A stretch of 64,000 bases of DNA from Longilinea arvoryzae (GTDB taxonomy: Bacteria > Chloroflexota > Anaerolineae > Anaerolineales > Anaerolineaceae). A program made the translations under genes and the position numbers. A model generated the notes under the pieces. The model did no database searches and was not told where the DNA came from. It saw only the letters and a list, made by a program, of their open reading frames with translations. Shown piece by piece: positions 1 to 64,000 of the stretch. Each line of letters starts with the position of its first letter. The stretch's first letter is position 1. The stretch spans positions 1-64,000 of the forward strand of contig NZ_DF967972.1 in the NCBI RefSeq assembly GCF_001050235.1. Direction: 5' to 3'.

Positions 1-69
1 AGAACCGTAAGGATAACCTGACCTACCACCTTTTGTTAAGGTCCTGCATTTTACAGAAACAATCCTACA

Positions 70-774
70 CTACTGATCGTTTCTGCCAAGGTTATTTATT
101 AAACCGCGAAATTCTGTGTGTACTCGTGTCCCATGGACTGATCCATTTCCATTTGCCACATTGTTCTGAGCTTGAGTAGCAGCAGATGAAAGGGTTTGCC
201 TAATACTATCGACAGATGAAGTAGAGGTAAACAACCACGCCATTGCCGTACTTGACCAACCGATAGCTGTAGTCCCTGCGATAAACGTTGAAGTCAAAAT
301 AGAGCCAGATAATCCCAAGGATGAGAGTCCAAGGACTGCTCCTTGTAAACCCATCCCAACGAGACCAACGCCGCTCACGGCCATGATTACCGCCGAGGTC
401 GCAGCCGCAGCCCCACCCACTCCCATCGCTAAGGTTTGCGCGATGTTATAGCCACAGAAGTTGGTGAAACCATTGGTCTGCTGGTAAGCATCGTAAATCG
501 CTCCAGCGGCAAATCCGATCCCAGCGATGGCGAAGATAGGAACGATTTCCCCGCTCGGATCCGTGTACAGCACCGGGTTGTTCAGCGCGTAAACGTACGG
601 CGTCAGGCTGGCCGGCTGGGTCAGCAAACCGGGGAACGGATCTTCGCTGATAAACCAGCCCTGCGCGGGCGAATAGTAGCGCGCCCGCAGATATTGCAAT
701 CCGGTCGCGTCTGTCCATTCGCCGGCGTAGCTGTAGCTGCTACTGCCCGTGCCGGTTTGGGCGATGGGAACGGA
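70..774 (-). pseudogene. 5'-truncated RHS-repeat core and tip, probably a displaced RHS fragment
   Basis: The reading frame contains the C-terminal part of an RHS core: YAGEWTDATGLQYLRARYY, then a PAQGWFISEDPFPGL-type segment and NNPVLYTDPSG, which normally ends the conserved core before a variable toxin tip. Upstream, the frame is blocked by TGA at 775-777 with no ATG or GTG in between; the first possible start is TTG at 697-699, inside the conserved core. The tip has glycine/alanine-rich hydrophobic stretches and ends in HGTRVHTEF...LGRNDQ, which from memory resembles the start of nuclease-type RHS tips. A TAG at 70-72 stops it, but the same frame stays open to the window edge, so a nonsense change within the tip is possible. 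No full RHS gene lies beside it. I read it as an orphan tip or a decayed gene. Confidence 0.7.
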
Positions 775-937
775 TCAAAAGCATGGGAGGAGTTTGTTAA
801 GAATTGCTCAAAAAAACAAGATGGAACGATAAAATGAATGTTACATTCAACAATTTTTCAGGAGCGTGTCGTTTACAAATTATTGCCCTTTGCTAAAATC
901 AGCATCGGCCCAACCCTCTCCCCTTCACCCGATTGAC

Positions 938-2764
938 TCACTTCGCAATCTCATAAATAAACACCCCATCCCTACGATATTCATTCACCACACCGGGACA
1001 ATTGGCCAACCCCTCGGGCTGCACCGAACCCACGCCTTCCCGGATGTAGACATGCGTCAACCCGGCGGATTCGACCGCCTGCCAGAAGGCGTCGTCGCAG
1101 CCGGCCGCCTGGCTGGCCAGTTCGGCCTGCGCGGTCAACTGCTGCTGGTATTCGGTCGATCCCATCCAGGCCAGCGCCGGCGGGGTGACCGTCTGGCGGC
1201 CGGTCAGGGTCAGCAGCCAGTAGCCGCCGTCCACACCGCGGTACAATCCCTGCCAGCCGGCGGTGTTAATGAAAAAGCGCGCGTCCTGAGGTGTGTTTTC
1301 CCGCACCCACTGGATGGCCTGCATATCGGCCGGGTTGACCAGCACGGTGGTCGGGTTGAGCACATCCCGGGTGCGCAGCAGGCCCAGCACAAGCAGTCCC
1401 ACGGCAGTCACCAACAGCGCCAGGTTACCTGCCCATGGCCGCGCCCTGAAAACCCAATCTGCCAGCCGCGCCAGGCCCGCGCCCAGCAGTACCGCCGCCG
1501 GCAGGAAGATCAGAATCGCCATGTGATCCGGCCGGAAGGGCGACAGGCGCATACCCCACGGCAGCATCAACAGACCCATCACCAGTCCCCAGGCAGCCAG
1601 TTCGCGCCCCGGCCCACGCACCAGCAGCCAGACCAGCGCCGCCAGGGCCAGGAGGTACAGCCCGTAGTTGTAGTTCGGCCCGATCAGGTACAGCAGGTAT
1701 TGGCCGTAACCGGATTGGTCGCTGCTCAGCGGTGAAACCACCTCCAACCCGGCCTGGTAGCTCAAGGCTGTAAACGATCGCCACAACCAGGGCAGCGCCA
1801 GCAGCCCACCCAGCAGCGAAGCCCCGGCGGTGGTCAGCAGCGGCCGCCAGGCGCGCCTGACCAGCATGAACGCGCCCAGGATCAGCAGGAAGACCAGCAG
1901 CAGCAGTAGCGTGGTGTAATGCGACAGCGCCACGCCCGCCGTGAGAAAGACCAGCCGCGCCGCCAGCTCGCGCCGGAGAGGCTGGCGGGAGAGCTCCACG
2001 GCGGCAGCCATGGCCAACGGCAGCACAACCAGCCCGGTCAGCAGGGTGTAGCGTCCCCAGGAGACATAGTAGGCCGGCATCTGGAACACGAACGCCACCA
2101 GCAGGGCCGCCAGGACGGCCGCGCGCCGGTCGCGCCACAGCGCCCGCCCCAGGCGGTAGACCGAAAACGCGACTACGGCGTTGATCACCTGGCCGAACCA
2201 CAGCACGCCCAGTTCGGCCGGGGTGCGCGCAATCACGCAGAAGATGGCTGCCAGCAGGTGAAAGCCGTAATGATAATTGAACTCGGCCGGGAAAAATGGC
2301 TCGAAGGTGGCCGGAATGGCGCCGTTCAGTTCGATCAGTTTGACCACCAGCACGTGGTGCACCGAATCGACCCAGGCCGGCAGTAGCAGGTCGCGCGCCT
2401 GAACCATTCGCCAGGCGACCGCCGCCAGCAGCAGCAGTCCGCCGGATAATCCCAGAACCGCCGCCGCCCAGCCGCCGCGGGAAAGCCACCCCGGGCGCAG
2501 GACGCCGATCAACCAAGCCGCCAGGCTGAACGCGTAAATGCCAACCATCGCGCTGGCGAAGAAGCTGGCGCCCAGCCAAAAACCGGCCAGCCCCACCAGC
2601 GTCGTCACGCCGATGCTGATTCCCAGCCCATCCGCCAGGCGTTCCAGCGGATCGCGTTCGTCAGCGGGCGCCCAGGCCTGCCAGGCCAGCCCGGGCAGGA
2701 ACAGCACCACCGCCGCCGCCAGCAGATATTTGAGATGCGTGAGCAGGGATAAATCGGTCAGCAT
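938..2764 (-). CDS. Large polytopic membrane protein, GT-C glycosyltransferase-like
   Basis: The 608-residue protein has about a dozen hydrophobic segments spread from residue 8 to about 480, followed by a soluble C-terminal part of about 120 residues that starts near MQAIQWVRENTP. An N-terminal membrane region of this kind with a C-terminal soluble domain is the usual plan of GT-C/PMT-like glycosyltransferases and related Chloroflexota membrane proteins. EPFFPAEFNYHYGFH, in a loop after the first membrane helices, may be part of an active-site loop. I see no diagnostic catalytic motif that fixes a substrate. It lies 79 bases downstream of the Thr/Pro-rich anchored protein and could share its transcript. 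The start is an ATG with only a weak ribosome-binding site. The function is family-level inference. Confidence 0.6.
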   Translation of the reverse strand: MLTDLSLLTHLKYLLAAAVVLFLPGLAWQAWAPADERDPLERLADGLGISIGVTTLVGLAGFWLGASFFASAMVGIYAFSLAAWLIGVLRPGWLSRGGWAAAVLGLSGGLLLLAAVAWRMVQARDLLLPAWVDSVHHVLVVKLIELNGAIPATFEPFFPAEFNYHYGFHLLAAIFCVIARTPAELGVLWFGQVINAVVAFSVYRLGRALWRDRRAAVLAALLVAFVFQMPAYYVSWGRYTLLTGLVVLPLAMAAAVELSRQPLRRELAARLVFLTAGVALSHYTTLLLLLVFLLILGAFMLVRRAWRPLLTTAGASLLGGLLALPWLWRSFTALSYQAGLEVVSPLSSDQSGYGQYLLYLIGPNYNYGLYLLALAALVWLLVRGPGRELAAWGLVMGLLMLPWGMRLSPFRPDHMAILIFLPAAVLLGAGLARLADWVFRARPWAGNLALLVTAVGLLVLGLLRTRDVLNPTTVLVNPADMQAIQWVRENTPQDARFFINTAGWQGLYRGVDGGYWLLTLTGRQTVTPPALAWMGSTEYQQQLTAQAELASQAAGCDDAFWQAVESAGLTHVYIREGVGSVQPEGLANCPGVVNEYRRDGVFIYEIAK

Positions 2765-2843
2765 ATACGGTTCGAATCAGCGGGCGAGATCAGCAGATGG
2801 GTTCACAGACGAATCGTCCCGCCGGATAGGATTATACAACGGC

Positions 2844-3530
2844 TTAGGGGTAACCGGGCGTGGTCGGCACCACAGTAACCGGCGGCGGATAACCGCCGCT
2901 GGTGGCCGTGGGTTGGGGCGTATGCGTGGGCGTTGGATACGGCGTACTGGTGGCGCTCGGCAGCGCGGTATGGGTGGAGGTCGGCTGAGGGGTGCGCGTG
3001 GGCGTGAATTGGGAGGTCTGGGATGGCGCAGGCGAATAGCGCGCGGTCGGTGTGCGGGTGGGCGAAGGGCCGGGCGTGCGCGTGTACCCCGGGGTCGCGG
3101 TCGGCGTCCATTCGAAGGTCAGGGTCAGGGTCGGCGTCCAGGTCAGGGTCGGCGTGACGCCGGGCAGCAGTGTCGCGGTCGGCAAACCGGTCGGCGTAAC
3201 CGTCAAAGGCAGGAGATCGTCCAGGCGCGGTGTCACCGAGGGAACCGGCGTGAGCAGACCCTCGATGATTCCGGCCGGATCGGTGGCCTGCTGGTCGCGG
3301 AGGGCCTCTTCCAGCAGGCGCATCTCAGCCGGCGCCACAAAAACGCCCCGTAAATCGGCGGAATAATCCGCGTACAGCGGCGAATGGACCCCCTCCGGCA
3401 GCGATAGCCGCATCTGGCCCAGCCAGCCCTCTGAATTGAGGACAATCGCCACAATAAACACAATCCCTGCCAGCAAAGCCAGCAGGGCCAACAGCATGTA
3501 AAAAGAGCGAACAGGGTTGATCTGTCGCAT
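2844..3530 (-). CDS. Membrane-anchored protein with a long Thr/Pro-rich tail
   Basis: This 228-residue protein has one N-terminal membrane helix (about residues 10-32), a short folded region (about 35-95) and a tail of about 120 residues made almost only of T, P, S and A, with repeats of the form TPTxTPT. The topology suggests an anchored extracellular stalk that may be O-glycosylated; the neighbouring membrane protein with a GT-C-like plan would fit, but this is speculation. The folded part (EMRLLEEALRDQQATDPAGIIEGLL) is not a family I recognise. A TATACT hexamer lies at 3540-3545, ten bases before the ATG, so the transcript could have almost no 5' leader. The same tail style occurs in other secreted proteins of this window. 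Confidence 0.6.
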   Translation of the reverse strand: MRQINPVRSFYMLLALLALLAGIVFIVAIVLNSEGWLGQMRLSLPEGVHSPLYADYSADLRGVFVAPAEMRLLEEALRDQQATDPAGIIEGLLTPVPSVTPRLDDLLPLTVTPTGLPTATLLPGVTPTLTWTPTLTLTFEWTPTATPGYTRTPGPSPTRTPTARYSPAPSQTSQFTPTRTPQPTSTHTALPSATSTPYPTPTHTPQPTATSGGYPPPVTVVPTTPGYP

Positions 3531-3591
3531 TTCATTCCAAGTATAGCCGGGGTGCGCCGATCGCGACGCGCGTCCGCTTTACAATCGCTTA

Positions 3592-5844
3592 TCAGATCGG
3601 GCGCCCGGGCCGTTGGGGATTCAGGTTGGGCAGTTCGTTCAGGCGGTAGACCATCAACTGTTCGGTCTTGCCCTTGACGGAATGTTTCCCCATCGGTTCG
3701 AGCCGATAATCCGTTTGCGAGTCGCCCAGGGCCAGCAGAGTGGGCTGGCTGATCAGAGCGCCGGTTTCAGCGAAAAGTTCGCGCGTCAGGCTTTCCAGGC
3801 GCTGCGAGGTGTTGACCGTGTCGCCGATGATGGTGTAATGCAGGCGGTCGCTGGTCCCCAGCCCGCCGGCAATGACCACGCCGGTGTGAATGCCAATGCC
3901 GGTCAGCAGCGGCGGATCGCCGCGCTGAACGCGTTCCCGGTTCAGGCTGTTGATGGCGCGCAGCATTTCCACGGCCGAATCGCAGGCGTCCTTTGCCGAA
4001 CGGCGCGGATTGAGCATGCGCGGCAGGATGCCAAAAAAAGCCAGCATGGCGTCGCCGTCGAACTTGTTCACCACGCCGCCGTGCGACACCACGATCGGCA
4101 CCAGCCGGCCGAAATACTCGTTCAACCAGTTGAACACCGTGGCGGGCGAGGCCTTTTCCGAGAGGGTTGTAAATCCGCGAATATCCGTCATGAGCACGCT
4201 GGCCACCGCTTCCTGCCCTTCCAGGCGCAGGTTGCCCGAGCCGAACGTCTGGCGAAGCTGCTCACGCACCTCGGGTGAGACGGTCCGTCCAAGCAAATCC
4301 CGGTAGATGTAACCCTCCTGCAGGCCGGCCACCATGAAGTTGAAGGATTGGGCCAGCACGGCCACTTCGTCATCGCCGCCGGAATCCACCTTTACTTCCA
4401 GATTGCCCCGGGCGACTTCAGAGGAGGCATGCACCAGTTTCAGAAGCGGTTTGGTGATCAGGCTCGAAAGGAAAAGGCCCACCCCAATCACCATCAAAAT
4501 GGCCACCACCATTAGTATAAAAACTTCCAGACGGGTGATCTGGGTGGTGCGCACCAGAAAGGTCTGTTCCAGGGCCACGCCCAGCACGCCCAGGTCGGCG
4601 CCATTGCGCACTTCCCAGGGCAGCAGCAGCTCGCTGTAGCCCACCTGGCTGATGGTCAGGTCGCGGGTCAGGGTGGATTGATCCTGCTGGATCAAAACAT
4701 TGCCGACCTGATTGCGGGCCAGCGGGAAACTCTCCGTATCCGTGAACAGAACGGAAGACAGGGGTTGGCCATCGAGATCGTAGATCGTAACCTGGCTGGT
4801 CGTATCGCTGCTCATGGCGGTCGCCAGTGAATGGATCGATTTTCCAACCAGCAGCGCGCCCACCTGATCACCGGAGGGGTCGAAGATCGGGCCGCTGACG
4901 TAAAAATAGCGGCCGAACGGGGTATCCTGAACTCCGGCAAACTTATCGCCCTGTTCGTCGCTACGCCCCTGCAACACGGCCTGCACGAAACCCACCGGTT
5001 GGAAGATCGTTTCGCCGCGCACCGAGGCGTACTCGCCGGCCTGACCGGAAGTACCCGGGCGCAGCCCCAGCACGCTGACGCCCTGCATGTCCAGGAATTC
5101 GACCGTCTCTTCGCCCGCGTTGACGATAGCCGGCAGCGTCAGCGAACGCAGGCCCTCCGCGTCACCGGATTGCACAGCCGCCGCGACACCCTGGGTGTTG
5201 GCCACCAACCGCAGCGTGGACAGCATGCGGTTTTCCTCACGCACCATCCAATCGCTGCTCTGACGCCCGGTTTCCAGCAATTGGTTGAGAAAACGGTCCT
5301 GGATCGAATCGAGCATCACCTGGCTGATGATTAACGCCGCAGCCGAGGCGAGGATGACCGCCAGCAACAAATACGGCAGGGTGATCTTGAAGCGTACCGG
5401 CATGCGCACGCGCGGCGCAGCCTGATCTTTCTTCACCGGCTTCGCTGCCTGGGCCCCGGCGGTTGGTCGGGTGTTGGGCGAAAGTCCGCCTTCCGCCCGG
5501 CGCAGCGCGACATCCAACCACTGGTTGGTGAAGGGCGCGCGTAAGAACACGCTCACTCCCAGGGCCTGCACGGCCATTTCACGCTGCAGGTCGGGGTGCG
5601 TGTTGGTCATGATGATGTTGAGATCCGGTTGGTCCCGGCGCAGGTCGCGCAAGAAATCGGACCAGGTCTTACCCGGAAAGTGAAGATCCATCATCACCAG
5701 GTTCGGAAGCACCTGCCCCAGCATGCTGCGCGCCTGATCCAGGTCTTTGGCCAGCCACACTTCGTCTCCGCGCGCGCGAAAAAGGCCGGCCAAGGCGACT
5801 GCGTTCTTGGGTTCACTCTGGAGGATCAATACTTTACGCGGCAA
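3592..5844 (-). CDS. Class III adenylate cyclase with degenerate receiver and HAMP domains
   Basis: The 750-residue protein has an N-terminal receiver-like domain (1-118), a membrane helix (about 154-177), an extracellular sensor region (about 180-430), a second helix (about 441-463), HAMP (463-515) and a class III cyclase domain (about 540-735). Metal-binding aspartates D554 (TDIRGFT) and D598 (FDGDAM) are present, as are N678 and R682. K594 and T671 at the base-recognition positions favour ATP over GTP. The receiver keeps the phosphoacceptor position D53, but the acidic pair is replaced by QSE and the usual KP lysine is A103, so it is probably not phosphorylated normally. The start is TTG with GGAGTGA upstream. 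The product should be cAMP made at the inner face of the membrane in response to an extracellular ligand. Confidence 0.88.
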   Translation of the reverse strand: MPRKVLILQSEPKNAVALAGLFRARGDEVWLAKDLDQARSMLGQVLPNLVMMDLHFPGKTWSDFLRDLRRDQPDLNIIMTNTHPDLQREMAVQALGVSVFLRAPFTNQWLDVALRRAEGGLSPNTRPTAGAQAAKPVKKDQAAPRVRMPVRFKITLPYLLLAVILASAAALIISQVMLDSIQDRFLNQLLETGRQSSDWMVREENRMLSTLRLVANTQGVAAAVQSGDAEGLRSLTLPAIVNAGEETVEFLDMQGVSVLGLRPGTSGQAGEYASVRGETIFQPVGFVQAVLQGRSDEQGDKFAGVQDTPFGRYFYVSGPIFDPSGDQVGALLVGKSIHSLATAMSSDTTSQVTIYDLDGQPLSSVLFTDTESFPLARNQVGNVLIQQDQSTLTRDLTISQVGYSELLLPWEVRNGADLGVLGVALEQTFLVRTTQITRLEVFILMVVAILMVIGVGLFLSSLITKPLLKLVHASSEVARGNLEVKVDSGGDDEVAVLAQSFNFMVAGLQEGYIYRDLLGRTVSPEVREQLRQTFGSGNLRLEGQEAVASVLMTDIRGFTTLSEKASPATVFNWLNEYFGRLVPIVVSHGGVVNKFDGDAMLAFFGILPRMLNPRRSAKDACDSAVEMLRAINSLNRERVQRGDPPLLTGIGIHTGVVIAGGLGTSDRLHYTIIGDTVNTSQRLESLTRELFAETGALISQPTLLALGDSQTDYRLEPMGKHSVKGKTEQLMVYRLNELPNLNPQRPGRPI

Positions 5845-5863
5845 TGTTCACTCCGATAAAATA

Positions 5864-5899
5864 GGAAGGCCGCGCACCGGATCATCCGGACGGGCCTTC
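5864..5899 (-). terminator. Probable terminator after rpoD
   Basis: GAAGGCC and GGGCCTTC flank an inner CCGGATCATCCGG palindrome. On the minus strand the hairpin is followed by CTATTTTAT. It lies 15 bases beyond the rpoD stop codon and before the cyclase start. Confidence 0.65.
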
Positions 5900-5913
5900 G
5901 TAATGTCCAACGG

Positions 5914-7545
5914 TTAGCTCAGGTATTCGCGCAGGTGCCGGCTGCGGGTGGGATGGCGCAGTTTGCGCAGCGCCTTGGCTTCGATCTGGCGAATGCGCTC
6001 GCGTGTGACATTGAAATAGCGGCTGACTTCTTCGAGCGTGTGATCCTTACCGTCGATCAAGCCGAAGCGCAGTTCCAGCACCTGGCGCTCGCGTTCAGAA
6101 AGCGCCCCGAGGGCATTTTGCACCTGTTCGCGCAGCATCTCGCGCGCGGCGGCGTCCATGGGTTCCAGGGCATCGTTATCCTCGATAAAATCGCCCAACT
6201 GGCTGCTTTCTTCGTCGCCCACCGGGCGTTCCAGAGAAACCGGCTCTTCCGCCGATTGCAGAATACGCTGCACTTTGGCGGTCGCCCACATCCAGCGCCG
6301 CTGAACTTCGGGATCCAGGGACTGGTTTTCAGCGCGCGAACGTTGAATCGACTGCACGTCCTCATCCGACAGGAAGCCCGCTTCGAGGGCCAGCTCTTCG
6401 TGGGTCGGCTCGCGGCCCAATTGCTGCACCAGCGACCGCTGCACGCGCAGCAGGCGGGTGATGGCCTCGAACAGGTGCACCGGAATCCGAATGGTGCGGG
6501 CCTGTTCGGCAATGTAACGGCTGATCGACTGTCGAATCCACCAGGTGGCGTAGGTGCTGAATTTGAAGCCGCGGGTCGGGTCGAATTTAGCCACCGCGCG
6601 CAGCAAGCCGAGATTACCTTCCTGGATCAGGTCCAGGAAAGAAATACCCCGGCCCAGATACCTTTTGGCAATGCTCACCACCAAGCGCAGGTTGGCGCGG
6701 ATCAGGGTTTGATTCGCTTCCTCCGCCCGGCGCTGGATGGCGTCGAATTCGTTCGGCAATTGACTTTCCTGGGGCAGCGCTTTGACAATCTGATCCAGAT
6801 CGGGCATGCGCTGGTCGCTGCGCACCGCGCCTAACAAGGCCTGCGCGGTTTCGGACGGCAGCAGGTACAGGCACAGGAACAAAGAGAAAGCATGCCGCAC
6901 CAATCCGTCCCACATGGGGTCCTTGCCCCACAAGCCGTTATCCATATAGCTGCGCAGATAGGAAGGCTCATCGGCCTGCCACTGGCGTTTCAGCATCTGC
7001 GCTTCGGTCAGCACCAGGCTTAAATCGGGCGTCTCCCCCTGGCTCAGACGCTGGCAATCTTCCTCCAGCCGCTCCCACGAGGTGATCAATTCCTGGGCGA
7101 CATTCTTATACAGCGCCGGATAATGTCCGGGTTTGCCGGACGGCGGATCGATGTGGCTCTGCAAGGAAAGAATCCAGCGCTCAGCCTCGATGCGCGCAGC
7201 CAGCCGAAATTCGCTGTCCGCGTCCAACAGGTGAATTTGTCCGATCTCTTTGAGGTACAGGCGAACCGGATCCTCCGAAAGCTCCATCGCGATGGTGGGG
7301 TCTTCCAGCATCTCCAGCGGATCGTCCATTGCCATCTCCGCCCATTCTTCGTTGCTCTGCGCCAGAGCCGGTTCATCCGGCTCTTCCTTTGTCAGCGCAT
7401 CATCGTCCACGGGGTTGAGGTTGGCGGACTTGGGCAGCGGAACGCCAGGTAGCCGGGTGCTGCGAGGACGCGGTAATGATTCGCTGCTCTTCTTTTCCGG
7501 CTTGTCGGTCGTATTTTGGGAGGGGATACTCTTCTTCCGGGGCAT
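5914..7545 (-). CDS. rpoD: Primary sigma factor of RNA polymerase (sigma-70/RpoD)
   Basis: The 543-residue protein carries the sigma-70 regions in order: 1.2 ([16 protein letters not shown], about residue 90), an insert of about 140 residues, 2.1-2.4 ([30 protein letters not shown]), 3 and 4.2 ([28 protein letters not shown]) near the C-terminus. The invariant region 2 helix and the [12 protein letters not shown] recognition helix mark it as the housekeeping factor. The N-terminal 60 residues are charged and low-complexity. It follows dnaG by 35 bases, as in the classical dnaG-rpoD macromolecular synthesis operon. TGGTATAAA lies immediately upstream with 7 bases to the ATG and no clear ribosome-binding site, so an internal promoter giving a leaderless message is possible. 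Confidence 0.97.
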
Positions 7546-7552
7546 AAGCTTA

Positions 7553-7561
7553 TTTATACCA
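7553..7561 (-). promoter_or_regulatory. Possible extended -10 promoter directly before rpoD
   Basis: On the minus strand TGG-TATAAA ends 7 bases before the rpoD ATG. No -35 match is visible at the usual distance, which an extended -10 element can tolerate. If used, it would give a leaderless or nearly leaderless rpoD message. Sequence inference only. Confidence 0.35.
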
Positions 7562-7580
7562 TAGATCAGGATTTCACATT

Positions 7581-9497
7581 TCAGTCAGGAATTAACGGCT
7601 TTGCAAGCGCCTTTTCCAGGCGATTGCGAGCTTGAGCGGACTGGCCGATCAGCTCTTGATAGGGGTTAAGGTCGAGATTTTCCTCCTGATCCTGCAAATC
7701 TTCCTGTAAGAAACGGATTTGTTGGATGCTCTGGTCGATCTTCAAAAGTCTCAAATCCATGATCGTGCGCACCAGGTCCTCGAAGCGTTTTTCAGAAGTT
7801 GGCTCGCCATAAGTCATATCGACGGTCAGCGCCTGCCAGGTATCCTCCAGGGAATCCGGCAGATTTTCCTGCAGGTACTTATTGATTTCCAACCGGTCCT
7901 GGGCCATCGATTCCAGCAGCAGATGGACGATCTGCTGGTGATCGCTAAGTTCGAAGTCGGCCTCTGAAAAACGCCCCAGGCCGTTTTGTTGTAAGAAACG
8001 ATCCACCTGGTAAATAATATCCGGTTGGCGCAGCAGCAGGTGCAGGCAGTGCGCTTCCATGGCGGCGGCGCGCTGCCCGGACGTGGCCGGAATGGCCTGC
8101 GTGCGCCGACCCGGGCGTTCGGTCTTGATGACCGGTTTGCGGCGCTGGCCGGGCGCGGCTGCCGGAGCAACGCCCTGCAGCGCACGCACATCCACCTTCA
8201 ACATGCGCGCCAGACGCTGGCGATAGGTATCCCTTTCCACCGGGCTGGGCACATCTTCGATGAGCGGCAGCACCTGCGCCGCCACCTCGGTCTTCGTCTT
8301 GGGATCCTCCAGGTCGCGGCCGGCCGCCAGCGTATCCATCACGTGGGCCACGATGGGTTTGGCCGCCTCGAGGATCTTGCGCCATTCTTCCGGATCGCGC
8401 AACACCACCTCATCCGGGTCCATACCCGGCGGCAGGGTGGTGACGCGCACATCCGCCTGCAGGCGCGCCTCATGGCGCAGCAGGCCGCGCGCATCGAAGG
8501 CGATCTCGTCGTTGTGATCCAGCGACTGGCGGGCGATTTCCAGACCGCGCAGGGTGGCCTTGTCACCGGCTGCGTCGGGGTCCAGCGCCAGCACAAACCG
8601 GCGCGTGAAGCGCTTGAGCAGGCGCATTTGATCCTCGGTCAGCGCGGTGCCCATCGGTGAAACCGCGTTGCTGAAACCCGCCTGGTGCAACACGATCACA
8701 TCCAGGTAACCCTCGACGATCACGACCTGGTCCTGGCTGCGGATCATCTTGCGCGCCTGGTCCAGACCGTAGAGCAGCCGGCCCTTATCGAACAGCGCCG
8801 TCTGGGGTGAATTGAGGAACTTGGGGACGTCATTGGGGTCGAGGATGCGCGCGCCAAATCCGGCCATATGGCCCATCGCGTCCCGGATAGGAAACATGAT
8901 CCGGTTGCGGAAGCGGTCGTAAGTGCCTTCGCGTTCCTGGCGTTCGGTGACCAGCCCGGCCCGCAGCATCTCGTCATTCGAATAGCCCTTGCCGCGAAAA
9001 TACTGCAGCGAATTTTCCCAACCCTCCGGGGCGTATCCCAGGCCGAAGGTCTCGATGGTTGCCTGCGTCAGGCCGCGTTTGGTCAGATACGCCAGGGCCG
9101 GCTGGCCGGCGGGCGTTTGCAGCAGGTGGTGGCGGTAGAAATTGACTGCTTCCTCCAGCAGACCCTGCAGGCGTTCGTTGACCTGCTCGGTTTGCTGGCG
9201 TTGCGGGGTAACCGGTTCGAGTTGCACCCCGGCTTTTTCGGCCAGGAAACGCAGCGTCTCCGGAAAATCCCAGCCTTCCTTCTTCATCACGAAGCGGAAG
9301 ATATCCCCGCCCTCGTTGCACTGGCCAAAGCAGCGCCAGGTGCCCGATTCGGGGAAAACGACGAAGGCCGGCGTGCGGGTATTGGTGTGAAACGGGCAAA
9401 ACCCGGTGTAGTTTTTACCGGAACGGCGCAGTTTCACCGTCTCGGACACCAGGTCAACAATATCGATGCGCGATTTGATATCGTCAATCGCCGTCAT
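7581..9497 (-). CDS. dnaG: DNA primase DnaG
   Basis: The 638-residue protein makes RNA primers for DNA replication. The N-terminal zinc domain contains C34, H37, C56 and C60 (CPFH; CFGQC). The second cysteine pair is spaced C-x3-C rather than the common C-x2-C. The TOPRIM catalytic core follows, with VIVEGYLDV and [10 protein letters not shown] (about residues 255-320), then a C-terminal region (about 450-638) expected to bind the replicative helicase. It is upstream of rpoD with a 35-base gap, the conserved macromolecular synthesis arrangement. The start is ATG preceded by GAGGTGAGTGA, a good ribosome-binding site. TAGAAT about 17 bases upstream of that site may be its -10 element. Confidence 0.97.
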
Positions 9498-9689
9498 TCA
9501 CTCACCTCAATCCGGATTCTATCGCACAAAAGGCCTGCGTGCCAGTCAGCCCAAAATTTGAATACTATTTTTATCCAATATATTCAACGCTCCCCCACAG
9601 CACAATAACTGTACCGGAGAATTCGTATTCGCTCAACCGAAAAAACGTTACAGATTTGTAACGATTTCTTTACAATCCCCGGGATGCAG

Positions 9690-9955
9690 CCGGTCTTCTC
9701 ATCCATAGGGGCGGTCTGTGTGCCGCCTCGGGATCTGGCAGACACATAGGTTTACACCTACAAGAAACCCCAAACCTGGCAGACACACAGGTCTGCACCT
9801 ACACGTGGAACAACCCTTGTGCCGCCCCCCACACACGCCGGTCTTCTTCTCTGTAGGGGGCGGCCTGTGTGCCGCCCCGGGATCTGGCAGACACGCAGGT
9901 CTGCATCTACAAGAAGCCCCAAATCCGGCAGACACATAGGTCTGCACCTACAAGA
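9690..9955. repeat. Nested short repeats: two roughly 148-bp units, each with two GCAGAC...GTCTGC subunits
   Basis: Two similar units start with CCGGTCTTCT at about 9690 and 9838. Each holds a GGGCGGYCTGTGTGCCGCC palindrome and two copies of GGCAGACAC-N2-AGGT-YTRCA-YCTAC, about 40 bases apart and joined by CAAGAA-CCCCAAA. Each small unit is an imperfect inverted repeat. There is no open frame of interest. The region fills most of the dnaG-glyQS gap; 9498-9689 otherwise shows only AT-rich sequence and possible promoter elements. Confidence 0.8.
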
Positions 9956-9956
9956 A

Positions 9957-9979
9957 GAGGGCGGCCTGTGGCCGCCCTC
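9957..9979 (-). terminator. Perfect hairpin after glyQS
   Basis: GAGGGCGGCC pairs with GGCCGCCCTC across a 3-base loop. It lies about 47 bases beyond the glyQS stop codon on the minus strand. The following TCTTCTTG is only partly U-rich, so termination is likely but not certain. Confidence 0.55.
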
Positions 9980-10025
9980 AAATCCAATTGTTTTTGTGTT
10001 TGAAAAAACCGCCGCAGGGCCGAAT

Positions 10026-13000
10026 CTAGAAGCCTTCCAGCTTCGCGAAATCCGCCACCCCGTTGGCCAGCCCGGCGATGCGCTGCAGCATGCCCAGCCG
10101 GTTGGCGCGCGCGGTCGCATCCTCCGCCATTACCAGCACCTCATCGAAGAACCGGTTGATGACCGGGATCAGCGGCAGCAACACGGCGAAGAAATCCTCC
10201 ACCGAACCGGGTGTGCGGGATTGGCCTTCCGCCGCGGTCAGGGCCGCATACAGATCCTTTTCAGCCTTCTCCACCAGAGCGGCCGGATTGACGACATACT
10301 GTTCCTTCTGGTCGCGGGTGATGCGTACGCAGCGCGAATAGGCCGGCAGGATGGTATTCCAATCGGGACGCGCCACCCAGGCCGTCAATGCCTTAACGCC
10401 CCGTGAAACCGCCGCCGGATTGGAAACCTGCGCCCCCAGCACCGCTGCCACGATATCGTAACGGTAGCCCTGGTCGAGCAGCGCGCTTTGCATGCGCCCG
10501 CCGATGAACTCCTGGACCTGGGCCAGCACTTCGGGCGTGACCGCCAGCGGCATTTTTGCCGCGGCCGCTTCCAGCGTGCTCCGCAGGTCGAAGTCCAGGT
10601 TCCAGCCGATCAACGCCTGAGCCAGTCCCTGGGCGGCGCGCCGCAGCGCGAAGGGATCCTTCGTGCCGGTGGGCGCCATGCCCGCGGCAAACAAGCCCAC
10701 CAGCGAGTCGATCCGGTCGGCCAGTCCAACCAGCAACCCGGGTTTGGAGGCCGGCAAAGCGTCGCCGCTGAAGTGCGGCAGGTAATGTTCGTAGATCGCC
10801 TTTGCCACCGCCTCGTTCTCACCCGAGCTGAGCGCGTAATGGCTGCCCATGATACCCTGCAATGCGGTCATTTCCACCACCATGTGGGTGGCCAGGTCGG
10901 CCTTGCACAGGTGTGCGGCGCGCAAAGCGGTCTTCGTCTCGTCGGGGGTCAATTTCAGCGCCGGAGCCACGTTTTTTACCAGGGTTTCGATGCGTTCGGA
11001 CTTGTCCAGCATCGAGCCCAGCTTGATCTGGAAAATCAAGGTGGAGAGTTTGGCGCGGAAATCTTCCAGCTTGTGCTGCAGATCTTCGCGGATGAAGAAC
11101 GCCGCATCCGCAAAGCGTGCGCGAATGACCTGTTCGTTGCCGTCGGTCACCACGTCGATATACTGACCATCTCCGTTGCGCACGGCGATGAAATACGGCA
11201 TCAGTTTTCCATTGGCCTGGAAGACCGGGAAGTAACGCTGGTGCTTCTTCATGACCGAAACCAGCACTTCGGGGGGCAATTTGAGGTGATCCTTATCGAA
11301 GCTGCCCAGCAGCCCGGTCGGAGCTTCCACCAGGTTGTTCACTTCGTCCAGCAGGTCGACGTCCATCCGTTCCGGATCGCCGCCGGCCTGGGCAATCAAG
11401 CGCTGCACCTGCACCTGGATGGCGGTCTTCCGCTCGTCCGGGTCGAGGAGGATGCCCTGCTTGCCCAGCGCCTGGAAATACTCCTGGGCGCCGCGCACCG
11501 GAATGGTCTCCGGCGGATAGAAGCGCAGGCCGCGGGTGACGTTGCCGGAGATCAGCCCGGCGTATTCGAACGGCGCCACCTCGCCGCCCAACTCGGCCAG
11601 CAGCCAGCGAATCGGCCGCGAGAAATACACCCCGCTGGCATTCCAGCGCATGGGTTTGTCGAACTTGATCGCAGCCACCAGACCGGGCAGCGCTTCGGCC
11701 AATACCTCACCCGCGCCGCGGCCGGGCTCGTGAACCACGGCCGCCGCGTAGCGGCCGCCGTCGATTTCGCGCACTTCCAGATCTTCCACGCGAAGGCCTT
11801 TACCGCGGGCAAATCCCTCGCCGGCTTTGGTGGGCTTACCCTGCGCGTCGAAGGCGCGGTCAGCCGGCGGCCCCTTGATGACCAGGGTACGGTCCGGCTG
11901 GCGCGCGGCCAGTTTTTCGACCACCGCCACCAGGCGGCGCGGGGTGCCGTAGATTTGCACCTTCGCATATTCGAGGCGCAGGTCGGCCAGCAGCGCGGGG
12001 ACGCGCTCGCGCAATTGCGCCACCGCCGATTCCAGGTCCGCGCAGGGCAGCTCTTCGACGCCGATTTCCAGCAGGAAATCGCTGGCTTCGGTCGGCCGCG
12101 GAATCAACGGCAGGGTCGGTTCGGCGGCTTTGGCTTTGTCAGCCGGGCTGCCGTTCAACCAGGGGAATTCCATCTCCTGGCGCTGCGCAACATAGGCTTC
12201 AGCCGTGCGGCGGGCCAGATCCCGCATGCGCCCGAACAATGCCTGGCGTTCGGTGACGCCGATCGCGCCGCGCGTATCCAGCACATTGAAAGTGTGCGAG
12301 CATTTCAAGACGTAATCGTGGGCCGGCAGCACCAACCCCTGGTCCAGCGCGGCTTCGGCTTCGGCCTCGAACAGCTTATACATCTGGCGCAGGCGATCTA
12401 CGTCGGCGACTTCAAAATAATACTTGCTGTGTTCGAATTCACCGCGCAGGTGCACGTCGCCGTAACTGCGCTCAGGCGACCAGCGGATGTCTTTGAAGTG
12501 GTGTACGCGCTGCATGGCCATGGCAATGCGCTCGAGACCGTAGGTAATCTCGACCGAATTCGGCGTCAGCGGCATGCCGCCGGCCTGCTGGAAGTAGGTA
12601 AACTGCGTGATTTCCTGCCCGTCCAGCCACACTTCCCATCCCAAACCCCAGGCGCCCAGCGCCGGCGATTCCCAGTTGTCCTCGACGAAGCGAATATCGT
12701 GCTGGCGCGGATCGATCCCCAGCGCTTCGAGCGATTTCAGATAGATCTCCTGCGGATTGCCGGGATCGGGTTTGAGGATGACCTGGAACTGGGTGTGCAT
12801 CTGCAGGCGGTTCGGATTTTCACCGTAACGGCCGTCATCCGGGCGCACGGAGGGCTCCACATAGGCCACCTTCCAGGGTTCCGGTCCCAGTACGCGCAGG
12901 TAGGTGGCCGGGTTCATCGTGCCGGCGCCGACCTGGGTGTAGTATGGCTGCCAGATCAGGCAGCCCTGGTCCGACCAGAAACGCTGCAGGGTCAGAATTA

Positions 13001-13028
13001 TCGATTGGAAATCAAGCGCTTGGTTCAT
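10026..13028 (-). CDS. glyQS: Glycyl-tRNA synthetase, alpha and beta subunits fused
   Basis: This protein of about 1000 residues charges tRNA-Gly. The first 285 residues or so are the catalytic alpha subunit ([31 protein letters not shown]; the [18 protein letters not shown] motif), and from about residue 310 the beta subunit follows ([11 protein letters not shown]...; KHQRYFPV; a DALR-like C-terminus). The two chains are separate genes in many bacteria, so this is the fused form. I chose the second ATG (13026-13028) because GGGAG lies eight bases before it, while an ATG 15 bases upstream has no site. A TATAAT at 13131-13136 may be its promoter. The 5' leader of about 95 bases has no T-box signature that I can find. 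Confidence 0.95.
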
Positions 13029-13130
13029 GATAAAAACTCCCATCTTTAATTGCAGACATCCGGGACAAAAAGGCCCATATTGTAAAATTTACTCATTCGG
13101 CGGGTCGGATAGGCCCGTAGAATGGCTTGA

Positions 13131-13136
13131 ATTATA
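13131..13136 (-). promoter_or_regulatory. -10 element (TATAAT) upstream of glyQS
   Basis: A perfect TATAAT on the minus strand lies in the recO-glyQS gap, about 100 bases before the glyQS start. The hexamer at -35 (AGTCAA) is a poor match. Confidence 0.45.
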
Positions 13137-13169
13137 TCCCAGAGTCACAGCTTTGACTTAATCGCCGTT

Positions 13170-13931
13170 CTACTTGCGCTGCACTTCCCGCAAAAAAGCC
13201 GGCGAGTTCAAACCGCGCTCCAACAGATAGGTCAGATAATATTGCATCAGCGCTTCCAATTCCGGCCGCACCGCGTCCGGAAGTCGCACCCGGGTGGCGT
13301 CGGCGTAAGAACTGCGCTGGTAATGGCGCAGGAATTTCAACGCCTGCAGCGAGACCGGGCGCGCTTCGGCGGTGTCGATGCCGCAGCGCGGGCAGACCAC
13401 CCCGCCCAGCAGCGCTGAAAAGAACTGCGCTTCCGGCTGGATCTCATTGCCGCAGCGCACGCAATGTTGTAGTTCGGGCCGAAACCCCAGCAGGTCCAGC
13501 AGGCGAACTTCGTAATAGCGAATGGCCGGCACCGGGTCTTCCAACGTGGCGACGCGCTCCAGCCCTTCGACATACAGGCGGTAGAGCGATGAATTCTCAC
13601 CTTCTTCATACGTAAAGCGGTCGAGTAATTCGGACACATACGCCGCGTACGCCGTGCGCTCCAGGTTATCCCGCAGCGGCAGGAAAGCATCCAGGGTATC
13701 CGCCTGAGTCACGATCCAGATATCCCGGCCGCGAGCCAACATCAATGCAACGCGCGTAAACGGCTCGAGGTGCCCGGCCTTGCGCGAACGCAGCCGGCGC
13801 ACACCTTTGGCCACCACCCGCAGCTTGCCCAGCTCGCGCGTGAAGAGGGTCAGCATCCGATCGGCCTCGCCCCAATCGGAATGCCGCAGGACCACCGCTT
13901 CCACGCGCTGCGAGTGAGGCAAACGACTCAT
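13170..13931 (-). CDS. recO: DNA repair protein RecO
   Basis: The 253-residue protein has an N-terminal OB-fold (VEAVVLRHSDWGEADRMLTLFT; LGKLRVVAKGVRR) and a helical C-terminal domain with a zinc-binding set of four cysteines (CVRCGNEI and VCPRCG, about residues 157-185). RecO helps load RecA at gaps by annealing and displacing SSB, with RecR and RecF. The length is normal for the family. It starts ten bases after the cdd stop codon, with AAGGA as ribosome-binding site, so it belongs to the glmU-cnnm-cdd-recO run of genes. Confidence 0.95.
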   Translation of the reverse strand: MSRLPHSQRVEAVVLRHSDWGEADRMLTLFTRELGKLRVVAKGVRRLRSRKAGHLEPFTRVALMLARGRDIWIVTQADTLDAFLPLRDNLERTAYAAYVSELLDRFTYEEGENSSLYRLYVEGLERVATLEDPVPAIRYYEVRLLDLLGFRPELQHCVRCGNEIQPEAQFFSALLGGVVCPRCGIDTAEARPVSLQALKFLRHYQRSSYADATRVRLPDAVRPELEALMQYYLTYLLERGLNSPAFLREVQRK

Positions 13932-13941
13932 TCAGGCGTCC

Positions 13942-14349
13942 TTAAGGCTGCAACGATTCCGGTGTGAAGGCCCCGGGCAGCAAATCGCGCACGCTCATTT
14001 CCATGGTCACGTTGCCCTCCTGGTCGGCCATGATCACCACCGTGTCCAGGCCAAATTCGGCCAGCACCTGGCGGCACGAACCGCACGGCGAGCCCCCATT
14101 GGAGGTCACCACGGCAATCGCCTCGAAAGTGCGCTCGCCTTCCGAAACCGCCTTGAAGATGGCGACTCGTTCGGCGCAGACCGTGACCGGGAAAGCCGAA
14201 TTTTCGATGTTCACGCCGTCATAGATCTTCCCGCTGCGCGTCAGCAGCGCCGCGCCTACGGCGTAATGCGAATAAGGCGAATACGACCATCTGCGCGCCT
14301 GGCGAGCCAGTTCGATCAGTTGCTTGCGAGTTTCATCGTTTAGAGTCAT
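13942..14349 (-). CDS. cdd: Cytidine deaminase
   Basis: This 135-residue enzyme converts cytidine and deoxycytidine to uridine and deoxyuridine in pyrimidine salvage. The zinc site is complete: C58-A-E60 (TVCAERVAI) and PCGSC (C89, C92), with E60 as the proton shuttle. HYAVGAALL and GVNIENSAF bind the nucleoside. I place the start at the ATG at 14347-14349 (MTLNDETRK). A longer frame upstream is only the shifted reading of the neighbouring gene, and 135 residues is the usual length of the homotetrameric form. The first 17 bases overlap the end of the CNNM/CBS gene, which suggests coupled translation. Confidence 0.95.
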   Translation of the reverse strand: MTLNDETRKQLIELARQARRWSYSPYSHYAVGAALLTRSGKIYDGVNIENSAFPVTVCAERVAIFKAVSEGERTFEAIAVVTSNGGSPCGSCRQVLAEFGLDTVVIMADQEGNVTMEMSVRDLLPGAFTPESLQP

Positions 14350-15640
14350 TTTCTTCCTTTTCAACGGTCGGTTCAGACAGTATGCGGCGCGCCCGGACCC
14401 GGCGAATTCGCCGTCCGCTGACCATTTCCACGGTAAGTTTCCAACCTTCCACTTCCACCGATTCGCCCTCCACCGGGACGTGGCCCAGCGTGCCGTACAG
14501 ATAACCGCCAACGGTATCGGCCATTTCTTTGGGAATGTGCATCCCCAGCAGGTCATTGAGATCGTCCAGGGCGGTCCGCCCGACGAAGAGCATTTCATCC
14601 GGCCCGATCTGTTGGAAGGGTATGTCTTCCGCCTGGTCATATTCGTCGCGGATTTCACCGACGATTTCCTCGACGATGTCCTCCAACGTCACCAGACCGG
14701 CCATCCCGCCGTATTCATCCACCACCACGGCAATATGCACGCGTTTGGACTGCATTTCGGCCAGCAGATCATCCACTTTTTTGGACTCGGGCACAAAATA
14801 GGCCGGGCGCACGTAGTTGCGGATGGTTTTTTCCTGGCCGCTTTCCAGATGCAGGCGCAGCAAATCCTTTGCGTAAACCACGCCGACCACGTTGTCGATG
14901 TTTTCTTCATAAACCGGAATCCGGGAATGGCCGGAGGCAACCAGGGCGCGCGTGGCCTCCAGAATGGTCGTATTGCTTTCCAGGGCCAGCACCTCGATCC
15001 GCGGAACCATTACCTCGCGGCACAAGGTATCGCCAAACCGGAAGATGGAATAGATCATCTGGCGCTCGCCCTTTTCCAGGCTGCCGCCTTCGGGTTGGCC
15101 GACCTCGACCCAAGTTTTGAGTTCGTCCTCGGTCACGGTGCCAATCTGATGTTCCAGGGTATGCGGCGAATTGCTGAAGGCCAGCATCAGGATGCCCACC
15201 GGTCGGAACAGGAAGTCGATCACCCCCGCGGTCCCGGTCATGCGCAGGGCCCAATCCTCCGGGTTACGCAGCGCCATGCCTTCCACGCTGACTTCGATGA
15301 GCGAAATCAACAGGCCGGCGCCAACGGCAAACACCAGCGCCTGCCAGCCCGGCAGAGAAAGCCCGGCCGTTTGAGCGGTTGACAGGCGGTTGAACTGCCA
15401 GAACCCCGCCGCGGCCAGCGTAAAATGCGCAAGTGCGGCAGAAAACCGCAACGTCATGCGCAATGTCGGTCTTTCGAGCAATTTCAAAGTCCGTTGGCTG
15501 TCTTCGTGCCCTTCCTGAGCAGCCAGGTTCATCAACTGTGGCAGGCGCGCATTCACCAGGCTGGCCCGCACCAACGCAAACAGGAAATCCAGCGCCAGCG
15601 TTACGCCCAACACAGTCCAAACCAGACTATCTTCGTCCAT
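14333..15640 (-). CDS. CNNM/HlyC-CorC family membrane protein with CBS pair
   Basis: The 435-residue protein has an N-terminal membrane domain with three or four hydrophobic segments (about 1-175), a CBS pair (about 205-325; VMVPRIEVLALESNTTI; HIAVVVDEYGGMAGLVTLEDIVEEIVGEI) and a C-terminal CorC_HlyC domain (about 340-425). The family is often annotated hemolysin, but its better supported role is magnesium or other divalent cation efflux or homeostasis. The start codon lies one base after the glmU-like stop, and its ribosome-binding site (GGAG) is inside that gene, so the two are probably translationally coupled. The membrane domain is less conserved than the cytosolic part. Confidence 0.88.
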   Translation of the reverse strand: MDEDSLVWTVLGVTLALDFLFALVRASLVNARLPQLMNLAAQEGHEDSQRTLKLLERPTLRMTLRFSAALAHFTLAAAGFWQFNRLSTAQTAGLSLPGWQALVFAVGAGLLISLIEVSVEGMALRNPEDWALRMTGTAGVIDFLFRPVGILMLAFSNSPHTLEHQIGTVTEDELKTWVEVGQPEGGSLEKGERQMIYSIFRFGDTLCREVMVPRIEVLALESNTTILEATRALVASGHSRIPVYEENIDNVVGVVYAKDLLRLHLESGQEKTIRNYVRPAYFVPESKKVDDLLAEMQSKRVHIAVVVDEYGGMAGLVTLEDIVEEIVGEIRDEYDQAEDIPFQQIGPDEMLFVGRTALDDLNDLLGMHIPKEMADTVGGYLYGTLGHVPVEGESVEVEGWKLTVEMVSGRRIRRVRARRILSEPTVEKEENDSKR

Positions 15641-15641
15641 C

Positions 15642-16661
15642 CTACTCCATTTTTCCGGAGCATTCCCCCTTGAGGTGAGAATACGGCTCCAAATGAGTCA
15701 TGGCTGCAACCTCACTGTTTTCAACAATCGCCGCGGTCAGCGTGCAGCCTGCACCGACCTGGCTGTCAATCACCATTGTATTGGGACCCAGAACACAATT
15801 CCCGGCGATGCGCGAGTTTCCGCGCAGCCAGGTGTTGGGATAAATAACCGTATCGCGGCCGATTTCGACTTCCGGCTCGATGTAGGTCGTCGCCGGATCG
15901 ACCATGGTCACGCCTGCCAGCATCCAGGCCGTATTGATGCGCCGGCGTAGGATCGCTTCCACCTCGGACAGGTGAACGCGCGTGTTGACTCCCACCGCTT
16001 CGGTCGGATCTTGCGTGCAGAACGCGCGCACCTGCCCGCCTTCCGACACGGCGATCTCGACCAGGTCGGTGAGATAATATTCCCCTTTGGGGGATATGCG
16101 CACCATGCGCAGCGCCGGCCATAGCCATTCGGAGCGAAAGACAAAGGCGCTGGCGTTCAATTCGCGCACGGCAAGCTGCTCGGGGTTTGCAACCGCCTCT
16201 TCGACGATGGCCCGCACACTGCCGTCTTTCCCGCGGATCACGCGGCCAAAACCATGCGGGTCATCCAGCACCACGCTCAGCATGCTGATCGGCCCGGGGT
16301 TATCCAGTTGCATTTCCACAAGATGGTGCAGGGTTTCGCTCTTCAGCAGCGGCATATCCGCGTAGGTCACCAGGATCAAACCGGTTTCATCCCCCAGCAG
16401 TCCTTCGGCAGCCTGCACGGCGTTGGCCGTGCCCAATTGTTTTTCCTGCACGGCAAACCGGGCCGTGCTGCCCACCGCTTTGCGCACCGAATCCTCTCCG
16501 TACCCTACCACGACCACGGGCGGTTCGTCTGTCAGGGCTGCGGCAGTGGAAAGCGCATGCATCACCAGTGGTTTACCGGCCAGGGGATGTAACATCTTGG
16601 GCAGCGCTGATTTCATGCGCGTTCCATGACCGGCTGCCAGCACCACACTCGAAATTCTCAT
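15642..16661 (-). CDS. glmU: GlmU-like nucleotidyltransferase with shortened C-terminal beta-helix
   Basis: The 339-residue protein has the full GlmU uridyltransferase domain: LAAGHGTRMKSALPKMLHPL (about 7-26), QLGTANAV, and the TYADMPLL metal region. The usual GlmU is about 450 residues. Here the left-handed beta-helix starts (YIEPEVEIGRDTVIYPNTWLRG) but stops after about five coils at PYSHLKGECSGKME. The acetyltransferase active site and the C-terminal arm are therefore absent. It probably makes a nucleotide sugar, perhaps UDP-GlcNAc, but cannot acetylate GlcN-1-P. A separate acetyltransferase would be needed if it serves that pathway. It heads the run of genes glmU-cnnm-cdd-recO; the end is a true stop, with the next gene starting one base later. 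Confidence 0.85.
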   Translation of the reverse strand: MRISSVVLAAGHGTRMKSALPKMLHPLAGKPLVMHALSTAAALTDEPPVVVVGYGEDSVRKAVGSTARFAVQEKQLGTANAVQAAEGLLGDETGLILVTYADMPLLKSETLHHLVEMQLDNPGPISMLSVVLDDPHGFGRVIRGKDGSVRAIVEEAVANPEQLAVRELNASAFVFRSEWLWPALRMVRISPKGEYYLTDLVEIAVSEGGQVRAFCTQDPTEAVGVNTRVHLSEVEAILRRRINTAWMLAGVTMVDPATTYIEPEVEIGRDTVIYPNTWLRGNSRIAGNCVLGPNTMVIDSQVGAGCTLTAAIVENSEVAAMTHLEPYSHLKGECSGKME

Positions 16662-16689
16662 GCCATTGCTCCAGTGAAGTTAAGCGCAA

Positions 16690-16728
16690 ACGAGCCTCGC
16701 GCCGCTGAAATCGCCGCGTCAGGCTCGT
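16690..16728 (-). terminator. Hairpin downstream of tRNA-Gln
   Basis: ACGAGCCT (16690-16697) pairs with AGGCTCGT (16721-16728). On the minus strand the stem is followed by TTGCGCTT, so a weak terminator. It lies between the tRNA gene and the glmU-like start. Confidence 0.45.
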
Positions 16729-16780
16729 TCACGCCATCCAGGGGGTGTATGTCTTCCTCCATCAAATCCAATTCATCAGG

Positions 16781-16851
16781 CTGGGGCACCTGGATTCGAA
16801 CCAAGATCCACAGATCCAAAGTCTGGTGTGCTGCCTTTGCACCATGCCCCA
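16781..16851 (-). tRNA. tRNA-Gln (anticodon TTG)
   Basis: The minus strand folds into a full cloverleaf of 71 bases. Acceptor TGGGGCA pairs with TGCCCCA; D stem GTGC with GCAC; anticodon stem CCAGA with TCTGT (outermost pair C-T mismatched) around loop CTTTGGA, anticodon TTG; and T arm CTTGG-TTCGAAT-CCAGG. The UGGGG acceptor start and G discriminator are typical of bacterial tRNA-Gln. The CCA end is not encoded (CCT follows). Confidence 0.93.
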
Positions 16852-16881
16852 AGAAACGCGAAATTGATTTTAACACAAAAG

Positions 16882-18015
16882 TCACAGATCATCCAGATGA
16901 TGGCGGTTCTGGGCCGAAGACCGTTCATTGCCTTCATCTGGCGCCAATCCCAACTGGCGCGCCTGATCGTAGGACAGCGCGTCCGGAGTCGCCGCGGCGT
17001 TGCCGGGGGCTTCGCTGACATTGGCCCAAAATGCGTCCACGTCATCCGGCTTGAGAGTCTCTTTGGACTGGGTCAGCAGTTCGGCCATGGCTTCGACATC
17101 TCCGCTCTCTTCGACCGGCGCTTCGGTTTCCACGGCCTCTGGCGGTTCGGCGGGCTCTTCTTCATTGAGCGCGCTCAACGTTTCAGGCGCTACAAACGGC
17201 GGCAGCGTTTGAACCGGGGCGCCCATCTGGGTGAGAACACTCAGGATGCGGTCGCGAATGGCCATGGCCGATTCCAGCGCTGCCGCCAGCCGCAGCAGGC
17301 TGCGCCCGGCCGGAAAGACCACCAGCAGGCCGAAATCGCCCACTGGCATCACCAGCAGGTCCTTCTTTTCACCACTGAAGATCTGCCCGCCGCGAACCGG
17401 GCCGCGCCCCACCAGGCGCCATACCTTCTGCGCAGCACTCAAACTGGAGACGATCCATGAGCCGCCTTCGGCTTCAAGTTCGAGCGTTTGCTCGCTTCCG
17501 GCGCTGGCCGCCACGTGCCCACTCTCGTCCAGCAACGTCACCGTCTCGGCAGCGCATTCCTGGCGCAGGCCGGCCAGCAACTCGGGTAGGCGATCTTCAC
17601 CCTGGGGCGACGCCGGCGCATTTTCCTGCACGGGTCGATCGACCTTGAGTTCCAACAGCCTCTGAACCGTGTTCAAAAAGTCGTCCATTTCCAAAGGTTT
17701 GGTGAAAAACGCGTTGACCTGCAAGTCCTCGGACTGCTTGCGATATTCCCCATCCAGCATGCCGGTCATTACGATGACCTTCAGGTCCTTCTGGCGGGCG
17801 CGTAGTTTGGATACCAACTCGAAGCCGGTAATGCCCGGCAGACGCACATCCACCACGGCCAGTGAATATCGTTTGCGCGGCGACTCAAGCAGGGCTTCTT
17901 CTGCAGACGGAACGACCTGCACTTTAATGTCTGCTCCCAGGGTTGCCAGGGCCGATTGAAGCAGCCTGCCCAAATCGCGTGTATCTTCTACGATGAGGAT
18001 ATTTATTTCTGCCAT
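16882..18015 (-). CDS. Response regulator with a Roadblock/LC7-like output domain
   Basis: The 377-residue protein starts with an intact receiver: acidic pair E10/D11, phosphoacceptor D56 (VVDVRLPG), T84 and K106. A second domain at about 145-270 (LLAGLRQECAAETVTLLDESGHVAAS...; FGLLVVFPAG) looks like a Roadblock/LC7 fold, which in bacteria often works with small GTPases or polarity modules. The C-terminal 100 residues are acidic and low-complexity. There is no DNA-binding domain, so output by protein contact is likely. No histidine kinase is adjacent; the cyclase at 3.6-5.8 kb is the only other signalling protein here. An extended -10 (TGCTATAAT) lies about 75 bases upstream. Confidence 0.78.
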   Translation of the reverse strand: MAEINILIVEDTRDLGRLLQSALATLGADIKVQVVPSAEEALLESPRKRYSLAVVDVRLPGITGFELVSKLRARQKDLKVIVMTGMLDGEYRKQSEDLQVNAFFTKPLEMDDFLNTVQRLLELKVDRPVQENAPASPQGEDRLPELLAGLRQECAAETVTLLDESGHVAASAGSEQTLELEAEGGSWIVSSLSAAQKVWRLVGRGPVRGGQIFSGEKKDLLVMPVGDFGLLVVFPAGRSLLRLAAALESAMAIRDRILSVLTQMGAPVQTLPPFVAPETLSALNEEEPAEPPEAVETEAPVEESGDVEAMAELLTQSKETLKPDDVDAFWANVSEAPGNAAATPDALSYDQARQLGLAPDEGNERSSAQNRHHLDDL

Positions 18016-18090
18016 GACGCTCTTTTCGATTTAACTCATTTTCGAAACATCAAGCCATCCTGCCGCAGACCTCGGCCGAATGCTGCATAA

Positions 18091-18099
18091 ATTATAGCA
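18091..18099 (-). promoter_or_regulatory. Extended -10 promoter of the response regulator gene
   Basis: TGCTATAAT on the minus strand combines a perfect -10 hexamer with an extended -10 TGn motif. It lies about 75 bases before the start codon. No good -35 is seen. Confidence 0.55.
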
Positions 18100-18161
18100 G
18101 AATTCACCCGCGCGGCCTTTCCCCGTAAACCCGCCGGTTTTACAGTCTCATTACAGTTCAG

Positions 18162-18200
18162 AATCGAAAAATGTCCGCCGGCGGCGGACATTTTTCGATT
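18162..18200. terminator. Long perfect hairpin terminator after the first Opp operon
   Basis: An 18-bp perfect stem (AATCGAAAAATGTCCGCC at 18162-18179 with its complement at 18183-18200) and a 3-base loop. The TTTTTCG and GATT within and after the stem give U-rich flanks on both strands. It lies 17 bases after the last gene of the operon. Confidence 0.85.
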
Positions 18201-18217
18201 TGAGAATTCGGAACGGG

Positions 18218-18424
18218 CTATTTCTTGTGAAGGCGAGTGTAGGTCACCAGACCCAGCATCGCAATCACCAGGCCCAAAATTTGGCAGATATAGCTAAAGA
18301 AATTTAGAAAATAAGTCGATTCCAGCACCTTGATCAGAATCAATAAAGGCAATGCGATGCCAACCAGCATCAGGAACACGCCAATTGCCATCATAATTCG
18401 TGGATCGAGCGCTTTGGAAGTCAT
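18218..18424 (-). CDS. Small two-helix membrane protein at the end of an Opp operon
   Basis: The 68-residue protein has two hydrophobic helices (about residues 10-32 and 40-61) separated by a short polar turn, and a basic end (YTRLHKK). It lies 11 bases after the ABC ATPase gene and just before a strong terminator, so it is very likely part of the operon. I do not recognise the family. A small accessory subunit of the transporter or an unrelated stability protein are both possible. Position and clean membrane topology are the main support that it is a real gene. Confidence 0.65.
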   Translation of the reverse strand: MTSKALDPRIMMAIGVFLMLVGIALPLLILIKVLESTYFLNFFSYICQILGLVIAMLGLVTYTRLHKK

Positions 18425-18435
18425 ATCCTACTTCC

Positions 18436-19479
18436 TTATTTCTTATACAACCAGCAAGCTGCGGTATGTTCGCTTTCGATCTCGAAATCCGGCGGTACTT
18501 CCACATCGCACAGACCCTTGATGATGAACGGGCAGCGCGGATGGAAGCGGCAGCCAGCCGGCGGCTTGATCAGGTTTGGCGGTTCGCCTGGCGGAACATC
18601 CTTGTAACTGTAGGCGTTATTGGCATCCGGCTCCGAAGTACCGGTCAGCAAAGCCTTGGTATACGGATGGGAAGCATTACGCAGCAGGTCCTCGGTCCTG
18701 GCCTTTTCGACCAGGTTTCCGGCGTACATGACGAAGATGCGGCGCGAGAAGTAACGCACGGTCGAGAGGTCGTGTGTGATGTAGATCACGGCCACTTTGT
18801 ACTTTTCCTGCAGGCTGCGCAGCAGTTTGAGGATCTCGACGCGCACCGAGGCATCCAGCATGGACACCGGTTCGTCGGCGACCATCAATTTCGGATCGAG
18901 GATCATCGAGCGCGCTATCACGATACGCTGTTGCTGGCCGCCGCTGAGCATATGCGGGAATTTGGGCAGGAAGTCCAGTACCGGCGACACCTTGACTTCA
19001 GTCAAAGCCCGTTCGATGCGCTTCATGCGTTCTTCGCGGTTCTTGGTGGTGTTGATCACCAAGGGTTCTTCCAGAATCCGTTCCACGGACATAAAGGGCG
19101 CCATTGCGCCGTAGGGATCCTGTTGCACATACCCGACCTGGGAGCGATACTTTCGTAGTTGCTCGCCCCGCATATCGGCAATGCTCTGGCCGCCATATGT
19201 GATGCGGCCCTTGGTGATTTTATTCAGGCCCAGGATGGTGCGCATGAGGCTGGATTTACCGCAGCCGCTTTCGCCAACGATGGCGATCGCTTCGCCGTAC
19301 GCGAGCTGGAAGTTCACGCCATCCACCGCGTGAACGTAGCCTGCGATGCCGAAACCGAAGCGGCGCAATTCGAACCAGACTCGCAAATCTTCGACCGAGA
19401 GCAGCACATCGCTCTTCGCCTTCTCGGCTGTGGAAACGGGCGCAGTGCTGACGTTCTCAGGGATGATCGAATCAGTCAT
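18436..19479 (-). CDS. Oligopeptide-type ABC transporter ATPase (OppF-like), system 1
   Basis: The 347-residue ATPase energises import through the two permeases of this operon. It has Walker A (GESGCGKSS), Q-loop, signature (LSGGQQQR), Walker B (LMVADEP) and switch histidine (THD). A C-terminal oligopeptide-transporter extension ends with GCRFHPRCPF and further cysteines, which in this family can bind an iron-sulfur cluster. An N-terminal extension of about 25 residues is unstructured. It follows the OppD-like gene by 12 bases and has GGAGA before its ATG. Substrate cannot be read from the ATPase. Confidence 0.93.
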   Translation of the reverse strand: MTDSIIPENVSTAPVSTAEKAKSDVLLSVEDLRVWFELRRFGFGIAGYVHAVDGVNFQLAYGEAIAIVGESGCGKSSLMRTILGLNKITKGRITYGGQSIADMRGEQLRKYRSQVGYVQQDPYGAMAPFMSVERILEEPLVINTTKNREERMKRIERALTEVKVSPVLDFLPKFPHMLSGGQQQRIVIARSMILDPKLMVADEPVSMLDASVRVEILKLLRSLQEKYKVAVIYITHDLSTVRYFSRRIFVMYAGNLVEKARTEDLLRNASHPYTKALLTGTSEPDANNAYSYKDVPPGEPPNLIKPPAGCRFHPRCPFIIKGLCDVEVPPDFEIESEHTAACWLYKK

Positions 19480-19491
19480 GGAGTATCTCCT

Positions 19492-20448
19492 TTAAACGTA
19501 CAACCAGCATTTGACCAGATGGCCTTCTTTATTGACCACCGGCGGCTCTTCATCGCATTTCCCAAAGCGCAACGGGCAGCGATCTTTAAAGCGGCAGCCT
19601 GTCGGCAGGAAGAGCAGGCTTGGCGGTTGGCCGACGATGAAATCCGGCTCTTTGTCGCCCCGCAGGCGGGGGACGCTGGCCATCAACTTGCGCGAATAGG
19701 GATGCAGCGGTTCATGGAAGAAGCGCATCGCATCGCACACTTCGACGATCTGTCCTGCATACATGACGGCCACTTTATTGGCCAGTTCGCTCGAGGTGGC
19801 GATGTCATGCGTGATCAGGATATAGCTGGTTTCCATTTCCTTCTTGATCCGCTTGAGAACGTTGAAGATGTTAGCCTGAGTCAACACATCCAGCGCTGAA
19901 GTCGGTTCATCCAGAATGATCAGATCCGGCGTGGTGACCAGGGACATGGCGATCGCCGAGCGTTGGCGCATGCCGCCGGAGAGTTCGAACGCATAGCGCT
20001 CCAGGAACTCCTCGGGCACACCCACCAGGTCGAACATCTTCCGCGCCTGCTCCATGGCCTTTTCTTTGGAAATTCCAGCGTGAACCATCAACGGCTCGGC
20101 CACCTGCTCGCCCACGCGCAGTACCGGGTTGAGCGAGTTCATGGCTGCCTGGGGCACCAGGGACATTTGCTGCCAGCGAACATTGCGCCGGAACTCTTCG
20201 TCGTTCAGCGCCATCACGTCGTTGCCGTTCAAAAACACTTTACCGGAATAGGCCTGCACGTTGCGGGGCAACAGGCGCAGCAGCGCTTTCGCCAGGGATG
20301 TTTTTCCACAACCCGATTCGCCCAGGACGACCACGGCTTCGTTATGGTTCAATTCGAAATTGACCCCATCCACTGCTTTGACAGCGCCGCGCTCGGTGCG
20401 AAAGTGCAAAACCAGGTTTTCGATACGTAAGAGTTGATTGTCAGCCAT
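19492..20448 (-). CDS. Oligopeptide-type ABC transporter ATPase (OppD-like), system 1
   Basis: The 318-residue ATPase has Walker A (GESGCGKTS), signature (LSGGMRQR), Walker B (LIILDEP) and THD switch. The C-terminal oligo_HPY region (GCRFKDRCPLRFGKC) has the conserved cysteines. OppD and OppF homologues normally form a heterodimer, which fits the adjacent gene. It starts four bases after the permease stop. Family membership is firm; the transported substrate is unknown. Confidence 0.93.
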   Translation of the reverse strand: MADNQLLRIENLVLHFRTERGAVKAVDGVNFELNHNEAVVVLGESGCGKTSLAKALLRLLPRNVQAYSGKVFLNGNDVMALNDEEFRRNVRWQQMSLVPQAAMNSLNPVLRVGEQVAEPLMVHAGISKEKAMEQARKMFDLVGVPEEFLERYAFELSGGMRQRSAIAMSLVTTPDLIILDEPTSALDVLTQANIFNVLKRIKKEMETSYILITHDIATSSELANKVAVMYAGQIVEVCDAMRFFHEPLHPYSRKLMASVPRLRGDKEPDFIVGQPPSLLFLPTGCRFKDRCPLRFGKCDEEPPVVNKEGHLVKCWLYV

Positions 20449-20452
20449 AGGT

Positions 20453-21802
20453 TTACAGGCCTCTCAGTTTCGGGTTGAAGATACGGTCGAGAGCAAAGCC
20501 CACTGCCGCAAAGCCCAAACCGGTGAACATCAACAGGACGGCCGGCTCGAGGATCCAATAGTAGAGTCCTTTGTAAAGCGCGCCGTTGCGTTCAGCATCG
20601 TTGATCATCTTGCCCCAGGTGGGCAATACTGGATCGCCCAGGCCTAGAATGGCCAGGGATGCCTCGAGGAACACGTAGGATGGTACCGAGGAAACTAACG
20701 CGGGAATAAGCAGCGGGATGATGCGCGGCATCAAATACTGGAAGATGATGCGGGTATTGCTGGCGCCGTACGCCTTGGCTGCTTCGATATAGGTAGATTC
20801 TTTGACCTGCATGAACATGGCGCGGTAGGATTTGATCGAGCTGGTGAAAATGCTCAACGCCACCGTCACGCCCAGAATGAGCCAGATGCTCCGGCTATAG
20901 AACGTGCCCACCATAATCAAGATCGCCAGGAAAGGCAGCACCATGTTGATTTCGGTAATCCGCTGGATTAAAGCATCGATCCAACCGCCGTACCAGGCGC
21001 CGACTGCCGAGATGATCATGGTCAGCACTGCCGTGAACACAGCCGCCAGCAGACCGAAGGCCAGCGCAATGGGCGTGCCCCACAACAGTGAAATGCCCAG
21101 ATCGCGCCGCTGATGGTCTGTTCCGGCCCAGCCAGCCACCTGGCCGTGCATCACGAATTCAGCGTTGATATCCGAATCTTTTTCGAACGCCACACCCTGA
21201 ATGAGAAGCTGGTAGGTGCCCTTCAATGTGACGGGCGGATCGGATTTCGGCACAGAGAACAACCCCTTCATGGCGTCTTCCGTTTTCAGGCGTTTGAGCA
21301 GTTTTTCATCCTGAGAGAAACGGAAGGTCTGCTTTGCGTTGATGCCAAAATCGTCGATCCGGATTTTACGCTCATCCGGCGTAATCAGATAAACCGAGAC
21401 GAAGGGCGGTTTTTCGGCATACGTAGACGTGAAGTAGATCATCAGGTCTTGCGGATAACCGTCGTAGTTGTAATCGAAGGAGTAGGTGAATTCGATGGAG
21501 GAAGTGTTCTGCTCGCCAACGGTCACCGTTTTCGTCATCATGCCTTTTCCATCGCCCGATTTGACGGCGAAGGAAACCGGCTGCTTCTTCTCGGTAAACC
21601 AGTTGTACCAGATGGGAGGCGCGAACTTGGGATTCTGGTACCAGACGTCTTCTCCGCCGCGCCACAGGCGAACGGCTTCGGCGTAGGGAATTTTGATCAG
21701 TGCATAAGCCGCCAGAACGATCAACAAAAAAATGATGATCGAACCCGCTATCGCCGAGGGGTAATGCGCAATATCGCGAAAAAAGTTCTTAAGCTTTTTC
21801 AT
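20453..21802 (-). CDS. ABC permease (OppC-like) with a large extracytoplasmic insert, system 1
   Basis: The 449-residue permease has a first membrane helix (about 15-36), then about 170 mostly soluble residues outside the membrane, then the usual BPD_transp_1 core with five helices (about 235-440). The EAA loop is visible (STYIEAAKAYGASNTRIIFQYLMPRI). Ordinary OppC proteins are about 300 residues, so the insert between helices 1 and 2 is unusual in size. It may contact the equally atypical binding protein. The gene ends four bases before the OppD-like start. Confidence 0.88.
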   Translation of the reverse strand: MKKLKNFFRDIAHYPSAIAGSIIIFLLIVLAAYALIKIPYAEAVRLWRGGEDVWYQNPKFAPPIWYNWFTEKKQPVSFAVKSGDGKGMMTKTVTVGEQNTSSIEFTYSFDYNYDGYPQDLMIYFTSTYAEKPPFVSVYLITPDERKIRIDDFGINAKQTFRFSQDEKLLKRLKTEDAMKGLFSVPKSDPPVTLKGTYQLLIQGVAFEKDSDINAEFVMHGQVAGWAGTDHQRRDLGISLLWGTPIALAFGLLAAVFTAVLTMIISAVGAWYGGWIDALIQRITEINMVLPFLAILIMVGTFYSRSIWLILGVTVALSIFTSSIKSYRAMFMQVKESTYIEAAKAYGASNTRIIFQYLMPRIIPLLIPALVSSVPSYVFLEASLAILGLGDPVLPTWGKMINDAERNGALYKGLYYWILEPAVLLMFTGLGFAAVGFALDRIFNPKLRGL

Positions 21803-21804
21803 AA

Positions 21805-22926
21805 TTAGCGTCCCCCACCCACTTTTACGCGCGGATCAACCAGCGCATAAACAAAATCAAGGATGAAAACCGTGATCGCCAGCAGGTAGGCATAGATAAT
21901 GGTCGAACCCACAATCACCGAGGTCTCGTACAAACCAATCGCGGTGTACAATGTGCGGCCCAGACCAGGCCACAGAAATATCGTTTCGGTGATGGTAGCG
22001 CCTGTCCACAGGGTGATCACCAGCAGGGCGAAATTGGTGATGATGGTGGGCAGCGTGGGGCGCAAAATGTAGCGGCGCTCGATATCGCGGGATGACAGGC
22101 CTTTCGCCTTAGCCATGTCCACGTAATCTTCACTGGAATAGATCAAGAAGAACGTTCGCCAGTTATAGATGCTGAGGAACAGCGAACTGATGATCAACGA
22201 AAAACCGGGCAGGATCAAATGCCGGAGCAAACTAACCAGATATGCTCCGGTCGTGTTGGGGGGCGGCGAATCCACCATCCCACCAAACGGCAGAATTCTG
22301 AGAACCGCGGCAAAAATCAAGATGAAAAAGATGCCGTAGAACCAGGGTGGCACGGATGAAGTTGGAGATAATGCAATGACGATTTTATCCCAGAAACTGC
22401 CATAATTACGCGATAGGACCAATGCGATGAAAACACTGCCGAAAAACAGGAAAAGCTGTGATGTCCCCATCAAGAGAAGCGTGGCGGGCAGGCGCTCGAG
22501 GATGATCAATCGAACCGAACGCGAACCGCTGTCGCTGGACATGTTCACAGCTGTACCCAGTTCCAGGCGCAAGGAATTCAAGAGGAATGTAAAGGAACGG
22601 ACTACGAAAGGTTGATCCAACCCCATGCGTTTTTCTTGCAGGGCGATCATTTCATCTTGCATTTTCTTGCGTACATCTGCCGTCATCGGTGATTTTGATG
22701 CGATGGCAGCAACCTGCGCAGTTACGCTTTCGCGGATACTGTTCTTCTGAATCTCATCGACCTTGCCACCCATGTTGGCAATCAATATGGTGAGGTAAAG
22801 GCCAATCACCACAGTGACGAATAAGATCAACAAACGAACACCCGCATAACGCATCACCCGGGTAAAGGTGGATGTGGAGGTTGTTCGTTTCTTTGCTCCC
22901 TCGGCTGTCCGGAGTACTGTTGCCAT
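21805..22926 (-). CDS. ABC permease (OppB-like), system 1
   Basis: The 373-residue permease has a basic cytosolic N-terminus, a first helix (about 29-50), an outside region of about 75 residues, then the permease core with five helices. The EAA loop is SEDYVDMAKAKGLSSRDIERRYILRP. The C-terminal YALVDPRVKVGGGR is typical of OppB/DppB. It is the first permease after the binding protein gene, from which it is separated by a strong hairpin. The next permease starts two bases after its stop. Confidence 0.9.
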   Translation of the reverse strand: MATVLRTAEGAKKRTTSTSTFTRVMRYAGVRLLILFVTVVIGLYLTILIANMGGKVDEIQKNSIRESVTAQVAAIASKSPMTADVRKKMQDEMIALQEKRMGLDQPFVVRSFTFLLNSLRLELGTAVNMSSDSGSRSVRLIILERLPATLLLMGTSQLFLFFGSVFIALVLSRNYGSFWDKIVIALSPTSSVPPWFYGIFFILIFAAVLRILPFGGMVDSPPPNTTGAYLVSLLRHLILPGFSLIISSLFLSIYNWRTFFLIYSSEDYVDMAKAKGLSSRDIERRYILRPTLPTIITNFALLVITLWTGATITETIFLWPGLGRTLYTAIGLYETSVIVGSTIIYAYLLAITVFILDFVYALVDPRVKVGGGR

Positions 22927-22948
22927 ATCCTGTCCTCGCTAGTAGGAT

Positions 22949-22982
22949 GGATAGGGGCAAGGTTTTGCCCTTGCCCCTATCC
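22949..22982 (-). promoter_or_regulatory. Intercistronic hairpin between binding protein and permease genes, system 1
   Basis: A perfect 14-bp stem: GGATAGGGGCAAGG (22949-22962) pairs with 22969-22982 around a 6-base loop. No U-run follows on the minus strand, so it more likely protects the upstream message or attenuates partly than ends transcription. Confidence 0.7.
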
Positions 22983-23011
22983 CTTTCATTCCTTACTGAA
23001 AACCAACAGCC

Positions 23012-25582
23012 TTACGGCGCTGTAACGAATTCGATAGAGGTGAACGTCGGTTGGCTGACTACCAACGGAACCACCGCGACCTCGAGCTTGTTGGAACCAG
23101 CTTCGAGCTTGGAGGTGATTTCTGCGGGCAGAACGATCTGATACTGACCATCGGCTACAGCGGTAGCAGCTTCAACGGTCACGATTTCGTTCTTGGCGTT
23201 GTAGAGCAGGAACTTGACAGAGCTGATCTCGGATTGAGGATAGGGCTGATCTTTGAAGGTCACGAAGACATCAAAGGTGGCTGCCTCACCGGTCTTCACC
23301 TGGCCGGGGCCGTCCAGGGTTACATCGGCGATCTTGGGTTCAGCGTAGTTCGACCAGCGGTCCGCCAGATCAGGATAATCGGCGAAGTTCTTGAGAACCA
23401 GGCTCTTCTCGGTCAGATAGGCCTTGTCGAGATAGTACGGGCCGGTGCCGATCTTGAAGTGACCGTGCTCGCCGTACCAGGCCTTGAGAGCTTCGTAGCG
23501 GGCGACAGCTTCGTCAGCGGTCATGTACTGGCTCAGGGTCGGGGCATACGGGACGTACTTGTCGGCGATCGCCTTATCCAGGTACTTGGCCAGGATTTCG
23601 AGGCTCGGGCCACCGATGTCACTGGTCTGTTCGATCTTGGCCGCGATGGCCTTGTCGGCAGAGTAGGCCAGCTCACCATTGGCTTCCGCCAGGTTGGCGA
23701 CGGCGATGAAGTCCCAGTTGGACTCTTCGACGTTGTTGGCGTAGTTCGGCCAGAGCGCCGGGATGCACAGTTCAGCATCCAGGCTGTAGAGATCGCTGTA
23801 GTAATCGACAACCAACGGATCGACCGAGACGATCTTCATACCCTTGAAGGCGGACATGAAGACATCGTAGATCGGAACCGACTGTTCGTCATAGATCGCG
23901 CTGTCCTGTTTGGCGCGGTCGAAGCTCATGATCATCGACATGACGAAATCGGACACCGACAGGTTCTGGCCATCGTGCCATTTGACGGTCTTGAACATGT
24001 CAGCCGGATAGGTCATGGTGACTTTGGTATTCGCAGTCTGGCCATCGGGGAACTTGGTGTCGGCGGTGATGAAGGTCTGCGCCTTGGCATCCCAGTCAAC
24101 CCATACATCGCCAGGAACCTTGATTTCGGGCTCGAAGGACAGCGTTACCCAATCATAGGTCTTGGAAATGGGCAGGCCTTCCTTGGCAACCACATCCGCC
24201 TTCTCGAGGCGCATCGGCCAGACCAAACCGGTGAAGGGATCATACATGACATCAGCGCCGGAAATGGCGGTGATGGCGGCCTTGTCGAAGGTCCAGTTGC
24301 CACCCGCGACAGGGTTCCAGGGCTCGGCGAACATGTCCTGGGTCGCCCACTTCATCGTCCCGCCTTCTTTATCCTTGAAGCGCAGGGTGAACGGGAAGAT
24401 CTTGCCACTTTCGATACCGGCAGCCAAATCGGCGGTTGCGACAACGTCGTTGTTATACGGCGTGAAATTCTTGCCGTCGATCAGGAAGACCTGCAGGGAG
24501 TCCTGGAGTGAGAGCTCGAGGGCCTTGGCCATCATGTCATGGCGTTCCTGTTTGGTCTTGAAATCGGAAGCGTACAGGCGATCACCCAAAGTCTTGAATT
24601 CGGGATCCGAGACGTTTTCCAGGAAAGCCGGCAAACCCTGCTGGCTGGAGTTCAAGTACATTTCCTGGAAGATATTGCTCTGATCGCGATCGAGAACGGT
24701 GGCGGACCAGGCAGCGGTGTAGATGTGCCACTGGCCGTCTTTCGGTTCGGAACCGATCCAGATCGGGGAGGCTTCGGAACCCTTCTTGTACTGGCGATCG
24801 ACGGTGAAACCGAGGGTTTCCAACTGAGTGGAAACATAGTCGCCCATCGGGATACGGGTGCCGTCGGAGTCATTGCGGATGATGAAGATCAGGGTAACGG
24901 GAGAACCCTTATATTGCCACTTGCCATCGTCTCCCATCGTCGCGCCCAGGCCTTCCATCTCGGCGGTGATGACTTCTTTGGCCTTGTCCATGTTGTAAGC
25001 GTATTTGGCTTCCAATTCACGGGCAACGTCCGCCAGGTCGGCGTAATCAGGGAACTGGGTGGTGATGGCGAACCACTTGGGCAGCGCGCCGCCAGCGAAG
25101 ATTTCCTGATTCAAATAGTCACGATCAACAGCCCAGTTCATGGCTTCGCGAATCTTGCGATCGGAGAATGGGTTCAATCTTCCATCGTTGAATTCGGGAC
25201 CGGCAGGGTTGAAGAGCAGATCGTAATACAGGCCATTGTTGGTTGAATAGCTGAGGCCGGCTTCCTTGATGGCGGGCAGGTCAGCGGATGAAAGGCCAGC
25301 GGCGTAGATATCAATGGCGCCAGCTTTCAACTGAGTAACGGCGGATTCGGCGGTTACGACCGAGAAGTCGATTTCATCCAACCAACCACCATGCCGAGTT
25401 GTCGGGGCTACGGTCGGAGCTGCAGTTGGCTCAGCAGTGGGGGCTTCAGTGGCAACCGGTGCTGTAGTAGGCTCAGTGGTAGTCGGAGCCTCGGTTGCAG
25501 GAGTTGCCTGCGCGCACGCAGACAATACCATACTGGCGAGCAACAGGATGCTCACCACGAGCAACAACTTACTCTTCTTCAT
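23012..25582 (-). CDS. Circularly permuted family-5 solute-binding lipoprotein, system 1
   Basis: This 856-residue lipoprotein has a signal peptide with lipobox (VLSAC), a Thr/Pro linker, and a family-5 binding fold in permuted order. The part normally in the second half (WLDEIDFSVVTAESAVTQLKAG; SDRKIREAMNWAVDRDYL) comes first, at about 67-400. The part normally at the N-terminus (MKWATQDMFAEPWNPV; VKWHDGQNLSVSDFVMSM; GTGPYYLDK) follows at about 408-755. A C-terminal Ig-like domain is added at about 760-856. Typical family members are about 550 residues. The start is ATG at 25580-25582, with GGAGGAG six bases upstream; an earlier ATG would include this site. From memory, related Chloroflexota proteins share this order. 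It should capture the substrate for the two permeases downstream. Confidence 0.85.
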   Translation of the reverse strand: MKKSKLLLVVSILLLASMVLSACAQATPATEAPTTTEPTTAPVATEAPTAEPTAAPTVAPTTRHGGWLDEIDFSVVTAESAVTQLKAGAIDIYAAGLSSADLPAIKEAGLSYSTNNGLYYDLLFNPAGPEFNDGRLNPFSDRKIREAMNWAVDRDYLNQEIFAGGALPKWFAITTQFPDYADLADVARELEAKYAYNMDKAKEVITAEMEGLGATMGDDGKWQYKGSPVTLIFIIRNDSDGTRIPMGDYVSTQLETLGFTVDRQYKKGSEASPIWIGSEPKDGQWHIYTAAWSATVLDRDQSNIFQEMYLNSSQQGLPAFLENVSDPEFKTLGDRLYASDFKTKQERHDMMAKALELSLQDSLQVFLIDGKNFTPYNNDVVATADLAAGIESGKIFPFTLRFKDKEGGTMKWATQDMFAEPWNPVAGGNWTFDKAAITAISGADVMYDPFTGLVWPMRLEKADVVAKEGLPISKTYDWVTLSFEPEIKVPGDVWVDWDAKAQTFITADTKFPDGQTANTKVTMTYPADMFKTVKWHDGQNLSVSDFVMSMIMSFDRAKQDSAIYDEQSVPIYDVFMSAFKGMKIVSVDPLVVDYYSDLYSLDAELCIPALWPNYANNVEESNWDFIAVANLAEANGELAYSADKAIAAKIEQTSDIGGPSLEILAKYLDKAIADKYVPYAPTLSQYMTADEAVARYEALKAWYGEHGHFKIGTGPYYLDKAYLTEKSLVLKNFADYPDLADRWSNYAEPKIADVTLDGPGQVKTGEAATFDVFVTFKDQPYPQSEISSVKFLLYNAKNEIVTVEAATAVADGQYQIVLPAEITSKLEAGSNKLEVAVVPLVVSQPTFTSIEFVTAP

Positions 25583-25743
25583 GTCCTTCTCCTCCATAAG
25601 ATTAGATCCGGGACTTGTGGGTGCAAGAACTGCACATTGAGATTATTCGGCATCGGCGCCGCCGATTAGGGAAATTCAGGCCGCGACAAGGCCTACTTAT
25701 CTCTCCACGGGAAGATCAGCCGCAGGATTACGGCTGTACGAAA

Positions 25744-25772
25744 ATTAAAGCATAGAAAAAGGCGGAAGTCAA
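25744..25772 (-). promoter_or_regulatory. Sigma-70 promoter of the first Opp operon
   Basis: On the minus strand TTGACT (25767-25772) and TTTAAT (25744-25749) are separated by 17 bases. Predicted transcription would start near 25737, giving a 5' leader of about 155 bases that contains a small CAGCCG/CGGCTG hairpin but no terminator. Confidence 0.7.
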
Positions 25773-25785
25773 GAATACGGGAGAA

Positions 25786-25808
25786 TAGTCTATTTATAAA
25801 CTAGACTA
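25786..25808. promoter_or_regulatory. Palindrome just upstream of the Opp promoter, possible operator
   Basis: TAGTCTA (25786-25792) and TAGACTA (25802-25808) form a perfect 7-bp inverted repeat with a 9-base AT-rich spacer. It lies 13 bases upstream of the -35 element, a usual place for an activator. No regulator gene is nearby. Confidence 0.45.
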
Positions 25809-25836
25809 CTGTCTTATGATTAGTCATATATGAGAG

Positions 25837-25878
25837 GTGACAAAAGACGTATTCACTGCTGAAAACGTCTTTTGTCAC
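25837..25878 (-). terminator. Hairpin after the lone solute-binding protein gene
   Basis: GTGACAAAAGACG (25837-25849) pairs perfectly with 25866-25878 around a 16-base loop. It lies about 50 bases after the stop codon of the upstream gene on the minus strand. The U-rich part is inside the stem, so the terminator is plausible but not textbook. Confidence 0.6.
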
Positions 25879-25925
25879 ATAAAAATCCTTCTATTTCGGC
25901 AATGGGCAATGGATCGAGCAGAGCA

Positions 25926-27872
25926 TCAGGGCGTGCACGTCACACCATAATCATAACTTTCGACGCCCCAGAATTCATTCCGCGCGCTGACATCCAGGCT
26001 GAACCCGCAAAAATCAGGTCGGCTGACCGAAATCTTCAACCGGTACAGGAGCGGGATGACAGGTAAATCGGTGACGAATTTCTCCTGCACCGCGTGATGG
26101 GCCTGCAGACCTTCGGGCTGTTCGGGGTTGGCCAGTTCAGCGGCCCGGCAGGCTGCGTCATATTCTACGCTGCTGTAGCCGGTAATATTCGCGCCTACCC
26201 ACAGGTTCTGGGCATTGGGGATCTGGGGGGTGGTATATAAATAACACGGCGTGCCCTTGCCCGCCTGCCAGGCGAATTCGGCCAGGTCGAACTTGCGGCC
26301 GAACAAATCGCCATCCGGGCCTGCGGTGTACAACTGTTCTGGGCTCAGCGTGTTTATCTTGACCTCGATGCCACATTGCTTGAGCATGCCCGAGATCTTC
26401 TCGGCCATTTGCTGGCGCAAGCCAGCCTGGGTGGTCAAATAGGTTACGCTAAAGGGCGTTCCGGCTGGCGCGGTGCCCGTTCCATTGGCCTGCAATGGCG
26501 TTTCAGGATCACCGTCCTGATCCACCCAGCCCGCCTCAGCCAGCAGGCTGGCGGCTCTTTGCGGATCGTAGCCTTGAACGCTCAGATCGGTCGCCAGCCA
26601 TGGATGCGTGGGCGCCAAAAAACTGTTTGGCGCGGCGGATTGTCCCGCCATCAGGTCGGTATTGAGCGCTTCCCGGTTGATACATGCCGCCACCGCCTGG
26701 CGGACGCGCACATCGCTGAAGAAATCGGCCCGGTCGCTTTCGGGTTGGTAACCATCGTCATAGGAAGCCGGGACGATGCCGAAATCGAGATGTTCCCACT
26801 CCGGCCCCTGCCCGATGTAGGCTTTCAACTTGCCGCTGTTTTGCAATTCAAGCACCGCGCTGAGCTGATCCTCCAACAGCGTCGATTGGTCGATCAGGTC
26901 GCATTCACCGGTCAGCATTGCGGCCAGATCGGTATTCCCGTCCGCTGAGAGGAATCGATACGTCAGGGTGTCGAACTTGGGCAATCCCTCACCGGCGCGA
27001 AAATAGGCGGGGTTCTTCTTCAATGTGATGTGGTCGCCGGCTGTCCATTCATCGATGACGTAAGCGCCCCAGCCCAGAGGTTTGCGATTGGCGTCATCGC
27101 TGGTGAGCAGTTCAGCAGCACTGTGTCCTCCCCAGGCATGTTGCGGCAGCGGCTGCCAGAAATGATCGGCAAACCGGTGAGTGACGTACCCGGGTTTGCC
27201 CGTCCAGCGTACGGTCAGGTCATCCACGGCCTCGTAGGCTGCGGTGCGATCCGCCAGTGTTTTTGAAACCGGCGTGGCCGCATCGGAAGCGAGCTGGTAA
27301 GAAAACAATGAATCCTGGGCAGTCACTGCAGTACCGTCTGACCATTGCACGCCGTTGATGAGTTTGAAGGTAATTTGCAGGCTGTCCATCTGTAATTCGC
27401 TCTGCCCGTCCCATTCGATGGCGCAGCTCATATCGCGGCAGCCGCTCGGGAACACCTTTGCACCTTTTGCCAGCGTCACCAGATCGCCGTTGGCATCCAA
27501 CACCTCGTCTCCGGCTTTGACCGCCGCCGGTTGGTAGATGGCATCACCGTCGCTCAGGCTGGGGATCTTTTCCAGGATGACCGGCTGAGCCTCGAAATTG
27601 TGGGTGTCAACAGGCCCGTCATAAACGGCTTCCAACACGCTCCACGAACTTCGCGTTGTGCTGCCGTAGATGTACAGGCTTTGTGGTTCCTGGCCCAGGC
27701 AGATCGTCAGGCTGCGCGGTGGTTCCGGTGTGGCCGTCGGGGTTGGCAGCACCTCGGTGGCCGTTGGAGTGGGTGTCGGCAACCCCGCGGATTGGCAGGC
27801 CGCCAGAATCGCGCCGAGAAGGATCAATGCAAACAGTGGAATTATGTTTCGCGTGAAGTGAAAGCGTTTCAC
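25926..27872 (-). CDS. Family-5 solute-binding lipoprotein, canonical domain order
   Basis: The 648-residue protein has a lipoprotein signal (ILAAC) and a Thr/Pro linker, then a family-5 binding fold in the normal order: SLTICLGQEPQSLYIYG, then INGVQWSDGTAVTAQDSLFSY, then KPLGWGAYVIDEW, then DVRVRQAVAACINREAL and a C-terminal half. It has no permease or ATPase directly attached: it is followed by its own hairpin and a separate promoter for the next operon. It may serve one of the two Opp systems as an alternative binding protein. It is useful as an internal reference for the permuted proteins in the same window. Confidence 0.9.
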   Translation of the reverse strand: MKRFHFTRNIIPLFALILLGAILAACQSAGLPTPTPTATEVLPTPTATPEPPRSLTICLGQEPQSLYIYGSTTRSSWSVLEAVYDGPVDTHNFEAQPVILEKIPSLSDGDAIYQPAAVKAGDEVLDANGDLVTLAKGAKVFPSGCRDMSCAIEWDGQSELQMDSLQITFKLINGVQWSDGTAVTAQDSLFSYQLASDAATPVSKTLADRTAAYEAVDDLTVRWTGKPGYVTHRFADHFWQPLPQHAWGGHSAAELLTSDDANRKPLGWGAYVIDEWTAGDHITLKKNPAYFRAGEGLPKFDTLTYRFLSADGNTDLAAMLTGECDLIDQSTLLEDQLSAVLELQNSGKLKAYIGQGPEWEHLDFGIVPASYDDGYQPESDRADFFSDVRVRQAVAACINREALNTDLMAGQSAAPNSFLAPTHPWLATDLSVQGYDPQRAASLLAEAGWVDQDGDPETPLQANGTGTAPAGTPFSVTYLTTQAGLRQQMAEKISGMLKQCGIEVKINTLSPEQLYTAGPDGDLFGRKFDLAEFAWQAGKGTPCYLYTTPQIPNAQNLWVGANITGYSSVEYDAACRAAELANPEQPEGLQAHHAVQEKFVTDLPVIPLLYRLKISVSRPDFCGFSLDVSARNEFWGVESYDYGVTCTP

Positions 27873-28003
27873 GAATCTTCTCCAACTTTTTCCAGATTTG
27901 ATACCGAATGGAACCCGAATATCCTCCCCATTATACTTTTGAATCCGCCGGCTTTGCCGACTTGCAATCGGATTGCAGAATCCCGCCAGCCGGCTTCCAT
28001 CCC

Positions 28004-28031
28004 TTGACAGTACCCTCCGAACTCATACAAT
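28004..28031 (+). promoter_or_regulatory. Strong sigma-70 promoter of the ilvE leader
   Basis: TTGACA (28004-28009) and TACAAT (28026-28031) are separated by 16 bases. Transcription should start near 28037-28039, about 28 bases before the leader peptide ATG. Confidence 0.8.
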
Positions 28032-28065
28032 TGGGGAAATTTATCGTCGGATTCTCCCTCTTTTC

Positions 28066-28143
28066 ATGTACAACTCAAACGGCCTTATTCTTACCCTCCA
28101 TCTGGCTCTGCTTATTCCGAGCCTTTTTCAGCATGGGCGGTGA
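28066..28143 (+). CDS. Leu/Ile-rich leader peptide of the ilvE attenuator
   Basis: This 25-codon frame starts with MYNSNG and contains LILTLHLALLI at codons 7-17: six Leu and two Ile in eleven codons, seven Leu and two Ile in total. It ends with QHGR and TGA at 28141-28143. It lies between a strong promoter and an intrinsic terminator directly before ilvE, which makes branched-chain amino acids. The composition and position are those of an attenuation leader peptide, whose translation rate reports charged tRNA-Leu and tRNA-Ile. I see no clear ribosome-binding site (only CGGA 16 bases upstream), which is a weak point. There is no valine codon. Confidence 0.72.
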   Translation: MYNSNGLILTLHLALLIPSLFQHGR

Positions 28144-28212
28144 GTGCCAGGCCATTTCGGATCGCAGAAGGATCTACCCCACCAAATAACCGCCCTCCGG
28201 GCGGTTTTTTTA
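28135..28212 (+). promoter_or_regulatory. Attenuator: antiterminator segment plus intrinsic terminator before ilvE
   Basis: Terminator: AACCGCCC (28188-28195) pairs with GGGCGGTT (28199-28206), 3-base loop, followed by a T-run to 28211. Antiterminator: GGGCGGT at 28135-28141, which spans the leader stop codon, is an exact complement of ACCGCCC (28189-28195), the 5' arm of the terminator. A ribosome stalled on the Leu/Ile codons (28084-28116) would leave 28135-28141 free to pair and block the terminator. A ribosome reaching the stop codon would cover it and let termination occur. Confidence 0.75.
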
Positions 28213-28234
28213 TTCTGTTTATCGGAGGAGCCCC

Positions 28235-29155
28235 ATGTCGATTGCTGATATTCGTTATATCTGGATGGATGGTAAGCTGGTCGAACCGCAAAACGCCACC
28301 GTGCCTTTTCTGAGCACGGCGCTGCATTACGGGTTATCCGTGTTCGAAGGGATTCGTTGTTACGACACCGCCCGCGGGCCGGCGGTCTTTCGCCTGCGCG
28401 AGCATATTCACCGCCTGTTCGATTCGGCGAAGGTACTCGGCTTTCGCGACATACCCTACAGCGAATCCGAGCTTTGCGAGGCCGTCAAAGAAACCGTGCG
28501 CGCCAACCAGATGCGTTACGGTTACATTCGACCGCTCATATATCACGACTCACCGGATTTTTCCTTCAACCTCGGCGGCGGTTCCGCCCACGTGGGCATT
28601 GCGGCCTGGCCGTGGGGCGCCTATCTGGGCGAAGAAGCCGCCGAAAAGGGCGTGCGCGCCAATGTCTCTTCCTTCCTCCATCATCACGTCAACGTTACTA
28701 TGACCAAGGCCAAGATCGGTGGAAATTATGTCAGCAGCGCCCTGGCGAAGACGGAATCGATCCGCCTGGGCTTCGATGAGGCCATCATGCTCGACCCGCA
28801 GGGTTACGTGGCCGAGTGCAGCGGCGAGAATCTGTTCCTGGTCCGCGGAAAACGCATCCTCACCCCGCACAGCGCATCCATTCTCGAAGGCATCACGCGC
28901 GATACCATTCTCACGTTATGCAGCGACCTGGGCTACACGGTCGTCGAGGAGCCCGTCAGCCGGGACCAGCTCTACATTGCCGATGAGGTATTCTTCAGCG
29001 GCACGGCCGCCGAACTGGTGGCCGTTACCGAAATCGACTTTCGAACCATCGGCAGTGGGCGCATGGGAACGGTGACACGCCAGATTCAACAATCCTTCGG
29101 CGCCGTGGTGCGCGGCGAGCACCCGCTTTCAGAAGGTTGGCTGGCCTACCTCTAG
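28235..29155 (+). CDS. ilvE: Branched-chain amino acid aminotransferase
   Basis: The 306-residue PLP enzyme catalyses the last step of leucine, isoleucine and valine synthesis, or the first of their breakdown, with 2-oxoglutarate/glutamate. It has the fold-IV aminotransferase signatures: HYGLSVFEGIRCY (about 31-43), the PLP lysine K160 in TKAKIGGNY, E174, and YVAECSGENLFLV with TPHSASILEGITRD. Length and motifs match IlvE rather than D-amino acid or lyase branches. The ribosome-binding site GGAGGAG is four bases before the ATG. It is a plus-strand gene between two minus-strand transporter operons, with its own promoter and attenuator, so it is likely regulated by leucine or isoleucine supply. 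Confidence 0.93.
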   Translation: MSIADIRYIWMDGKLVEPQNATVPFLSTALHYGLSVFEGIRCYDTARGPAVFRLREHIHRLFDSAKVLGFRDIPYSESELCEAVKETVRANQMRYGYIRPLIYHDSPDFSFNLGGGSAHVGIAAWPWGAYLGEEAAEKGVRANVSSFLHHHVNVTMTKAKIGGNYVSSALAKTESIRLGFDEAIMLDPQGYVAECSGENLFLVRGKRILTPHSASILEGITRDTILTLCSDLGYTVVEEPVSRDQLYIADEVFFSGTAAELVAVTEIDFRTIGSGRMGTVTRQIQQSFGAVVRGEHPLSEGWLAYL

Positions 29156-29247
29156 GCCCGACTCACGCCAAAAGCATTCGTCCGGTCATCAATCTTCCCA
29201 TTGATTCCGGTTTTCCGAGTCAACAAAGCAGCGTTATCTGGACAAAA

Positions 29248-29282
29248 AAATCTCCTTGCCGGGATGACCGGCAAGGAGATTT
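29248..29282. terminator. Bidirectional terminator between ilvE and the second Opp operon
   Basis: A perfect 15-bp stem (29248-29262 with 29268-29282), 5-base loop. On the minus strand it is followed by a run of seven T, and it lies 28 bases after the last Opp permease stop. It also serves the convergent ilvE transcript. Confidence 0.88.
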
Positions 29283-29310
29283 GCCTCGTTGAGTGAAATG
29301 CAGATCGGGG

Positions 29311-30351
29311 TTACGACTTGCCGCGCATTCTCGGATCGAGCACGTCGCGGACGGCATCGCCGACCAGGTTCCAGCCCATGACAAAGAACATCAAGATCAG
29401 GCCGGGCCACACGACGATGTACCAATAGTGCTGCAGGCTGGTGATCCAGTTGCGGGCAAAGCTGAGCAACTGGCCCCAATCCGCGTAACCGAGCGGGCTG
29501 CCGATGCCCAGGAAGGATAGGGCAGCAAAGTTGAGCACCACATCGCCGATGCCGAGTGAGGCCAACACCATGACCGGGAAAATGGCGTTCGGCAGAATGT
29601 GGCGGAAGAGGATGCGGCCGTCCTTGACACCCACCACCCGCGCGGCCAGGACGAAATCGCGTTCCTTGATGGAGAGGATATCACCGCGGATGACGCGGGC
29701 ATAGGTCATCCATCCGAACGCTGTAATGGCCACGATTGGCGGGAACAGGGTCTTTCCCAGGATTGGCGTCAACACAGCCGACAGGATCAATGCCGCCAGA
29801 ATATACGGCAGCGTCATGAAGATATCGACAATGCGCATGAGGACATTATCAATGATGCCTCCGTAATAGGCCGAAAGGGACCCGATGATCACGCCGATCA
29901 AGAAAGTGGCGACAACCACAACAAAGCCGGTTTTAAAGGCCGTGCGCGTGCCCCAGATGAGCCCGTAGAAAATATCGTACTGGCCCTGGGCGGTGCCCAG
30001 CAAATGCACCCACTTGGTCTTGCCCGTCAGCGGCGTGTACCAGAATGGGATATCCGGCGCGTTCTTTTTCCATTCGGAGCCCATTGGTTTCGGTTCATTG
30101 CTGAAGCCGTCGCGAGGGATCTTGTACGGATCCTTGGTGACGGGCGGGCAAATGATCGGAGCCGCCAGGGCGATGATGATGAACAGGATGATCAGGATGA
30201 ACCCAATCACCGAGGCCGGCGTCTTTACCAATCCACGGATAATCCGGTAGTTTTCAGGACCCAGGAAACGTTCAAGGCGTCCGATCTTGCGAACCGGCAG
30301 CGCATCGCGCAGCAGGCTGTTATCACCCACAGGTGGATTTGCTACAGTCAT
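29311..30351 (-). CDS. ABC permease (OppC-like), system 2
   Basis: The 346-residue permease has an N-terminal cytosolic part (LGPENYRIIRGLVKTPASVIGF), a first helix (about 46-70), an outside segment, and the BPD_transp_1 core with five helices. The EAA loop reads KERDFVLAARVVGVKDGRIL. It ends GDAVRDVLDPRMRGK, typical of OppC/DppC. It starts ten bases after the OppB-like stop and is the last gene of its operon, followed by a strong terminator. Confidence 0.93.
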   Translation of the reverse strand: MTVANPPVGDNSLLRDALPVRKIGRLERFLGPENYRIIRGLVKTPASVIGFILIILFIIIALAAPIICPPVTKDPYKIPRDGFSNEPKPMGSEWKKNAPDIPFWYTPLTGKTKWVHLLGTAQGQYDIFYGLIWGTRTAFKTGFVVVVATFLIGVIIGSLSAYYGGIIDNVLMRIVDIFMTLPYILAALILSAVLTPILGKTLFPPIVAITAFGWMTYARVIRGDILSIKERDFVLAARVVGVKDGRILFRHILPNAIFPVMVLASLGIGDVVLNFAALSFLGIGSPLGYADWGQLLSFARNWITSLQHYWYIVVWPGLILMFFVMGWNLVGDAVRDVLDPRMRGKS

Positions 30352-30361
30352 GGAGTTCTCC

Positions 30362-31426
30362 TTAAGCTAAACGCACGCGCGGATCGATGACGCCGTAAAG
30401 GATATCGACGACCAGGTTGGCTACGATCAGGATCAGACCGTTGAAGACCGCGAAGCCCAGAACGGTGACGACATCCAGGTTTTGAGCCGCATTTGCCGCC
30501 GCCTGGCCAATGCCAGGGTAATTGAACACGGTTTCGGTGATGACGACGCCGCCCAGCAGACCCACCACCTGGCCGCCGGCCAGGGTGACGATGGGGATCA
30601 TGGCGTTCGGGCGGGCATGCTTGTTGATGACATCCTTCTCAGCCAGGCCCTTGGCGCGAGCCGTTACCACATAATCCTGGCGCAGGGTTTCCAGCATGGA
30701 GGAGCGGGTGACACGCACGAAGGTCGCCCAGTTGATATAGGACAGGGTGAGGATCGGCAGGATCATGTGCCGCAGCGCATCCCAGAAGATGTCCAAACGG
30801 CCGTTGAGCAGGGCGTCGATGGTCAATAGATGCGTATAAGAATGGAATTGGCCAGCAAACATCAATTGAGAGACCCAATCCGACATCTTGCCCGGTGGGA
30901 ACCAACCCAAGTTGGCATAGAAGATCATCAACACCAGCAGGCCAAATACGAAGGTCGGGAAGGAGGTTCCGACGATACTAAAGATGCGGGCCGCCTGGTC
31001 GGCAATCCCATTCTGATGAACGGCGGCCTGGACGCCCATCCAGATACCCACGGAGAGCATCGGGAAAACCGTCCACAGGGCAAGGTCCAGTGTATTCGGG
31101 AAACGGTTTTTGATCAGATCGATCACATCCTGCGAAGCGGTACGGGAATAACCGAAATCGCCAAAGAGGATACCGCCCTTGCGTTGGCCGGTGACTACAT
31201 CCTTATGTCCCACCAACCAGCGCCAATACTGCTCGTAGAGCGGTTTATCCAGGCCATATTTGGTGATGATCCCCTGGATTTGTTTATCGCTCTTCGGAAA
31301 ATCCCGCACATAGAGAGCCGAACGCTCCACAGGTCCCAGGAATTGGATCATCGCAAAAATAATGACGGTGACGCCAAACAGCAGGACGGGGATGAGCAGA
31401 AGACGGCGGATAATATAATTGGTCAT
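30362..31426 (-). CDS. ABC permease (OppB-like), system 2
   Basis: The 354-residue permease begins MTNYIIRRLLLIPVLLFGVT, the usual OppB/DppB start, and has six membrane helices. The EAA loop is TLRQDYVVTARAKGLAEKD. The C-terminus DILYGVIDPRVRLA is typical. It is separated from the binding protein gene by about 140 bases that contain a strong hairpin, and from the next permease by ten bases. Together with that permease it should form the import channel of system 2. Confidence 0.94.
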   Translation of the reverse strand: MTNYIIRRLLLIPVLLFGVTVIIFAMIQFLGPVERSALYVRDFPKSDKQIQGIITKYGLDKPLYEQYWRWLVGHKDVVTGQRKGGILFGDFGYSRTASQDVIDLIKNRFPNTLDLALWTVFPMLSVGIWMGVQAAVHQNGIADQAARIFSIVGTSFPTFVFGLLVLMIFYANLGWFPPGKMSDWVSQLMFAGQFHSYTHLLTIDALLNGRLDIFWDALRHMILPILTLSYINWATFVRVTRSSMLETLRQDYVVTARAKGLAEKDVINKHARPNAMIPIVTLAGGQVVGLLGGVVITETVFNYPGIGQAAANAAQNLDVVTVLGFAVFNGLILIVANLVVDILYGVIDPRVRLA

Positions 31427-31512
31427 CGAATCACCTCAACAAGGATTTTGCCGTTCGGAATGGATTGAAATCCTTTTTCAGTCCATTCCAAGATGCAAAA
31501 TGCGGGGGGAGG

Positions 31513-31543
31513 AGCATGCGGGGAGGGTTGCTCCCCGCATGCT
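31513..31543 (-). promoter_or_regulatory. Intercistronic hairpin between binding protein and permease genes, system 2
   Basis: AGCATGCGGGGAG (31513-31525) pairs perfectly with CTCCCCGCATGCT (31531-31543) around GGTTG. No U-run follows on the minus strand. The position matches the hairpin in system 1, so it probably stabilises the binding protein message and lowers permease expression. Confidence 0.75.
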
Positions 31544-31570
31544 GTCATTCAAATCGTTACGATCTCAGTT

Positions 31571-33640
31571 CTACTCAATATTGAAATTGAATAGAATGAC
31601 ATCCTGCTGCAGGCCAGGTTGGCCAATGTGCAGACGGAACGGATGCTGGGCCATATCCCAGGTCGGTTTTTCGCCGTCTTTGCAGGGCGTGAAGGCTTCG
31701 ACACCCAACTTGCTGGAGTCGTAAGCGCAGACCGTTTGATCGGGACCGTAGCTGAGGGTTGTGGGATCATAGACCTGCATCACACCCACCATCGGGTCGA
31801 CCTGCGGCCGGTTCTCGACAGGGACGTAGATGATATCGGCATCGCCAGCCTGGAACATTGCGAAGCGGGTACCGAATTCAGGGATGATCTTGATGCTGAC
31901 GGTGTTAACCTTGGCGGGATCGCCCCAGTAACCATCGAACTTGGTCAGAACAGTTTCCTGGCCAGGAGTCCAGTGATCCAGCTTGAAGGGGCCGGTGCCG
32001 TTGGCGATCGCGGAGAAGGGATCGTCAGCGGAGGTCATGCCGTAGAAGTTCTGCCAGGTGTCGCAAGTGCCGTCCCAGCCGCCCTTCTCCATGACCCATT
32101 CCTTGTCCATGATGGAACCCCAGCCATTCGCGAGGGTCGCCAGGAAGGGGCCCCAGGCCTGAGCCAGGGTCATGGTCACGGTGCCGGCAGCGTCATCGGC
32201 AACGATGGCCTTCTGGACGGTTTCGCAGGCAGCCTTGAGTTTGGCAGGATCGTTCTTCATCAAGGTTTCGCGGTCGTCAGCGGAAGCGCCGCCGTCCACG
32301 ATCATGGTGATGTCGTCGTTGCCAATGCCCAGGAAGGGTTCAGCCAGCAGCAACTGCGGGGAGGAATAACCGCCCTGCAGCAGACCGCGCTGTAAAGTGT
32401 AAGCAACATCCGACGGGGTCAGATCGCCGCCTTCATGGAACTTCACACCCTGGCGAATCTTGAAGGTCCAGACCTTGCCATCATCCGAGGTTGTCCAGGA
32501 TTCGGCCAGTTGGGGCACGAATTCGCTCGGTTTGGCGCCATCATAGAACACAAGGCCTTCGTAGACGTTCTGGATGATTTCGCCGCTGGCGGTATCGTAA
32601 GCCAGAGCGGGATCCAGGGTGTCGGTGTCACCGGAGGTGGCCATGACGATGGAGGTCGGATCCTTGGCGGCATCGGTCTTCGAGATCGTCTTGTAGTAGA
32701 CGTTCGAGAAGATCGGGTTCATGACGCGGCCTTCGACCCAGGTCTGTTCGTACGCGTGCTGGGTAACCAGTACCAACGGGATACCCGGGACATCATCGTA
32801 GTACAACTGGTTCAATTGTTTGTAGACTTCGGTGCGCTGAGCCGGATCGGTCAGGCCCACACCCTTGATCAGCAGGTCTTTGAAGGCAGCCTTCATGTCA
32901 TCGGGCATGTTCTGGCGGGCGCCATAAGTGCCGACGGTGTAGGGCTGATACCAGTTATGCGGGTCGTGGATATCTTCCAACCAACCAGCGGTCATGATCG
33001 GGATCTTGTGCGCGCGCTGGGCAGCCAGGTAAGCAGGCCAGGGCAGGCCAAGGATTTCGACGACGAATTTTTCATTGACCGCGGCGAGGTTGGCCTGAAG
33101 GATTTCGGCCATAACCTGGCGAGTGGTGTTGCCCGTGTTGTAGAGCATCTGAACACGGAAACCCATGTCCCAGACATCACCGGTGTCATCACCAGCCGCA
33201 ACGCCGTTCTTATTGACGTCGGCCAGTTTGAATTCCTCGGCGCATTTATCCAGATCCAGCGTATAGTGCGGGGCTTCGGTGTCATAGCCGGGCATGCCGG
33301 GCAGAGGCAGCGTGAAGGACTGCACAGCTTCGCCTTTGTACACATCATTGATGACGGTATCCCAGTCAAAGCAGTAGGCAAACGCCTTGCGGATGTGAAC
33401 ATCCTGGAAGAAATCAGCGGGGATGCCATTGCCATCCAGCTTGTTCGAGCCCATGTAGGGGTTCAGAGATACTTCGGCGGGGGCAGCTTCGGTCGCCGCA
33501 GGAGCAGCTTCGGTCGCCGCGGGGGCAGCCTCGGTCGCCGCGGGGGCAACGACGGTGGCGGTGGGTGTTGCGGTGGCGCAGGCGGTGAGGACCATGCTCA
33601 GGACCATCAATACGCCCAACACATTCATTAACTTACGCAT
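31571..33640 (-). CDS. Circularly permuted family-5 solute-binding lipoprotein, system 2
   Basis: This 689-residue lipoprotein has a signal with lipobox (VLTAC, C21) and a linker with three ATEAAPA repeats. The mature fold starts with NPYMGSNKLDGNGIPADFF and DVHIRKAFAYCFDWDTV (about 60-97), which normally occur two thirds of the way through the family, and continues to what is normally the C-terminus (YYKTISK, about 315-321). Then DPTSIVMATSGDTDTLDPAL, the normal mature N-terminus, begins at about 327, followed by ESWTTSDDGKVWTFKIRQGV, GTGPFKLDHW and YWGDPAKVN. The protein ends DVILFNFNIE, the strand that usually leads into NPYxGS. All parts are present once, so this is permutation and not loss. 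GGAGGAG precedes the ATG. Confidence 0.88.
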   Translation of the reverse strand: MRKLMNVLGVLMVLSMVLTACATATPTATVVAPAATEAAPAATEAAPAATEAAPAEVSLNPYMGSNKLDGNGIPADFFQDVHIRKAFAYCFDWDTVINDVYKGEAVQSFTLPLPGMPGYDTEAPHYTLDLDKCAEEFKLADVNKNGVAAGDDTGDVWDMGFRVQMLYNTGNTTRQVMAEILQANLAAVNEKFVVEILGLPWPAYLAAQRAHKIPIMTAGWLEDIHDPHNWYQPYTVGTYGARQNMPDDMKAAFKDLLIKGVGLTDPAQRTEVYKQLNQLYYDDVPGIPLVLVTQHAYEQTWVEGRVMNPIFSNVYYKTISKTDAAKDPTSIVMATSGDTDTLDPALAYDTASGEIIQNVYEGLVFYDGAKPSEFVPQLAESWTTSDDGKVWTFKIRQGVKFHEGGDLTPSDVAYTLQRGLLQGGYSSPQLLLAEPFLGIGNDDITMIVDGGASADDRETLMKNDPAKLKAACETVQKAIVADDAAGTVTMTLAQAWGPFLATLANGWGSIMDKEWVMEKGGWDGTCDTWQNFYGMTSADDPFSAIANGTGPFKLDHWTPGQETVLTKFDGYWGDPAKVNTVSIKIIPEFGTRFAMFQAGDADIIYVPVENRPQVDPMVGVMQVYDPTTLSYGPDQTVCAYDSSKLGVEAFTPCKDGEKPTWDMAQHPFRLHIGQPGLQQDVILFNFNIE

Positions 33641-33749
33641 TGTTTCTCCTCCTTGAAAGAGATGTGTAGTGAAACAAATTGGGATTGGGATGGGAGACTA
33701 ATCATTTACGGTATCGAAAATGCATCACCTCCTTATCTCGCGAAAGATG

Positions 33750-34727
33750 CTAGATTTTTAGGCAAGCTGCGAAATGGCCCGGTTTGATCTCGCGGAACTC
33801 AGGCTTCACTTCGGCGCAATGCGCATCCGCAATGGGACAGCGCGTGCGGAAACGGCAGCCAGAGGGCGGGTTCACCGGGGAAGGCACGTCGCCTTCCAAT
33901 ACTTTTCGGTGGTGTGTTTCGCTGTAAACGGGATCGGCCACCGGAATAGCTGAAAGCAGAGCCTGGGTATAGGGATGCAGTGGATTGCGATACAGTTCGT
34001 TGCGATCGGTAAGTTCGACGATGATACCCAGGTACATTACAGCCACGCGGTCGCTGATATGCCGGACCATCGAGAGATCATGGGCGATGAATAAATAGGT
34101 CAGCCCGAATTCCCGCTGCAGGTCTTCCAGTAGATTGACGACCTGGGCCTGGATGGAAACATCCAGCGCGGAAATGGGTTCATCGCACACGATAAAGGAC
34201 GGATTCATGGCCAGCGCGCGGGCAATTCCAATGCGCTGGCGTTGGCCGCCCGAGAATTCGTGCGGATAACGTTGGCCGTAATCCGGATTGAGACGCACCA
34301 GCTTGAGCAGATGCGCCACCCGTTCGTCGATCTCCTTGCCGCTGGCGGCGCCAAATGCCATCAGCGGTTCGCCGATAATGTCGCGCACAGTCATACGCGG
34401 GTTCAGGCTGGCGTAGGGATCCTGGAAGATCATCTGCATTTCGCGGCGCATCTGGCGCATGGGCTCTGGATGAAGTTTGGTCAGATCCGTATCTTTGAAA
34501 TAGACCTTGCCAGAAGTGGGTTTGTAGAGTTGCAAAATGGTGCGGCCCGTGGTCGATTTTCCACACCCGGATTCACCAACCAGACCCAGCGTTTCGCCTT
34601 TCTTTACCTGGAAAGAAATGCCATCCACCGCATGCACGGCGCCCACCTGCCGGCGGATCACGCCGCGGTAGATCGGGAAATGCATCACCAGGTTGTCAAC
34701 GGTTACTATGGTTTCTGAATTGGTCAT
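33750..34727 (-). CDS. Oligopeptide-type ABC transporter ATPase (OppF-like), system 2
   Basis: The 325-residue ATPase has Walker A (GESGCGKST), signature ([10 protein letters not shown]), Walker B (FIVCDEP) and the AHD switch. The oligo_HPY end contains [15 protein letters not shown]. The short N-terminal [20 protein letters not shown] is typical of OppF. It overlaps the OppD-like gene by four bases (ATGA), so translation is coupled. About 110 bases separate it from the binding protein gene; that gap holds an unusually strong ribosome-binding-site-like sequence with no evident gene. Confidence 0.95.
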
Positions 34728-35716
34728 GCGTGCTTACTCCCATTCGAGGTATCAACCCAACAAGCGACACGATGATTGGCGCCAATTTCTTCGAGTTTCG
34801 GATTTTCAATCCAACATCGTTCGGTCACCCATGCACAGCGTGGAGCGAATGGGCAGGAAGTGGGTTTTTGATAGAGCACCGGAGGCATGCCCTCGATCGA
34901 GAACAAGCGGGTTCGGGCTTCTTCGTGAATCTTCGGCAGGCTTCCCAGCAAGCCCAACGTGTACGGGTGGCGGGGTTTAGCGTAGAGTTCCTTGATTTCA
35001 GCCTCTTCGATGATGAATCCACCGTACATGACCATCACGCGTTGCGCCAATCCGGCGACAACGCCCAGGTCGTGCGTGATCCAGATGATCGCCATGCCCA
35101 GTTCCTGGCGCAGGCGAACCACGAGATCGACGATTTGAGCCTGAATGGTGACATCCAGGGCGGTGGTGGGTTCATCGGCAATCAAGATTTGCGGATTGCA
35201 GGATAGCGCCATGGCAATCATGACACGCTGGCGCATACCGCCAGAATATTGATGCGGGTAATCCTTCAAGCGTTCTTCGGCCCGCGGAATGCCGACCAGG
35301 CCGAGCAGTTCGATGGACCGCTTGCGCGCTTGCTCGCGGGTCATATTCAGATGCAGCATCAGGGGTTCGGCGAGTTGCTGGCCGATGGTCAAAACCGGAT
35401 TCAAGGAGGTCATTGGATCCTGGAAGACCATGCTGATTTGACCGCCCCGGACGGCGCGAATTTCCTCGGGATTCAATTTGAGCAAGTCCTTACCGTGAAA
35501 AATCGCCTTTCCCGCAACCGTCTTACCGGGTGGGGATTGAATCAGCCGCAAAACGGACAGCATTGTTACGCTTTTTCCGCACCCGCTCTCTCCGACCACG
35601 CCCAGTGTTTCCCCTTCAGCCAAATCAAAGGAGACGCCATTTACGGCATGTACGATGCCTTCAGGTGTTTTAAATTGTGTCTCGAGGTCTTGTACGCTTA
35701 ACAGATGATCAACCAT
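34724..35716 (-). CDS. Oligopeptide-type ABC transporter ATPase (OppD-like), system 2
   Basis: The 330-residue ATPase has Walker A (GESGCGKSV), signature (YSGGMRQRV), Walker B (ILIADEP) and the THD switch, plus the oligo_HPY extension with [14 protein letters not shown]. It is the first gene of the second Opp operon in the order ATPase D, ATPase F, binding protein, permease B, permease C. This differs from system 1, where the binding protein comes first and the ATPases last. The 186-base region upstream is AT-rich with several TATAAT-like hexamers, so a promoter is likely there, but I cannot choose one. Confidence 0.95.
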
Positions 35717-35902
35717 CTACACATCCTCAGTGATTAGGTATCGGGATATTTAAATTTGCAAAAGGGGGAAGATCGAGCATTCGTTCCTATAGTTTACAAT
35801 TAAAAATTATAGGAGAATATTGATTATACTCTAAATTTTCTGAATAATCGTCAGATATTTGTCATGAATGATCGCATTAATAAGAGAAGAGGAACGCCCA
35901 CT

Positions 35903-36754
35903 TCAACGAAAAGCATATCGGGACGGTTCCATTTTTATGCCGTTGTACTTGCACATCGTGGGTTGGTTGTAGATGACCGAGCAGCGCGCCCACTTTCCAT
36001 TGAAATCAATCAGAATATCCACCTGGCCCAGGGTCCGGTCGAAGGCAATCAAGGTCAATGTTCGCGGCCGGGTAATCAATCCATCCAGGTTCTTTACAAC
36101 CGTGAGGCGTTTTTGCCGGGCGAGAATCGGCGATATTTCTTTGCCTTGATTATCGGCCGCGTACTGAATCAGGTTATCCATGATCTGGACCGGCTCTCGA
36201 AAGAGGCGGTTCAATAGATCGTCGGCCGAATTTCCAGCGATCGTAAACAGTGCCAGGCTGATCAAAAGCGGCGTGATGAGCGAGAGCGTTCCAGTGGTCA
36301 ACATTGCCTGATCGAGCAGGTGAATTTCCATCAAGCCGCACACCAGGCACATGAAACCGATCACGATCAACCCGATGATCTTGAATTGGATTTCGTTATC
36401 GATCGGCGGGAAATAGATCAGATCCGTTATCTTTGGCGTAAAGAATCTCAAAAAAGCCGGCGTAAACTTTAGGGGTAACCACATGACCAACCAGACAAAC
36501 AGACAGGCCAGCAGCGCCCACAACAATAAAGCCACCCAGATCCGTTCGATGCGGATGGTCAACCAGCCCACCAGAGCACCCGCCATCACGCAAATCAACA
36601 GGCCGGGTACGAATTTCAGCAGCGGAAAGGTTGCATGAGCCTGCATCAGCAAAAAAGCATCCACCCCCCAGGCAGTCATCGAAAAAGCCAACCCTGCCAC
36701 AATGCCAAAAAGCAGGCCCATTCTCTGTTTCCTGGATGAAAACTGTGCGTTCAT
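35903..36754 (-). CDS. Membrane protein of unknown function, paralogue A
   Basis: The 283-residue protein has about six hydrophobic helices (residues 13-35, 45-65, 72-95, 127-145, 155-175 and a shorter one) followed by a soluble C-terminal part of about 100 residues (SADDLLNRLFREPVQIMDNLIQYAADNQGK...). It is clearly a paralogue of the gene at 37730-38551: shared GLLFGIxAGLAFS, LxCGLxEIHLxDQAM, TPLLISLALF and the C-terminal NQPTMC with a second cysteine before it. I do not recognise the family. The conserved C-terminal cysteine pair might form a disulfide. The ribosome-binding site GGAGAGGAG precedes the ATG. Confidence 0.7.
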   Translation of the reverse strand: MNAQFSSRKQRMGLLFGIVAGLAFSMTAWGVDAFLLMQAHATFPLLKFVPGLLICVMAGALVGWLTIRIERIWVALLLWALLACLFVWLVMWLPLKFTPAFLRFFTPKITDLIYFPPIDNEIQFKIIGLIVIGFMCLVCGLMEIHLLDQAMLTTGTLSLITPLLISLALFTIAGNSADDLLNRLFREPVQIMDNLIQYAADNQGKEISPILARQKRLTVVKNLDGLITRPRTLTLIAFDRTLGQVDILIDFNGKWARCSVIYNQPTMCKYNGIKMEPSRYAFR

Positions 36755-36914
36755 GAACCTTTCTCCTCTCCGGAGAGGTCGCCCGGCTACTGATAATCCA
36801 TCCCGGCTATGAAGGTTTTGTGAATTCGGGGAATGTCAATTTCAATATATCACAAATCCGACACTCTGAAAGTCCTGTTTTTCAAAGAAGATCGATTATA
36901 TCCGATCTTGCTTT

Positions 36915-36944
36915 TTTACAAAAATTCTCGATGCGGATTAAAAT
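36915..36944 (+). promoter_or_regulatory. Promoter of the serine hydrolase gene
   Basis: TTTACA (36915-36920) and TAAAAT (36939-36944) with an 18-base spacer. Transcription would start near 36951, leaving a very short leader that just holds the GGAG site. Confidence 0.5.
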
Positions 36945-36965
36945 CACCCTTATCTGGAGATGAGC

Positions 36966-37715
36966 ATGCAAACGACGATCGATTCTTGTGAGATGCTTTT
37001 GAAACCACTGGCCTGCCGGTATGCCTTTTACTTTGAAGCAGCCGGGCACAATCCGGTGCAGGCAGCCAATTGCCAGCGTTTTCGGTCCGCTTCCATCATC
37101 AAAGTCCCCATTCTGCTGGCCTGGGCCTGGCTGGAACGGGCCGGTGAAGTCGATCAGGGTGAAATTTGCGATCTGGACGCCGAACCACCGGTGCGCGGAT
37201 CGGGTTTTGCGTGGCGAATGCAGGCCCGTCGCCTGCCCTACCATGACGTGCTGTTAATGATGATCGCCACCAGCGACAATCTGTGCACGAATCTGGTCAT
37301 CCGGCGGATCGGGATGAAACGATTGCAGGCGATCATCCACGACGCGTTGGACCTGCCCGGCGCAGAACTGCAGCGCAGGCTGATGGATTACGAGGCGCGC
37401 GCAAAAGGATTGGATAATTTTGTCAGCCCCGCGGCGTTGATTCGCTGCTTTGAACTGGTGGATGGCTTGCCGGCCGAACAGAAAACCTGGGTGGATGCGA
37501 TGCTGGTCTGCAACCAGGACGCGGCCCTGTTGGCGCGCGACCATCCGCGCGACACGCTCGACTTCTATCACAAAACCGGTTCGATGGACGGCGTGTTGAA
37601 CGATTGGGGTTACACGCGCGACAGGCGCATCTTCCTGCTTACGGAAGGTTTTTCCGCCGAGCTGCCCGTTTTCGAGGTCTTCGGCCGGCTCGGCCGGCTG
37701 CTGTTGGAAGGGTAA
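36966..37715 (+). CDS. Class A beta-lactamase-like serine hydrolase, cytosolic
   Basis: The 249-residue protein has the three active-site motifs of the serine penicillin-recognising fold: SIIK (S43-K46, in RSASIIKVP), SDN (103-105) and KTG (203-205). RLMDYEARAKGLDN stands where the class A omega loop lies, but the usual ExxLN is not clear, so beta-lactam hydrolysis is doubtful. There is no signal peptide, which argues for a role on cytosolic peptides or muropeptides. I chose the second ATG because GGAG is six bases before it; the upstream ATG touches that site. It lies between two paralogous membrane protein genes on the opposite strand. Confidence 0.82.
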   Translation: MQTTIDSCEMLLKPLACRYAFYFEAAGHNPVQAANCQRFRSASIIKVPILLAWAWLERAGEVDQGEICDLDAEPPVRGSGFAWRMQARRLPYHDVLLMMIATSDNLCTNLVIRRIGMKRLQAIIHDALDLPGAELQRRLMDYEARAKGLDNFVSPAALIRCFELVDGLPAEQKTWVDAMLVCNQDAALLARDHPRDTLDFYHKTGSMDGVLNDWGYTRDRRIFLLTEGFSAELPVFEVFGRLGRLLLEG

Positions 37716-37729
37716 GGCCGGGATTCGAA

Positions 37730-38551
37730 CTATTGTCCGGCGAGCGAACACATGGTCGGCTGGTTGACCATGACGGTGCAGGTCGCCAGATTCCCATCGA
37801 AGTCGGCCAGAATATCGATTTGCCACATGGATGAATCGAAGCCGATGACCGTCAATTTACGCGGGCGGTCGACCAGGCCGGTAATTTCCTTGACCACGGA
37901 AAGCCGTTTTTCGCGGGCCAGGCTCGCGGATACTTCTTTGCCCTCGTTATCGACGGCGAACTGAATCACATCATTCAGGGCCTGGATGGGCTCACGTAAA
38001 TTCCGGTTCAAGAGATCATCCGCCGAAATACCGGCAAAACCAAATAACGCCAGGCTGATGAGCAGCGGCGTAAGAATGGCCATGCCGCCCTGTGAAATCA
38101 TGGCCTGATCGATCAGATGGACTTCGAGCAAACCACACACCAGCGAGACAAAGGCAACCACCAGGAAAACAAACGCGGCAATTTGGGTCTTTCCATCGAT
38201 GGCCGAAAAATGGAAAAAATGGGTTGCCTGGGGATTGAAAGCCTTTTGCAGACCCGGCGCCAGTTGGAGAGGCAGCCAGAGCACCAGCCAGGAGAGAAAA
38301 ACGGCCAGGGCAAGCCAGAGCAGAATGGCGAGTTTGGCTTTTTCAAAACGGATGGACAGCCAGCCGACCACTCCACCAGCCGCGACGCTCATGGCCATTC
38401 CCGGCAGGAATTTTACGAACGGCGTCGCGGAATGCGCCAGCGCCAGTTGGACGGCGTCCGTGCCCCAGGTGGTTATGCTAAAAGCCAGCCCCGCGATGAT
38501 TCCGAACAACAGGCCGAGAAGCCTTTTGCGATCGGTAAATTCTTTCGTCAT
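37730..38551 (-). CDS. Membrane protein of unknown function, paralogue B
   Basis: The 273-residue protein has the same plan as the product of 35903-36754: about six N-terminal helices, then a C-terminal cytosolic or external part with SADDLLNRNLREPIQALNDVIQFAVDNEGKEVSASLAREKRLSVVKEITGLVDRPRKL and an end of CTVMVNQPTMC. In my reading the two proteins are clearly related over their whole length. Its stop codon is only 14 bases from the stop of the convergent hydrolase gene. No known family comes to mind. The conserved pattern in the soluble half suggests a ligand-binding or assembly role, which is a guess. Confidence 0.7.
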   Translation of the reverse strand: MTKEFTDRKRLLGLLFGIIAGLAFSITTWGTDAVQLALAHSATPFVKFLPGMAMSVAAGGVVGWLSIRFEKAKLAILLWLALAVFLSWLVLWLPLQLAPGLQKAFNPQATHFFHFSAIDGKTQIAAFVFLVVAFVSLVCGLLEVHLIDQAMISQGGMAILTPLLISLALFGFAGISADDLLNRNLREPIQALNDVIQFAVDNEGKEVSASLAREKRLSVVKEITGLVDRPRKLTVIGFDSSMWQIDILADFDGNLATCTVMVNQPTMCSLAGQ

Positions 38552-38744
38552 GCCCCAGCTCCGAGAAATCCCATCCGACGGATGTGTATGCGTTTATTGA
38601 TTACAAAAAAGGTGAAGGTTGAACTTAACTATATCATGAAATGCCGGGCGCACACGCGGGATAAGGGCCCGTGTACATTGTCATTCAGAGGCTCATTCGG
38701 CTATGCGCAGCGCAGCCGGCGGCGTTGTCCGGCCCCCAATCGGG

Positions 38745-39743
38745 CTAATCGATAAAAGCCGCGCCGCCTGTCAGGCTATCCCGCAAATGCGGCACTTCCC
38801 GCAAATCCTCGTCGATGGCTACGCCGTTGTGGCTGCGTGAGGAATGAATGATCTTCCAACCGCCCATGCTGACGGTCACGTGAGAAATGGACTGGCGGTC
38901 GTTGTCTTCGCCAAAGAAGACCAGGTCGCCGGGCTGGAAGGGCCCTTCGACCGCCCGACCGGCGCGGTATTGCATGTGAGCGTCGCGAGGCAGGGAAATG
39001 CCAACCATCCGGTACAGCAACTGCGCAAAACCGGAACAATCGATGCCGTTGGCTGTGCAGCCACCCCACAGGTAAGGCACGCCGATATATTCCTGCGCAT
39101 CGGCCAGAATCTGCTTGCGCCGCGCGGCTGCGGATTGCGGCAGCGCATCCAGCCCGCGCAGTTCGTCCACCAGCACCCAGCCGGGAAGGTGCATGCGCAC
39201 CCGCGCCCAGTCGCCTTCTACAGCATCCACCGCCACCGGAGTTCCGCCCAGCAGGCGGCTGACGATTTTAGCATCCGGCCGGGGTTCGGCCATCAGCGGG
39301 CTGACCGGTTCGACGGCCAGGTGGGTCGGTTGGGGAGGTTCGACCGGGCTGGTGAAGGGCAGGTACGCCCAGCCCAGATAACCGTCGTCCTGGCGAATCA
39401 AAGCCCACCGCTCGCGTTCTTCCAACACTTCCAGGCGGACGCCAAACGGCAACTGGCTCACCTGCTCGGCCAGCCAGCCCGGCTGGGCATGCAGGCTGGT
39501 GAGATTGGTCGCCACCCAGCGAAAAACCGGTCGCCCGGCGCGCAGAACCTTTACGCCCGAAAGGTCCAGATCCATCCCCGGCAGCGCGGCCCTCAGGGCA
39601 TCCAGATTGGACCGCTCCAGCACCCGCCCGCGCAGCGCCAGGCGGCTGCCGGCCAGACGGGCAATTTGAATCTCGAACACATCCAGTTGTTTTTCGGAAA
39701 ACGCCCTGCCCACTGCTGCGATGGCCGTTTCGATCGATTCCAT
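38745..39743 (-). CDS. NlpC/P60 endopeptidase with SH3-like domains, cytosolic (YkfC-like)
   Basis: The 332-residue protein has an N-terminal region of unclear fold (1-75), two SH3-like domains (about 76-135 and 145-198) and a C-terminal NlpC/P60 domain. The catalytic triad is C236 (GIDCSGFAQ), H288 (ISHVTVSMGG) and H300. There is no signal peptide. Together with the downstream Ala-Glu epimerase neighbour this matches YkfC-type gamma-D-glutamyl-L-diamino acid endopeptidases, which degrade recovered murein peptides in the cytosol. It starts 27 bases after the epimerase stop, so the two form an operon with epimerase first. A second function in secreted wall hydrolysis is unlikely given the N-terminus. 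Confidence 0.88.
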   Translation of the reverse strand: MESIETAIAAVGRAFSEKQLDVFEIQIARLAGSRLALRGRVLERSNLDALRAALPGMDLDLSGVKVLRAGRPVFRWVATNLTSLHAQPGWLAEQVSQLPFGVRLEVLEERERWALIRQDDGYLGWAYLPFTSPVEPPQPTHLAVEPVSPLMAEPRPDAKIVSRLLGGTPVAVDAVEGDWARVRMHLPGWVLVDELRGLDALPQSAAARRKQILADAQEYIGVPYLWGGCTANGIDCSGFAQLLYRMVGISLPRDAHMQYRAGRAVEGPFQPGDLVFFGEDNDRQSISHVTVSMGGWKIIHSSRSHNGVAIDEDLREVPHLRDSLTGGAAFID

Positions 39744-39770
39744 GATTGTTCCCTCTCTCTCGACAACCTG

Positions 39771-40793
39771 TCAGGGTTTGAGTACCACGCCGATGCCGGC
39801 CCGCTCGGGCACGCGGATCACGGCGCCATCGCCGTAGCTCACCCCGTCGAACGGATCGTTGGCAATCAACAGCGGCGCATCCAGGTCCACCCAGTCCGCC
39901 AATCCCATCAGGTGCGCCATGGCGGTCGTGCCCAGGGAGGTCTCCACCATGCAGCCCAGCATGATGCGCATGCCCAGTTCGCGGGCCCGTTTCAACATGG
40001 CCAACGCGGGCGTCAGGCCGCCCGTCTTCATCAATTTAAGGTTCAGGCCGCGTACGCCGGCCTTGCCCAGGCGTTCGACATCCGCCAGGGTCTGCGCCGA
40101 CTCATCCGCCACGATCGGGAGTGCCGTGTGCGCCTGCACGCGTCCCATGCCATCGAAATCGTGTTTGTCGAGCGGCTGCTCGACCATCTCCAGGTCGAAG
40201 CGTTCCAATTCCTTCAAGTACCGAATTGCGTCCGCTTCCTGCCAGCCGGCGTTGGCATCCACGCGCAGCTTCACATCCGGGCGCGCAGCGCGAACCGCCG
40301 CCACCCGATCGACATCCTGGGCGTCGCTGCCCAGTTTGATCTTCAAGACGCGCAAATTGGGCACGCTGCGGGCTGCTTCGGCCATCGCCTCAGGCGTATC
40401 GATGCTCAGGGTAAACGAGGTCGGTAGCGGGCGCGGAGCCGGTAACCCCAACAGGCGGTGCAAGGGCAGACGGCGTTGCCGGCCAATCCGGTCGTGCAGC
40501 GCCAGATCCAGCGCGCAGCGCGCCACCGCCGGGCCCGCGTCCCCAACCCAGGCCGGTATTCCGGCCGGATCATCCGGCAGAGGTCGGCTGCTGGCGGCCG
40601 CGCGGCTCCAGACAGCAATGATATCGGCGGTATCGACGCCGTAATACGGCGGCAGGGTGCCTTCGCCCCAGCCTTCGTCGCCGGTCAGCCTCAGCCAGAA
40701 AGCCTGGCGCGTGTCGCTGGTGCCATAAGAAACGGTGAAGGGATTGCGCAGATTGAGCGTGAGGCTTTCCCAGGTGAGCAGTGATTGTGGCAT
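39771..40793 (-). CDS. Dipeptide epimerase (L-Ala-D/L-Glu type), enolase superfamily
   Basis: The 340-residue enzyme has the muconate-lactonising subgroup features: KIK (K151, K153), metal ligands D179 (RVDANAG), E205 (MVEQPL) and D230 (IVADES), a lysine in NLKLMK (251-256), and a DLD motif (in WVDLDAPLL) that in dipeptide epimerases binds the peptide amino group. L-Ala-D-Glu from murein would be converted to L-Ala-L-Glu. I place the start at the ATG at 40791-40793 because the frame upstream is low-quality and antisense-like. The adjacent NlpC/P60 enzyme makes the murein peptide role convincing. Confidence 0.88.
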   Translation of the reverse strand: MPQSLLTWESLTLNLRNPFTVSYGTSDTRQAFWLRLTGDEGWGEGTLPPYYGVDTADIIAVWSRAAASSRPLPDDPAGIPAWVGDAGPAVARCALDLALHDRIGRQRRLPLHRLLGLPAPRPLPTSFTLSIDTPEAMAEAARSVPNLRVLKIKLGSDAQDVDRVAAVRAARPDVKLRVDANAGWQEADAIRYLKELERFDLEMVEQPLDKHDFDGMGRVQAHTALPIVADESAQTLADVERLGKAGVRGLNLKLMKTGGLTPALAMLKRARELGMRIMLGCMVETSLGTTAMAHLMGLADWVDLDAPLLIANDPFDGVSYGDGAVIRVPERAGIGVVLKP

Positions 40794-40821
40794 TGTTTCG
40801 CTCTTTCCAACGATCGGGGTT

Positions 40822-41754
40822 TTATTCGTCGGCGACCTCGAATTGAAGGCTGTCGCCGAATCGCATGCGCAAATAACTTTCGAAGCGCGCTTCGGAAACC
40901 CGGCCCTCTTCCACGGCGCGTTGGACCGCGCAGCCCGGCTCATCCAGGTGCGTGCAGTCGTTGAACTGGCAGTACTGCACCAGGTCGCGCAGTTCGGGGA
41001 AATAACCGTCCAGTTCCTCGGGTTCGGTATCCCACAGCGAAAGCTGGCGCAGGCCGGGCAAATCCACCACAAAACCGCCGTCGTTCAGGGCATACATCTC
41101 ACGCACAGTGGTGGTATGGCGGCCCTTATTGAATGCTTCGCTGACCTCGCGCACCGCCAGCCCCAGTTCGGGTTGAACGGCGTTCAGCAGACTGCTCTTG
41201 CCCACCCCCGAAGGACCCGCCAGGCCGGAGCAACGCCCCACCAGCCGCTCGTGCAGTTTGCGCACGCCCTTATGCTCGGTGGCGGAAGTATAGATCACCG
41301 GATAACCGATGCGCTCATACTCGCCAAACATCTCGACGGCGGCGTGTTTGCCGACCAGATCGACCTTGTTGACCACGATGACGGGTGGAATGCCCTGCTT
41401 CTCGCACACCACCAGAAAGCGATCGAGCATGCGCAGGTGCGGCACCGGATTGGCGCAGGCAAACACCAGCACCACCTGGTCCAGGTTGGCGGCCAGCAGC
41501 TGGCGGTAGACTCCGCGCGCCGTCGGCGCCAGGCGCACCAACGCCGTCTCGCGTTCTTCGATGTGTTCGATGCTGCCATCCCCCTCCGGATGGACCTGCA
41601 CCTGCACCCGGTCGCCGACGGTGATGAAATCACCGTCCGCGTGGCCTTTTTTCAAGCGGCCGCGTAAATGGCAAATGATTCTGCCTTGCGCGGTTTGAAC
41701 CGTGTAGAAGCCCGATTGCAAACGAACGACGCGGCCAGAGATCAGATCGGTCAT
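40822..41754 (-). CDS. rsgA: Ribosome small subunit-dependent GTPase A, copy 1
   Basis: The 310-residue GTPase assists late 30S ribosome maturation. It has an N-terminal OB-fold, then the circularly permuted G domain of this family: G4 NKVD (129-132) before G1 GPSGVGKS (180-187) and G3 DLPG (231-234), then the zinc site C262, C267, H269, C275. The RHTTT switch is present. It overlaps the upstream penicillin-binding protein gene by four bases (ATGA). A second, more divergent rsgA lies at 53000-53914. This copy has the more canonical NKxD motif and is probably the main one. Confidence 0.94.
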   Translation of the reverse strand: MTDLISGRVVRLQSGFYTVQTAQGRIICHLRGRLKKGHADGDFITVGDRVQVQVHPEGDGSIEHIEERETALVRLAPTARGVYRQLLAANLDQVVLVFACANPVPHLRMLDRFLVVCEKQGIPPVIVVNKVDLVGKHAAVEMFGEYERIGYPVIYTSATEHKGVRKLHERLVGRCSGLAGPSGVGKSSLLNAVQPELGLAVREVSEAFNKGRHTTTVREMYALNDGGFVVDLPGLRQLSLWDTEPEELDGYFPELRDLVQYCQFNDCTHLDEPGCAVQRAVEEGRVSEARFESYLRMRFGDSLQFEVADE

Positions 41755-43988
41755 TGTTCCGGTGTTGCGGTGACCTCCGGTGTAGCGGTCTCGGTCGGAA
41801 CTTCGGGCGGCACAGGGGTGTCGGTCGGTTCCTTATAAGGCGTTTCGGTCACGTAGAAAGTCGATTCCCACGGGTACAGCTTGTTGGGTTTGCCGTAGAA
41901 ATAATCCTCGACGATGCGGCGGAAGATCGGCGCGGCGTAATCGGAGCCTTCGCCGGCCCGCTCGCACAATACCACCACGGCGATATCGGGTTTATCCTCG
42001 CGCCCGGCGTCGGTGTAGCCGGCAAACCAGGCGTGCGGCGTCGGGCCGTCGTTTTGGGCGGTGCCGGTTTTGCCGTAGACCGGGATCTGCAGGCCAACCA
42101 TCACCCACTGAGCGGTTCCGCGCTTATCCGTTACCACGCTGCGCATGGCGTCTTGAATGGTCGCCAGGTTTTCGGGTTTGACCGGCAGCGTGCCTTTCAC
42201 TTCGGGCTTGAATTCGAACACCGGGTCGCCGTCCACCGAGGTGATCTTCTCCACCACCTGCGGGCGGTACAGCGTGCCCCCGTTGCCGACAGCGGCGATG
42301 AACTCGGCCACCTGCAAAGGCGTCACCAGCAGGGTGCTCTGGCCGATGCCAAGCTGCACGGCGTCATCCTCCGATTCTGGATCCGGGACATTCCCGGTGA
42401 CTTCAGAAAGCTGACCGATGCCGGTCGCTTTGCCCAATCCAAAGCTGCGCGCCATATCCGAGACGGCCGTCGGCAGGTTGTTGCGGTACAGATCGAGGCT
42501 GAGATGGTAGAACCAGATGTTGCACGAACGCATCAGGCCTTCCGGCAGGGTCAACAGCCCGGAAGGCGGCTGATCGTGCTCCAGCGTCCAATCGGTATAC
42601 GTGCGCCCGGTCTCGTTGAATTCGTAGCCGCACTCATAGGTGTCATTCGCGGTGAACAGGCCGCTTTCGAGGCCCGCCGCCATGACGATGATCTTGAACA
42701 CCGATCCCAGCGGATACCCCGACATGGTTGCGCGGTTGTAGAGCCGGTTTTCGGTGGTGTCATAGACCTGTTTCAACAGGTACTGGCTGTTGTTGTTGTT
42801 CGGGTCGAACAAATTGGGGTCGAATTCGGGGGTGGATACCAGCGCCAAAACCCGGCCGGTATCGCGTTCCAGCACCACGGCCGCGCCGGTGAACCCTTCC
42901 ATGGCCTTCTGGGTCAGGTCCTGCAGGTTGCTGTCGATGGTGGAATAGATGTTGTAAGCCGGCTGGGCGCTGACTTCGGCCAGCCGCGTGACCGGCGTGC
43001 CGTTGGCGTCCACGATATACAACGAGGCGGCGCGAGTCCCAATCAGGTACTGTTCGCCCCATTCCTCCAGCCCCGCGCGCCCGATCTTCTCATCCCCCAG
43101 ATAACCGTTTTGACGTTTTGCGGTCAGCTCCTCCGGGTAGATAAAGGAGGTATAGCCGACCACATGCGGGCCAATGCCGCCGCTGGGATAATAGCGGGTG
43201 GAATATTTGGTGGTATAAATGCCGCCGATCGTGGCAATCTGATCGCTCGCATCGTCGACATCCTGGGCCGAAGCCTCGCCGATCGGGATGTAATAATCCG
43301 GGCTTTCATCTTTATACATGGCTTCGATCCAGGCGGCCGGCTGGCCGGTCAACCGCGAAAGCAAAGCCACAGCGCGGCTTTCCATGCCGCTGTTGAATTG
43401 TCCGGGCACGATGCCAATGGCGTAGGCGTCCGATTGCACCGCCAGGGCGTTGTCATTTCGATCATAGATCGTCCCCCGCGAGGGCACTTCGACGCGCATC
43501 TGCAGTTTGTTGCCGCCCTTCAGCAGCGGGTGGATGAGCGCGTCTTCCCAGTTGATCTTCCAGGCATTTTCTTCCAGGCTCAGGTTCATCACCACATCCG
43601 CCTGCAGGTCGCCGACCAGCGCGGTGTGATAGGTGAGCTTGAAGCTGGCCTGAGCGCTGTCCGGGCGAACCAGCGTCGAGCTCAGGGTGTAATCCAGCGA
43701 TTTCAGGCTGAGCGTTTCGGCTGCGTCCGTATAGCGTTTGGCAAAATCATCGCCGGTGATGGCATCCTGGCTGAGCCGGCTCAGGCTGGCGTACATCGTG
43801 GGGTAGTCGAAAGACTGCCAGGCCTTCATAAACGCCTCGGCTGTCGGGCCGACTTCGGGCGCCTGGGTTACGTTGACCTGCGGAGTCGGCAAATTGCTGC
43901 TGCCGCCAGGCAAGTTCGTCGCGCCCCCGGCGCAGCCGGCGAGAATGGACATCAGGATCAAAATGCTGAAAGCACGAAGGTTCTTCAT
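41751..43988 (-). CDS. Penicillin-binding protein (PBP2a/PbpA-like transpeptidase lipoprotein)
   Basis: The 745-residue protein has a lipoprotein signal (SILAGC, C19), an NTF2-like MecA_N domain (about 45-155), a PBP dimerisation domain (about 165-330) and a transpeptidase domain (about 345-690). Active-site motifs are SVFK (in YPLGSVFKI), SCN (in MRSCNIWFY) and KTG (in VYGKTGTAQ). The C-terminal 40 residues are Thr/Pro-rich. It cross-links peptidoglycan on the outer face of the membrane. The MecA_N domain places it with monofunctional class B enzymes. I chose the ATG with GGAGGA about ten bases upstream; an earlier TTG in frame has no site. The gene ends overlapping rsgA. Confidence 0.93.
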   Translation of the reverse strand: MKNLRAFSILILMSILAGCAGGATNLPGGSSNLPTPQVNVTQAPEVGPTAEAFMKAWQSFDYPTMYASLSRLSQDAITGDDFAKRYTDAAETLSLKSLDYTLSSTLVRPDSAQASFKLTYHTALVGDLQADVVMNLSLEENAWKINWEDALIHPLLKGGNKLQMRVEVPSRGTIYDRNDNALAVQSDAYAIGIVPGQFNSGMESRAVALLSRLTGQPAAWIEAMYKDESPDYYIPIGEASAQDVDDASDQIATIGGIYTTKYSTRYYPSGGIGPHVVGYTSFIYPEELTAKRQNGYLGDEKIGRAGLEEWGEQYLIGTRAASLYIVDANGTPVTRLAEVSAQPAYNIYSTIDSNLQDLTQKAMEGFTGAAVVLERDTGRVLALVSTPEFDPNLFDPNNNNSQYLLKQVYDTTENRLYNRATMSGYPLGSVFKIIVMAAGLESGLFTANDTYECGYEFNETGRTYTDWTLEHDQPPSGLLTLPEGLMRSCNIWFYHLSLDLYRNNLPTAVSDMARSFGLGKATGIGQLSEVTGNVPDPESEDDAVQLGIGQSTLLVTPLQVAEFIAAVGNGGTLYRPQVVEKITSVDGDPVFEFKPEVKGTLPVKPENLATIQDAMRSVVTDKRGTAQWVMVGLQIPVYGKTGTAQNDGPTPHAWFAGYTDAGREDKPDIAVVVLCERAGEGSDYAAPIFRRIVEDYFYGKPNKLYPWESTFYVTETPYKEPTDTPVPPEVPTETATPEVTATPEQ

Positions 43989-44018
43989 GCGAGTGGTTTC
44001 CTCCAAAGGCGGGCGAAG

Positions 44019-44684
44019 CTATCCAATCGCCTCACCCCGCAATACAGCCTCAGAAATGGGGCAGTGATAATGCAAATTCTCACGGCAGATCTGCGCCACA
44101 TCCACATCCGGCGCAGCCCCCCAACGGCGTAGCGCGCGCAGCAGATGGCACATCGGCAGTCCCATCACGCTGGCATAACAACCCGAAAATTGTTCAACCG
44201 GGTGAAATTCGACGCTTTGAATGGCGTAAGCGCCGGCCTTGTCCAGCGGGTCGCCGCTGGCGATATAGGCTTCCATTTCGGCGTCCGTGTAGGCGCGCAT
44301 GGGCACGTTCGTGCTGCACAATTCGGTCAGCAGGCGGCCGTCCGGCGGTTCGAGCAGTGCCAGGGCGGTGTGGACCTGATGGGTTCGCCCGCGCAGCGCG
44401 TTCAACATCCCGCGCGCGCCGTTTTCGCCGTCCGGCTTGCCCAGCAAAGCGTTGCCGTCGGCCACGATGGTATCCGCGGCCAGCACCAGGCGATCGCACG
44501 AAGGATTGTGGGCGGCCGCGCGCGCCTTGCTCTCGGCCAGGCGCAGCACGTAAGGCCTGGGCAATTCGCCGGGCAGCGCCGATTCATCGATGTCGGCCGG
44601 ACGGGAGACGAAATCGATCCCTAACCAGCCCAGCAACTGCCGCCGGCGCGGCGAATTGGACGCCAAGGTGATTTTCAAGTCCAT
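44019..44684 (-). CDS. maf: Maf-like nucleotide pyrophosphatase
   Basis: The 221-residue protein begins LKITLASNSPRRRQLL, the Maf signature, followed by LAESKARAAA and LAADTIV (the catalytic aspartate), then GKP and KAGAYAIQ. Maf proteins hydrolyse non-canonical or modified nucleoside triphosphates and have been linked to septum control. The start is the ATG at 44682-44684; the longer upstream frame is not supported. The C-terminal 25 residues extend past the usual end. It lies 30 bases upstream of the penicillin-binding protein gene and may be co-transcribed with it and rsgA. Confidence 0.92.
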   Translation of the reverse strand: MDLKITLASNSPRRRQLLGWLGIDFVSRPADIDESALPGELPRPYVLRLAESKARAAAHNPSCDRLVLAADTIVADGNALLGKPDGENGARGMLNALRGRTHQVHTALALLEPPDGRLLTELCSTNVPMRAYTDAEMEAYIASGDPLDKAGAYAIQSVEFHPVEQFSGCYASVMGLPMCHLLRALRRWGAAPDVDVAQICRENLHYHCPISEAVLRGEAIG

Positions 44685-44744
44685 TGCCGCTGATTCTATC
44701 ACACTTGATTGGCCCCTGAACGCGCCGGCGTCCGTCAAGGGTAC

Positions 44745-44777
44745 AAAAAAAACTGCGGACCCTTTCGGATCCGCAGT
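44745..44777 (-). terminator. Intrinsic terminator downstream of the 30-residue membrane peptide gene
   Basis: On the minus strand ACTGCGGA pairs with TCCGCAGT (44752-44759 and 44770-44777), with a 10-base loop partly paired, followed by a run of eight T (44745-44752). It separates the short upstream transcript from maf. Confidence 0.85.
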
Positions 44778-44926
44778 GATAATGAATAAGCTGTCGACAA
44801 TCAGACAGCGGAGCGATGTGCCCGCCGCCGGATGTCTGGGGCAGGCAAAGTCAGGTATTCTCCCGGTCAGCGCCGGAAGCTGGATCAGTACTTGTCGGTC
44901 GGCTTGTACAGTGTTCGATCATGTCC

Positions 44927-45019
44927 CTATCGATTGGCGTCTCTATGGTTGGCAAGAAAGCTGAAGGCGACGAACATCAGGAAGATCGCACCGACTACCA
45001 GATAAACTACGGATGCCAT
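44927..45019 (-). CDS. 30-residue single-helix membrane peptide
   Basis: A short frame with an excellent ribosome-binding site (GAGGAGGAGG, six bases before the ATG at 45017-45019; an ATG directly upstream is too close to it). The peptide is MASVVYLVVGAIFLMFVAFS followed by FLANHRDANR: one hydrophobic helix and a charged tail. It stands alone in a 700-base gap and is followed, about 150 bases on, by a strong terminator, which supports a real short transcript. I do not recognise it. A regulatory membrane microprotein or a small subunit of an envelope complex are possible roles. Confidence 0.6.
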   Translation of the reverse strand: MASVVYLVVGAIFLMFVAFSFLANHRDANR

Positions 45020-45361
45020 CATGCACCTCCTCCTCATCGGGCAGAAAACGCACAGGTAAATCCCCAAATGCCCTTATTACTATATTAACCCGCCGGATCC
45101 CAAAAAGCATCGCTCTTCCGACGAGATTGGGGATCAATCTTTGGAGGGAGGTCGCAGCTATCCATACGACCAGGTCGCAGAGCTGTTGCCCCCTGCCTTG
45201 CGCCTGAGATTTCACATTCATTTTACGCAAAGCCCGTTAAAAAGGACTCAACAAGTATGTCAGGCCGACAGTTGGCAGGGGTGACCTCACTCGATTCTAT
45301 ATACGCATTAAAGACGCCAAAGTTGCGCAAATGGTTCCCGTTACGGGACATTTTTCTGGGC

Positions 45362-45367
45362 TATAAT
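45362..45367 (+). promoter_or_regulatory. -10 element (TATAAT) upstream of the LCP gene
   Basis: A perfect TATAAT lies 44 bases before the ATG. The -35 region (about 45340) is not a good match. A CTCGAA/TTCGAG hairpin follows in the leader at about 45372-45394. The rest of 45036-45361 shows no gene that I can support. Confidence 0.5.
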
Positions 45368-45411
45368 CCTCGAAAGCATTCCATATTCGAGGGTAAACCG
45401 CAAGGCCATCC

Positions 45412-46593
45412 ATGAGCAGGAATTCCGCGCGAAAAAGAGGAATCGGGGTGTTGATCTGGACCGTCCTACTCGCGGCTTGGGTCGTGGTTGGCTGCCAACC
45501 CCCGGCGCAGGTCACCCCGGGCGTCACGTCCTCACCTTCCCCGACGTCCTCGCAGGTCACGCCGACCCCGCGCCGCACGGCCACCTACCTTCCCCCACGC
45601 CTGACGCCGATCACGCCCATCCCCGCGCCGATCAGCGGCGTAAGCGTCCCGGATGAGGTGCAGGCGTTCGTCATCCTGGGGACGGATCAATACTCGCCCT
45701 ACGTCGGGAACACCGAGTCGATGACCCTGGTGGTCTATCACCCCCGCCTGGGACGGGCCGCGCTCATCTCCATCCCGCCGGATTTATTCGTCAACATTCC
45801 GGGATACACCATGCAGCGCATCAGCACGGCCTACGCCGTGGGCGGTTTTCGCATGCTGGCCGACGCGCTGGAGTACAACCTGGGCGTCCGCCCGCAGCAT
45901 TACATCCTCGTCCATCCGGACGACCTGATCAATTTCATCGACGAACTCGGCGGCCTGCAGGTGACCGTGCTGACCAATCTGCAACGCGCGTGCGGCTCGC
46001 TGCCCGGCGGCACCGTCAATCTGAGCGGCGAAGAGGTGCTGTGCTACGCCAGCGCGCTGATCGGAGGGAACGAAAAGGATCGCCTTGCCCGCCAGCAGGA
46101 AGTGCTCAACGAGGTCTTCCTGCGCATGACCTCGAGCGGCGGGTTGGTCCGTATTCCCGAAATCTACGCCAACTACCGGCCCTTTATCGAGACCGATATC
46201 CAATTGCAAACCATCACCGATTCGATCGGCCTGATGCTGCGCTTGAGTTCGCCGGATCACATCGGTTCGTTCTTCATCGATTCCAGCGTTTACACGCCCT
46301 GGCGAATCCCCGATCAGGTCGATGTGACCGTTTATCTGCCGCAACAAACGGCCCTGGCCGAGCGCATCCAGGAAGCCCTGGATTACGTCCTGGTTCCCAT
46401 GCCCTTCTCTGAAGTGGTGCTGACCTACGAGGCCGCCCTGACCATTTCGCCCACGCCCACCGAGACCAACACGCCTACGCCAACCGGCACAGCCACCGAC
46501 ACGCCCACGCCGACGCCCATTCCCACCCTGACGCCGCTGGGCACATCGACGCCCACCACAACGGTCACACCCACCGCATCGGTAACACCCTGA
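45412..46593 (+). CDS. LytR-CpsA-Psr (LCP) family lipoprotein
   Basis: The 393-residue protein has an N-terminal membrane signal with a possible lipobox (VVVGC), a Thr/Pro linker, an LCP domain (about 80-310: VQAFVILGTDQYSP; ISIPPDLFVNIPGYTMQRISTAYAVGG; NFIDELGGLQVTV; EKDRLARQQEVL) and a Thr/Pro-rich tail of about 70 residues. LCP enzymes attach polymers such as teichoic acids or capsular glycans to peptidoglycan from a lipid-linked precursor. The arginines expected to bind the pyrophosphate are present (MQRIS, KDRLARQ). It is followed by a second secreted protein of similar style on the same strand. Confidence 0.88.
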   Translation: MSRNSARKRGIGVLIWTVLLAAWVVVGCQPPAQVTPGVTSSPSPTSSQVTPTPRRTATYLPPRLTPITPIPAPISGVSVPDEVQAFVILGTDQYSPYVGNTESMTLVVYHPRLGRAALISIPPDLFVNIPGYTMQRISTAYAVGGFRMLADALEYNLGVRPQHYILVHPDDLINFIDELGGLQVTVLTNLQRACGSLPGGTVNLSGEEVLCYASALIGGNEKDRLARQQEVLNEVFLRMTSSGGLVRIPEIYANYRPFIETDIQLQTITDSIGLMLRLSSPDHIGSFFIDSSVYTPWRIPDQVDVTVYLPQQTALAERIQEALDYVLVPMPFSEVVLTYEAALTISPTPTETNTPTPTGTATDTPTPTPIPTLTPLGTSTPTTTVTPTASVTP

Positions 46594-46611
46594 AACAGAA
46601 AGCATACCTCA

Positions 46612-46645
46612 TTCACTCCTAACTGATCACCCATCCACTATCCCT
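46612..46645. repeat. Short heptad-like repeat before the transglycosylase-like gene
   Basis: CATTCAC-TCCTAAC-TGATCAC-CCATCCA-CTATCCC follows a loose 7-base period, read on the minus strand as GTGNNNN units. It resembles the longer heptad arrays at 49.8 and 54.2-54.35 kb. Confidence 0.4.
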
Positions 46646-46704
46646 GCGCGCCTTCCAGTGTGATAAACTATTGAAACAGTCCAATCGCATCAAAAAGGGG
46701 AATG

Positions 46705-48594
46705 ATGCCTTTTTCGCGTAAACTGCTGATCGCTATTGTTCTTATGCTCAGCACGAGCCTGCTGTTGGGCGGGCCGGGCCATGGCCCGACGCCGGTTTAC
46801 GCGCAAGACGAAGCTCCCACCCCCACTGCAACCCCCGCAGAAATCACCCGAAAAACCACCCTGACCGTCACCTTCACCGAAACCGAATGGTGGTTGGCGC
46901 GCTGGTCGGATAACGATATTGCCTGTCGCATGTACGTCGAACACGAAGGCCAGCCCACCCAGGATGAAATCCTGACCGCCTGCGGTCAAACGATCTTCAA
47001 TGAATGGCAAAAGACGACCCAGTGCAATGAAGCCTCCTCTGACTGCAAAGGCTATTATCTCTACCCGCTGACTTCATACGAAGGAACCCGCCAGGTCGAA
47101 GTCGAGCTGCCGCAACCGGCCGTCTGGCTGTCGATCGCCGGCTGCGAGCTGCAATTTCCGCAGAACACCTGCAACGCCGTGCCTCAGTTGGTGCTGACCG
47201 GCGAAGAGCCCCTCCCCAACGAATCCATCATTCGCATCAACGGCTCCGTCAACGGCCAGCCCTTCAGTTGCCAGTCCGATTCCTGCATCCTGCCGCTGCA
47301 GCCCACCGGCGAACGCGGCCTGACGCTTGAATTCTGGGCCGATTCCAGCTTTGGCGACAGCAGCCCCACCTATTCGGCGCAGTTGCGCATCCTGCCCAAA
47401 GGCGATTTCATGTCGCCGGATCAGGCCTCCAGCGACGCGCCCCTGTATTACGTGGACGTCATCAGCAGCCAGTGGCGCGGCGGACCGACCGCTTCCTGCG
47501 CCGATACCTGGCAGGTCTTTCCCGAGGTTGGTGGGCCGCCCGCCTGGCTGACAACTCCGGCCAACGCGGCGGAACTGGGGTCCACCAAGGCCTTTTATTA
47601 CCTGGCCGGGGCCCTGATCACCAACGGCGAAGTGGACGCTGCCGGCTGCGAAGGCGGCGGTCTGGAAGCGCCTTATCTGGCCAATGCCTGCGGCCTGGAA
47701 AAGGCTCGCCCGCAGCTCGAAACCTGGCAGAATCAATTCGATGCCGAAATCTGGCAGGTCGCCCGGGATACCGGCGTGCCGGCCATGTTGATGAAAAACA
47801 TGTTCAGCCGCGAAAGCCAGCTCTGGCCGGGCATCTACGAATCCTATAAAGAAGCCGGGCTCGGCCAGTTGACCGAAAAAGGCGCCGACACCGTGCTGTT
47901 GTGGAACCCCAGTTTCTTCGACCAGTTCTGTCCGCTGGTTCTGGATCAGTCGGTCTGCGACCTTGGGTTCGGCAACCTGGGTCAAAACGAGCAGAATATG
48001 CTGCGCGGCGCGCTGGTGAGCAAGGTAAACGCCGCCTGCGAAAACTGCCCCATGGGAATCGATCTCAGCCAGGCGGCCTTCAGCGTGCGCGTTTTTGCTG
48101 AAGGCCTGGTCGCCAATTGCGAGCAGGTCGGGCGGACGATCTCCAACATCACCGAATACCGTCCCGGCGACATTGCTAGCTACACCGATCTATGGCGCTT
48201 TACCCTGGTGAACTATAACGCCGGCGTTGGCTGTCTCGCGCACGCCATCAACGCCGCCTGGCAGTCCGGGCAGCCGCTTACCTGGGACAATGTTTCCGCC
48301 AATCTCGAACCGGTATGCCAGAGCGCTGTCGATTACATTGGGGATATCACCGGCATGCAGCCCATCGTTCCTACACCGACTTCCTGGGTATTCCAGGGCA
48401 CGCCCCTGCCACAGGTCACGCCTGCCAATTATCGCACCCCCACGCCCAGCGCCGTCCAACCCACACCCCAGCCCGGCGCGGTTACACCAACTCCCACACC
48501 TTCCGGTTACAATGGCGGACCCACGCCGACCTTATCCGGATATCCGGGCGCTGTCACCCCGTATCCGACTTCTCCTACAGTCACTTATCCCTAA
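46705..48594 (+). CDS. Secreted protein with a lytic-transglycosylase-like domain and Thr/Pro tail
   Basis: The protein of about 629 residues has a signal peptide (LIAIVLMLSTSLLLGG...YAQD), a beta-rich region with paired cysteines (about 45-250), and a helical domain at about 335-520 resembling soluble lytic transglycosylases: VPAMLMKNMFSRESQLWPG (catalytic glutamate in RES), then EAGLGQLTEKGADTVLLWN and LVNYNAGVGC. The last 80 residues are Thr/Pro-rich. Such enzymes cleave glycan strands of peptidoglycan. Many cysteines suggest disulfides outside the cell. AAGGGGA precedes tandem ATGs at 46702 and 46705; spacing favours the second. The family call rests on the RES...GLGQL pattern. Confidence 0.7.
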   Translation: MPFSRKLLIAIVLMLSTSLLLGGPGHGPTPVYAQDEAPTPTATPAEITRKTTLTVTFTETEWWLARWSDNDIACRMYVEHEGQPTQDEILTACGQTIFNEWQKTTQCNEASSDCKGYYLYPLTSYEGTRQVEVELPQPAVWLSIAGCELQFPQNTCNAVPQLVLTGEEPLPNESIIRINGSVNGQPFSCQSDSCILPLQPTGERGLTLEFWADSSFGDSSPTYSAQLRILPKGDFMSPDQASSDAPLYYVDVISSQWRGGPTASCADTWQVFPEVGGPPAWLTTPANAAELGSTKAFYYLAGALITNGEVDAAGCEGGGLEAPYLANACGLEKARPQLETWQNQFDAEIWQVARDTGVPAMLMKNMFSRESQLWPGIYESYKEAGLGQLTEKGADTVLLWNPSFFDQFCPLVLDQSVCDLGFGNLGQNEQNMLRGALVSKVNAACENCPMGIDLSQAAFSVRVFAEGLVANCEQVGRTISNITEYRPGDIASYTDLWRFTLVNYNAGVGCLAHAINAAWQSGQPLTWDNVSANLEPVCQSAVDYIGDITGMQPIVPTPTSWVFQGTPLPQVTPANYRTPTPSAVQPTPQPGAVTPTPTPSGYNGGPTPTLSGYPGAVTPYPTSPTVTYP

Positions 48595-48624
48595 ACCGGA
48601 GCGCCGTTGCGCCTCCGGTTTTTT
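48594..48624 (+). terminator. Terminator after the transglycosylase-like gene
   Basis: AACCGGAG (48594-48601) pairs with CTCCGGTT (48613-48620), with an inner GC/GC part, followed by T to 48624. It starts at the stop codon and reaches the end of the convergent amrS gene. Confidence 0.82.
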
Positions 48625-49740
48625 CTACGTCCGCACCGCTCTGGGCATTCCCCAGCCGTTGATGCGCACGTCCTCGGGATGGTCCGTCCACACGCCCGGG
48701 ATCTTCGCGCCGCAGTTCGGGCAGGCCCCCTGCGCCGTCAGGTTGTACTTTTGAATGACGTAACCGCGCCGCTGAACCAGCAGTTGGTTGCAGGCTGGGC
48801 AGTAGGTATCTTCCAGCGACCCGACCCGCCCCGGCAGATTGCCGGCATAAACATAATTCAAGCCGGCTTCCTGGCCGATTTCACTGGCGCGTTTGAGCGC
48901 GGCTGCGCTGGTCGGAGGTGCGTCGGTGTGTTTGTAGTCCGGGTGAAAGGCGGTCACATGCCATGGAATATCCCGCGAGACCGATACCAGAAAACGGGCC
49001 GCGTCCCATAACTCTTCATTGCTGTCATTCATTCCCGGAATGACCAGCGTGACGACTTCCACCCATAGGCCCATTTCGTGCGCCATCTGAATGGTATCCA
49101 GAACGTGCTGCAGCATGCCGCCCAACTGGCGGTACTGCCGGTCGCGCATACATTTCAGGTCCACCTTATACGCTGAGAGCACGGGGCGCAGTTCGCGCAG
49201 CACCTCGGGTGTGGCGTTGCCGTTGGAGACCATTGCGCAACGCAGTCCCGCCGCCTGAGCGCGGATGAAAATATCCTGGGCCCATTCGGCCGTGATCAGC
49301 GGTTCGTTATAGGACGAGACGATCAGGTCAGCGTCATAACGCCGCGCTGCCGCGACCAGACCATCCGGGGTAGCCGGTTGGATGGTCTCATGAACCATTC
49401 GCGCCGTTGGATCGCGCAAAGCCTGCGAACTGACCCAATTCTGGCAAAAATCGCAGTGAAAATCACAGCCCAGCATGCCAAAGGTCAGCGCGTTGCTGCC
49501 CGGAAACACGTGATTGAAGGGTTTCTTCTCGATGGGATCGACCTGGGCTGCTGCCACGTAGCCCCACGGGGCGCGAAATTCGCCATCGCGGTTGAAGCGC
49601 ACACCGCAAATTCCACGCCGCCCGGGCTTGATCAGGCAGCGGTGCGCGCAGGACCAGCAGCTCACGGCGCCGTCTTCCAGCTTTTCATAAAATCGAGCCG
49701 GCTGGGTATGCTCGTCGAGCAATTCCTCTAAAGTTTTCAT
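48625..49740 (-). CDS. amrS: AmmeMemoRadiSam system radical SAM enzyme
   Basis: The 371-residue protein has the radical SAM CxxxCxxC motif (CDFHCDFC) preceded by VFPGSNALTFGMLG, a cysteine-rich N-terminal segment (CWSCAHRCLIKPGRRGICGVR), and two CxxC pairs at the C-terminus (CPACNQ, CPNCG). This is the AmrS architecture; in many genomes it occurs with AmmeMemoRadiSam A and B partners, which are not seen here. The substrate is unknown. The start is the ATG at 49738-49740 because AGGTGAT is five bases upstream; a GTG nine bases earlier lies within that site. An extended -10 TGCTATAAT lies just upstream. Confidence 0.92.
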   Translation of the reverse strand: MKTLEELLDEHTQPARFYEKLEDGAVSCWSCAHRCLIKPGRRGICGVRFNRDGEFRAPWGYVAAAQVDPIEKKPFNHVFPGSNALTFGMLGCDFHCDFCQNWVSSQALRDPTARMVHETIQPATPDGLVAAARRYDADLIVSSYNEPLITAEWAQDIFIRAQAAGLRCAMVSNGNATPEVLRELRPVLSAYKVDLKCMRDRQYRQLGGMLQHVLDTIQMAHEMGLWVEVVTLVIPGMNDSNEELWDAARFLVSVSRDIPWHVTAFHPDYKHTDAPPTSAAALKRASEIGQEAGLNYVYAGNLPGRVGSLEDTYCPACNQLLVQRRGYVIQKYNLTAQGACPNCGAKIPGVWTDHPEDVRINGWGMPRAVRT

Positions 49741-49757
49741 AGGGATCACCTGATTTA

Positions 49758-49766
49758 ATTATAGCA
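49758..49766 (-). promoter_or_regulatory. Extended -10 promoter of amrS
   Basis: TGCTATAAT on the minus strand, 17 bases before the ATG, identical to the element before the response regulator gene. The leader would be only about ten bases and just hold the ribosome-binding site. Confidence 0.55.
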
Positions 49767-49779
49767 AGTGCAGAAAGGA

Positions 49780-49862
49780 GATGAGTTGATGGGTTCTGAG
49801 TGATGCGGATTTATCTCGTCTGGTCCCATTAACGCAGAACTCATCACGCATTCCTCATCAAC
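49780..49862. repeat. Heptad-like repeat forming imperfect inverted arms
   Basis: GATGAGT-TGATGGG-TTCTGAG-TGATGCG (49780-49807) shows TGATG/TGAG words at about 7-base spacing. The complement of 49831-49862 carries the same words (GTTGATG-AGGAATG-CGTGATG-AGTTCTG). It lies between the divergent amrS and mutS2 genes. Confidence 0.5.
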
Positions 49863-49900
49863 TATCCACCTGGCTGGTGAACCGTTCCTGTCCTTCATGG

Positions 49901-49906
49901 TAGAAT
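49901..49906 (+). promoter_or_regulatory. -10 element directly before mutS2, possible leaderless start
   Basis: TAGAAT ends 8 bases before the ATG at 49915, so transcription would begin at or next to the start codon. No ribosome-binding site is present before this ATG, which agrees with a leaderless message. Confidence 0.4.
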
Positions 49907-49914
49907 TTCCCTCG

Positions 49915-52338
49915 ATGGACGATAAATCACTGCATACGCTCGAATATCATAAAGTGCTCGAAAAGCTGGCCGCTTACGCAGATTTCAGCGTCTCGGCGGA
50001 CCTGGCGAGCGCTCTGCGCCCGACCGACAAGCTGGAGGAGGCGCTGGAACGTCAGACCCGCACCACCGAGGCCCGCCGCCTGCTCAGCATTCGCTCCGAG
50101 ACCTCGATCGGCGGCGCCACCGACATCCGCCCCCAGATCGAGATCGCGGCCCGCTCGGGCGTCCTGACCGGCGAGGACCTGCTCAACATCAAGGCCACGC
50201 TGATCGCCGCTCGCGAACTTTCGCGCGCGCTCGAACGCCAGGCCGAGACCTACCCGCGTCTGTCCGCCATCACCACGCGCATGCCGCCTCCGCCCGGCCT
50301 GATCGAAACCATTTCCCGCACCATCTCCGATCACGGCGATGTGCTGGATTCAGCCTCGCCCAAACTGGCATCCATCCGTTCCGAGATGAACGTGGCTCAC
50401 GAACGCCTGTTGTCGCGTCTCGAGCGCCTGATCAACGATCCGAAAAACGCACCCATCCTGCAGGAGCAGATCATTACCCAGCGCAACGGGCGCTACGTAA
50501 TACCGCTGCGTGCCGACTTCAAGGGCCGCATCCGTTCCATCGTCCACGACCAGTCCTCCTCCGGCCAGACGCTGTTCGTCGAGCCGCTGGCGGTGGTGGA
50601 GCTGAACAACACCTGGCACGAACTGGAACTGGCCGAGCGCGACGAGGAACGCCGCATCCTGGCCGAGCTGACCGACCAGGTCGGCCGCTTTGCCGGCACG
50701 CTGATCGGCATCGTCGATGCTCTGGCCGAGATGGATTTCTGCCTGGCGTGTGCCAAATACGCCGAGGATCTCAAGGCCGCCGAGCCGGTGCTGGTGCCCA
50801 CCCGCAAAATGCGCGACGGGTCACACCCGGGCACAACCCTCAAACTGTATTACGCCCGCCATCCGCTGCTCGACCCGGCTAGCGTGGTGCCCATCGACCT
50901 GGTGCTGGACGAATCCACCTACGCGCTGGTCATCACCGGTCCCAATACCGGCGGGAAGACCGTCACGCTCAAGACGGTTGGCCTGCTGGCGCTCATGGCC
51001 CAGTCCGGCCTGCACATCCCGGTCCAGTCCGGATCCGAATTGAGCGTCTTCGAGAACATCTACGCCGATATCGGCGACGAACAATCCATCGAACAATCGC
51101 TGTCCACCTTCTCCGGGCACATCACCAACATCGTGCGCATCCTCAAGAAAGCCGACCGGCGCTCGCTGGTGCTGCTGGACGAACTCGGCGCGGGCACCGA
51201 CCCGCAGGAAGGATCGGCTCTGGCGCGCGCGATCATGGCCCACCTGGTCGAACAGCGCGTCACCAATCTGGTGGCCACGCATTACCCCGAATTGAAGGCC
51301 TTTGCCCATTCCACGCCCGGTGTGGTCAACGCCAGCATGGAATTCGATCTAAAAACGCTGCGGCCGACCTACCATCTGATCATCGGCCTGCCCGGCCGCT
51401 CCAACGCGCTGGCAATCTGCGAACGCCTGCACGTGCCTGACGAGATCATCACCGCGGCCCGCAACATGCTCAATCCAAGCGATCTCAAGGCGGAGGACCT
51501 GCTGGACGAAATCCATCGCCAGCGGGATATCGCCCGCCGCCTGCGGTCGGACGCTGACCGCCAGCGCACCGATGCTGAAAAACTGCGCCTGCAGTGGCTG
51601 GAAAAGATGGAAAAGGTGGAAGACGAGCGCCAGGCGCTGCTGGAGAAGGCCCGCCATGACGCTGAAACCGAGGTCTTCGAACTGCGCGGAGAACTGGATG
51701 AAGTGCGCCGCGAACTTTCGCGCGCCCGGCAGCCGCTGGAAGCCCTCAAACCCCTGCAGCAGCAGGTGAGCGCGCTGGAAGAAGCAGCCCAGGCGCCGGT
51801 GGTGCGCCGCCAGCCCGAAAAGGCGGCCGGCGCACCGGCCCCGCGTCCGCTGCGCGTGGGCGACAAGGTCAAACTGCGCTCGCTGCATTTGGACGGCGTG
51901 GTGACGGCCCTGGGCGAGAGCGAGGTGGAAGTGCAAATCGGCAACCTGCGCGTACGTTCGCGCCTGACCGATATCCAGCGCCCGAACGAGGATGAACAGA
52001 CGCCAGCCACGCAGGCGGCCGGGAGTGCTTCTTCTTCCCCCGCCGATCGCGATTCCGCCGCCGCGCGTCCGCAGATCTTTGCGCCCTCCCCGGGCATGGA
52101 ACTCGACTTGCGCGGCCAGCGCGCCGAGGATGCGCTGGATGCGCTCGACCGCTATATCGACAACGCCTATCTGAGCGGCCTGCCCTTCGTACGCATCATT
52201 CACGGCAAAGGCACCGGCAAATTACGTCAGGTCATCCGCGACGCGCTGCGCCATTCGCCGCACGTCGATCGCTGGCAGTCCGGCCAGGAGAACGAAGGCG
52301 GCGACGGCGTCACCGTGGCGCACCTGGTGAAAGATTAG
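49915..52338 (+). CDS. mutS2: MutS2 (RqcU) ATPase/endonuclease
   Basis: The 807-residue protein has the MutS2 plan: an N-terminal clamp and lever region, an ABC-type ATPase with Walker A GPNTGGKT (about 342-349), STFSGHI signature, Walker B LVLLDELGAGTDP and ATHYPELK, then a long charged coiled coil (about 520-625), a KOW-like segment (LRVGDKVKLRSLHLDGVV, about 645) and a C-terminal Smr domain (LDLRGQ near 730; HGKGTG near 763). The family acts in suppressing recombination and, as shown in Bacillus, in splitting collided ribosomes. Of two nearby ATGs I prefer the second (MDDKSLHTLEY), the usual start of the family, with TAGAAT eight bases upstream. Confidence 0.95.
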   Translation: MDDKSLHTLEYHKVLEKLAAYADFSVSADLASALRPTDKLEEALERQTRTTEARRLLSIRSETSIGGATDIRPQIEIAARSGVLTGEDLLNIKATLIAARELSRALERQAETYPRLSAITTRMPPPPGLIETISRTISDHGDVLDSASPKLASIRSEMNVAHERLLSRLERLINDPKNAPILQEQIITQRNGRYVIPLRADFKGRIRSIVHDQSSSGQTLFVEPLAVVELNNTWHELELAERDEERRILAELTDQVGRFAGTLIGIVDALAEMDFCLACAKYAEDLKAAEPVLVPTRKMRDGSHPGTTLKLYYARHPLLDPASVVPIDLVLDESTYALVITGPNTGGKTVTLKTVGLLALMAQSGLHIPVQSGSELSVFENIYADIGDEQSIEQSLSTFSGHITNIVRILKKADRRSLVLLDELGAGTDPQEGSALARAIMAHLVEQRVTNLVATHYPELKAFAHSTPGVVNASMEFDLKTLRPTYHLIIGLPGRSNALAICERLHVPDEIITAARNMLNPSDLKAEDLLDEIHRQRDIARRLRSDADRQRTDAEKLRLQWLEKMEKVEDERQALLEKARHDAETEVFELRGELDEVRRELSRARQPLEALKPLQQQVSALEEAAQAPVVRRQPEKAAGAPAPRPLRVGDKVKLRSLHLDGVVTALGESEVEVQIGNLRVRSRLTDIQRPNEDEQTPATQAAGSASSSPADRDSAAARPQIFAPSPGMELDLRGQRAEDALDALDRYIDNAYLSGLPFVRIIHGKGTGKLRQVIRDALRHSPHVDRWQSGQENEGGDGVTVAHLVKD

Positions 52339-52393
52339 ACGCCGTTATTCGGGAGGCGTGAAGTGAACCGCCTCTTTTCGTAGTGGCGACGTA

Positions 52394-52507
52394 AGTCGCT
52401 TTTCCAACTGACAACGACTTACGTCGTTACTACAGGACAGATCAAGCTGTCTTCGTAGTGGCGCCGTAAGTCGCTCTTTCGGCTGTCAACGACTGACGTC
52501 GTTACGA
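52394..52507. repeat. Two tandem copies of a palindromic GTAGTGGCG...CGTTAC element
   Basis: Copy 1 (about 52394-52434) and copy 2 (about 52456-52507) each consist of CGTAGTGGCG-NCGTAAGTCGC, a loop of 15 or so bases, and AACGACT-KACGTCGTTAC-KAC. Each copy can fold into a hairpin of about 18 bp with few mismatches. They lie in the gap between convergent mutS2 and the RNHCP gene, so they resemble REP or MITE-like elements that also may end transcription. Confidence 0.75.
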
Positions 52508-52511
52508 CGAA

Positions 52512-53003
52512 TTAAGATTCCCTGCCCCACAACCTGCGAACCACCAGTTCCTCATGCCCTGAATTCAACGCCAGGATACCATTCTGCGCCAGTGTGTCAC
52601 GCATAGATCGATCCAGGTTTTGCGATTCATGGAAGATCTGCAGGATCAGATCGTTGTCATCATCGGCGGCGATGCGATTGATGGATACCTTGCCGCATTC
52701 GGTGCACACATGCACCAGCATCAACTCGCCGGAATCGGCGGCGTATTTATTTCCGTTGTGCTTGAGGGTCAGCGCCACCGCCCGCATACGGCCCTTGCAG
52801 GCCGCCAGGCGATCGCCGGCCTCGTAAAGGTCCAGGTGGCGCGAAGAAAGGCAGTGCGGGCAGTGATTGCGGTTGCGCACGCCCGAGAAAAGCTCATGCG
52901 CCTGCACCAGGCGCCGGCAGTGCAAACAGGTGAAATCGCCAAAAGTGTCTTGCAAACCCTTCGAGCGGGTGTAGGTTCGTTGTGCAAAAGTGCTGGTTGT
53001 CAT
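52512..53003 (-). CDS. RNHCP-motif zinc-binding protein
   Basis: The 163-residue protein carries the motif RNRNHCPHCLSSRHLD (about 46-61), with a preceding CLHC pair (about 27-30) and a later CTEC pair (about 104-107), which suggests a zinc ribbon. It matches the RNHCP family, whose function is unknown and which often sits beside rsgA, as here. The ATG overlaps the rsgA stop codon (ATGA), so translation is coupled. The shared operon suggests a role in ribosome assembly or translation, by association only. The C-terminal half (DLILQIFHESQNLDRSMRDTL) is helical. Confidence 0.88.
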   Translation of the reverse strand: MTTSTFAQRTYTRSKGLQDTFGDFTCLHCRRLVQAHELFSGVRNRNHCPHCLSSRHLDLYEAGDRLAACKGRMRAVALTLKHNGNKYAADSGELMLVHVCTECGKVSINRIAADDDNDLILQIFHESQNLDRSMRDTLAQNGILALNSGHEELVVRRLWGRES

Positions 53004-53914
53004 GGATCCAATCTCAACTTCAAATAACTCTGGTAACGATACGGGCTGATCTGCCCGGCGGTAACCGCTCTGCGCACGGCGCAGCCGGGTTCGTCCTGGT
53101 GGCGGCAGTCCATCCCAAAGCGGCACTTGCCCAGGTAGGGACGCAGCTCGGGGAAAAAGTAGGCCAGATCGGCGCCGTCCACATTCCACAGGCCAAACTC
53201 GCGGATGCCGGGCGTGTCGATGATGGCGCCGCCCTGATCCAGCGGGAATAAGGTCGCGCTGGTGGTGGTATGCCGGCCCTTGCCGGTGACGCTGTTGGTC
53301 TCCTGTACGCGCAGCCCCAGGCCGGGTTCGAGCGCGTTGAGCAGCGAGGTCTTGCCCACGCCGGATTTGCCCACCAGCAGGCTGCGCCGGCCGCGCAGGA
53401 CCGTCCGGAAATCATCCACGCCTTCGCCGCTGGCGGTGCTGGTCAGCAGCACCGGGTAACCGATGGCCCGGTATTCCGCGGCCACCTGTTCGATCTCGTT
53501 CACCTCGCCCCGCCCCGCCACCAGATCCAGCTTGGTGATGCACACCAGGGCCGGAATTTCAGCCGCCTCGGCCGAAACCAGATAGCGGTCCAGCAGGTGC
53601 CAGGCCGGGCGCGGGTTGGCGGCCGCGAAGACCGGCACGATCTGATCGATGTTGGCGGCGATGAGCTGCTCGCAGGTGTGCGCGGCGGCGCGGCGCGAAA
53701 TCCAGTTCCGCCGCGGCAGCAGCGCCGTGACCTGGTTGGCCGCATCGAAAACGACTTCATCGCCCACCACGAGCTCGACGTCGCCGCCTTTGCGCAGGTG
53801 GTTCGAAAGGGAGCAAATCCGCTCGCCGGATTCGGTCGCCAGGCGGTAAAAGCCGTTATTTTTTTGGATCACAACTCCGCGGAAGCCTGCGGAGGAAAGG
53901 TCGATATCTGACAT
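53000..53914 (-). CDS. rsgA: Ribosome small subunit-dependent GTPase A, copy 2
   Basis: The 304-residue protein has the RsgA plan: OB-fold (about 10-70), permuted GTPase with G4 TKLD (127-130, in place of NKxD), G1 GKSGVGKT (182-189), RHTTT switch and G3 DTPG (233-236), and a zinc site C264, C270, H272, C278. It is clearly a different subfamily from the copy at 40822-41754. The altered G4 is common in this branch. The start is the ATG at 53912-53914; an in-frame extension upstream crosses a terminator hairpin and is not likely coding. It is followed by the RNHCP gene with a four-base overlap and preceded by a structured leader. Confidence 0.92.
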   Translation of the reverse strand: MSDIDLSSAGFRGVVIQKNNGFYRLATESGERICSLSNHLRKGGDVELVVGDEVVFDAANQVTALLPRRNWISRRAAAHTCEQLIAANIDQIVPVFAAANPRPAWHLLDRYLVSAEAAEIPALVCITKLDLVAGRGEVNEIEQVAAEYRAIGYPVLLTSTASGEGVDDFRTVLRGRRSLLVGKSGVGKTSLLNALEPGLGLRVQETNSVTGKGRHTTTSATLFPLDQGGAIIDTPGIREFGLWNVDGADLAYFFPELRPYLGKCRFGMDCRHQDEPGCAVRRAVTAGQISPYRYQSYLKLRLDP

Positions 53915-53943
53915 GGTCAAAAAGTCCCTGTGCAAAATCAAAA

Positions 53944-53976
53944 ACGCCAGCCCGGGAAATTTCCCGTGGCTGGCGT
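53944..53976 (-). terminator. Terminator hairpin in the rsgA2 leader, proximal
   Basis: On the minus strand ACGCCAGCC pairs with GGCTGGCGT, enclosing CGGGAAATTTCCCG, followed by TTTTGATTTT. It ends about 30 bases before the rsgA2 start codon, so transcription must read through it for rsgA2 and the RNHCP gene to be expressed from upstream. Confidence 0.78.
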
Positions 53977-54050
53977 CTCCATCGATTCTGGCGCGATCTG
54001 CCGGTGATTCTCCGGCAGTGTGCATCATCGAGAAATCGCGCGGCGTTTAT

Positions 54051-54084
54051 AAAAAATTCGCCACGGGGCATGAGCACCCGTGGC
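54051..54084 (-). terminator. Terminator hairpin in the rsgA2 leader, distal
   Basis: GCCACGGG pairs with CCCGTGGC (54060-54084), 9-base loop, followed on the minus strand by GAATTTTTT. It shares the word CAGCCACGGG with the proximal hairpin 110 bases downstream. A third stem (GCGCGAT/ATCGCGC enclosing CTGCCGG/CCGGCAG) lies between them at about 53993-54042. Confidence 0.7.
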
Positions 54085-54154
54085 TGATCTTCATTCAGCG
54101 GGCGTCATGCAAAATCTCGGAAGAGCACAAGAACATTTTTTACCATGCTCACAA

Positions 54155-54184
54155 ATTTTAGCAAATCATCCCACCCATCGTCTA
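54155..54184 (-). promoter_or_regulatory. Candidate promoter of the rsgA2-RNHCP leader
   Basis: TAGACG (54179-54184) and TAAAAT (54155-54160) on the minus strand with an 18-base spacer. A start near 54148 would give a leader of about 235 bases that holds both terminators. Confidence 0.4.
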
Positions 54185-54221
54185 GGGCATCTGACCTGGC
54201 CAGATGGATAGTCTTTGGGGA

Positions 54222-54350
54222 AGAAGTGAGGAGTGAAGAGTGAAGAGGAAGAAAATGCTGAATGTTGAATGCTGAATGATGAATGCCAATTCACGGCTCA
54301 CGAATACCGAATTGACGAATACTGAATTGACGAATACCGTTTACCGGTTC
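54222..54350. repeat. Heptad tandem repeats (STRR-like) and 15-bp repeats
   Basis: Three adjoining arrays: GTGAGGA-GTGAAGA-GTGAAGA-GGAAGAA; TGAATGT-TGAATGC-TGAATGA-TGAATGC, both with 7-base period; and GACGAATAC-YGAATT repeated with a 15-base period around 54299-54342. They do not code for anything apparent. They resemble the short tandemly repeated repetitive sequences of cyanobacteria. Confidence 0.75.
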
Positions 54351-54379
54351 ACGCCTCACCCTTCACCCTCTTCTCCTTA

Positions 54380-54418
54380 AAAAAGCCCGACCGTGTCTGT
54401 CCCCTTGCACGGTCGGCC
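54380..54418 (-). terminator. Terminator after recN
   Basis: On the minus strand GGCCGACCGTG pairs with CACGGTCGGGC (one mismatch), 12-base loop, followed by TTTTTT. It is about 120 bases beyond the recN stop codon; the sequence between is AT-rich with no gene that I can see. Confidence 0.82.
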
Positions 54419-54539
54419 TTTCCGCACAGAGCCCCTGCGATCTGTGCACCTGTGTCTATAAAAATGATGTATTTATTATAGGTCAATTTTTAAACAATGG
54501 AATAGGGAATTTCACCTAATTATTGACTATTTTGGTGTT

Positions 54540-56285
54540 TTATGGGATTTTATGATCTGGTTGGCTGGCATATTGGTTGGCCAGGGCCAGCGCTTCCTGG
54601 GCGGCGTGCAAATTGGCTTCGCTGACCCCGCCCAACATCTGGGCCAGTTCTTCCTCGCGCGTGCGTTGGCTCAATTTTTCCACCTGGGTGGTGGTGCGCT
54701 CGTTCTGGACGTGCTTGCTGACGCGATAATGCCGGTCGCCGAAGGCCGCCAGTTGCGGTAAATGCGTCACCACCAGCACCTGGTGCTGGCGCCCGAGCTG
54801 CCACAGCTTTTCGCCCACCACGGTGCCCACCCGGCCGCCGATGCCCTGGTCGATCTCATCGAAGATCAGCGTGGGGATGTAATCCGCCTGGGCCAGCACG
54901 TTCTTCAGCGCCAGCATGAGCCGCGAAGTTTCGCCGCCCGAGGCAATCTTGACCAGTGGTTTCAAACCCTCGCCCGGGTTGGGCGCGATGAGAAATTCCA
55001 CCCGGTCCAGGCCGCTCTCGTCGAAGGCCACCGTCCGGCCATCCGGCAGGATCAACCCGTTGCCGGCCGGCTCGAACTGGATATCCACCGCGAAACGTGC
55101 CCCGGCCATGCTCAAGTCGGCCAGCTCGCGCTCCACCCCCTCGCCCAGACGCCCGGCGGCTGCCCGGCGCTGCTCTGAAAGCGCCCAGCCCAGTCCGGCC
55201 AGTTCCTGGCGCAGCTTGTCTTCCTGCTCTTCCAGTTCCGCAATGCGTTCGCCGGCGTGCGCGATCGTCTCCAGTTCGGCGCGCGCCCGCACGGCGAAAT
55301 CGAGCACAGTCTGCACGTCGCTGCCGTATTTACGTTTGAGGTTGTGTATCAGCTCCAGCCGTTCTTCGATCTGCTCCAGACGGCGCGGGTTGAATTCGAT
55401 GTTCTCCAGGTAGGCATGCAGCTCGCGGCTCAAATCAGACGCCATTTCCGAAAGCGTCTCGGCCTGATCGCTCAGCCCCTGCTGACTGGAGTCGATGCGG
55501 CTCAGGCCGCTCAAAGCCTGGGCCACCTGCCCCAGCAGGTCGGCCGCGGAGAGCGCTTCCGGTGAGCCTTCGTCCAGCGCCGCCAGGGACTGCTGGGCCA
55601 GCGAGGCCAGGTTCTCAGCGTTGGCCAGGCGGGTGCGTTCCTGGCGCAGTTCTTCCTCTTCGCCGGCCTGCAAATTAGCGGCTTCGATCTCGTTGGCCTG
55701 GAAATTCAGCAGGTCCGTTTTGCGTGCGGCGTCCTGTTCGCTCTGGCGCAAGCCAACCAGGTCGCGCTGCACGCCGCGCAGCACGTGAAATGTCTGCCGG
55801 TAAGCGTTCAGGGCTTCCTCGGTTCCCGCGTAGCGGTCCAGCAATCCCAGGTGGGATTTGACGTGCAGCAATGAAAGGTGTTCCGCCTGACCGTGAATAT
55901 CCACCAGGTAATCGCCCAGCTCGCGTAGCAGGTTGAGGCCCACGCTGCGGCCGTTGATGCGCGCCACGGTGCGGCCTTCGCGGCGCAGCTCGCGCGCCAG
56001 CGTAACCGTATCCGGTTCGTCCAGCAGGTTTTCCCGCTCCAGCAGGGCCTGAATTTCAGCCCGGCTGCTGGCCGGGATGCGAAATACGGCCTCCAGGCTG
56101 GCGCGATCGGCGCCGGCGCGAATGCTGGTGGCATCCGCCTTGCCGCCCACCAGGGCCATGATGGCGTCCAGAATGATCGATTTACCCGCGCCGGTCTCGC
56201 CGGTGAAGGTCAGCAACCCGGCGCCCAGGTCCAACTCAAGGTGCTGGATAATGGCAAAATTATCGATGCGCAGCTCAATCAGCAT
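54540..56285 (-). CDS. recN: DNA repair protein RecN
   Basis: The 581-residue SMC-like ATPase acts in double-strand break repair. It has Walker A GETGAGKS (about 29-36), a central coiled-coil region (about 150-360), the signature ASGGETSRLMLALK and Walker B TLIFDEIDQGIGG in the C-terminal third, and the VVTHLPQLAAFGDRHY switch. Length and order match RecN. It starts 27 bases after the zinc-finger membrane protein gene and ends the ssb-nadK-recN operon. Co-occurrence with nadK is common in other bacteria. Confidence 0.96.
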   Translation of the reverse strand: MLIELRIDNFAIIQHLELDLGAGLLTFTGETGAGKSIILDAIMALVGGKADATSIRAGADRASLEAVFRIPASSRAEIQALLERENLLDEPDTVTLARELRREGRTVARINGRSVGLNLLRELGDYLVDIHGQAEHLSLLHVKSHLGLLDRYAGTEEALNAYRQTFHVLRGVQRDLVGLRQSEQDAARKTDLLNFQANEIEAANLQAGEEEELRQERTRLANAENLASLAQQSLAALDEGSPEALSAADLLGQVAQALSGLSRIDSSQQGLSDQAETLSEMASDLSRELHAYLENIEFNPRRLEQIEERLELIHNLKRKYGSDVQTVLDFAVRARAELETIAHAGERIAELEEQEDKLRQELAGLGWALSEQRRAAAGRLGEGVERELADLSMAGARFAVDIQFEPAGNGLILPDGRTVAFDESGLDRVEFLIAPNPGEGLKPLVKIASGGETSRLMLALKNVLAQADYIPTLIFDEIDQGIGGRVGTVVGEKLWQLGRQHQVLVVTHLPQLAAFGDRHYRVSKHVQNERTTTQVEKLSQRTREEELAQMLGGVSEANLHAAQEALALANQYASQPDHKIP

Positions 56286-56312
56286 AGACCCGTACCCCGT
56301 TCGAGAGGGCTG

Positions 56313-56861
56313 TTACCGCCCCAGTTGAATGCCGGTCAGGCGGTAATAGAAACTGGTGGTAACCAGCGCAGTGTAGGCGCCGCGAAGCAGCAGCGTGATC
56401 AGCGAACTCAACGGATTGCCCATAAACAGCGGCAGCAGGGCCACCACCAACAACGGCAGGCTGCCCACCACCACCGCCACGGTGGTCACCTGGGATAGCA
56501 GTCTGGAACGCCGGCGGTGCACCACCCAGCGGACCGCTTCGGCGATGATCACCCCCACGATGGGCGCGGCCATCAGGATAAAGAACCACAGGAAACCGGC
56601 CAGGTAGCTGCCCAGGAAAGAAATCACACCCGCCACCACCACCGCCAGCGGATAATCGAAGGCGCGCGCGGTATCGAAGGTCTTTTGCTGACCGCGGATG
56701 CATTCCCTGCAGCGGTAACCGGTCGGGGTCAGTACGGCGCATTCACTGCAGATGGGACGGTTGCAGCGGTTGCAGCGCAGCATGGTTTCACGCTGCGGAT
56801 GGTTGTAACAATAGAGCTTTGGTGTAGGATCTTCCGGAATGACTTGATTCTCAGCGTTCAT
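56313..56861 (-). CDS. Membrane protein with an N-terminal B-box-like zinc finger
   Basis: The 182-residue protein begins with a cysteine/histidine-rich zinc domain (CYNHPQRETMLRCNRCNRPIC, CAVLTPTGYRCRECIRG; about 18-56) and continues with four hydrophobic helices (about 70-180). Such B-box zinc-finger membrane proteins of unknown function are found in several bacterial phyla. It overlaps nadK by four bases (ATGA) and is therefore translated with it. A role in recruiting cytosolic partners to the membrane is possible, but nothing in the sequence proves it. Confidence 0.75.
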   Translation of the reverse strand: MNAENQVIPEDPTPKLYCYNHPQRETMLRCNRCNRPICSECAVLTPTGYRCRECIRGQQKTFDTARAFDYPLAVVVAGVISFLGSYLAGFLWFFILMAAPIVGVIIAEAVRWVVHRRRSRLLSQVTTVAVVVGSLPLLVVALLPLFMGNPLSSLITLLLRGAYTALVTTSFYYRLTGIQLGR

Positions 56862-57736
56862 CGCGTTCCACCGGTGGAAGGGTTTTGTTGCATAAAGCGA
56901 GTCAGGTTGCGATAGAAATACCCCTGCTCTTCGAAGCGAACAAATCGGGCGATATGGTCGCTGGCAGCCACGCGCACCTCGTCTCCGTTTTCCAAATGGG
57001 CGGGCGGATGGCCGTCCACGCTCAAAACAGCCTGATGCGAGGTTTGAATCTTCAGACTCACCCGCGCGCCTTCCGGTAAGATCACCGCTCGATCGACCGA
57101 TAGGTGCGGTGCGATGGCCACGATCAGCATATTGCGCAGTTCAGGCGGCATGATGGGCCCGCCAACCGCCAACGCATAAGCCGTCGAACCGGTCGCCGTG
57201 GCAACCAGCAGTCCATCGGCGATGTAACTGGCCAGTTCGCTGCCGTCGACCTGGGCGGTGATCAATATGGGCCGGACGATTTGTCCGCGCGCCACCACCG
57301 CCTCGTTCAAAGTCTGCCAGCTGCCCAGGCGCAAACCGCCGCGCCAGTGCTCGGTGGTCAGCATCATCCGCTCTTCCACCCAGCAGCGGCCCGCCAGAAG
57401 GTCCGGAAGGCGCTGACGCCAGGTTTCGCGTTGCACTTCGATGAGAAAGCCAAAGTGCCCATAATTGATGCCCAGAACCGGCACGCCCTGCGGAGCGCTC
57501 AGGTGAACGGCGCGCAGCATGGTGCCATCACCGCCCAGCGCGATCAACAGATCGAAAACGCCCCCTTTCATCTCCGCCCGCAGTTCCTCATTCGAAATAT
57601 GGCGGGCCACCACGTGGCTCACACCCAACTCGCGCAGGGCCTGCGCCACGTGCTGACCTTCCGCGGCGGCTTCCGGCAATTGCGGCGGGTAGACGACGGC
57701 GATACGATCATAGGAAGGAGACGTCTGGCTTGGCAT
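56858..57736 (-). CDS. nadK: NAD kinase
   Basis: The 292-residue enzyme phosphorylates NAD to NADP. It has the GGDGT motif (68-72), a conserved NE pair (LNEAVV, about 143), and the glycine-rich GLLVATATGSTAYALAVGGPI (about 174-194), all diagnostic of NadK. The remaining sequence fits the usual two-domain fold. The start is ATG about 20 bases after the Cas4-like C-half gene. It is followed by the zinc-finger membrane protein with a four-base overlap. Confidence 0.95.
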   Translation of the reverse strand: MPSQTSPSYDRIAVVYPPQLPEAAAEGQHVAQALRELGVSHVVARHISNEELRAEMKGGVFDLLIALGGDGTMLRAVHLSAPQGVPVLGINYGHFGFLIEVQRETWRQRLPDLLAGRCWVEERMMLTTEHWRGGLRLGSWQTLNEAVVARGQIVRPILITAQVDGSELASYIADGLLVATATGSTAYALAVGGPIMPPELRNMLIVAIAPHLSVDRAVILPEGARVSLKIQTSHQAVLSVDGHPPAHLENGDEVRVAASDHIARFVRFEEQGYFYRNLTRFMQQNPSTGGTR

Positions 57737-57754
57737 GAAGATGATTATACCAAC

Positions 57755-58270
57755 TTACAGTTTCTGATCGCAAACCGAACGGTAGCCGCATTTACGGCAA
57801 CGCCCGGCTTCATCGTGCGAGCGATCCGCCTCGCCGCGTTTTTCCAGCGCGCGCATGACATCCAATTCCTCCAGCAGGCGTTCTTCCCACTCGTGGGTGT
57901 AATCGATGGCGAACGTCCGGTCCCGGTAGCGCAAGATTCCATACGGCGGGCGCTTTCCGGTGGCGCGCTCGACCAGCAGGCAGTAGGCGATCAGTTGAAA
58001 CAGGTGGCTCGCGTACGGCGCGGGCGGCGCCCAGGCGCTTTTCACCTCCACCGGCAGGAGGTCGCCTCCCTGTTCCACCAGGTAATCCGGCTTGCCGGTC
58101 AATCCGGTCTGCACGTCGAAGAAGGCTTTCTCCGGGCGTCCCCACATCTTAGGGTCCGCGTAGATGACGCGACCGCGCGGCAATCCCGCGCTGAGCTGCT
58201 GCCGGTTTCCCCACCACAACAACAGCGCGGCCAGCAGGGCAGCCGCCAACGCGGCAATCCACAATCCCAT
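57755..58270 (-). CDS. Cas4-like PD-(D/E)XK nuclease, C-terminal half, membrane-anchored
   Basis: The 171-residue protein begins with a membrane helix (about 3-20) and continues with the core of a RecB/Cas4-type nuclease: GKPDYLV (motif II aspartate), PVEVKSAW (motif III ExK), QLIAYCLLVE (QxxxY) and three C-terminal cysteines (CRKCGYRSVC), which in Cas4 help bind an iron-sulfur cluster. The first cysteine and the motif I histidine are missing here and occur in the preceding gene. It starts seven bases after that gene's stop, with GAGG as ribosome-binding site. The two proteins probably assemble. No CRISPR array is present in the window. Confidence 0.75.
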   Translation of the reverse strand: MGLWIAALAAALLAALLLWWGNRQQLSAGLPRGRVIYADPKMWGRPEKAFFDVQTGLTGKPDYLVEQGGDLLPVEVKSAWAPPAPYASHLFQLIAYCLLVERATGKRPPYGILRYRDRTFAIDYTHEWEERLLEELDVMRALEKRGEADRSHDEAGRCRKCGYRSVCDQKL

Positions 58271-58277
58271 GTTAGCC

Positions 58278-58517
58278 TCAGCCCAACCAGCCCAGGGCCA
58301 ATGCGGCCACTGCCAGAACCAGCGCCAGGCCCAACAGCAGCCAGGCTGCCAGACGCGCCAGCCGGCCGGTCAGCACCTGGCGGCCGTGCGCGCGGTGATA
58401 AGCGCTTCCGCCGGCCAGTTCCATTGGATTTTCAGGCGTCACCCCCTGGCGTTGGTACCACCAGGCCCGGCGGCAGAACTGAAAGGTCCCGATTTCAGAC
58501 GCTCGTATCGTCCGCAT
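58278..58517 (-). CDS. Cas4-like nuclease, N-terminal half, membrane-anchored
   Basis: The 79-residue protein has the N-terminal part of Cas4-like nucleases: IRASEIGTFQFCRRAWWYQ (first cluster cysteine, about residue 15) and MELAGGSAYHRAHGRQV (the motif I histidine), followed by a membrane helix (about 55-78). It ends there, and the second gene opens with another membrane helix. A single ancestral protein with a membrane hairpin inserted in the nuclease fold and then split in the outer loop would explain both genes. The ATG at 58515-58517 overlaps the end of the translin-like gene by 23 bases. Confidence 0.65.
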   Translation of the reverse strand: MRTIRASEIGTFQFCRRAWWYQRQGVTPENPMELAGGSAYHRAHGRQVLTGRLARLAAWLLLGLALVLAVAALALGWLG

Positions 58518-59202
58518 CCTGGTCCTGGGACGGTTCGGTGGAGAAATCGCCCATCTCAGGCAATTCACCCACGTCCGGCAGGCGCGCCGCCAGCTTTTGC
58601 ATGGCCTCGCGCAGGCGCTGTTCGCGCAGGCTGATGGTCATATCGCCGCGGGTGCGTTCGACGATGCCGCGCACCAGATCCGTCTGGCGGCGCAGGCCGT
58701 TGGTGATCGCGTCCGGGTAGTCCACGGTAATCAGCAGCGCGTAGATTTCGTCCATACAGGTCAGCAGGCGCTCGGCCTCGGGTGAATAGCCCTGGCGCAG
58801 GATATCCAACGTCTTGCGGCGCAGTTCGCCGGTGACCTCGGCCAGTCCCTTCAGGTAGGTGTTGTATTCGATGCCCAGATCGGCCGGCATGGGCAGGGAC
58901 TGATTTTCGATCACCGCCACGGTGAGGCTGGCTTCGGCGTATTCCTTGATGGCGTCCTGGGTGTAGCCGGCGTAATACAGATCCGGAAAGGCAGCCAGGT
59001 CGTGTTTGAGCGCATCGACCAGGGCGCGCGCTTCGCGCAGGTGATCGTGAGCCAGGTCGTTCTCTGAACGATGAATGGCGCGAATCGTTTGAGCGGCGTG
59101 GCGCGTAAGGGCGCGCGCCTGAACCAACGCCTGATCGCGCGCCAGATTGCGCGCTTCAAAATCAGCGTGAACTTGTTCGGAAAGGTCGGCAAAAAAATCC
59201 AT
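58495..59202 (-). CDS. Translin-family-like protein
   Basis: The 235-residue, all-helical protein has the translin pattern: VQARALTRHAAQTIRAIHR (about 28-46), DLYYAGYTQDAIKEYAEA (about 73-90), a short linker, NTYLKGLAEVTGELRRK (about 113-129) and YPDAITNGLRRQTDLVRGIVERTRGD (about 160-185). Translin and TRAX bind single-stranded nucleic acid, and TRAX is an RNase; acidic residues in the EYAEA and GELRRK helices are at the positions of that active site. The last 25 residues are acidic. I chose the ATG at 59200-59202, since a GTG upstream lies in a strong hairpin. It sits between DUF3467 and the split Cas4-like genes. Confidence 0.7.
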   Translation of the reverse strand: MDFFADLSEQVHADFEARNLARDQALVQARALTRHAAQTIRAIHRSENDLAHDHLREARALVDALKHDLAAFPDLYYAGYTQDAIKEYAEASLTVAVIENQSLPMPADLGIEYNTYLKGLAEVTGELRRKTLDILRQGYSPEAERLLTCMDEIYALLITVDYPDAITNGLRRQTDLVRGIVERTRGDMTISLREQRLREAMQKLAARLPDVGELPEMGDFSTEPSQDQDADDTSV

Positions 59203-59225
59203 AAAAGAGTCCAGTGGGAAAGGAA

Positions 59226-59253
59226 TCACCCGCCCGGTTATTCGGGCGGGTGA
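59226..59253 (-). promoter_or_regulatory. Hairpin at the DUF3467/translin-like gene junction
   Basis: TCACCCGCCCG and CGGGCGGGTGA form a stem of 11 bp with a 6-base loop. It covers the DUF3467 stop codon. No U-run follows, so it probably sets the relative level of the two parts of the operon or affects decay. Confidence 0.55.
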
Positions 59254-59546
59254 ATATTACGGAACAAATCGGTGGCCAGCGAGTTGTCGCCTGGCAATTG
59301 GATGACCCCATTGGCCGCTTCATACCGCGACAGGTTTTCGAGCAGCGCGCGCAGCAGCAGCTTGGTGGCCTGGGGAGACATGACCACCCGCGCCTCCACT
59401 TTGGATTCCTGTCCCGGCAGCAGGTGGGTAAAATCGAAAACGAAGTCAGCCAGCGAATGGCTGATGCGCACCACATTGCTGTATACGATGCCTAAATCGG
59501 CAGGCAATTCCATGGGCGGAAGGCCGCGCGGAGTCGGTTCTGTCAT
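59238..59546 (-). CDS. DUF3467 protein
   Basis: The 102-residue protein has the DUF3467 pattern: an N-terminal ADLGIVYSNVVRISHSLADFVFDF, then a central KVEARVVMSPQATKLLLRALLENLSRYEAANG, and a short C-terminal helix. The family is widespread and of unknown function. It lies 17 bases downstream of ssb and upstream of the translin-like gene. Its conserved position next to ssb here suggests an accessory role in nucleic-acid metabolism, by association only. Confidence 0.8.
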   Translation of the reverse strand: MTEPTPRGLPPMELPADLGIVYSNVVRISHSLADFVFDFTHLLPGQESKVEARVVMSPQATKLLLRALLENLSRYEAANGVIQLPGDNSLATDLFRNIHPPE

Positions 59547-59563
59547 AGGGTTAAGCCTTTGGG

Positions 59564-59992
59564 CTAGAAGGGAATGTCTTCTTCACCTGCGGCGGGGACG
59601 GATGGGGCTTCTTCACCGAGTTCGCCGCCGCCCGCGCTGGTTTCGCTGCGGGTGGAGAGGAATCGCACGGAGTTCGCCGAAATCTCGAAGGATGCGCCTT
59701 CGGTGCCGTCCTGGCGTTTCCAGATGCGCGGCCCGCCGGTCTTGGGATCGCAGGTCAACCGGCCGTCCACCAATACCATCGAGCCTTTCTTAAGGTACTG
59801 GTTGGTAGTCTCAGCTTGTTTTCCCCACACCGATACGCGGAACCAGGTGGTTTCTTTCACCCGCTGTCCGTTGCCATCCGTATACTGGCGGTCGGTAGCC
59901 ACATTGAAACTGGTCACCGCCTGCCCATTGGGGGTATAACGCATTTCGGGATCGCGTCCCAGCCGGCCAACGATGGTAATGTGCTGATACAT
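59564..59992 (-). CDS. ssb: Single-stranded DNA-binding protein
   Basis: The 142-residue protein has an N-terminal OB-fold (ITIVGRLGRDPEMRYTPNGQAV; ETTWFRVSVWGKQAE; LKKGSMVLVDGRL; about 3-105), a short variable linker and the acidic tip EEDIPF that recruits repair and replication proteins. It coats ssDNA in replication and repair. The start is the ATG at 59990-59992, preceded by AGAAAGGA; the longer frame is not supported. It is the first gene of the operon that runs to recN. Confidence 0.95.
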   Translation of the reverse strand: MYQHITIVGRLGRDPEMRYTPNGQAVTSFNVATDRQYTDGNGQRVKETTWFRVSVWGKQAETTNQYLKKGSMVLVDGRLTCDPKTGGPRIWKRQDGTEGASFEISANSVRFLSTRSETSAGGGELGEEAPSVPAAGEEDIPF

Positions 59993-60164
59993 AATTTGGT
60001 TCCTTTCTGAAAAGAAGAAGGATGAAGGACGATGTTTCAGGAAATGATTTTGCTTTCTGGGGCATTTCATCCTGACAGAACAATTGTACAAGAAATTTGA
60101 GCGCAGGGCAACCTGTTTATGAGCCTGAATTTGGCCCCAATCGCTGATTTTCCAAATGAAACGG

Positions 60165-61481
60165 CTATTCGGGCAGGATTGGATAGGTCATGCCGGCGTG
60201 CGGCGCCACCAGAACGCGGGCTTTGCCCGGGAAACGTTTGCGGGCGCGCTCGATGCCGGCCTCCACGCTGGGCATGAAGGTGACAAACGGCAAATTCTCG
60301 TGAATCTTTTCCGGGATGGTCGGGGCGTAGAGCAGCAGGTCGGCGCGGAGCATGCCCTGCAGCGCGAAATACAGGAAGAATTTATCCTCCTCGTTCGTTC
60401 CGTTGAGTTTGATTTTGGAGATGCGCGGCAGCAGCAGCGGAGCCAGCAGTTTGAGCGCTTTGCGCCCCACCGGCAGTTTGCGGGCGGCCAATCCGAACAC
60501 GCCCACGCCCTCATCGGCCCGAATCAGGTTCAGCATCACCCCGCCCGGACGCACGCCGCGGATCGTGTTGGCCAGCGCCTTCACGCCCTGGCGCAGATCC
60601 TGGTCCATCGGGTGCGAACCGGTGATGAGCACGTCCGCCAGGCCGGGCACCGGCACGCCGTAGATGCTGGCGCTGATCTTCGCCCCGGCGCGGTGCGCGG
60701 CGATCGGGTCGCCGGCCACCACTGCCACCGGTTTCAGGCTGCTGTTGAGCACGGCGTTGATAATGAACACCGGCGCTTTGAGCTTGCTGGCGCCCTCTTC
60801 CAGATCCAGGCGCATCGGATTGCTCTCGATGGGCTGCCCGACCATGTTGAAGGTGTCCGGCGTGCAATTCAACCCGTGGTTATGGGCGATGGTCGCGCGT
60901 CCGGCCACGCCCGGAATGATATTCTTGTAGCCGCCGCCGAAGCTGGCGATGATATGGGGTTCGATGCAGCCGATGGAAACGACCAGGTCCGCTTCGGCCA
61001 CCGTGCGGTTGATCAAAACCGGCGTGCCGCGGCTGGTCACGCCCAGGTCCGCCAGGCGTAGTGGATCATCGCAATCGTGATGTTCCCATTTCAATTTCGC
61101 GGCCCACTCGCCGCCGATCCTTTGAACGACCTCATCGTCCGTCATCATGCGGTGCACGCCCAACGCCGGTACGACGGTAATCTTCTCGAGCAAAGCCCCG
61201 CCACGCAACAGTTCCGCCAGCACGGCCGGCAGCAGGCTGGCCACCGGCGTCGGCCGGCTGCCATCATCGATCACCAGCGCGATATTGGCGCCAGGTTTTA
61301 CCATGGCGCCCAGGCGCATCGAGCCGACCGGTTCGCTCAAAGCGCGCTCCGTCTCGGCGGTCGCGTCCGCCACGGCGGAGCGCGGCGAAGGTTCGAGAAT
61401 GCCGCACAACTCCCAACTTTCCGGTAAAGAAATGGGCAGCTTTTCAGCTCCCCAGGGAATCTCGATATTCTGTTTGGACAT
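60165..61481 (-). CDS. larA: LarA-family nickel-pincer racemase/epimerase
   Basis: The 438-residue enzyme matches lactate racemase LarA. The residues known from Lactobacillus LarA are present: H110 (GVHRM), H176 (IEPHII), K186 (GGGYKNI, covalent cofactor lysine) and H200 (IAHNHG, nickel ligand). Family members racemise or epimerise various 2-hydroxy acids, so lactate is only one possibility. LarA requires a nickel-pincer cofactor made by LarB, LarC and LarE, none of which is in the window. The start is the ATG at 61479-61481 with AGGAGGAGA upstream. The leader contains a terminator hairpin. Confidence 0.88.
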   Translation of the reverse strand: MSKQNIEIPWGAEKLPISLPESWELCGILEPSPRSAVADATAETERALSEPVGSMRLGAMVKPGANIALVIDDGSRPTPVASLLPAVLAELLRGGALLEKITVVPALGVHRMMTDDEVVQRIGGEWAAKLKWEHHDCDDPLRLADLGVTSRGTPVLINRTVAEADLVVSIGCIEPHIIASFGGGYKNIIPGVAGRATIAHNHGLNCTPDTFNMVGQPIESNPMRLDLEEGASKLKAPVFIINAVLNSSLKPVAVVAGDPIAAHRAGAKISASIYGVPVPGLADVLITGSHPMDQDLRQGVKALANTIRGVRPGGVMLNLIRADEGVGVFGLAARKLPVGRKALKLLAPLLLPRISKIKLNGTNEEDKFFLYFALQGMLRADLLLYAPTIPEKIHENLPFVTFMPSVEAGIERARKRFPGKARVLVAPHAGMTYPILPE

Positions 61482-61541
61482 GCAGGTCTCTCCTCCTGGT
61501 GCGAATGATTTCAAGTGAAAAAAAAGATTTGATAAAGATGT

Positions 61542-61573
61542 AAAAAAGGTCCGGCGATTCTTCCGAACAGACC
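61542..61573 (-). terminator. Terminator hairpin in the larA leader
   Basis: On the minus strand GGTCTG pairs with CGGACC (61548-61573; one G-U pair), followed by TTTTTTAC. It lies between the predicted promoter and the larA start, about 60 bases before the ATG. Confidence 0.55.
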
Positions 61574-61623
61574 CCATCCTCGCGGCCGGAGCCGTGCGTC
61601 GCCCGCCTTTAGAGTCTGGCTCA

Positions 61624-61651
61624 AGTATATCGAAAAGTTGCCCGGGCGCAA
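61624..61651 (-). promoter_or_regulatory. Promoter upstream of larA
   Basis: TTGCGC (61646-61651) and TATACT (61624-61629) with a 16-base spacer on the minus strand. Transcription would start near 61616, giving a leader of about 135 bases. The -35 match is partial. Confidence 0.5.
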
Positions 61652-61705
61652 ACGGTTTTTAGCAGGCGTTGCCGCAAACGCCGGGTTCTCTCGAAATAAA
61701 CGCGT

Positions 61706-61738
61706 AAAAAGGACCCCCTCCAACCTCGGAGGCGGTTC
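61706..61738 (-). terminator. Terminator after the GerMN lipoprotein gene
   Basis: GAACC-G-CCTCC pairs with GGAGG-G-GGTCC on the minus strand (61711-61738; one G-U), followed by TTTTT at 61706-61710. It is about 22 bases beyond the stop codon. Confidence 0.72.
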
Positions 61739-61760
61739 TCAAAAAGTCATTGGTTCAGAT

Positions 61761-62366
61761 TTACTTCAGCGAAAGCGCCTCGGCCAGCGATTTGCCGTTG
61801 ATGGTGATCTCGACCGAAGTCACATCCGCAAATTGGGCGGGAATCATCTCGAGCTGCGCCTGAACGCGCGGGTTGTCGCATTCGCCGCCCAACATCAGCG
61901 TGCCTTCCAGGGCAACGATGGCTTTCCCATCCTTGATCTCGGCGCTCTTGACCGTCAAATCCGACTGGTAGAGCGCGTTGTACAGTCCCGATTCGCCTAT
62001 GGTTCGTTCGTGTTCGTAGAGCAGCTTTTCGTAAGCATAGGTCATGGGTTCTTTGCCAAAGTCGACCACAAATTCCACGGGGACTGCGCTGTCGCCGCAG
62101 CCCACCGGCGCGCCACTGACGCCGTTGTCTTCCAGCGCGATATAGTAAACCTTGACCTTGGCGTACGGCAGCGGCGTTGGCGTGTCCGATGGTTCGGGGG
62201 GCGGTTGGGTTGGCGGCGGCGCCGTCGGCGTAGGCGTCGGCAGAATCGTTCCACAGCCGGCCAGCAAAATTACCAACAGCAGGACGAGCGCAAAAACCAT
62301 TCCGATGCCCCGCGTTCGTGTCGTTCGTTCAGTGGGGTGTAAAACGCCAGATCGTTTCTCGGCCAT
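61761..62366 (-). CDS. GerMN-domain lipoprotein
   Basis: The 201-residue protein has a lipoprotein signal (VILLAGC), a short Thr/Pro linker (about 42-68) and a GerMN (sporulation/germination) domain (about 70-195): VKVYYIALEDNG, VGCGDSAVPV, YEKLLYEHERTIGESGLYNALYQ, IVALEGTLMLGGECDNPRVQAQLE. Despite the name, the domain is found in many non-sporulating bacteria and is thought to bind wall or surface ligands. The conserved cysteines (CGDS and GECD) may form a disulfide. No sporulation gene is nearby. Confidence 0.85.
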   Translation of the reverse strand: MAEKRSGVLHPTERTTRTRGIGMVFALVLLLVILLAGCGTILPTPTPTAPPPTQPPPEPSDTPTPLPYAKVKVYYIALEDNGVSGAPVGCGDSAVPVEFVVDFGKEPMTYAYEKLLYEHERTIGESGLYNALYQSDLTVKSAEIKDGKAIVALEGTLMLGGECDNPRVQAQLEMIPAQFADVTSVEITINGKSLAEALSLK

Positions 62367-62397
62367 CTCTCCTCCTTTAGGAACAGATTTATTTTAG

Positions 62398-62452
62398 CAC
62401 CGGCTTCGCAGGTGAAGCACCGGCTTTGCAGGTGTAACACCGGTGATCGCTG
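62398..62452. repeat. Two and a half copies of a 20-bp repeat before the GerMN gene
   Basis: AGCACCGGCTTCGCAGGTGA and AGCACCGGCTTTGCAGGTGT are adjoining copies, followed by a partial AACACCGGTGA. The remaining part up to osmC is AT-rich and contains TTGACA at about 62529, a possible -35 element for osmC with no convincing -10. Confidence 0.65.
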
Positions 62453-62610
62453 GCGCAGTTTCAACAAAAAGTGCGCGTGATTTCAATATTAAATGGAGTA
62501 ATTTCAGGAAACCTATCCTATTTAAAGATTGACAAATCGCCTTGAAGGCTTGTGAATATCTGCACTAAACTGAACCCCGAACGATCAATGCAATGGAAAA
62601 GGAGATCAGC

Positions 62611-63075
62611 ATGGCGATTACAACTTTTAAAGCGACATCCCGCCTTACCAGCGGTCTGGCCGTCGAAAATGAAGTGCGCGGATTTAAAATAACGCTGGAC
62701 GAACCCAAAGAACTCGGTGGAACGAACACAGGCATGAATCCGGTGGAGGCCCTTTTGTGCGCGCTGGGTTCCTGCCAGTCCATCGTGGCGGTTGCCTTTG
62801 CCAAAGCCAAACACATCGACCTGCAGGATTTCTGGGTCGAATTGGAAGGCGATCTGGATCCGGATGGGTTCTTGAAGGGCAAACCCGGCGTGCGCAACGG
62901 CTTCCAGGAGATTCGTTTTAACATGCACATCGTCACCAGCAGTTCACCCGAAGCGGTGGCCGAATTCCAGAAATTCATTCAAAGCCGCTGCCCGGTGGGC
63001 GATTCGGTGATGAATGGCGTAAAATTTGTTCCCGGCGCAATCATCATTGAACAGCCGGCAATGCAGGCTGCCTGA
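62611..63075 (+). CDS. OsmC/Ohr-family protein
   Basis: The 154-residue protein has the OsmC fold with the two redox cysteines, C55 (LGSCQS) and C127 (RCPVGD), and the usual NPVEALLCAL helix. Members reduce organic hydroperoxides or have related thiol functions. The RCPVGD variant is that of the OsmC branch often called YhfA-like, so the peroxide substrate is not certain. The start is ATG at 62611, with AAGGAG seven bases upstream; an earlier ATG would contain this site. A strong hairpin follows the gene. Confidence 0.88.
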   Translation: MAITTFKATSRLTSGLAVENEVRGFKITLDEPKELGGTNTGMNPVEALLCALGSCQSIVAVAFAKAKHIDLQDFWVELEGDLDPDGFLKGKPGVRNGFQEIRFNMHIVTSSSPEAVAEFQKFIQSRCPVGDSVMNGVKFVPGAIIIEQPAMQAA

Positions 63076-63105
63076 TTCTTTTCGAATCGCCGATACCGTC
63101 ATTGA

Positions 63106-63146
63106 AAGAACGTCCGGAAGGGCTTTTTACCCTTCCGGACGTTCTT
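63106..63146 (+). terminator. Perfect hairpin terminator after osmC
   Basis: A 17-bp perfect stem (63106-63122 with 63130-63146) and 7-base T-rich loop. It starts 31 bases beyond the osmC stop codon. The base run after it is AT-rich but not a pure T-tract. Confidence 0.75.
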
Positions 63147-63186
63147 GAATAATTTCGGAAGCACTTATATTCTTGGCCTTTAAAGC

Positions 63187-63225
63187 GTCAAACGGCGGGG
63201 TGAGGGGGGCACCCAGCCGTTTGAC
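63187..63225. repeat. Inverted repeat with nested stem in the osmC-mrp gap
   Basis: GTCAAACGGC (63187-63196) pairs with GCCGTTTGAC (63216-63225), and inside it GGGTG pairs with CACCC. It may end the mrp transcript on the minus strand or bind a protein. The sequence from 63226 to 63324 is AT-rich with a direct repeat GTTGCAAT and no gene. Confidence 0.6.
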
Positions 63226-63324
63226 ACAGTTATAATAACCGAAAACGTCGCGAAATGCATTAAAAAATGTTAATAAATATGTTGCAATATCGTTGCAATT
63301 TTCGGAAAAGTCTCGAATTCCGAT

Positions 63325-64000
63325 TCAGGCGGCCGCCGGAATGCCCGCCAACTGGCGCGTAAAGGCCTCCAGTTCGGGAATGGTCACATCCTCCACCCTG
63401 CCGTCGTCGCATTGCGCGGCAATCTCGGGCCGGATCGGCAAACGCGCCGCGACGGCTGCGCCGGCCAGTTGGGCCACCTCGGCGGCATGGCTGGGGCCGA
63501 AGATCTCGTGCGGCTTGCCGGTATCCGGGCAGGTGTAATAGCTCATGTTCTCGATGATGCCGAGGATGGGAACCTCGAGCTCCTGCAGCATGCGCACGCC
63601 CTTCCGCACCACCAGCGAGGCCAGCGCCTGGGGTGTCGTCACCAGCACCACGCCGTCAAGCGGGATGGTTTGGACCACGGTCAGGTTGGCGTCCGAGGTG
63701 CCCGGCGGCAGATCGATCAGCAGCACATCCAACCGTCCCCACAGCACCTGCTCGTAGAACTGGCGAATGGTGCCGCTCACGATCGGGCCGCGCCAGACCA
63801 CTGCGGTATCCTCTTCCGGCACCAGCAAATTGGTGGACATGATGCGAATGCCGGTGCGCGTGTTGCCCGGCAAAATGCCCATATCCGAGCCGCGCACGCC
63901 GCCTGGCGGCAGCCCGAACAGCTTGGGAATGCTCGGGCCGGTCAGGTCGGCATCCAGAATACCCACCTTCTTGCCCTGGCGGGCCAGATTGACGGCCAGC
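63325..64000 (-). CDS. mrp: Mrp/NBP35-type P-loop ATPase, partial at window edge
   Basis: The visible 225 residues or so are the C-terminal part of an Mrp (ApbC) iron-sulfur carrier ATPase. The frame is open to the window end with LAVNLARQGKKVGILDADLTGPSIP, the switch/Walker A' region, followed by VLLIDLPPGTSDANLTV (Walker B-like) and IIENMSYYTCPDTGKPHEIFG. The N-terminal Walker A and the DUF59 domain, if present, are beyond the edge. Only one cysteine of the usual CxxC (YTCPDTG) is present, since the common CPHC is replaced. Family identity is clear; the ability to carry a cluster is less so. Confidence 0.9.
   Translation of the reverse strand, partial: LAVNLARQGKKVGILDADLTGPSIPKLFGLPPGGVRGSDMGILPGNTRTGIRIMSTNLLVPEEDTAVVWRGPIVSGTIRQFYEQVLWGRLDVLLIDLPPGTSDANLTVVQTIPLDGVVLVTTPQALASLVVRKGVRMLQELEVPILGIIENMSYYTCPDTGKPHEIFGPSHAAEVAQLAGAAVAARLPIRPEIAAQCDDGRVEDVTIPELEAFTRQLAGIPAAA

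Follow-up and report, generated by a model that had tools for sequence, protein, structure and literature searches.

A predicted ribosome-mediated attenuator before ilvE in Longilinea arvoryzae and its relatives among the Chloroflexota

In Escherichia coli, the leaders of the ilvGMEDA operon (ilvL) and of the leuABCD operon represent the classical mechanism of attenuation with Leu, Ile and Val control codons, and the ilv operon includes both ilvE and ilvD. Unlike the leaders that are described here, those of E. coli have a good ribosome-binding site and a different hairpin layout, and they come from a different phylum. In Listeria monocytogenes, the attenuator Rli60 precedes ilvD of the ilvDBHC-leuABCD-ilvA operon and is supported by a reporter as well as by mutants of the start codon, the ribosome-binding site and the terminator (PMC5864092). 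It resembles the present family in having ilvD as the first gene (as in most relatives of our locus), one upstream promoter, a leader peptide for branched-chain amino acids (BCAA) and a terminator/antiterminator switch. However, its leader has a ribosome-binding site and it acts with CodY, whereas our copy precedes ilvE alone; the comparison is one by description. The uORF of the Corynebacterium ilvBNC operon, or ilvB-II motif, lies before ilvB and was described in Corynebacterium only (PMC10272879); it shares a BCAA-rich uORF, a terminator and attenuation with the present family, again when compared by description. The leader peptide of Corynebacterium glutamicum is reported to be formed without a ribosome-binding site (Morbach 2000, cited in PMC10272879), which is a precedent for the leaders of the present family. 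Further structured leaders before ilv genes are the ilvB-OMG motif, which likewise has uORFs that are rich in BCAA and Thr codons, and the ilvD motif, which was described only in Veillonella (PMC10272879, PMC8632094). No Rfam family (T-box, ilvB-OMG, ppGpp and other riboswitches included) matched our locus or 20 of its relatives at the gathering score. The mechanism itself is thus well known, while its occurrence in the Chloroflexota is apparently undescribed: the literature that was searched yielded no account of attenuators in Chloroflexi, in agreement with the original prediction, and the survey of Lopatovskaya 2010 may include some.

The leader of ilvE and its predicted switch

The window, i.e., the whole stretch that was analysed, comprises the first 64,000 nucleotides of contig NZ_DF967972.1 of Longilinea arvoryzae, a member of the Anaerolineaceae (Chloroflexota), a family that includes Ornatilinea; the genome (4.4 Mb, two contigs) is 97.8% complete with 5.2% contamination. 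The original prediction, which was made from the sequence alone, had placed a ribosome-mediated attenuator before ilvE, and its promoter, leader frame and pair of complementary heptamers were exact on re-reading. The sigma-70-type promoter TTGACA-16-TACAAT (28004-28031, plus strand, as for all of the leader features; hexamers at 28004-28009 and 28026-28031) matches the consensus in 11 of 12 positions and is the top-ranked site within 10 kb. Downstream lies a leader peptide frame of 25 codons (28066-28143; ATG at 28066, TGA at 28141-28143) that encodes MYNSNGLILTLHLALLIPSLFQHGR and is not preceded by a Shine-Dalgarno-like motif. Its control codons (28084-28116), CTT ATT CTT ACC CTC CAT CTG GCT CTG CTT ATT, encode L I L T L H L A L L I. 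Two parts were added to those already proposed: a hairpin, P1, GGCTC-(10 nt)-GAGCC, within the codon run (28104-28123), which is probably a pause hairpin, and segment 1 (about 28081-28105), which is the partner of the antiterminator strand in the ribosome-free minimum free energy fold. The antiterminator strand itself, segment 2 (GGGCGGT, 28135-28141), overlaps the final leader codons and the stop codon and pairs with 28189-28195. The intrinsic terminator (segments 3 and 4, 28188-28206, AACCGCCC-TCC-GGGCGGTT) has the arms ACCGCCC (28189-28195) and GGGCGGT (28199-28205) around a TCC loop, and its T-run extends to about 28211; it was thus found as proposed. The ribosome-binding site GGAGGAG (28224-28230), which was read directly, leads into ilvE (28235-29155), whose 306-aa product exceeds the curated cut-offs for a branched-chain amino-acid transaminase (NF005146, 396 bits against 279; TIGR01122, 386 bits against 245.6), as expected from the original assignment. 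The gene upstream of the leader is on the opposite strand, and therefore the terminator does not serve that gene. Beyond ilvE, a 15-pair terminator-like hairpin with a T-run is present on the minus strand (29248-29282), shortly past an ABC transporter permease gene whose end is at 29311.

When the mononucleotides of 28039-28180 were shuffled 3000 times, a frame comparable to that of the leader (15-40 codons with at least eight Leu, Ile or Val in 11 codons) arose 24 times; because homologues exist in many relatives (see below), the question of chance can be regarded as settled. The antiterminator duplex was calculated at -15.6 kcal/mol compared to a mean of -10.4 in dinucleotide-keeping shuffles (p 0.005).

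The consequences of ribosome position were evaluated with a model in which the RNA under the ribosome is masked codon by codon and the formation of the antiterminator before the 3' arm of the terminator is made is scored; the model is crude, with a fixed 12-nt margin and no pairing across the ribosome. In this model, the probability of the antiterminator was 0.90-0.99 with a ribosome at any codon of the Leu/Ile run and 0.00 when it had reached the final four codons or the stop. It was also 0.00 without a ribosome, because segment 1 then holds the strand. The family medians had the same shape along the leader, and in some relatives the antiterminator would form without a ribosome. With the full-length RNA at equilibrium, the terminator was favoured at every ribosome position, and antitermination must therefore be kinetic. 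Kinetic switching is the usual assumption for attenuators.

We consider it very probable that ilvE is under a classical ribosome-mediated transcription attenuator and that its transcription rises when charged tRNA-Leu or tRNA-Ile runs short; the leader would be translated, a ribosome would stall and an effect on ilvE would follow. In the proposed sequence of events, RNA polymerase would initiate near 28038 and a ribosome would translate the leader. If it stalled on the Leu/Ile codons, segment 1 and P1 would be melted and GGGCGGT left free to pair with the emerging ACCGCCC, so that no terminator would form and ilvE would be transcribed. A ribosome that reached the stop codon would cover GGGCGGT and allow the terminator to form; without a ribosome, GGGCGGT would be held by segment 1 and the terminator would likewise form. 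Read-through that depends on the charging of the matching tRNA is what the model predicts. Of the features by which an attenuator is recognised, the locus combines a short leader frame with many codons for the amino acids of the regulated gene (eight Leu or Ile in 11), an intrinsic terminator between the leader and the structural gene, and a mutually exclusive antiterminator that would be freed by stalling and covered on completion. Default termination without translation is indicated for this copy by folding, in which several relatives differ.

A covarying leader family in the Anaerolineales

The comparative analysis was based on the DNA upstream of ilvB in 100 genomes of the Anaerolineales. 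In most relatives, ilvE is the final gene of an operon that begins with ilvD and ilvB, and it lies immediately 3' of leuB (ilvD-ilvB-...-leuB-ilvE). A scan for terminators downstream of a frame in which 10 codons included at least seven for Leu, Ile or Val yielded 82 convincing leaders, to which a covariance model later added 12. Of the 95 operon regions with sufficient length for a leader, 94 thus have a homologous one; five other regions stop at contig ends, and one locus (L258) is a candidate from the scan only. The leaders precede ilvD, or ilvB in some families, and share one layout, in which a promoter and a frame rich in Leu, Ile and Val, with a hairpin inside its codon run, are followed by the antiterminator strand and the terminator. 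The frame is also kept with ilvE, as the original prediction required: the leader stands before the operon of which ilvE is the last gene, and before two further ilvE genes that stand alone. Typical leader peptides are MNTIFTLSLIVVLLAVLIIKDLFLVRMATVRVQK and MSFGLALFILVLIGVLVIENLFPVWAARRCEVNA, and the best 12-codon stretch consists on average of 38% Leu, 26% Ile and 22% Val. The relatives would accordingly monitor Leu, Ile and Val; monitoring of Leu and Ile alone, as originally proposed, holds for the window copy, which has no Val codon. Pairwise identity was 0.77 at the second codon position, where T prevails, compared to 0.45 and 0.46 at the other two, and of 68 gaps between the run and the antiterminator all but two were multiples of three. 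Such conservation by codon position and in threes is expected for a translated frame, and translation of the leader is predicted on these grounds. A strong promoter was comparably placed upstream in 82% of 72 family leaders and in 19% of shuffles. A 4-nt Shine-Dalgarno-like motif was found in 18% of the leaders against a background of 9%; the lack of a clear ribosome-binding site, which had been named as a weak point of the locus, is therefore a trait of the family.

Since the loci were picked by frame and terminator and the antiterminator was not a criterion, the antiterminator could be tested independently. For 72 non-redundant leaders, the stretch after the codon run was paired with the 5' arm and loop of the terminator. 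The duplexes had a mean of -19.1 kcal/mol for own pairs and -14.1 for foreign pairs; the observed sum was never equalled in 5000 random reassignments (about 14 sd), and 90% of the leaders reached p 0.05 against their own shuffles. The signal was weak with the 5' arm only and clear when the loop was included; in most relatives, the antiterminators extend into the terminator loop.

Covariation was assessed in an alignment of 53 leaders, and, because related sequences were counted as separate, the following counts are to be taken as support and not as exact probabilities. The terminator helix was paired in 96.9% with nine of nine pairs changed on both sides, and the antiterminator helix in 73.6% with 11 of 12. 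The hairpin in the P1 region, which lies inside the codon run just 5' of the antiterminator strand, was folded in 52 of the 53 leaders with five of its seven pairs changed on both sides. For P1 and the antiterminator together, 16 of 19 pairs were doubly changed, which none of 500 shuffles equalled and which was the top of seven registers. P1 also accounts for the Glu-Ser, Glu-Asn or Lys-Asp that recurs downstream of the run. The classical geometry of alternative helices, as inferred in the original prediction, is thus one that covaries and matches sequence by sequence in the relatives.

Within this family, the window copy has the lowest content of Leu, Ile and Val codons (eight of 12 compared to a median of 10), its P1 is weaker (-7.3 kcal/mol), and its 7-bp antiterminator, also named as a weak point, is at the short end of a range in which many members have 9-14 bp. 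The window copy is also an exception in the place of its antiterminator strand: most relatives have about 20-40 nt between this strand and the leader stop downstream of it, so that a ribosome at the stop would cover the strand incompletely there.

A covariance model, R1, was built from 53 sequences. The window scored 62.8 bits, with E 7.0e-11 over the genome, in a match that includes P1 and the terminator and is partly by construction because the window is among the sequences of the model. A second match in this genome (E 3.6e-4) is independent of model building. This second attenuator (locus L263, G000:C1:2902975-2903138, minus strand) lies before a livK-type importer gene, which encodes the binding protein of a branched-chain amino-acid-type ABC transporter, and has its own promoter (TTGACA-16-TAAAAT), the leader MLLSLCANFILLVWFRMYYANRFQAGWQLEVKVQSKQALHRG and an 8-bp antiterminator of -15.2 kcal/mol. 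A third match (610862, E 0.018) was rejected for want of a good P1 or gene context.

Apparent pathway loss and alternative explanations

The identification of ilvE stands, whereas the proposal that its product makes exactly the amino acids that the leader monitors was only partly upheld. Single-model searches of the nearly complete genome found no acetolactate synthase (ilvB), no dihydroxyacid dehydratase (ilvD) and only a sub-threshold match to ketol-acid reductoisomerase (ilvC). No leuA was seen: by inspection, the two HMGL-like hits resemble a homocitrate-type synthase in one case and a carboxylase-type protein in the other. With the rest of the Ile/Val pathway not found, ilvE does not complete a working pathway here. 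Synthesis of branched-chain amino acids from pyruvate is probably beyond this bacterium, in which ilvE would act in the salvage of 2-oxo acids.

Three cases of an ilvE that stands alone behind a leader were found: in the window, in genome G024 (L003/L180) and at locus L050. In G024, the other such member of the family, there was no ilvD and no convincing ilvB; a 400-bit match to ilvB was rejected as acetolactate synthase, being below the cut-off and in a gene cluster of the surface-sugar type. For the window genome and G024, the simplest history is that the middle of the operon was lost and the leader and last gene were kept; in the window, they appear to be what is left of the two ends of the operon in what seems to be an auxotroph. 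L050 (in G744, with the same coordinates as in G233) belongs to a prototroph in which the attenuated ilvD operon is complete and an attenuated ilvE is present elsewhere as well; since the whole operon is kept, the leader was duplicated there and operon loss is no explanation. A single origin of the three genes was not supported by the ilvE tree (three changes; 0% of bootstraps with one).

This history makes it conceivable, if rather unlikely, that the leader is a relic of the attenuator of the lost ilv-leu operon, transcribed without working as a switch, whose terminator merely lowers ilvE expression. The missing ilvB, ilvC, ilvD and leuA, the poor codon run and weaker P1, and the fact that the other two genomes of the genus (G001 and G002) are without any close ilvE would agree with this, and partial decay of the window copy, with its lowest branched-chain codon content, is possible. 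However, the promoter, the frame, a perfect 7-bp antiterminator and a perfect terminator are all intact, the terminator and antiterminator still match (p 0.005), the classical ribosome logic is kept in the model, and a second family member persists before an importer in the same genome.

Control of the terminator by something other than leader translation, such as a metabolite-binding RNA, a protein or a T-box-like tRNA sensor, would also fit a structured leader before an amino-acid gene. It is very improbable, given that no Rfam family matches the window or the 20 relatives, that conservation is at the level of codons (second position T, gaps in threes) and that the strongly covarying helices of the family are P1, the antiterminator and the terminator. 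Short frames and terminators are common, and the terminator-like sites of the 10-kb region are no more numerous than in shuffles, which would suit a coincidence of an ordinary terminator and a random open frame. Such a coincidence is scarcely credible, being contradicted by the comparative data: the homologous arrangement recurs across the order with covariation, the covariance model matches the window (7e-11, partly by construction), and the terminator cannot be assigned to the divergent upstream gene. Attenuation of ilvE by leader translation, which we prefer, has its own points against it: the low Leu/Ile/Val content without a Val codon, the weaker P1, the 7-bp antiterminator, the leader without a Shine-Dalgarno motif, the preference of the full-length RNA for the terminator at equilibrium, the distance between antiterminator strand and leader stop in most relatives, and the fact that the pathway that ilvE would limit was not found in the genome.

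Reach of the family and its meaning

Matches to R1 were found in 58 of 400 sampled Chloroflexota genomes, a low estimate because the filters were strict and the model was built from Anaerolineales, and one in which the weakest matches may be due to chance. Twenty further matches in the family, mostly chosen away from ilvD, were inspected. Close livK relatives were downstream in 10 (one of them in G002, of the genus of the window) and a distant one in another; the remainder preceded ilvD (three), citramalate synthase (one), an uncharacterised ECF transporter component (two) and a tryptophanase-like gene (one), and the context of two was unassigned.

Several of these loci deserve description in their own right. 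At L052, two complete attenuators (8780-8925 and 8936-9089) are arranged in series at a contig end, and L214, L219, L255 and L355 have serial pairs of complete attenuators, each with a leader frame and a terminator, before ilvD. At L354 (397-1261) and L368 (442-1395), a BCAA-type leader and terminator precede a gene for the substrate-specific component of an uncharacterised ECF transporter. At L363, on the reverse strand, the attenuator (leader at 398-502 when the locus is reversed) precedes citramalate synthase (TIGR00977, 708 bits), which is an alternative route to isoleucine. At L362 (492 onward, G028), the R1 match lies between ilvE and a gene like tryptophanase or tyrosine phenol-lyase.

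Taken together, we lean towards the view that the Chloroflexota have a widespread BCAA attenuator family of their own, which originally governed the ilv-leu operon and, in species without the pathway, was put to new use in a starvation regulon that covers uptake and salvage (livK importers, the ECF component and stand-alone ilvE), in places with two complete attenuators in series. Strong comparative evidence extends classical leader-peptide attenuation to the Chloroflexota and defines a searchable RNA family that is absent from Rfam. The ECF transporter component with a leader at L354 and L368 is predicted to import branched-chain amino acids or their precursors. Less expected were the tandem copies and the same switch on importers in apparent auxotrophs, and the family illustrates what may become of a biosynthetic switch after its pathway is lost.
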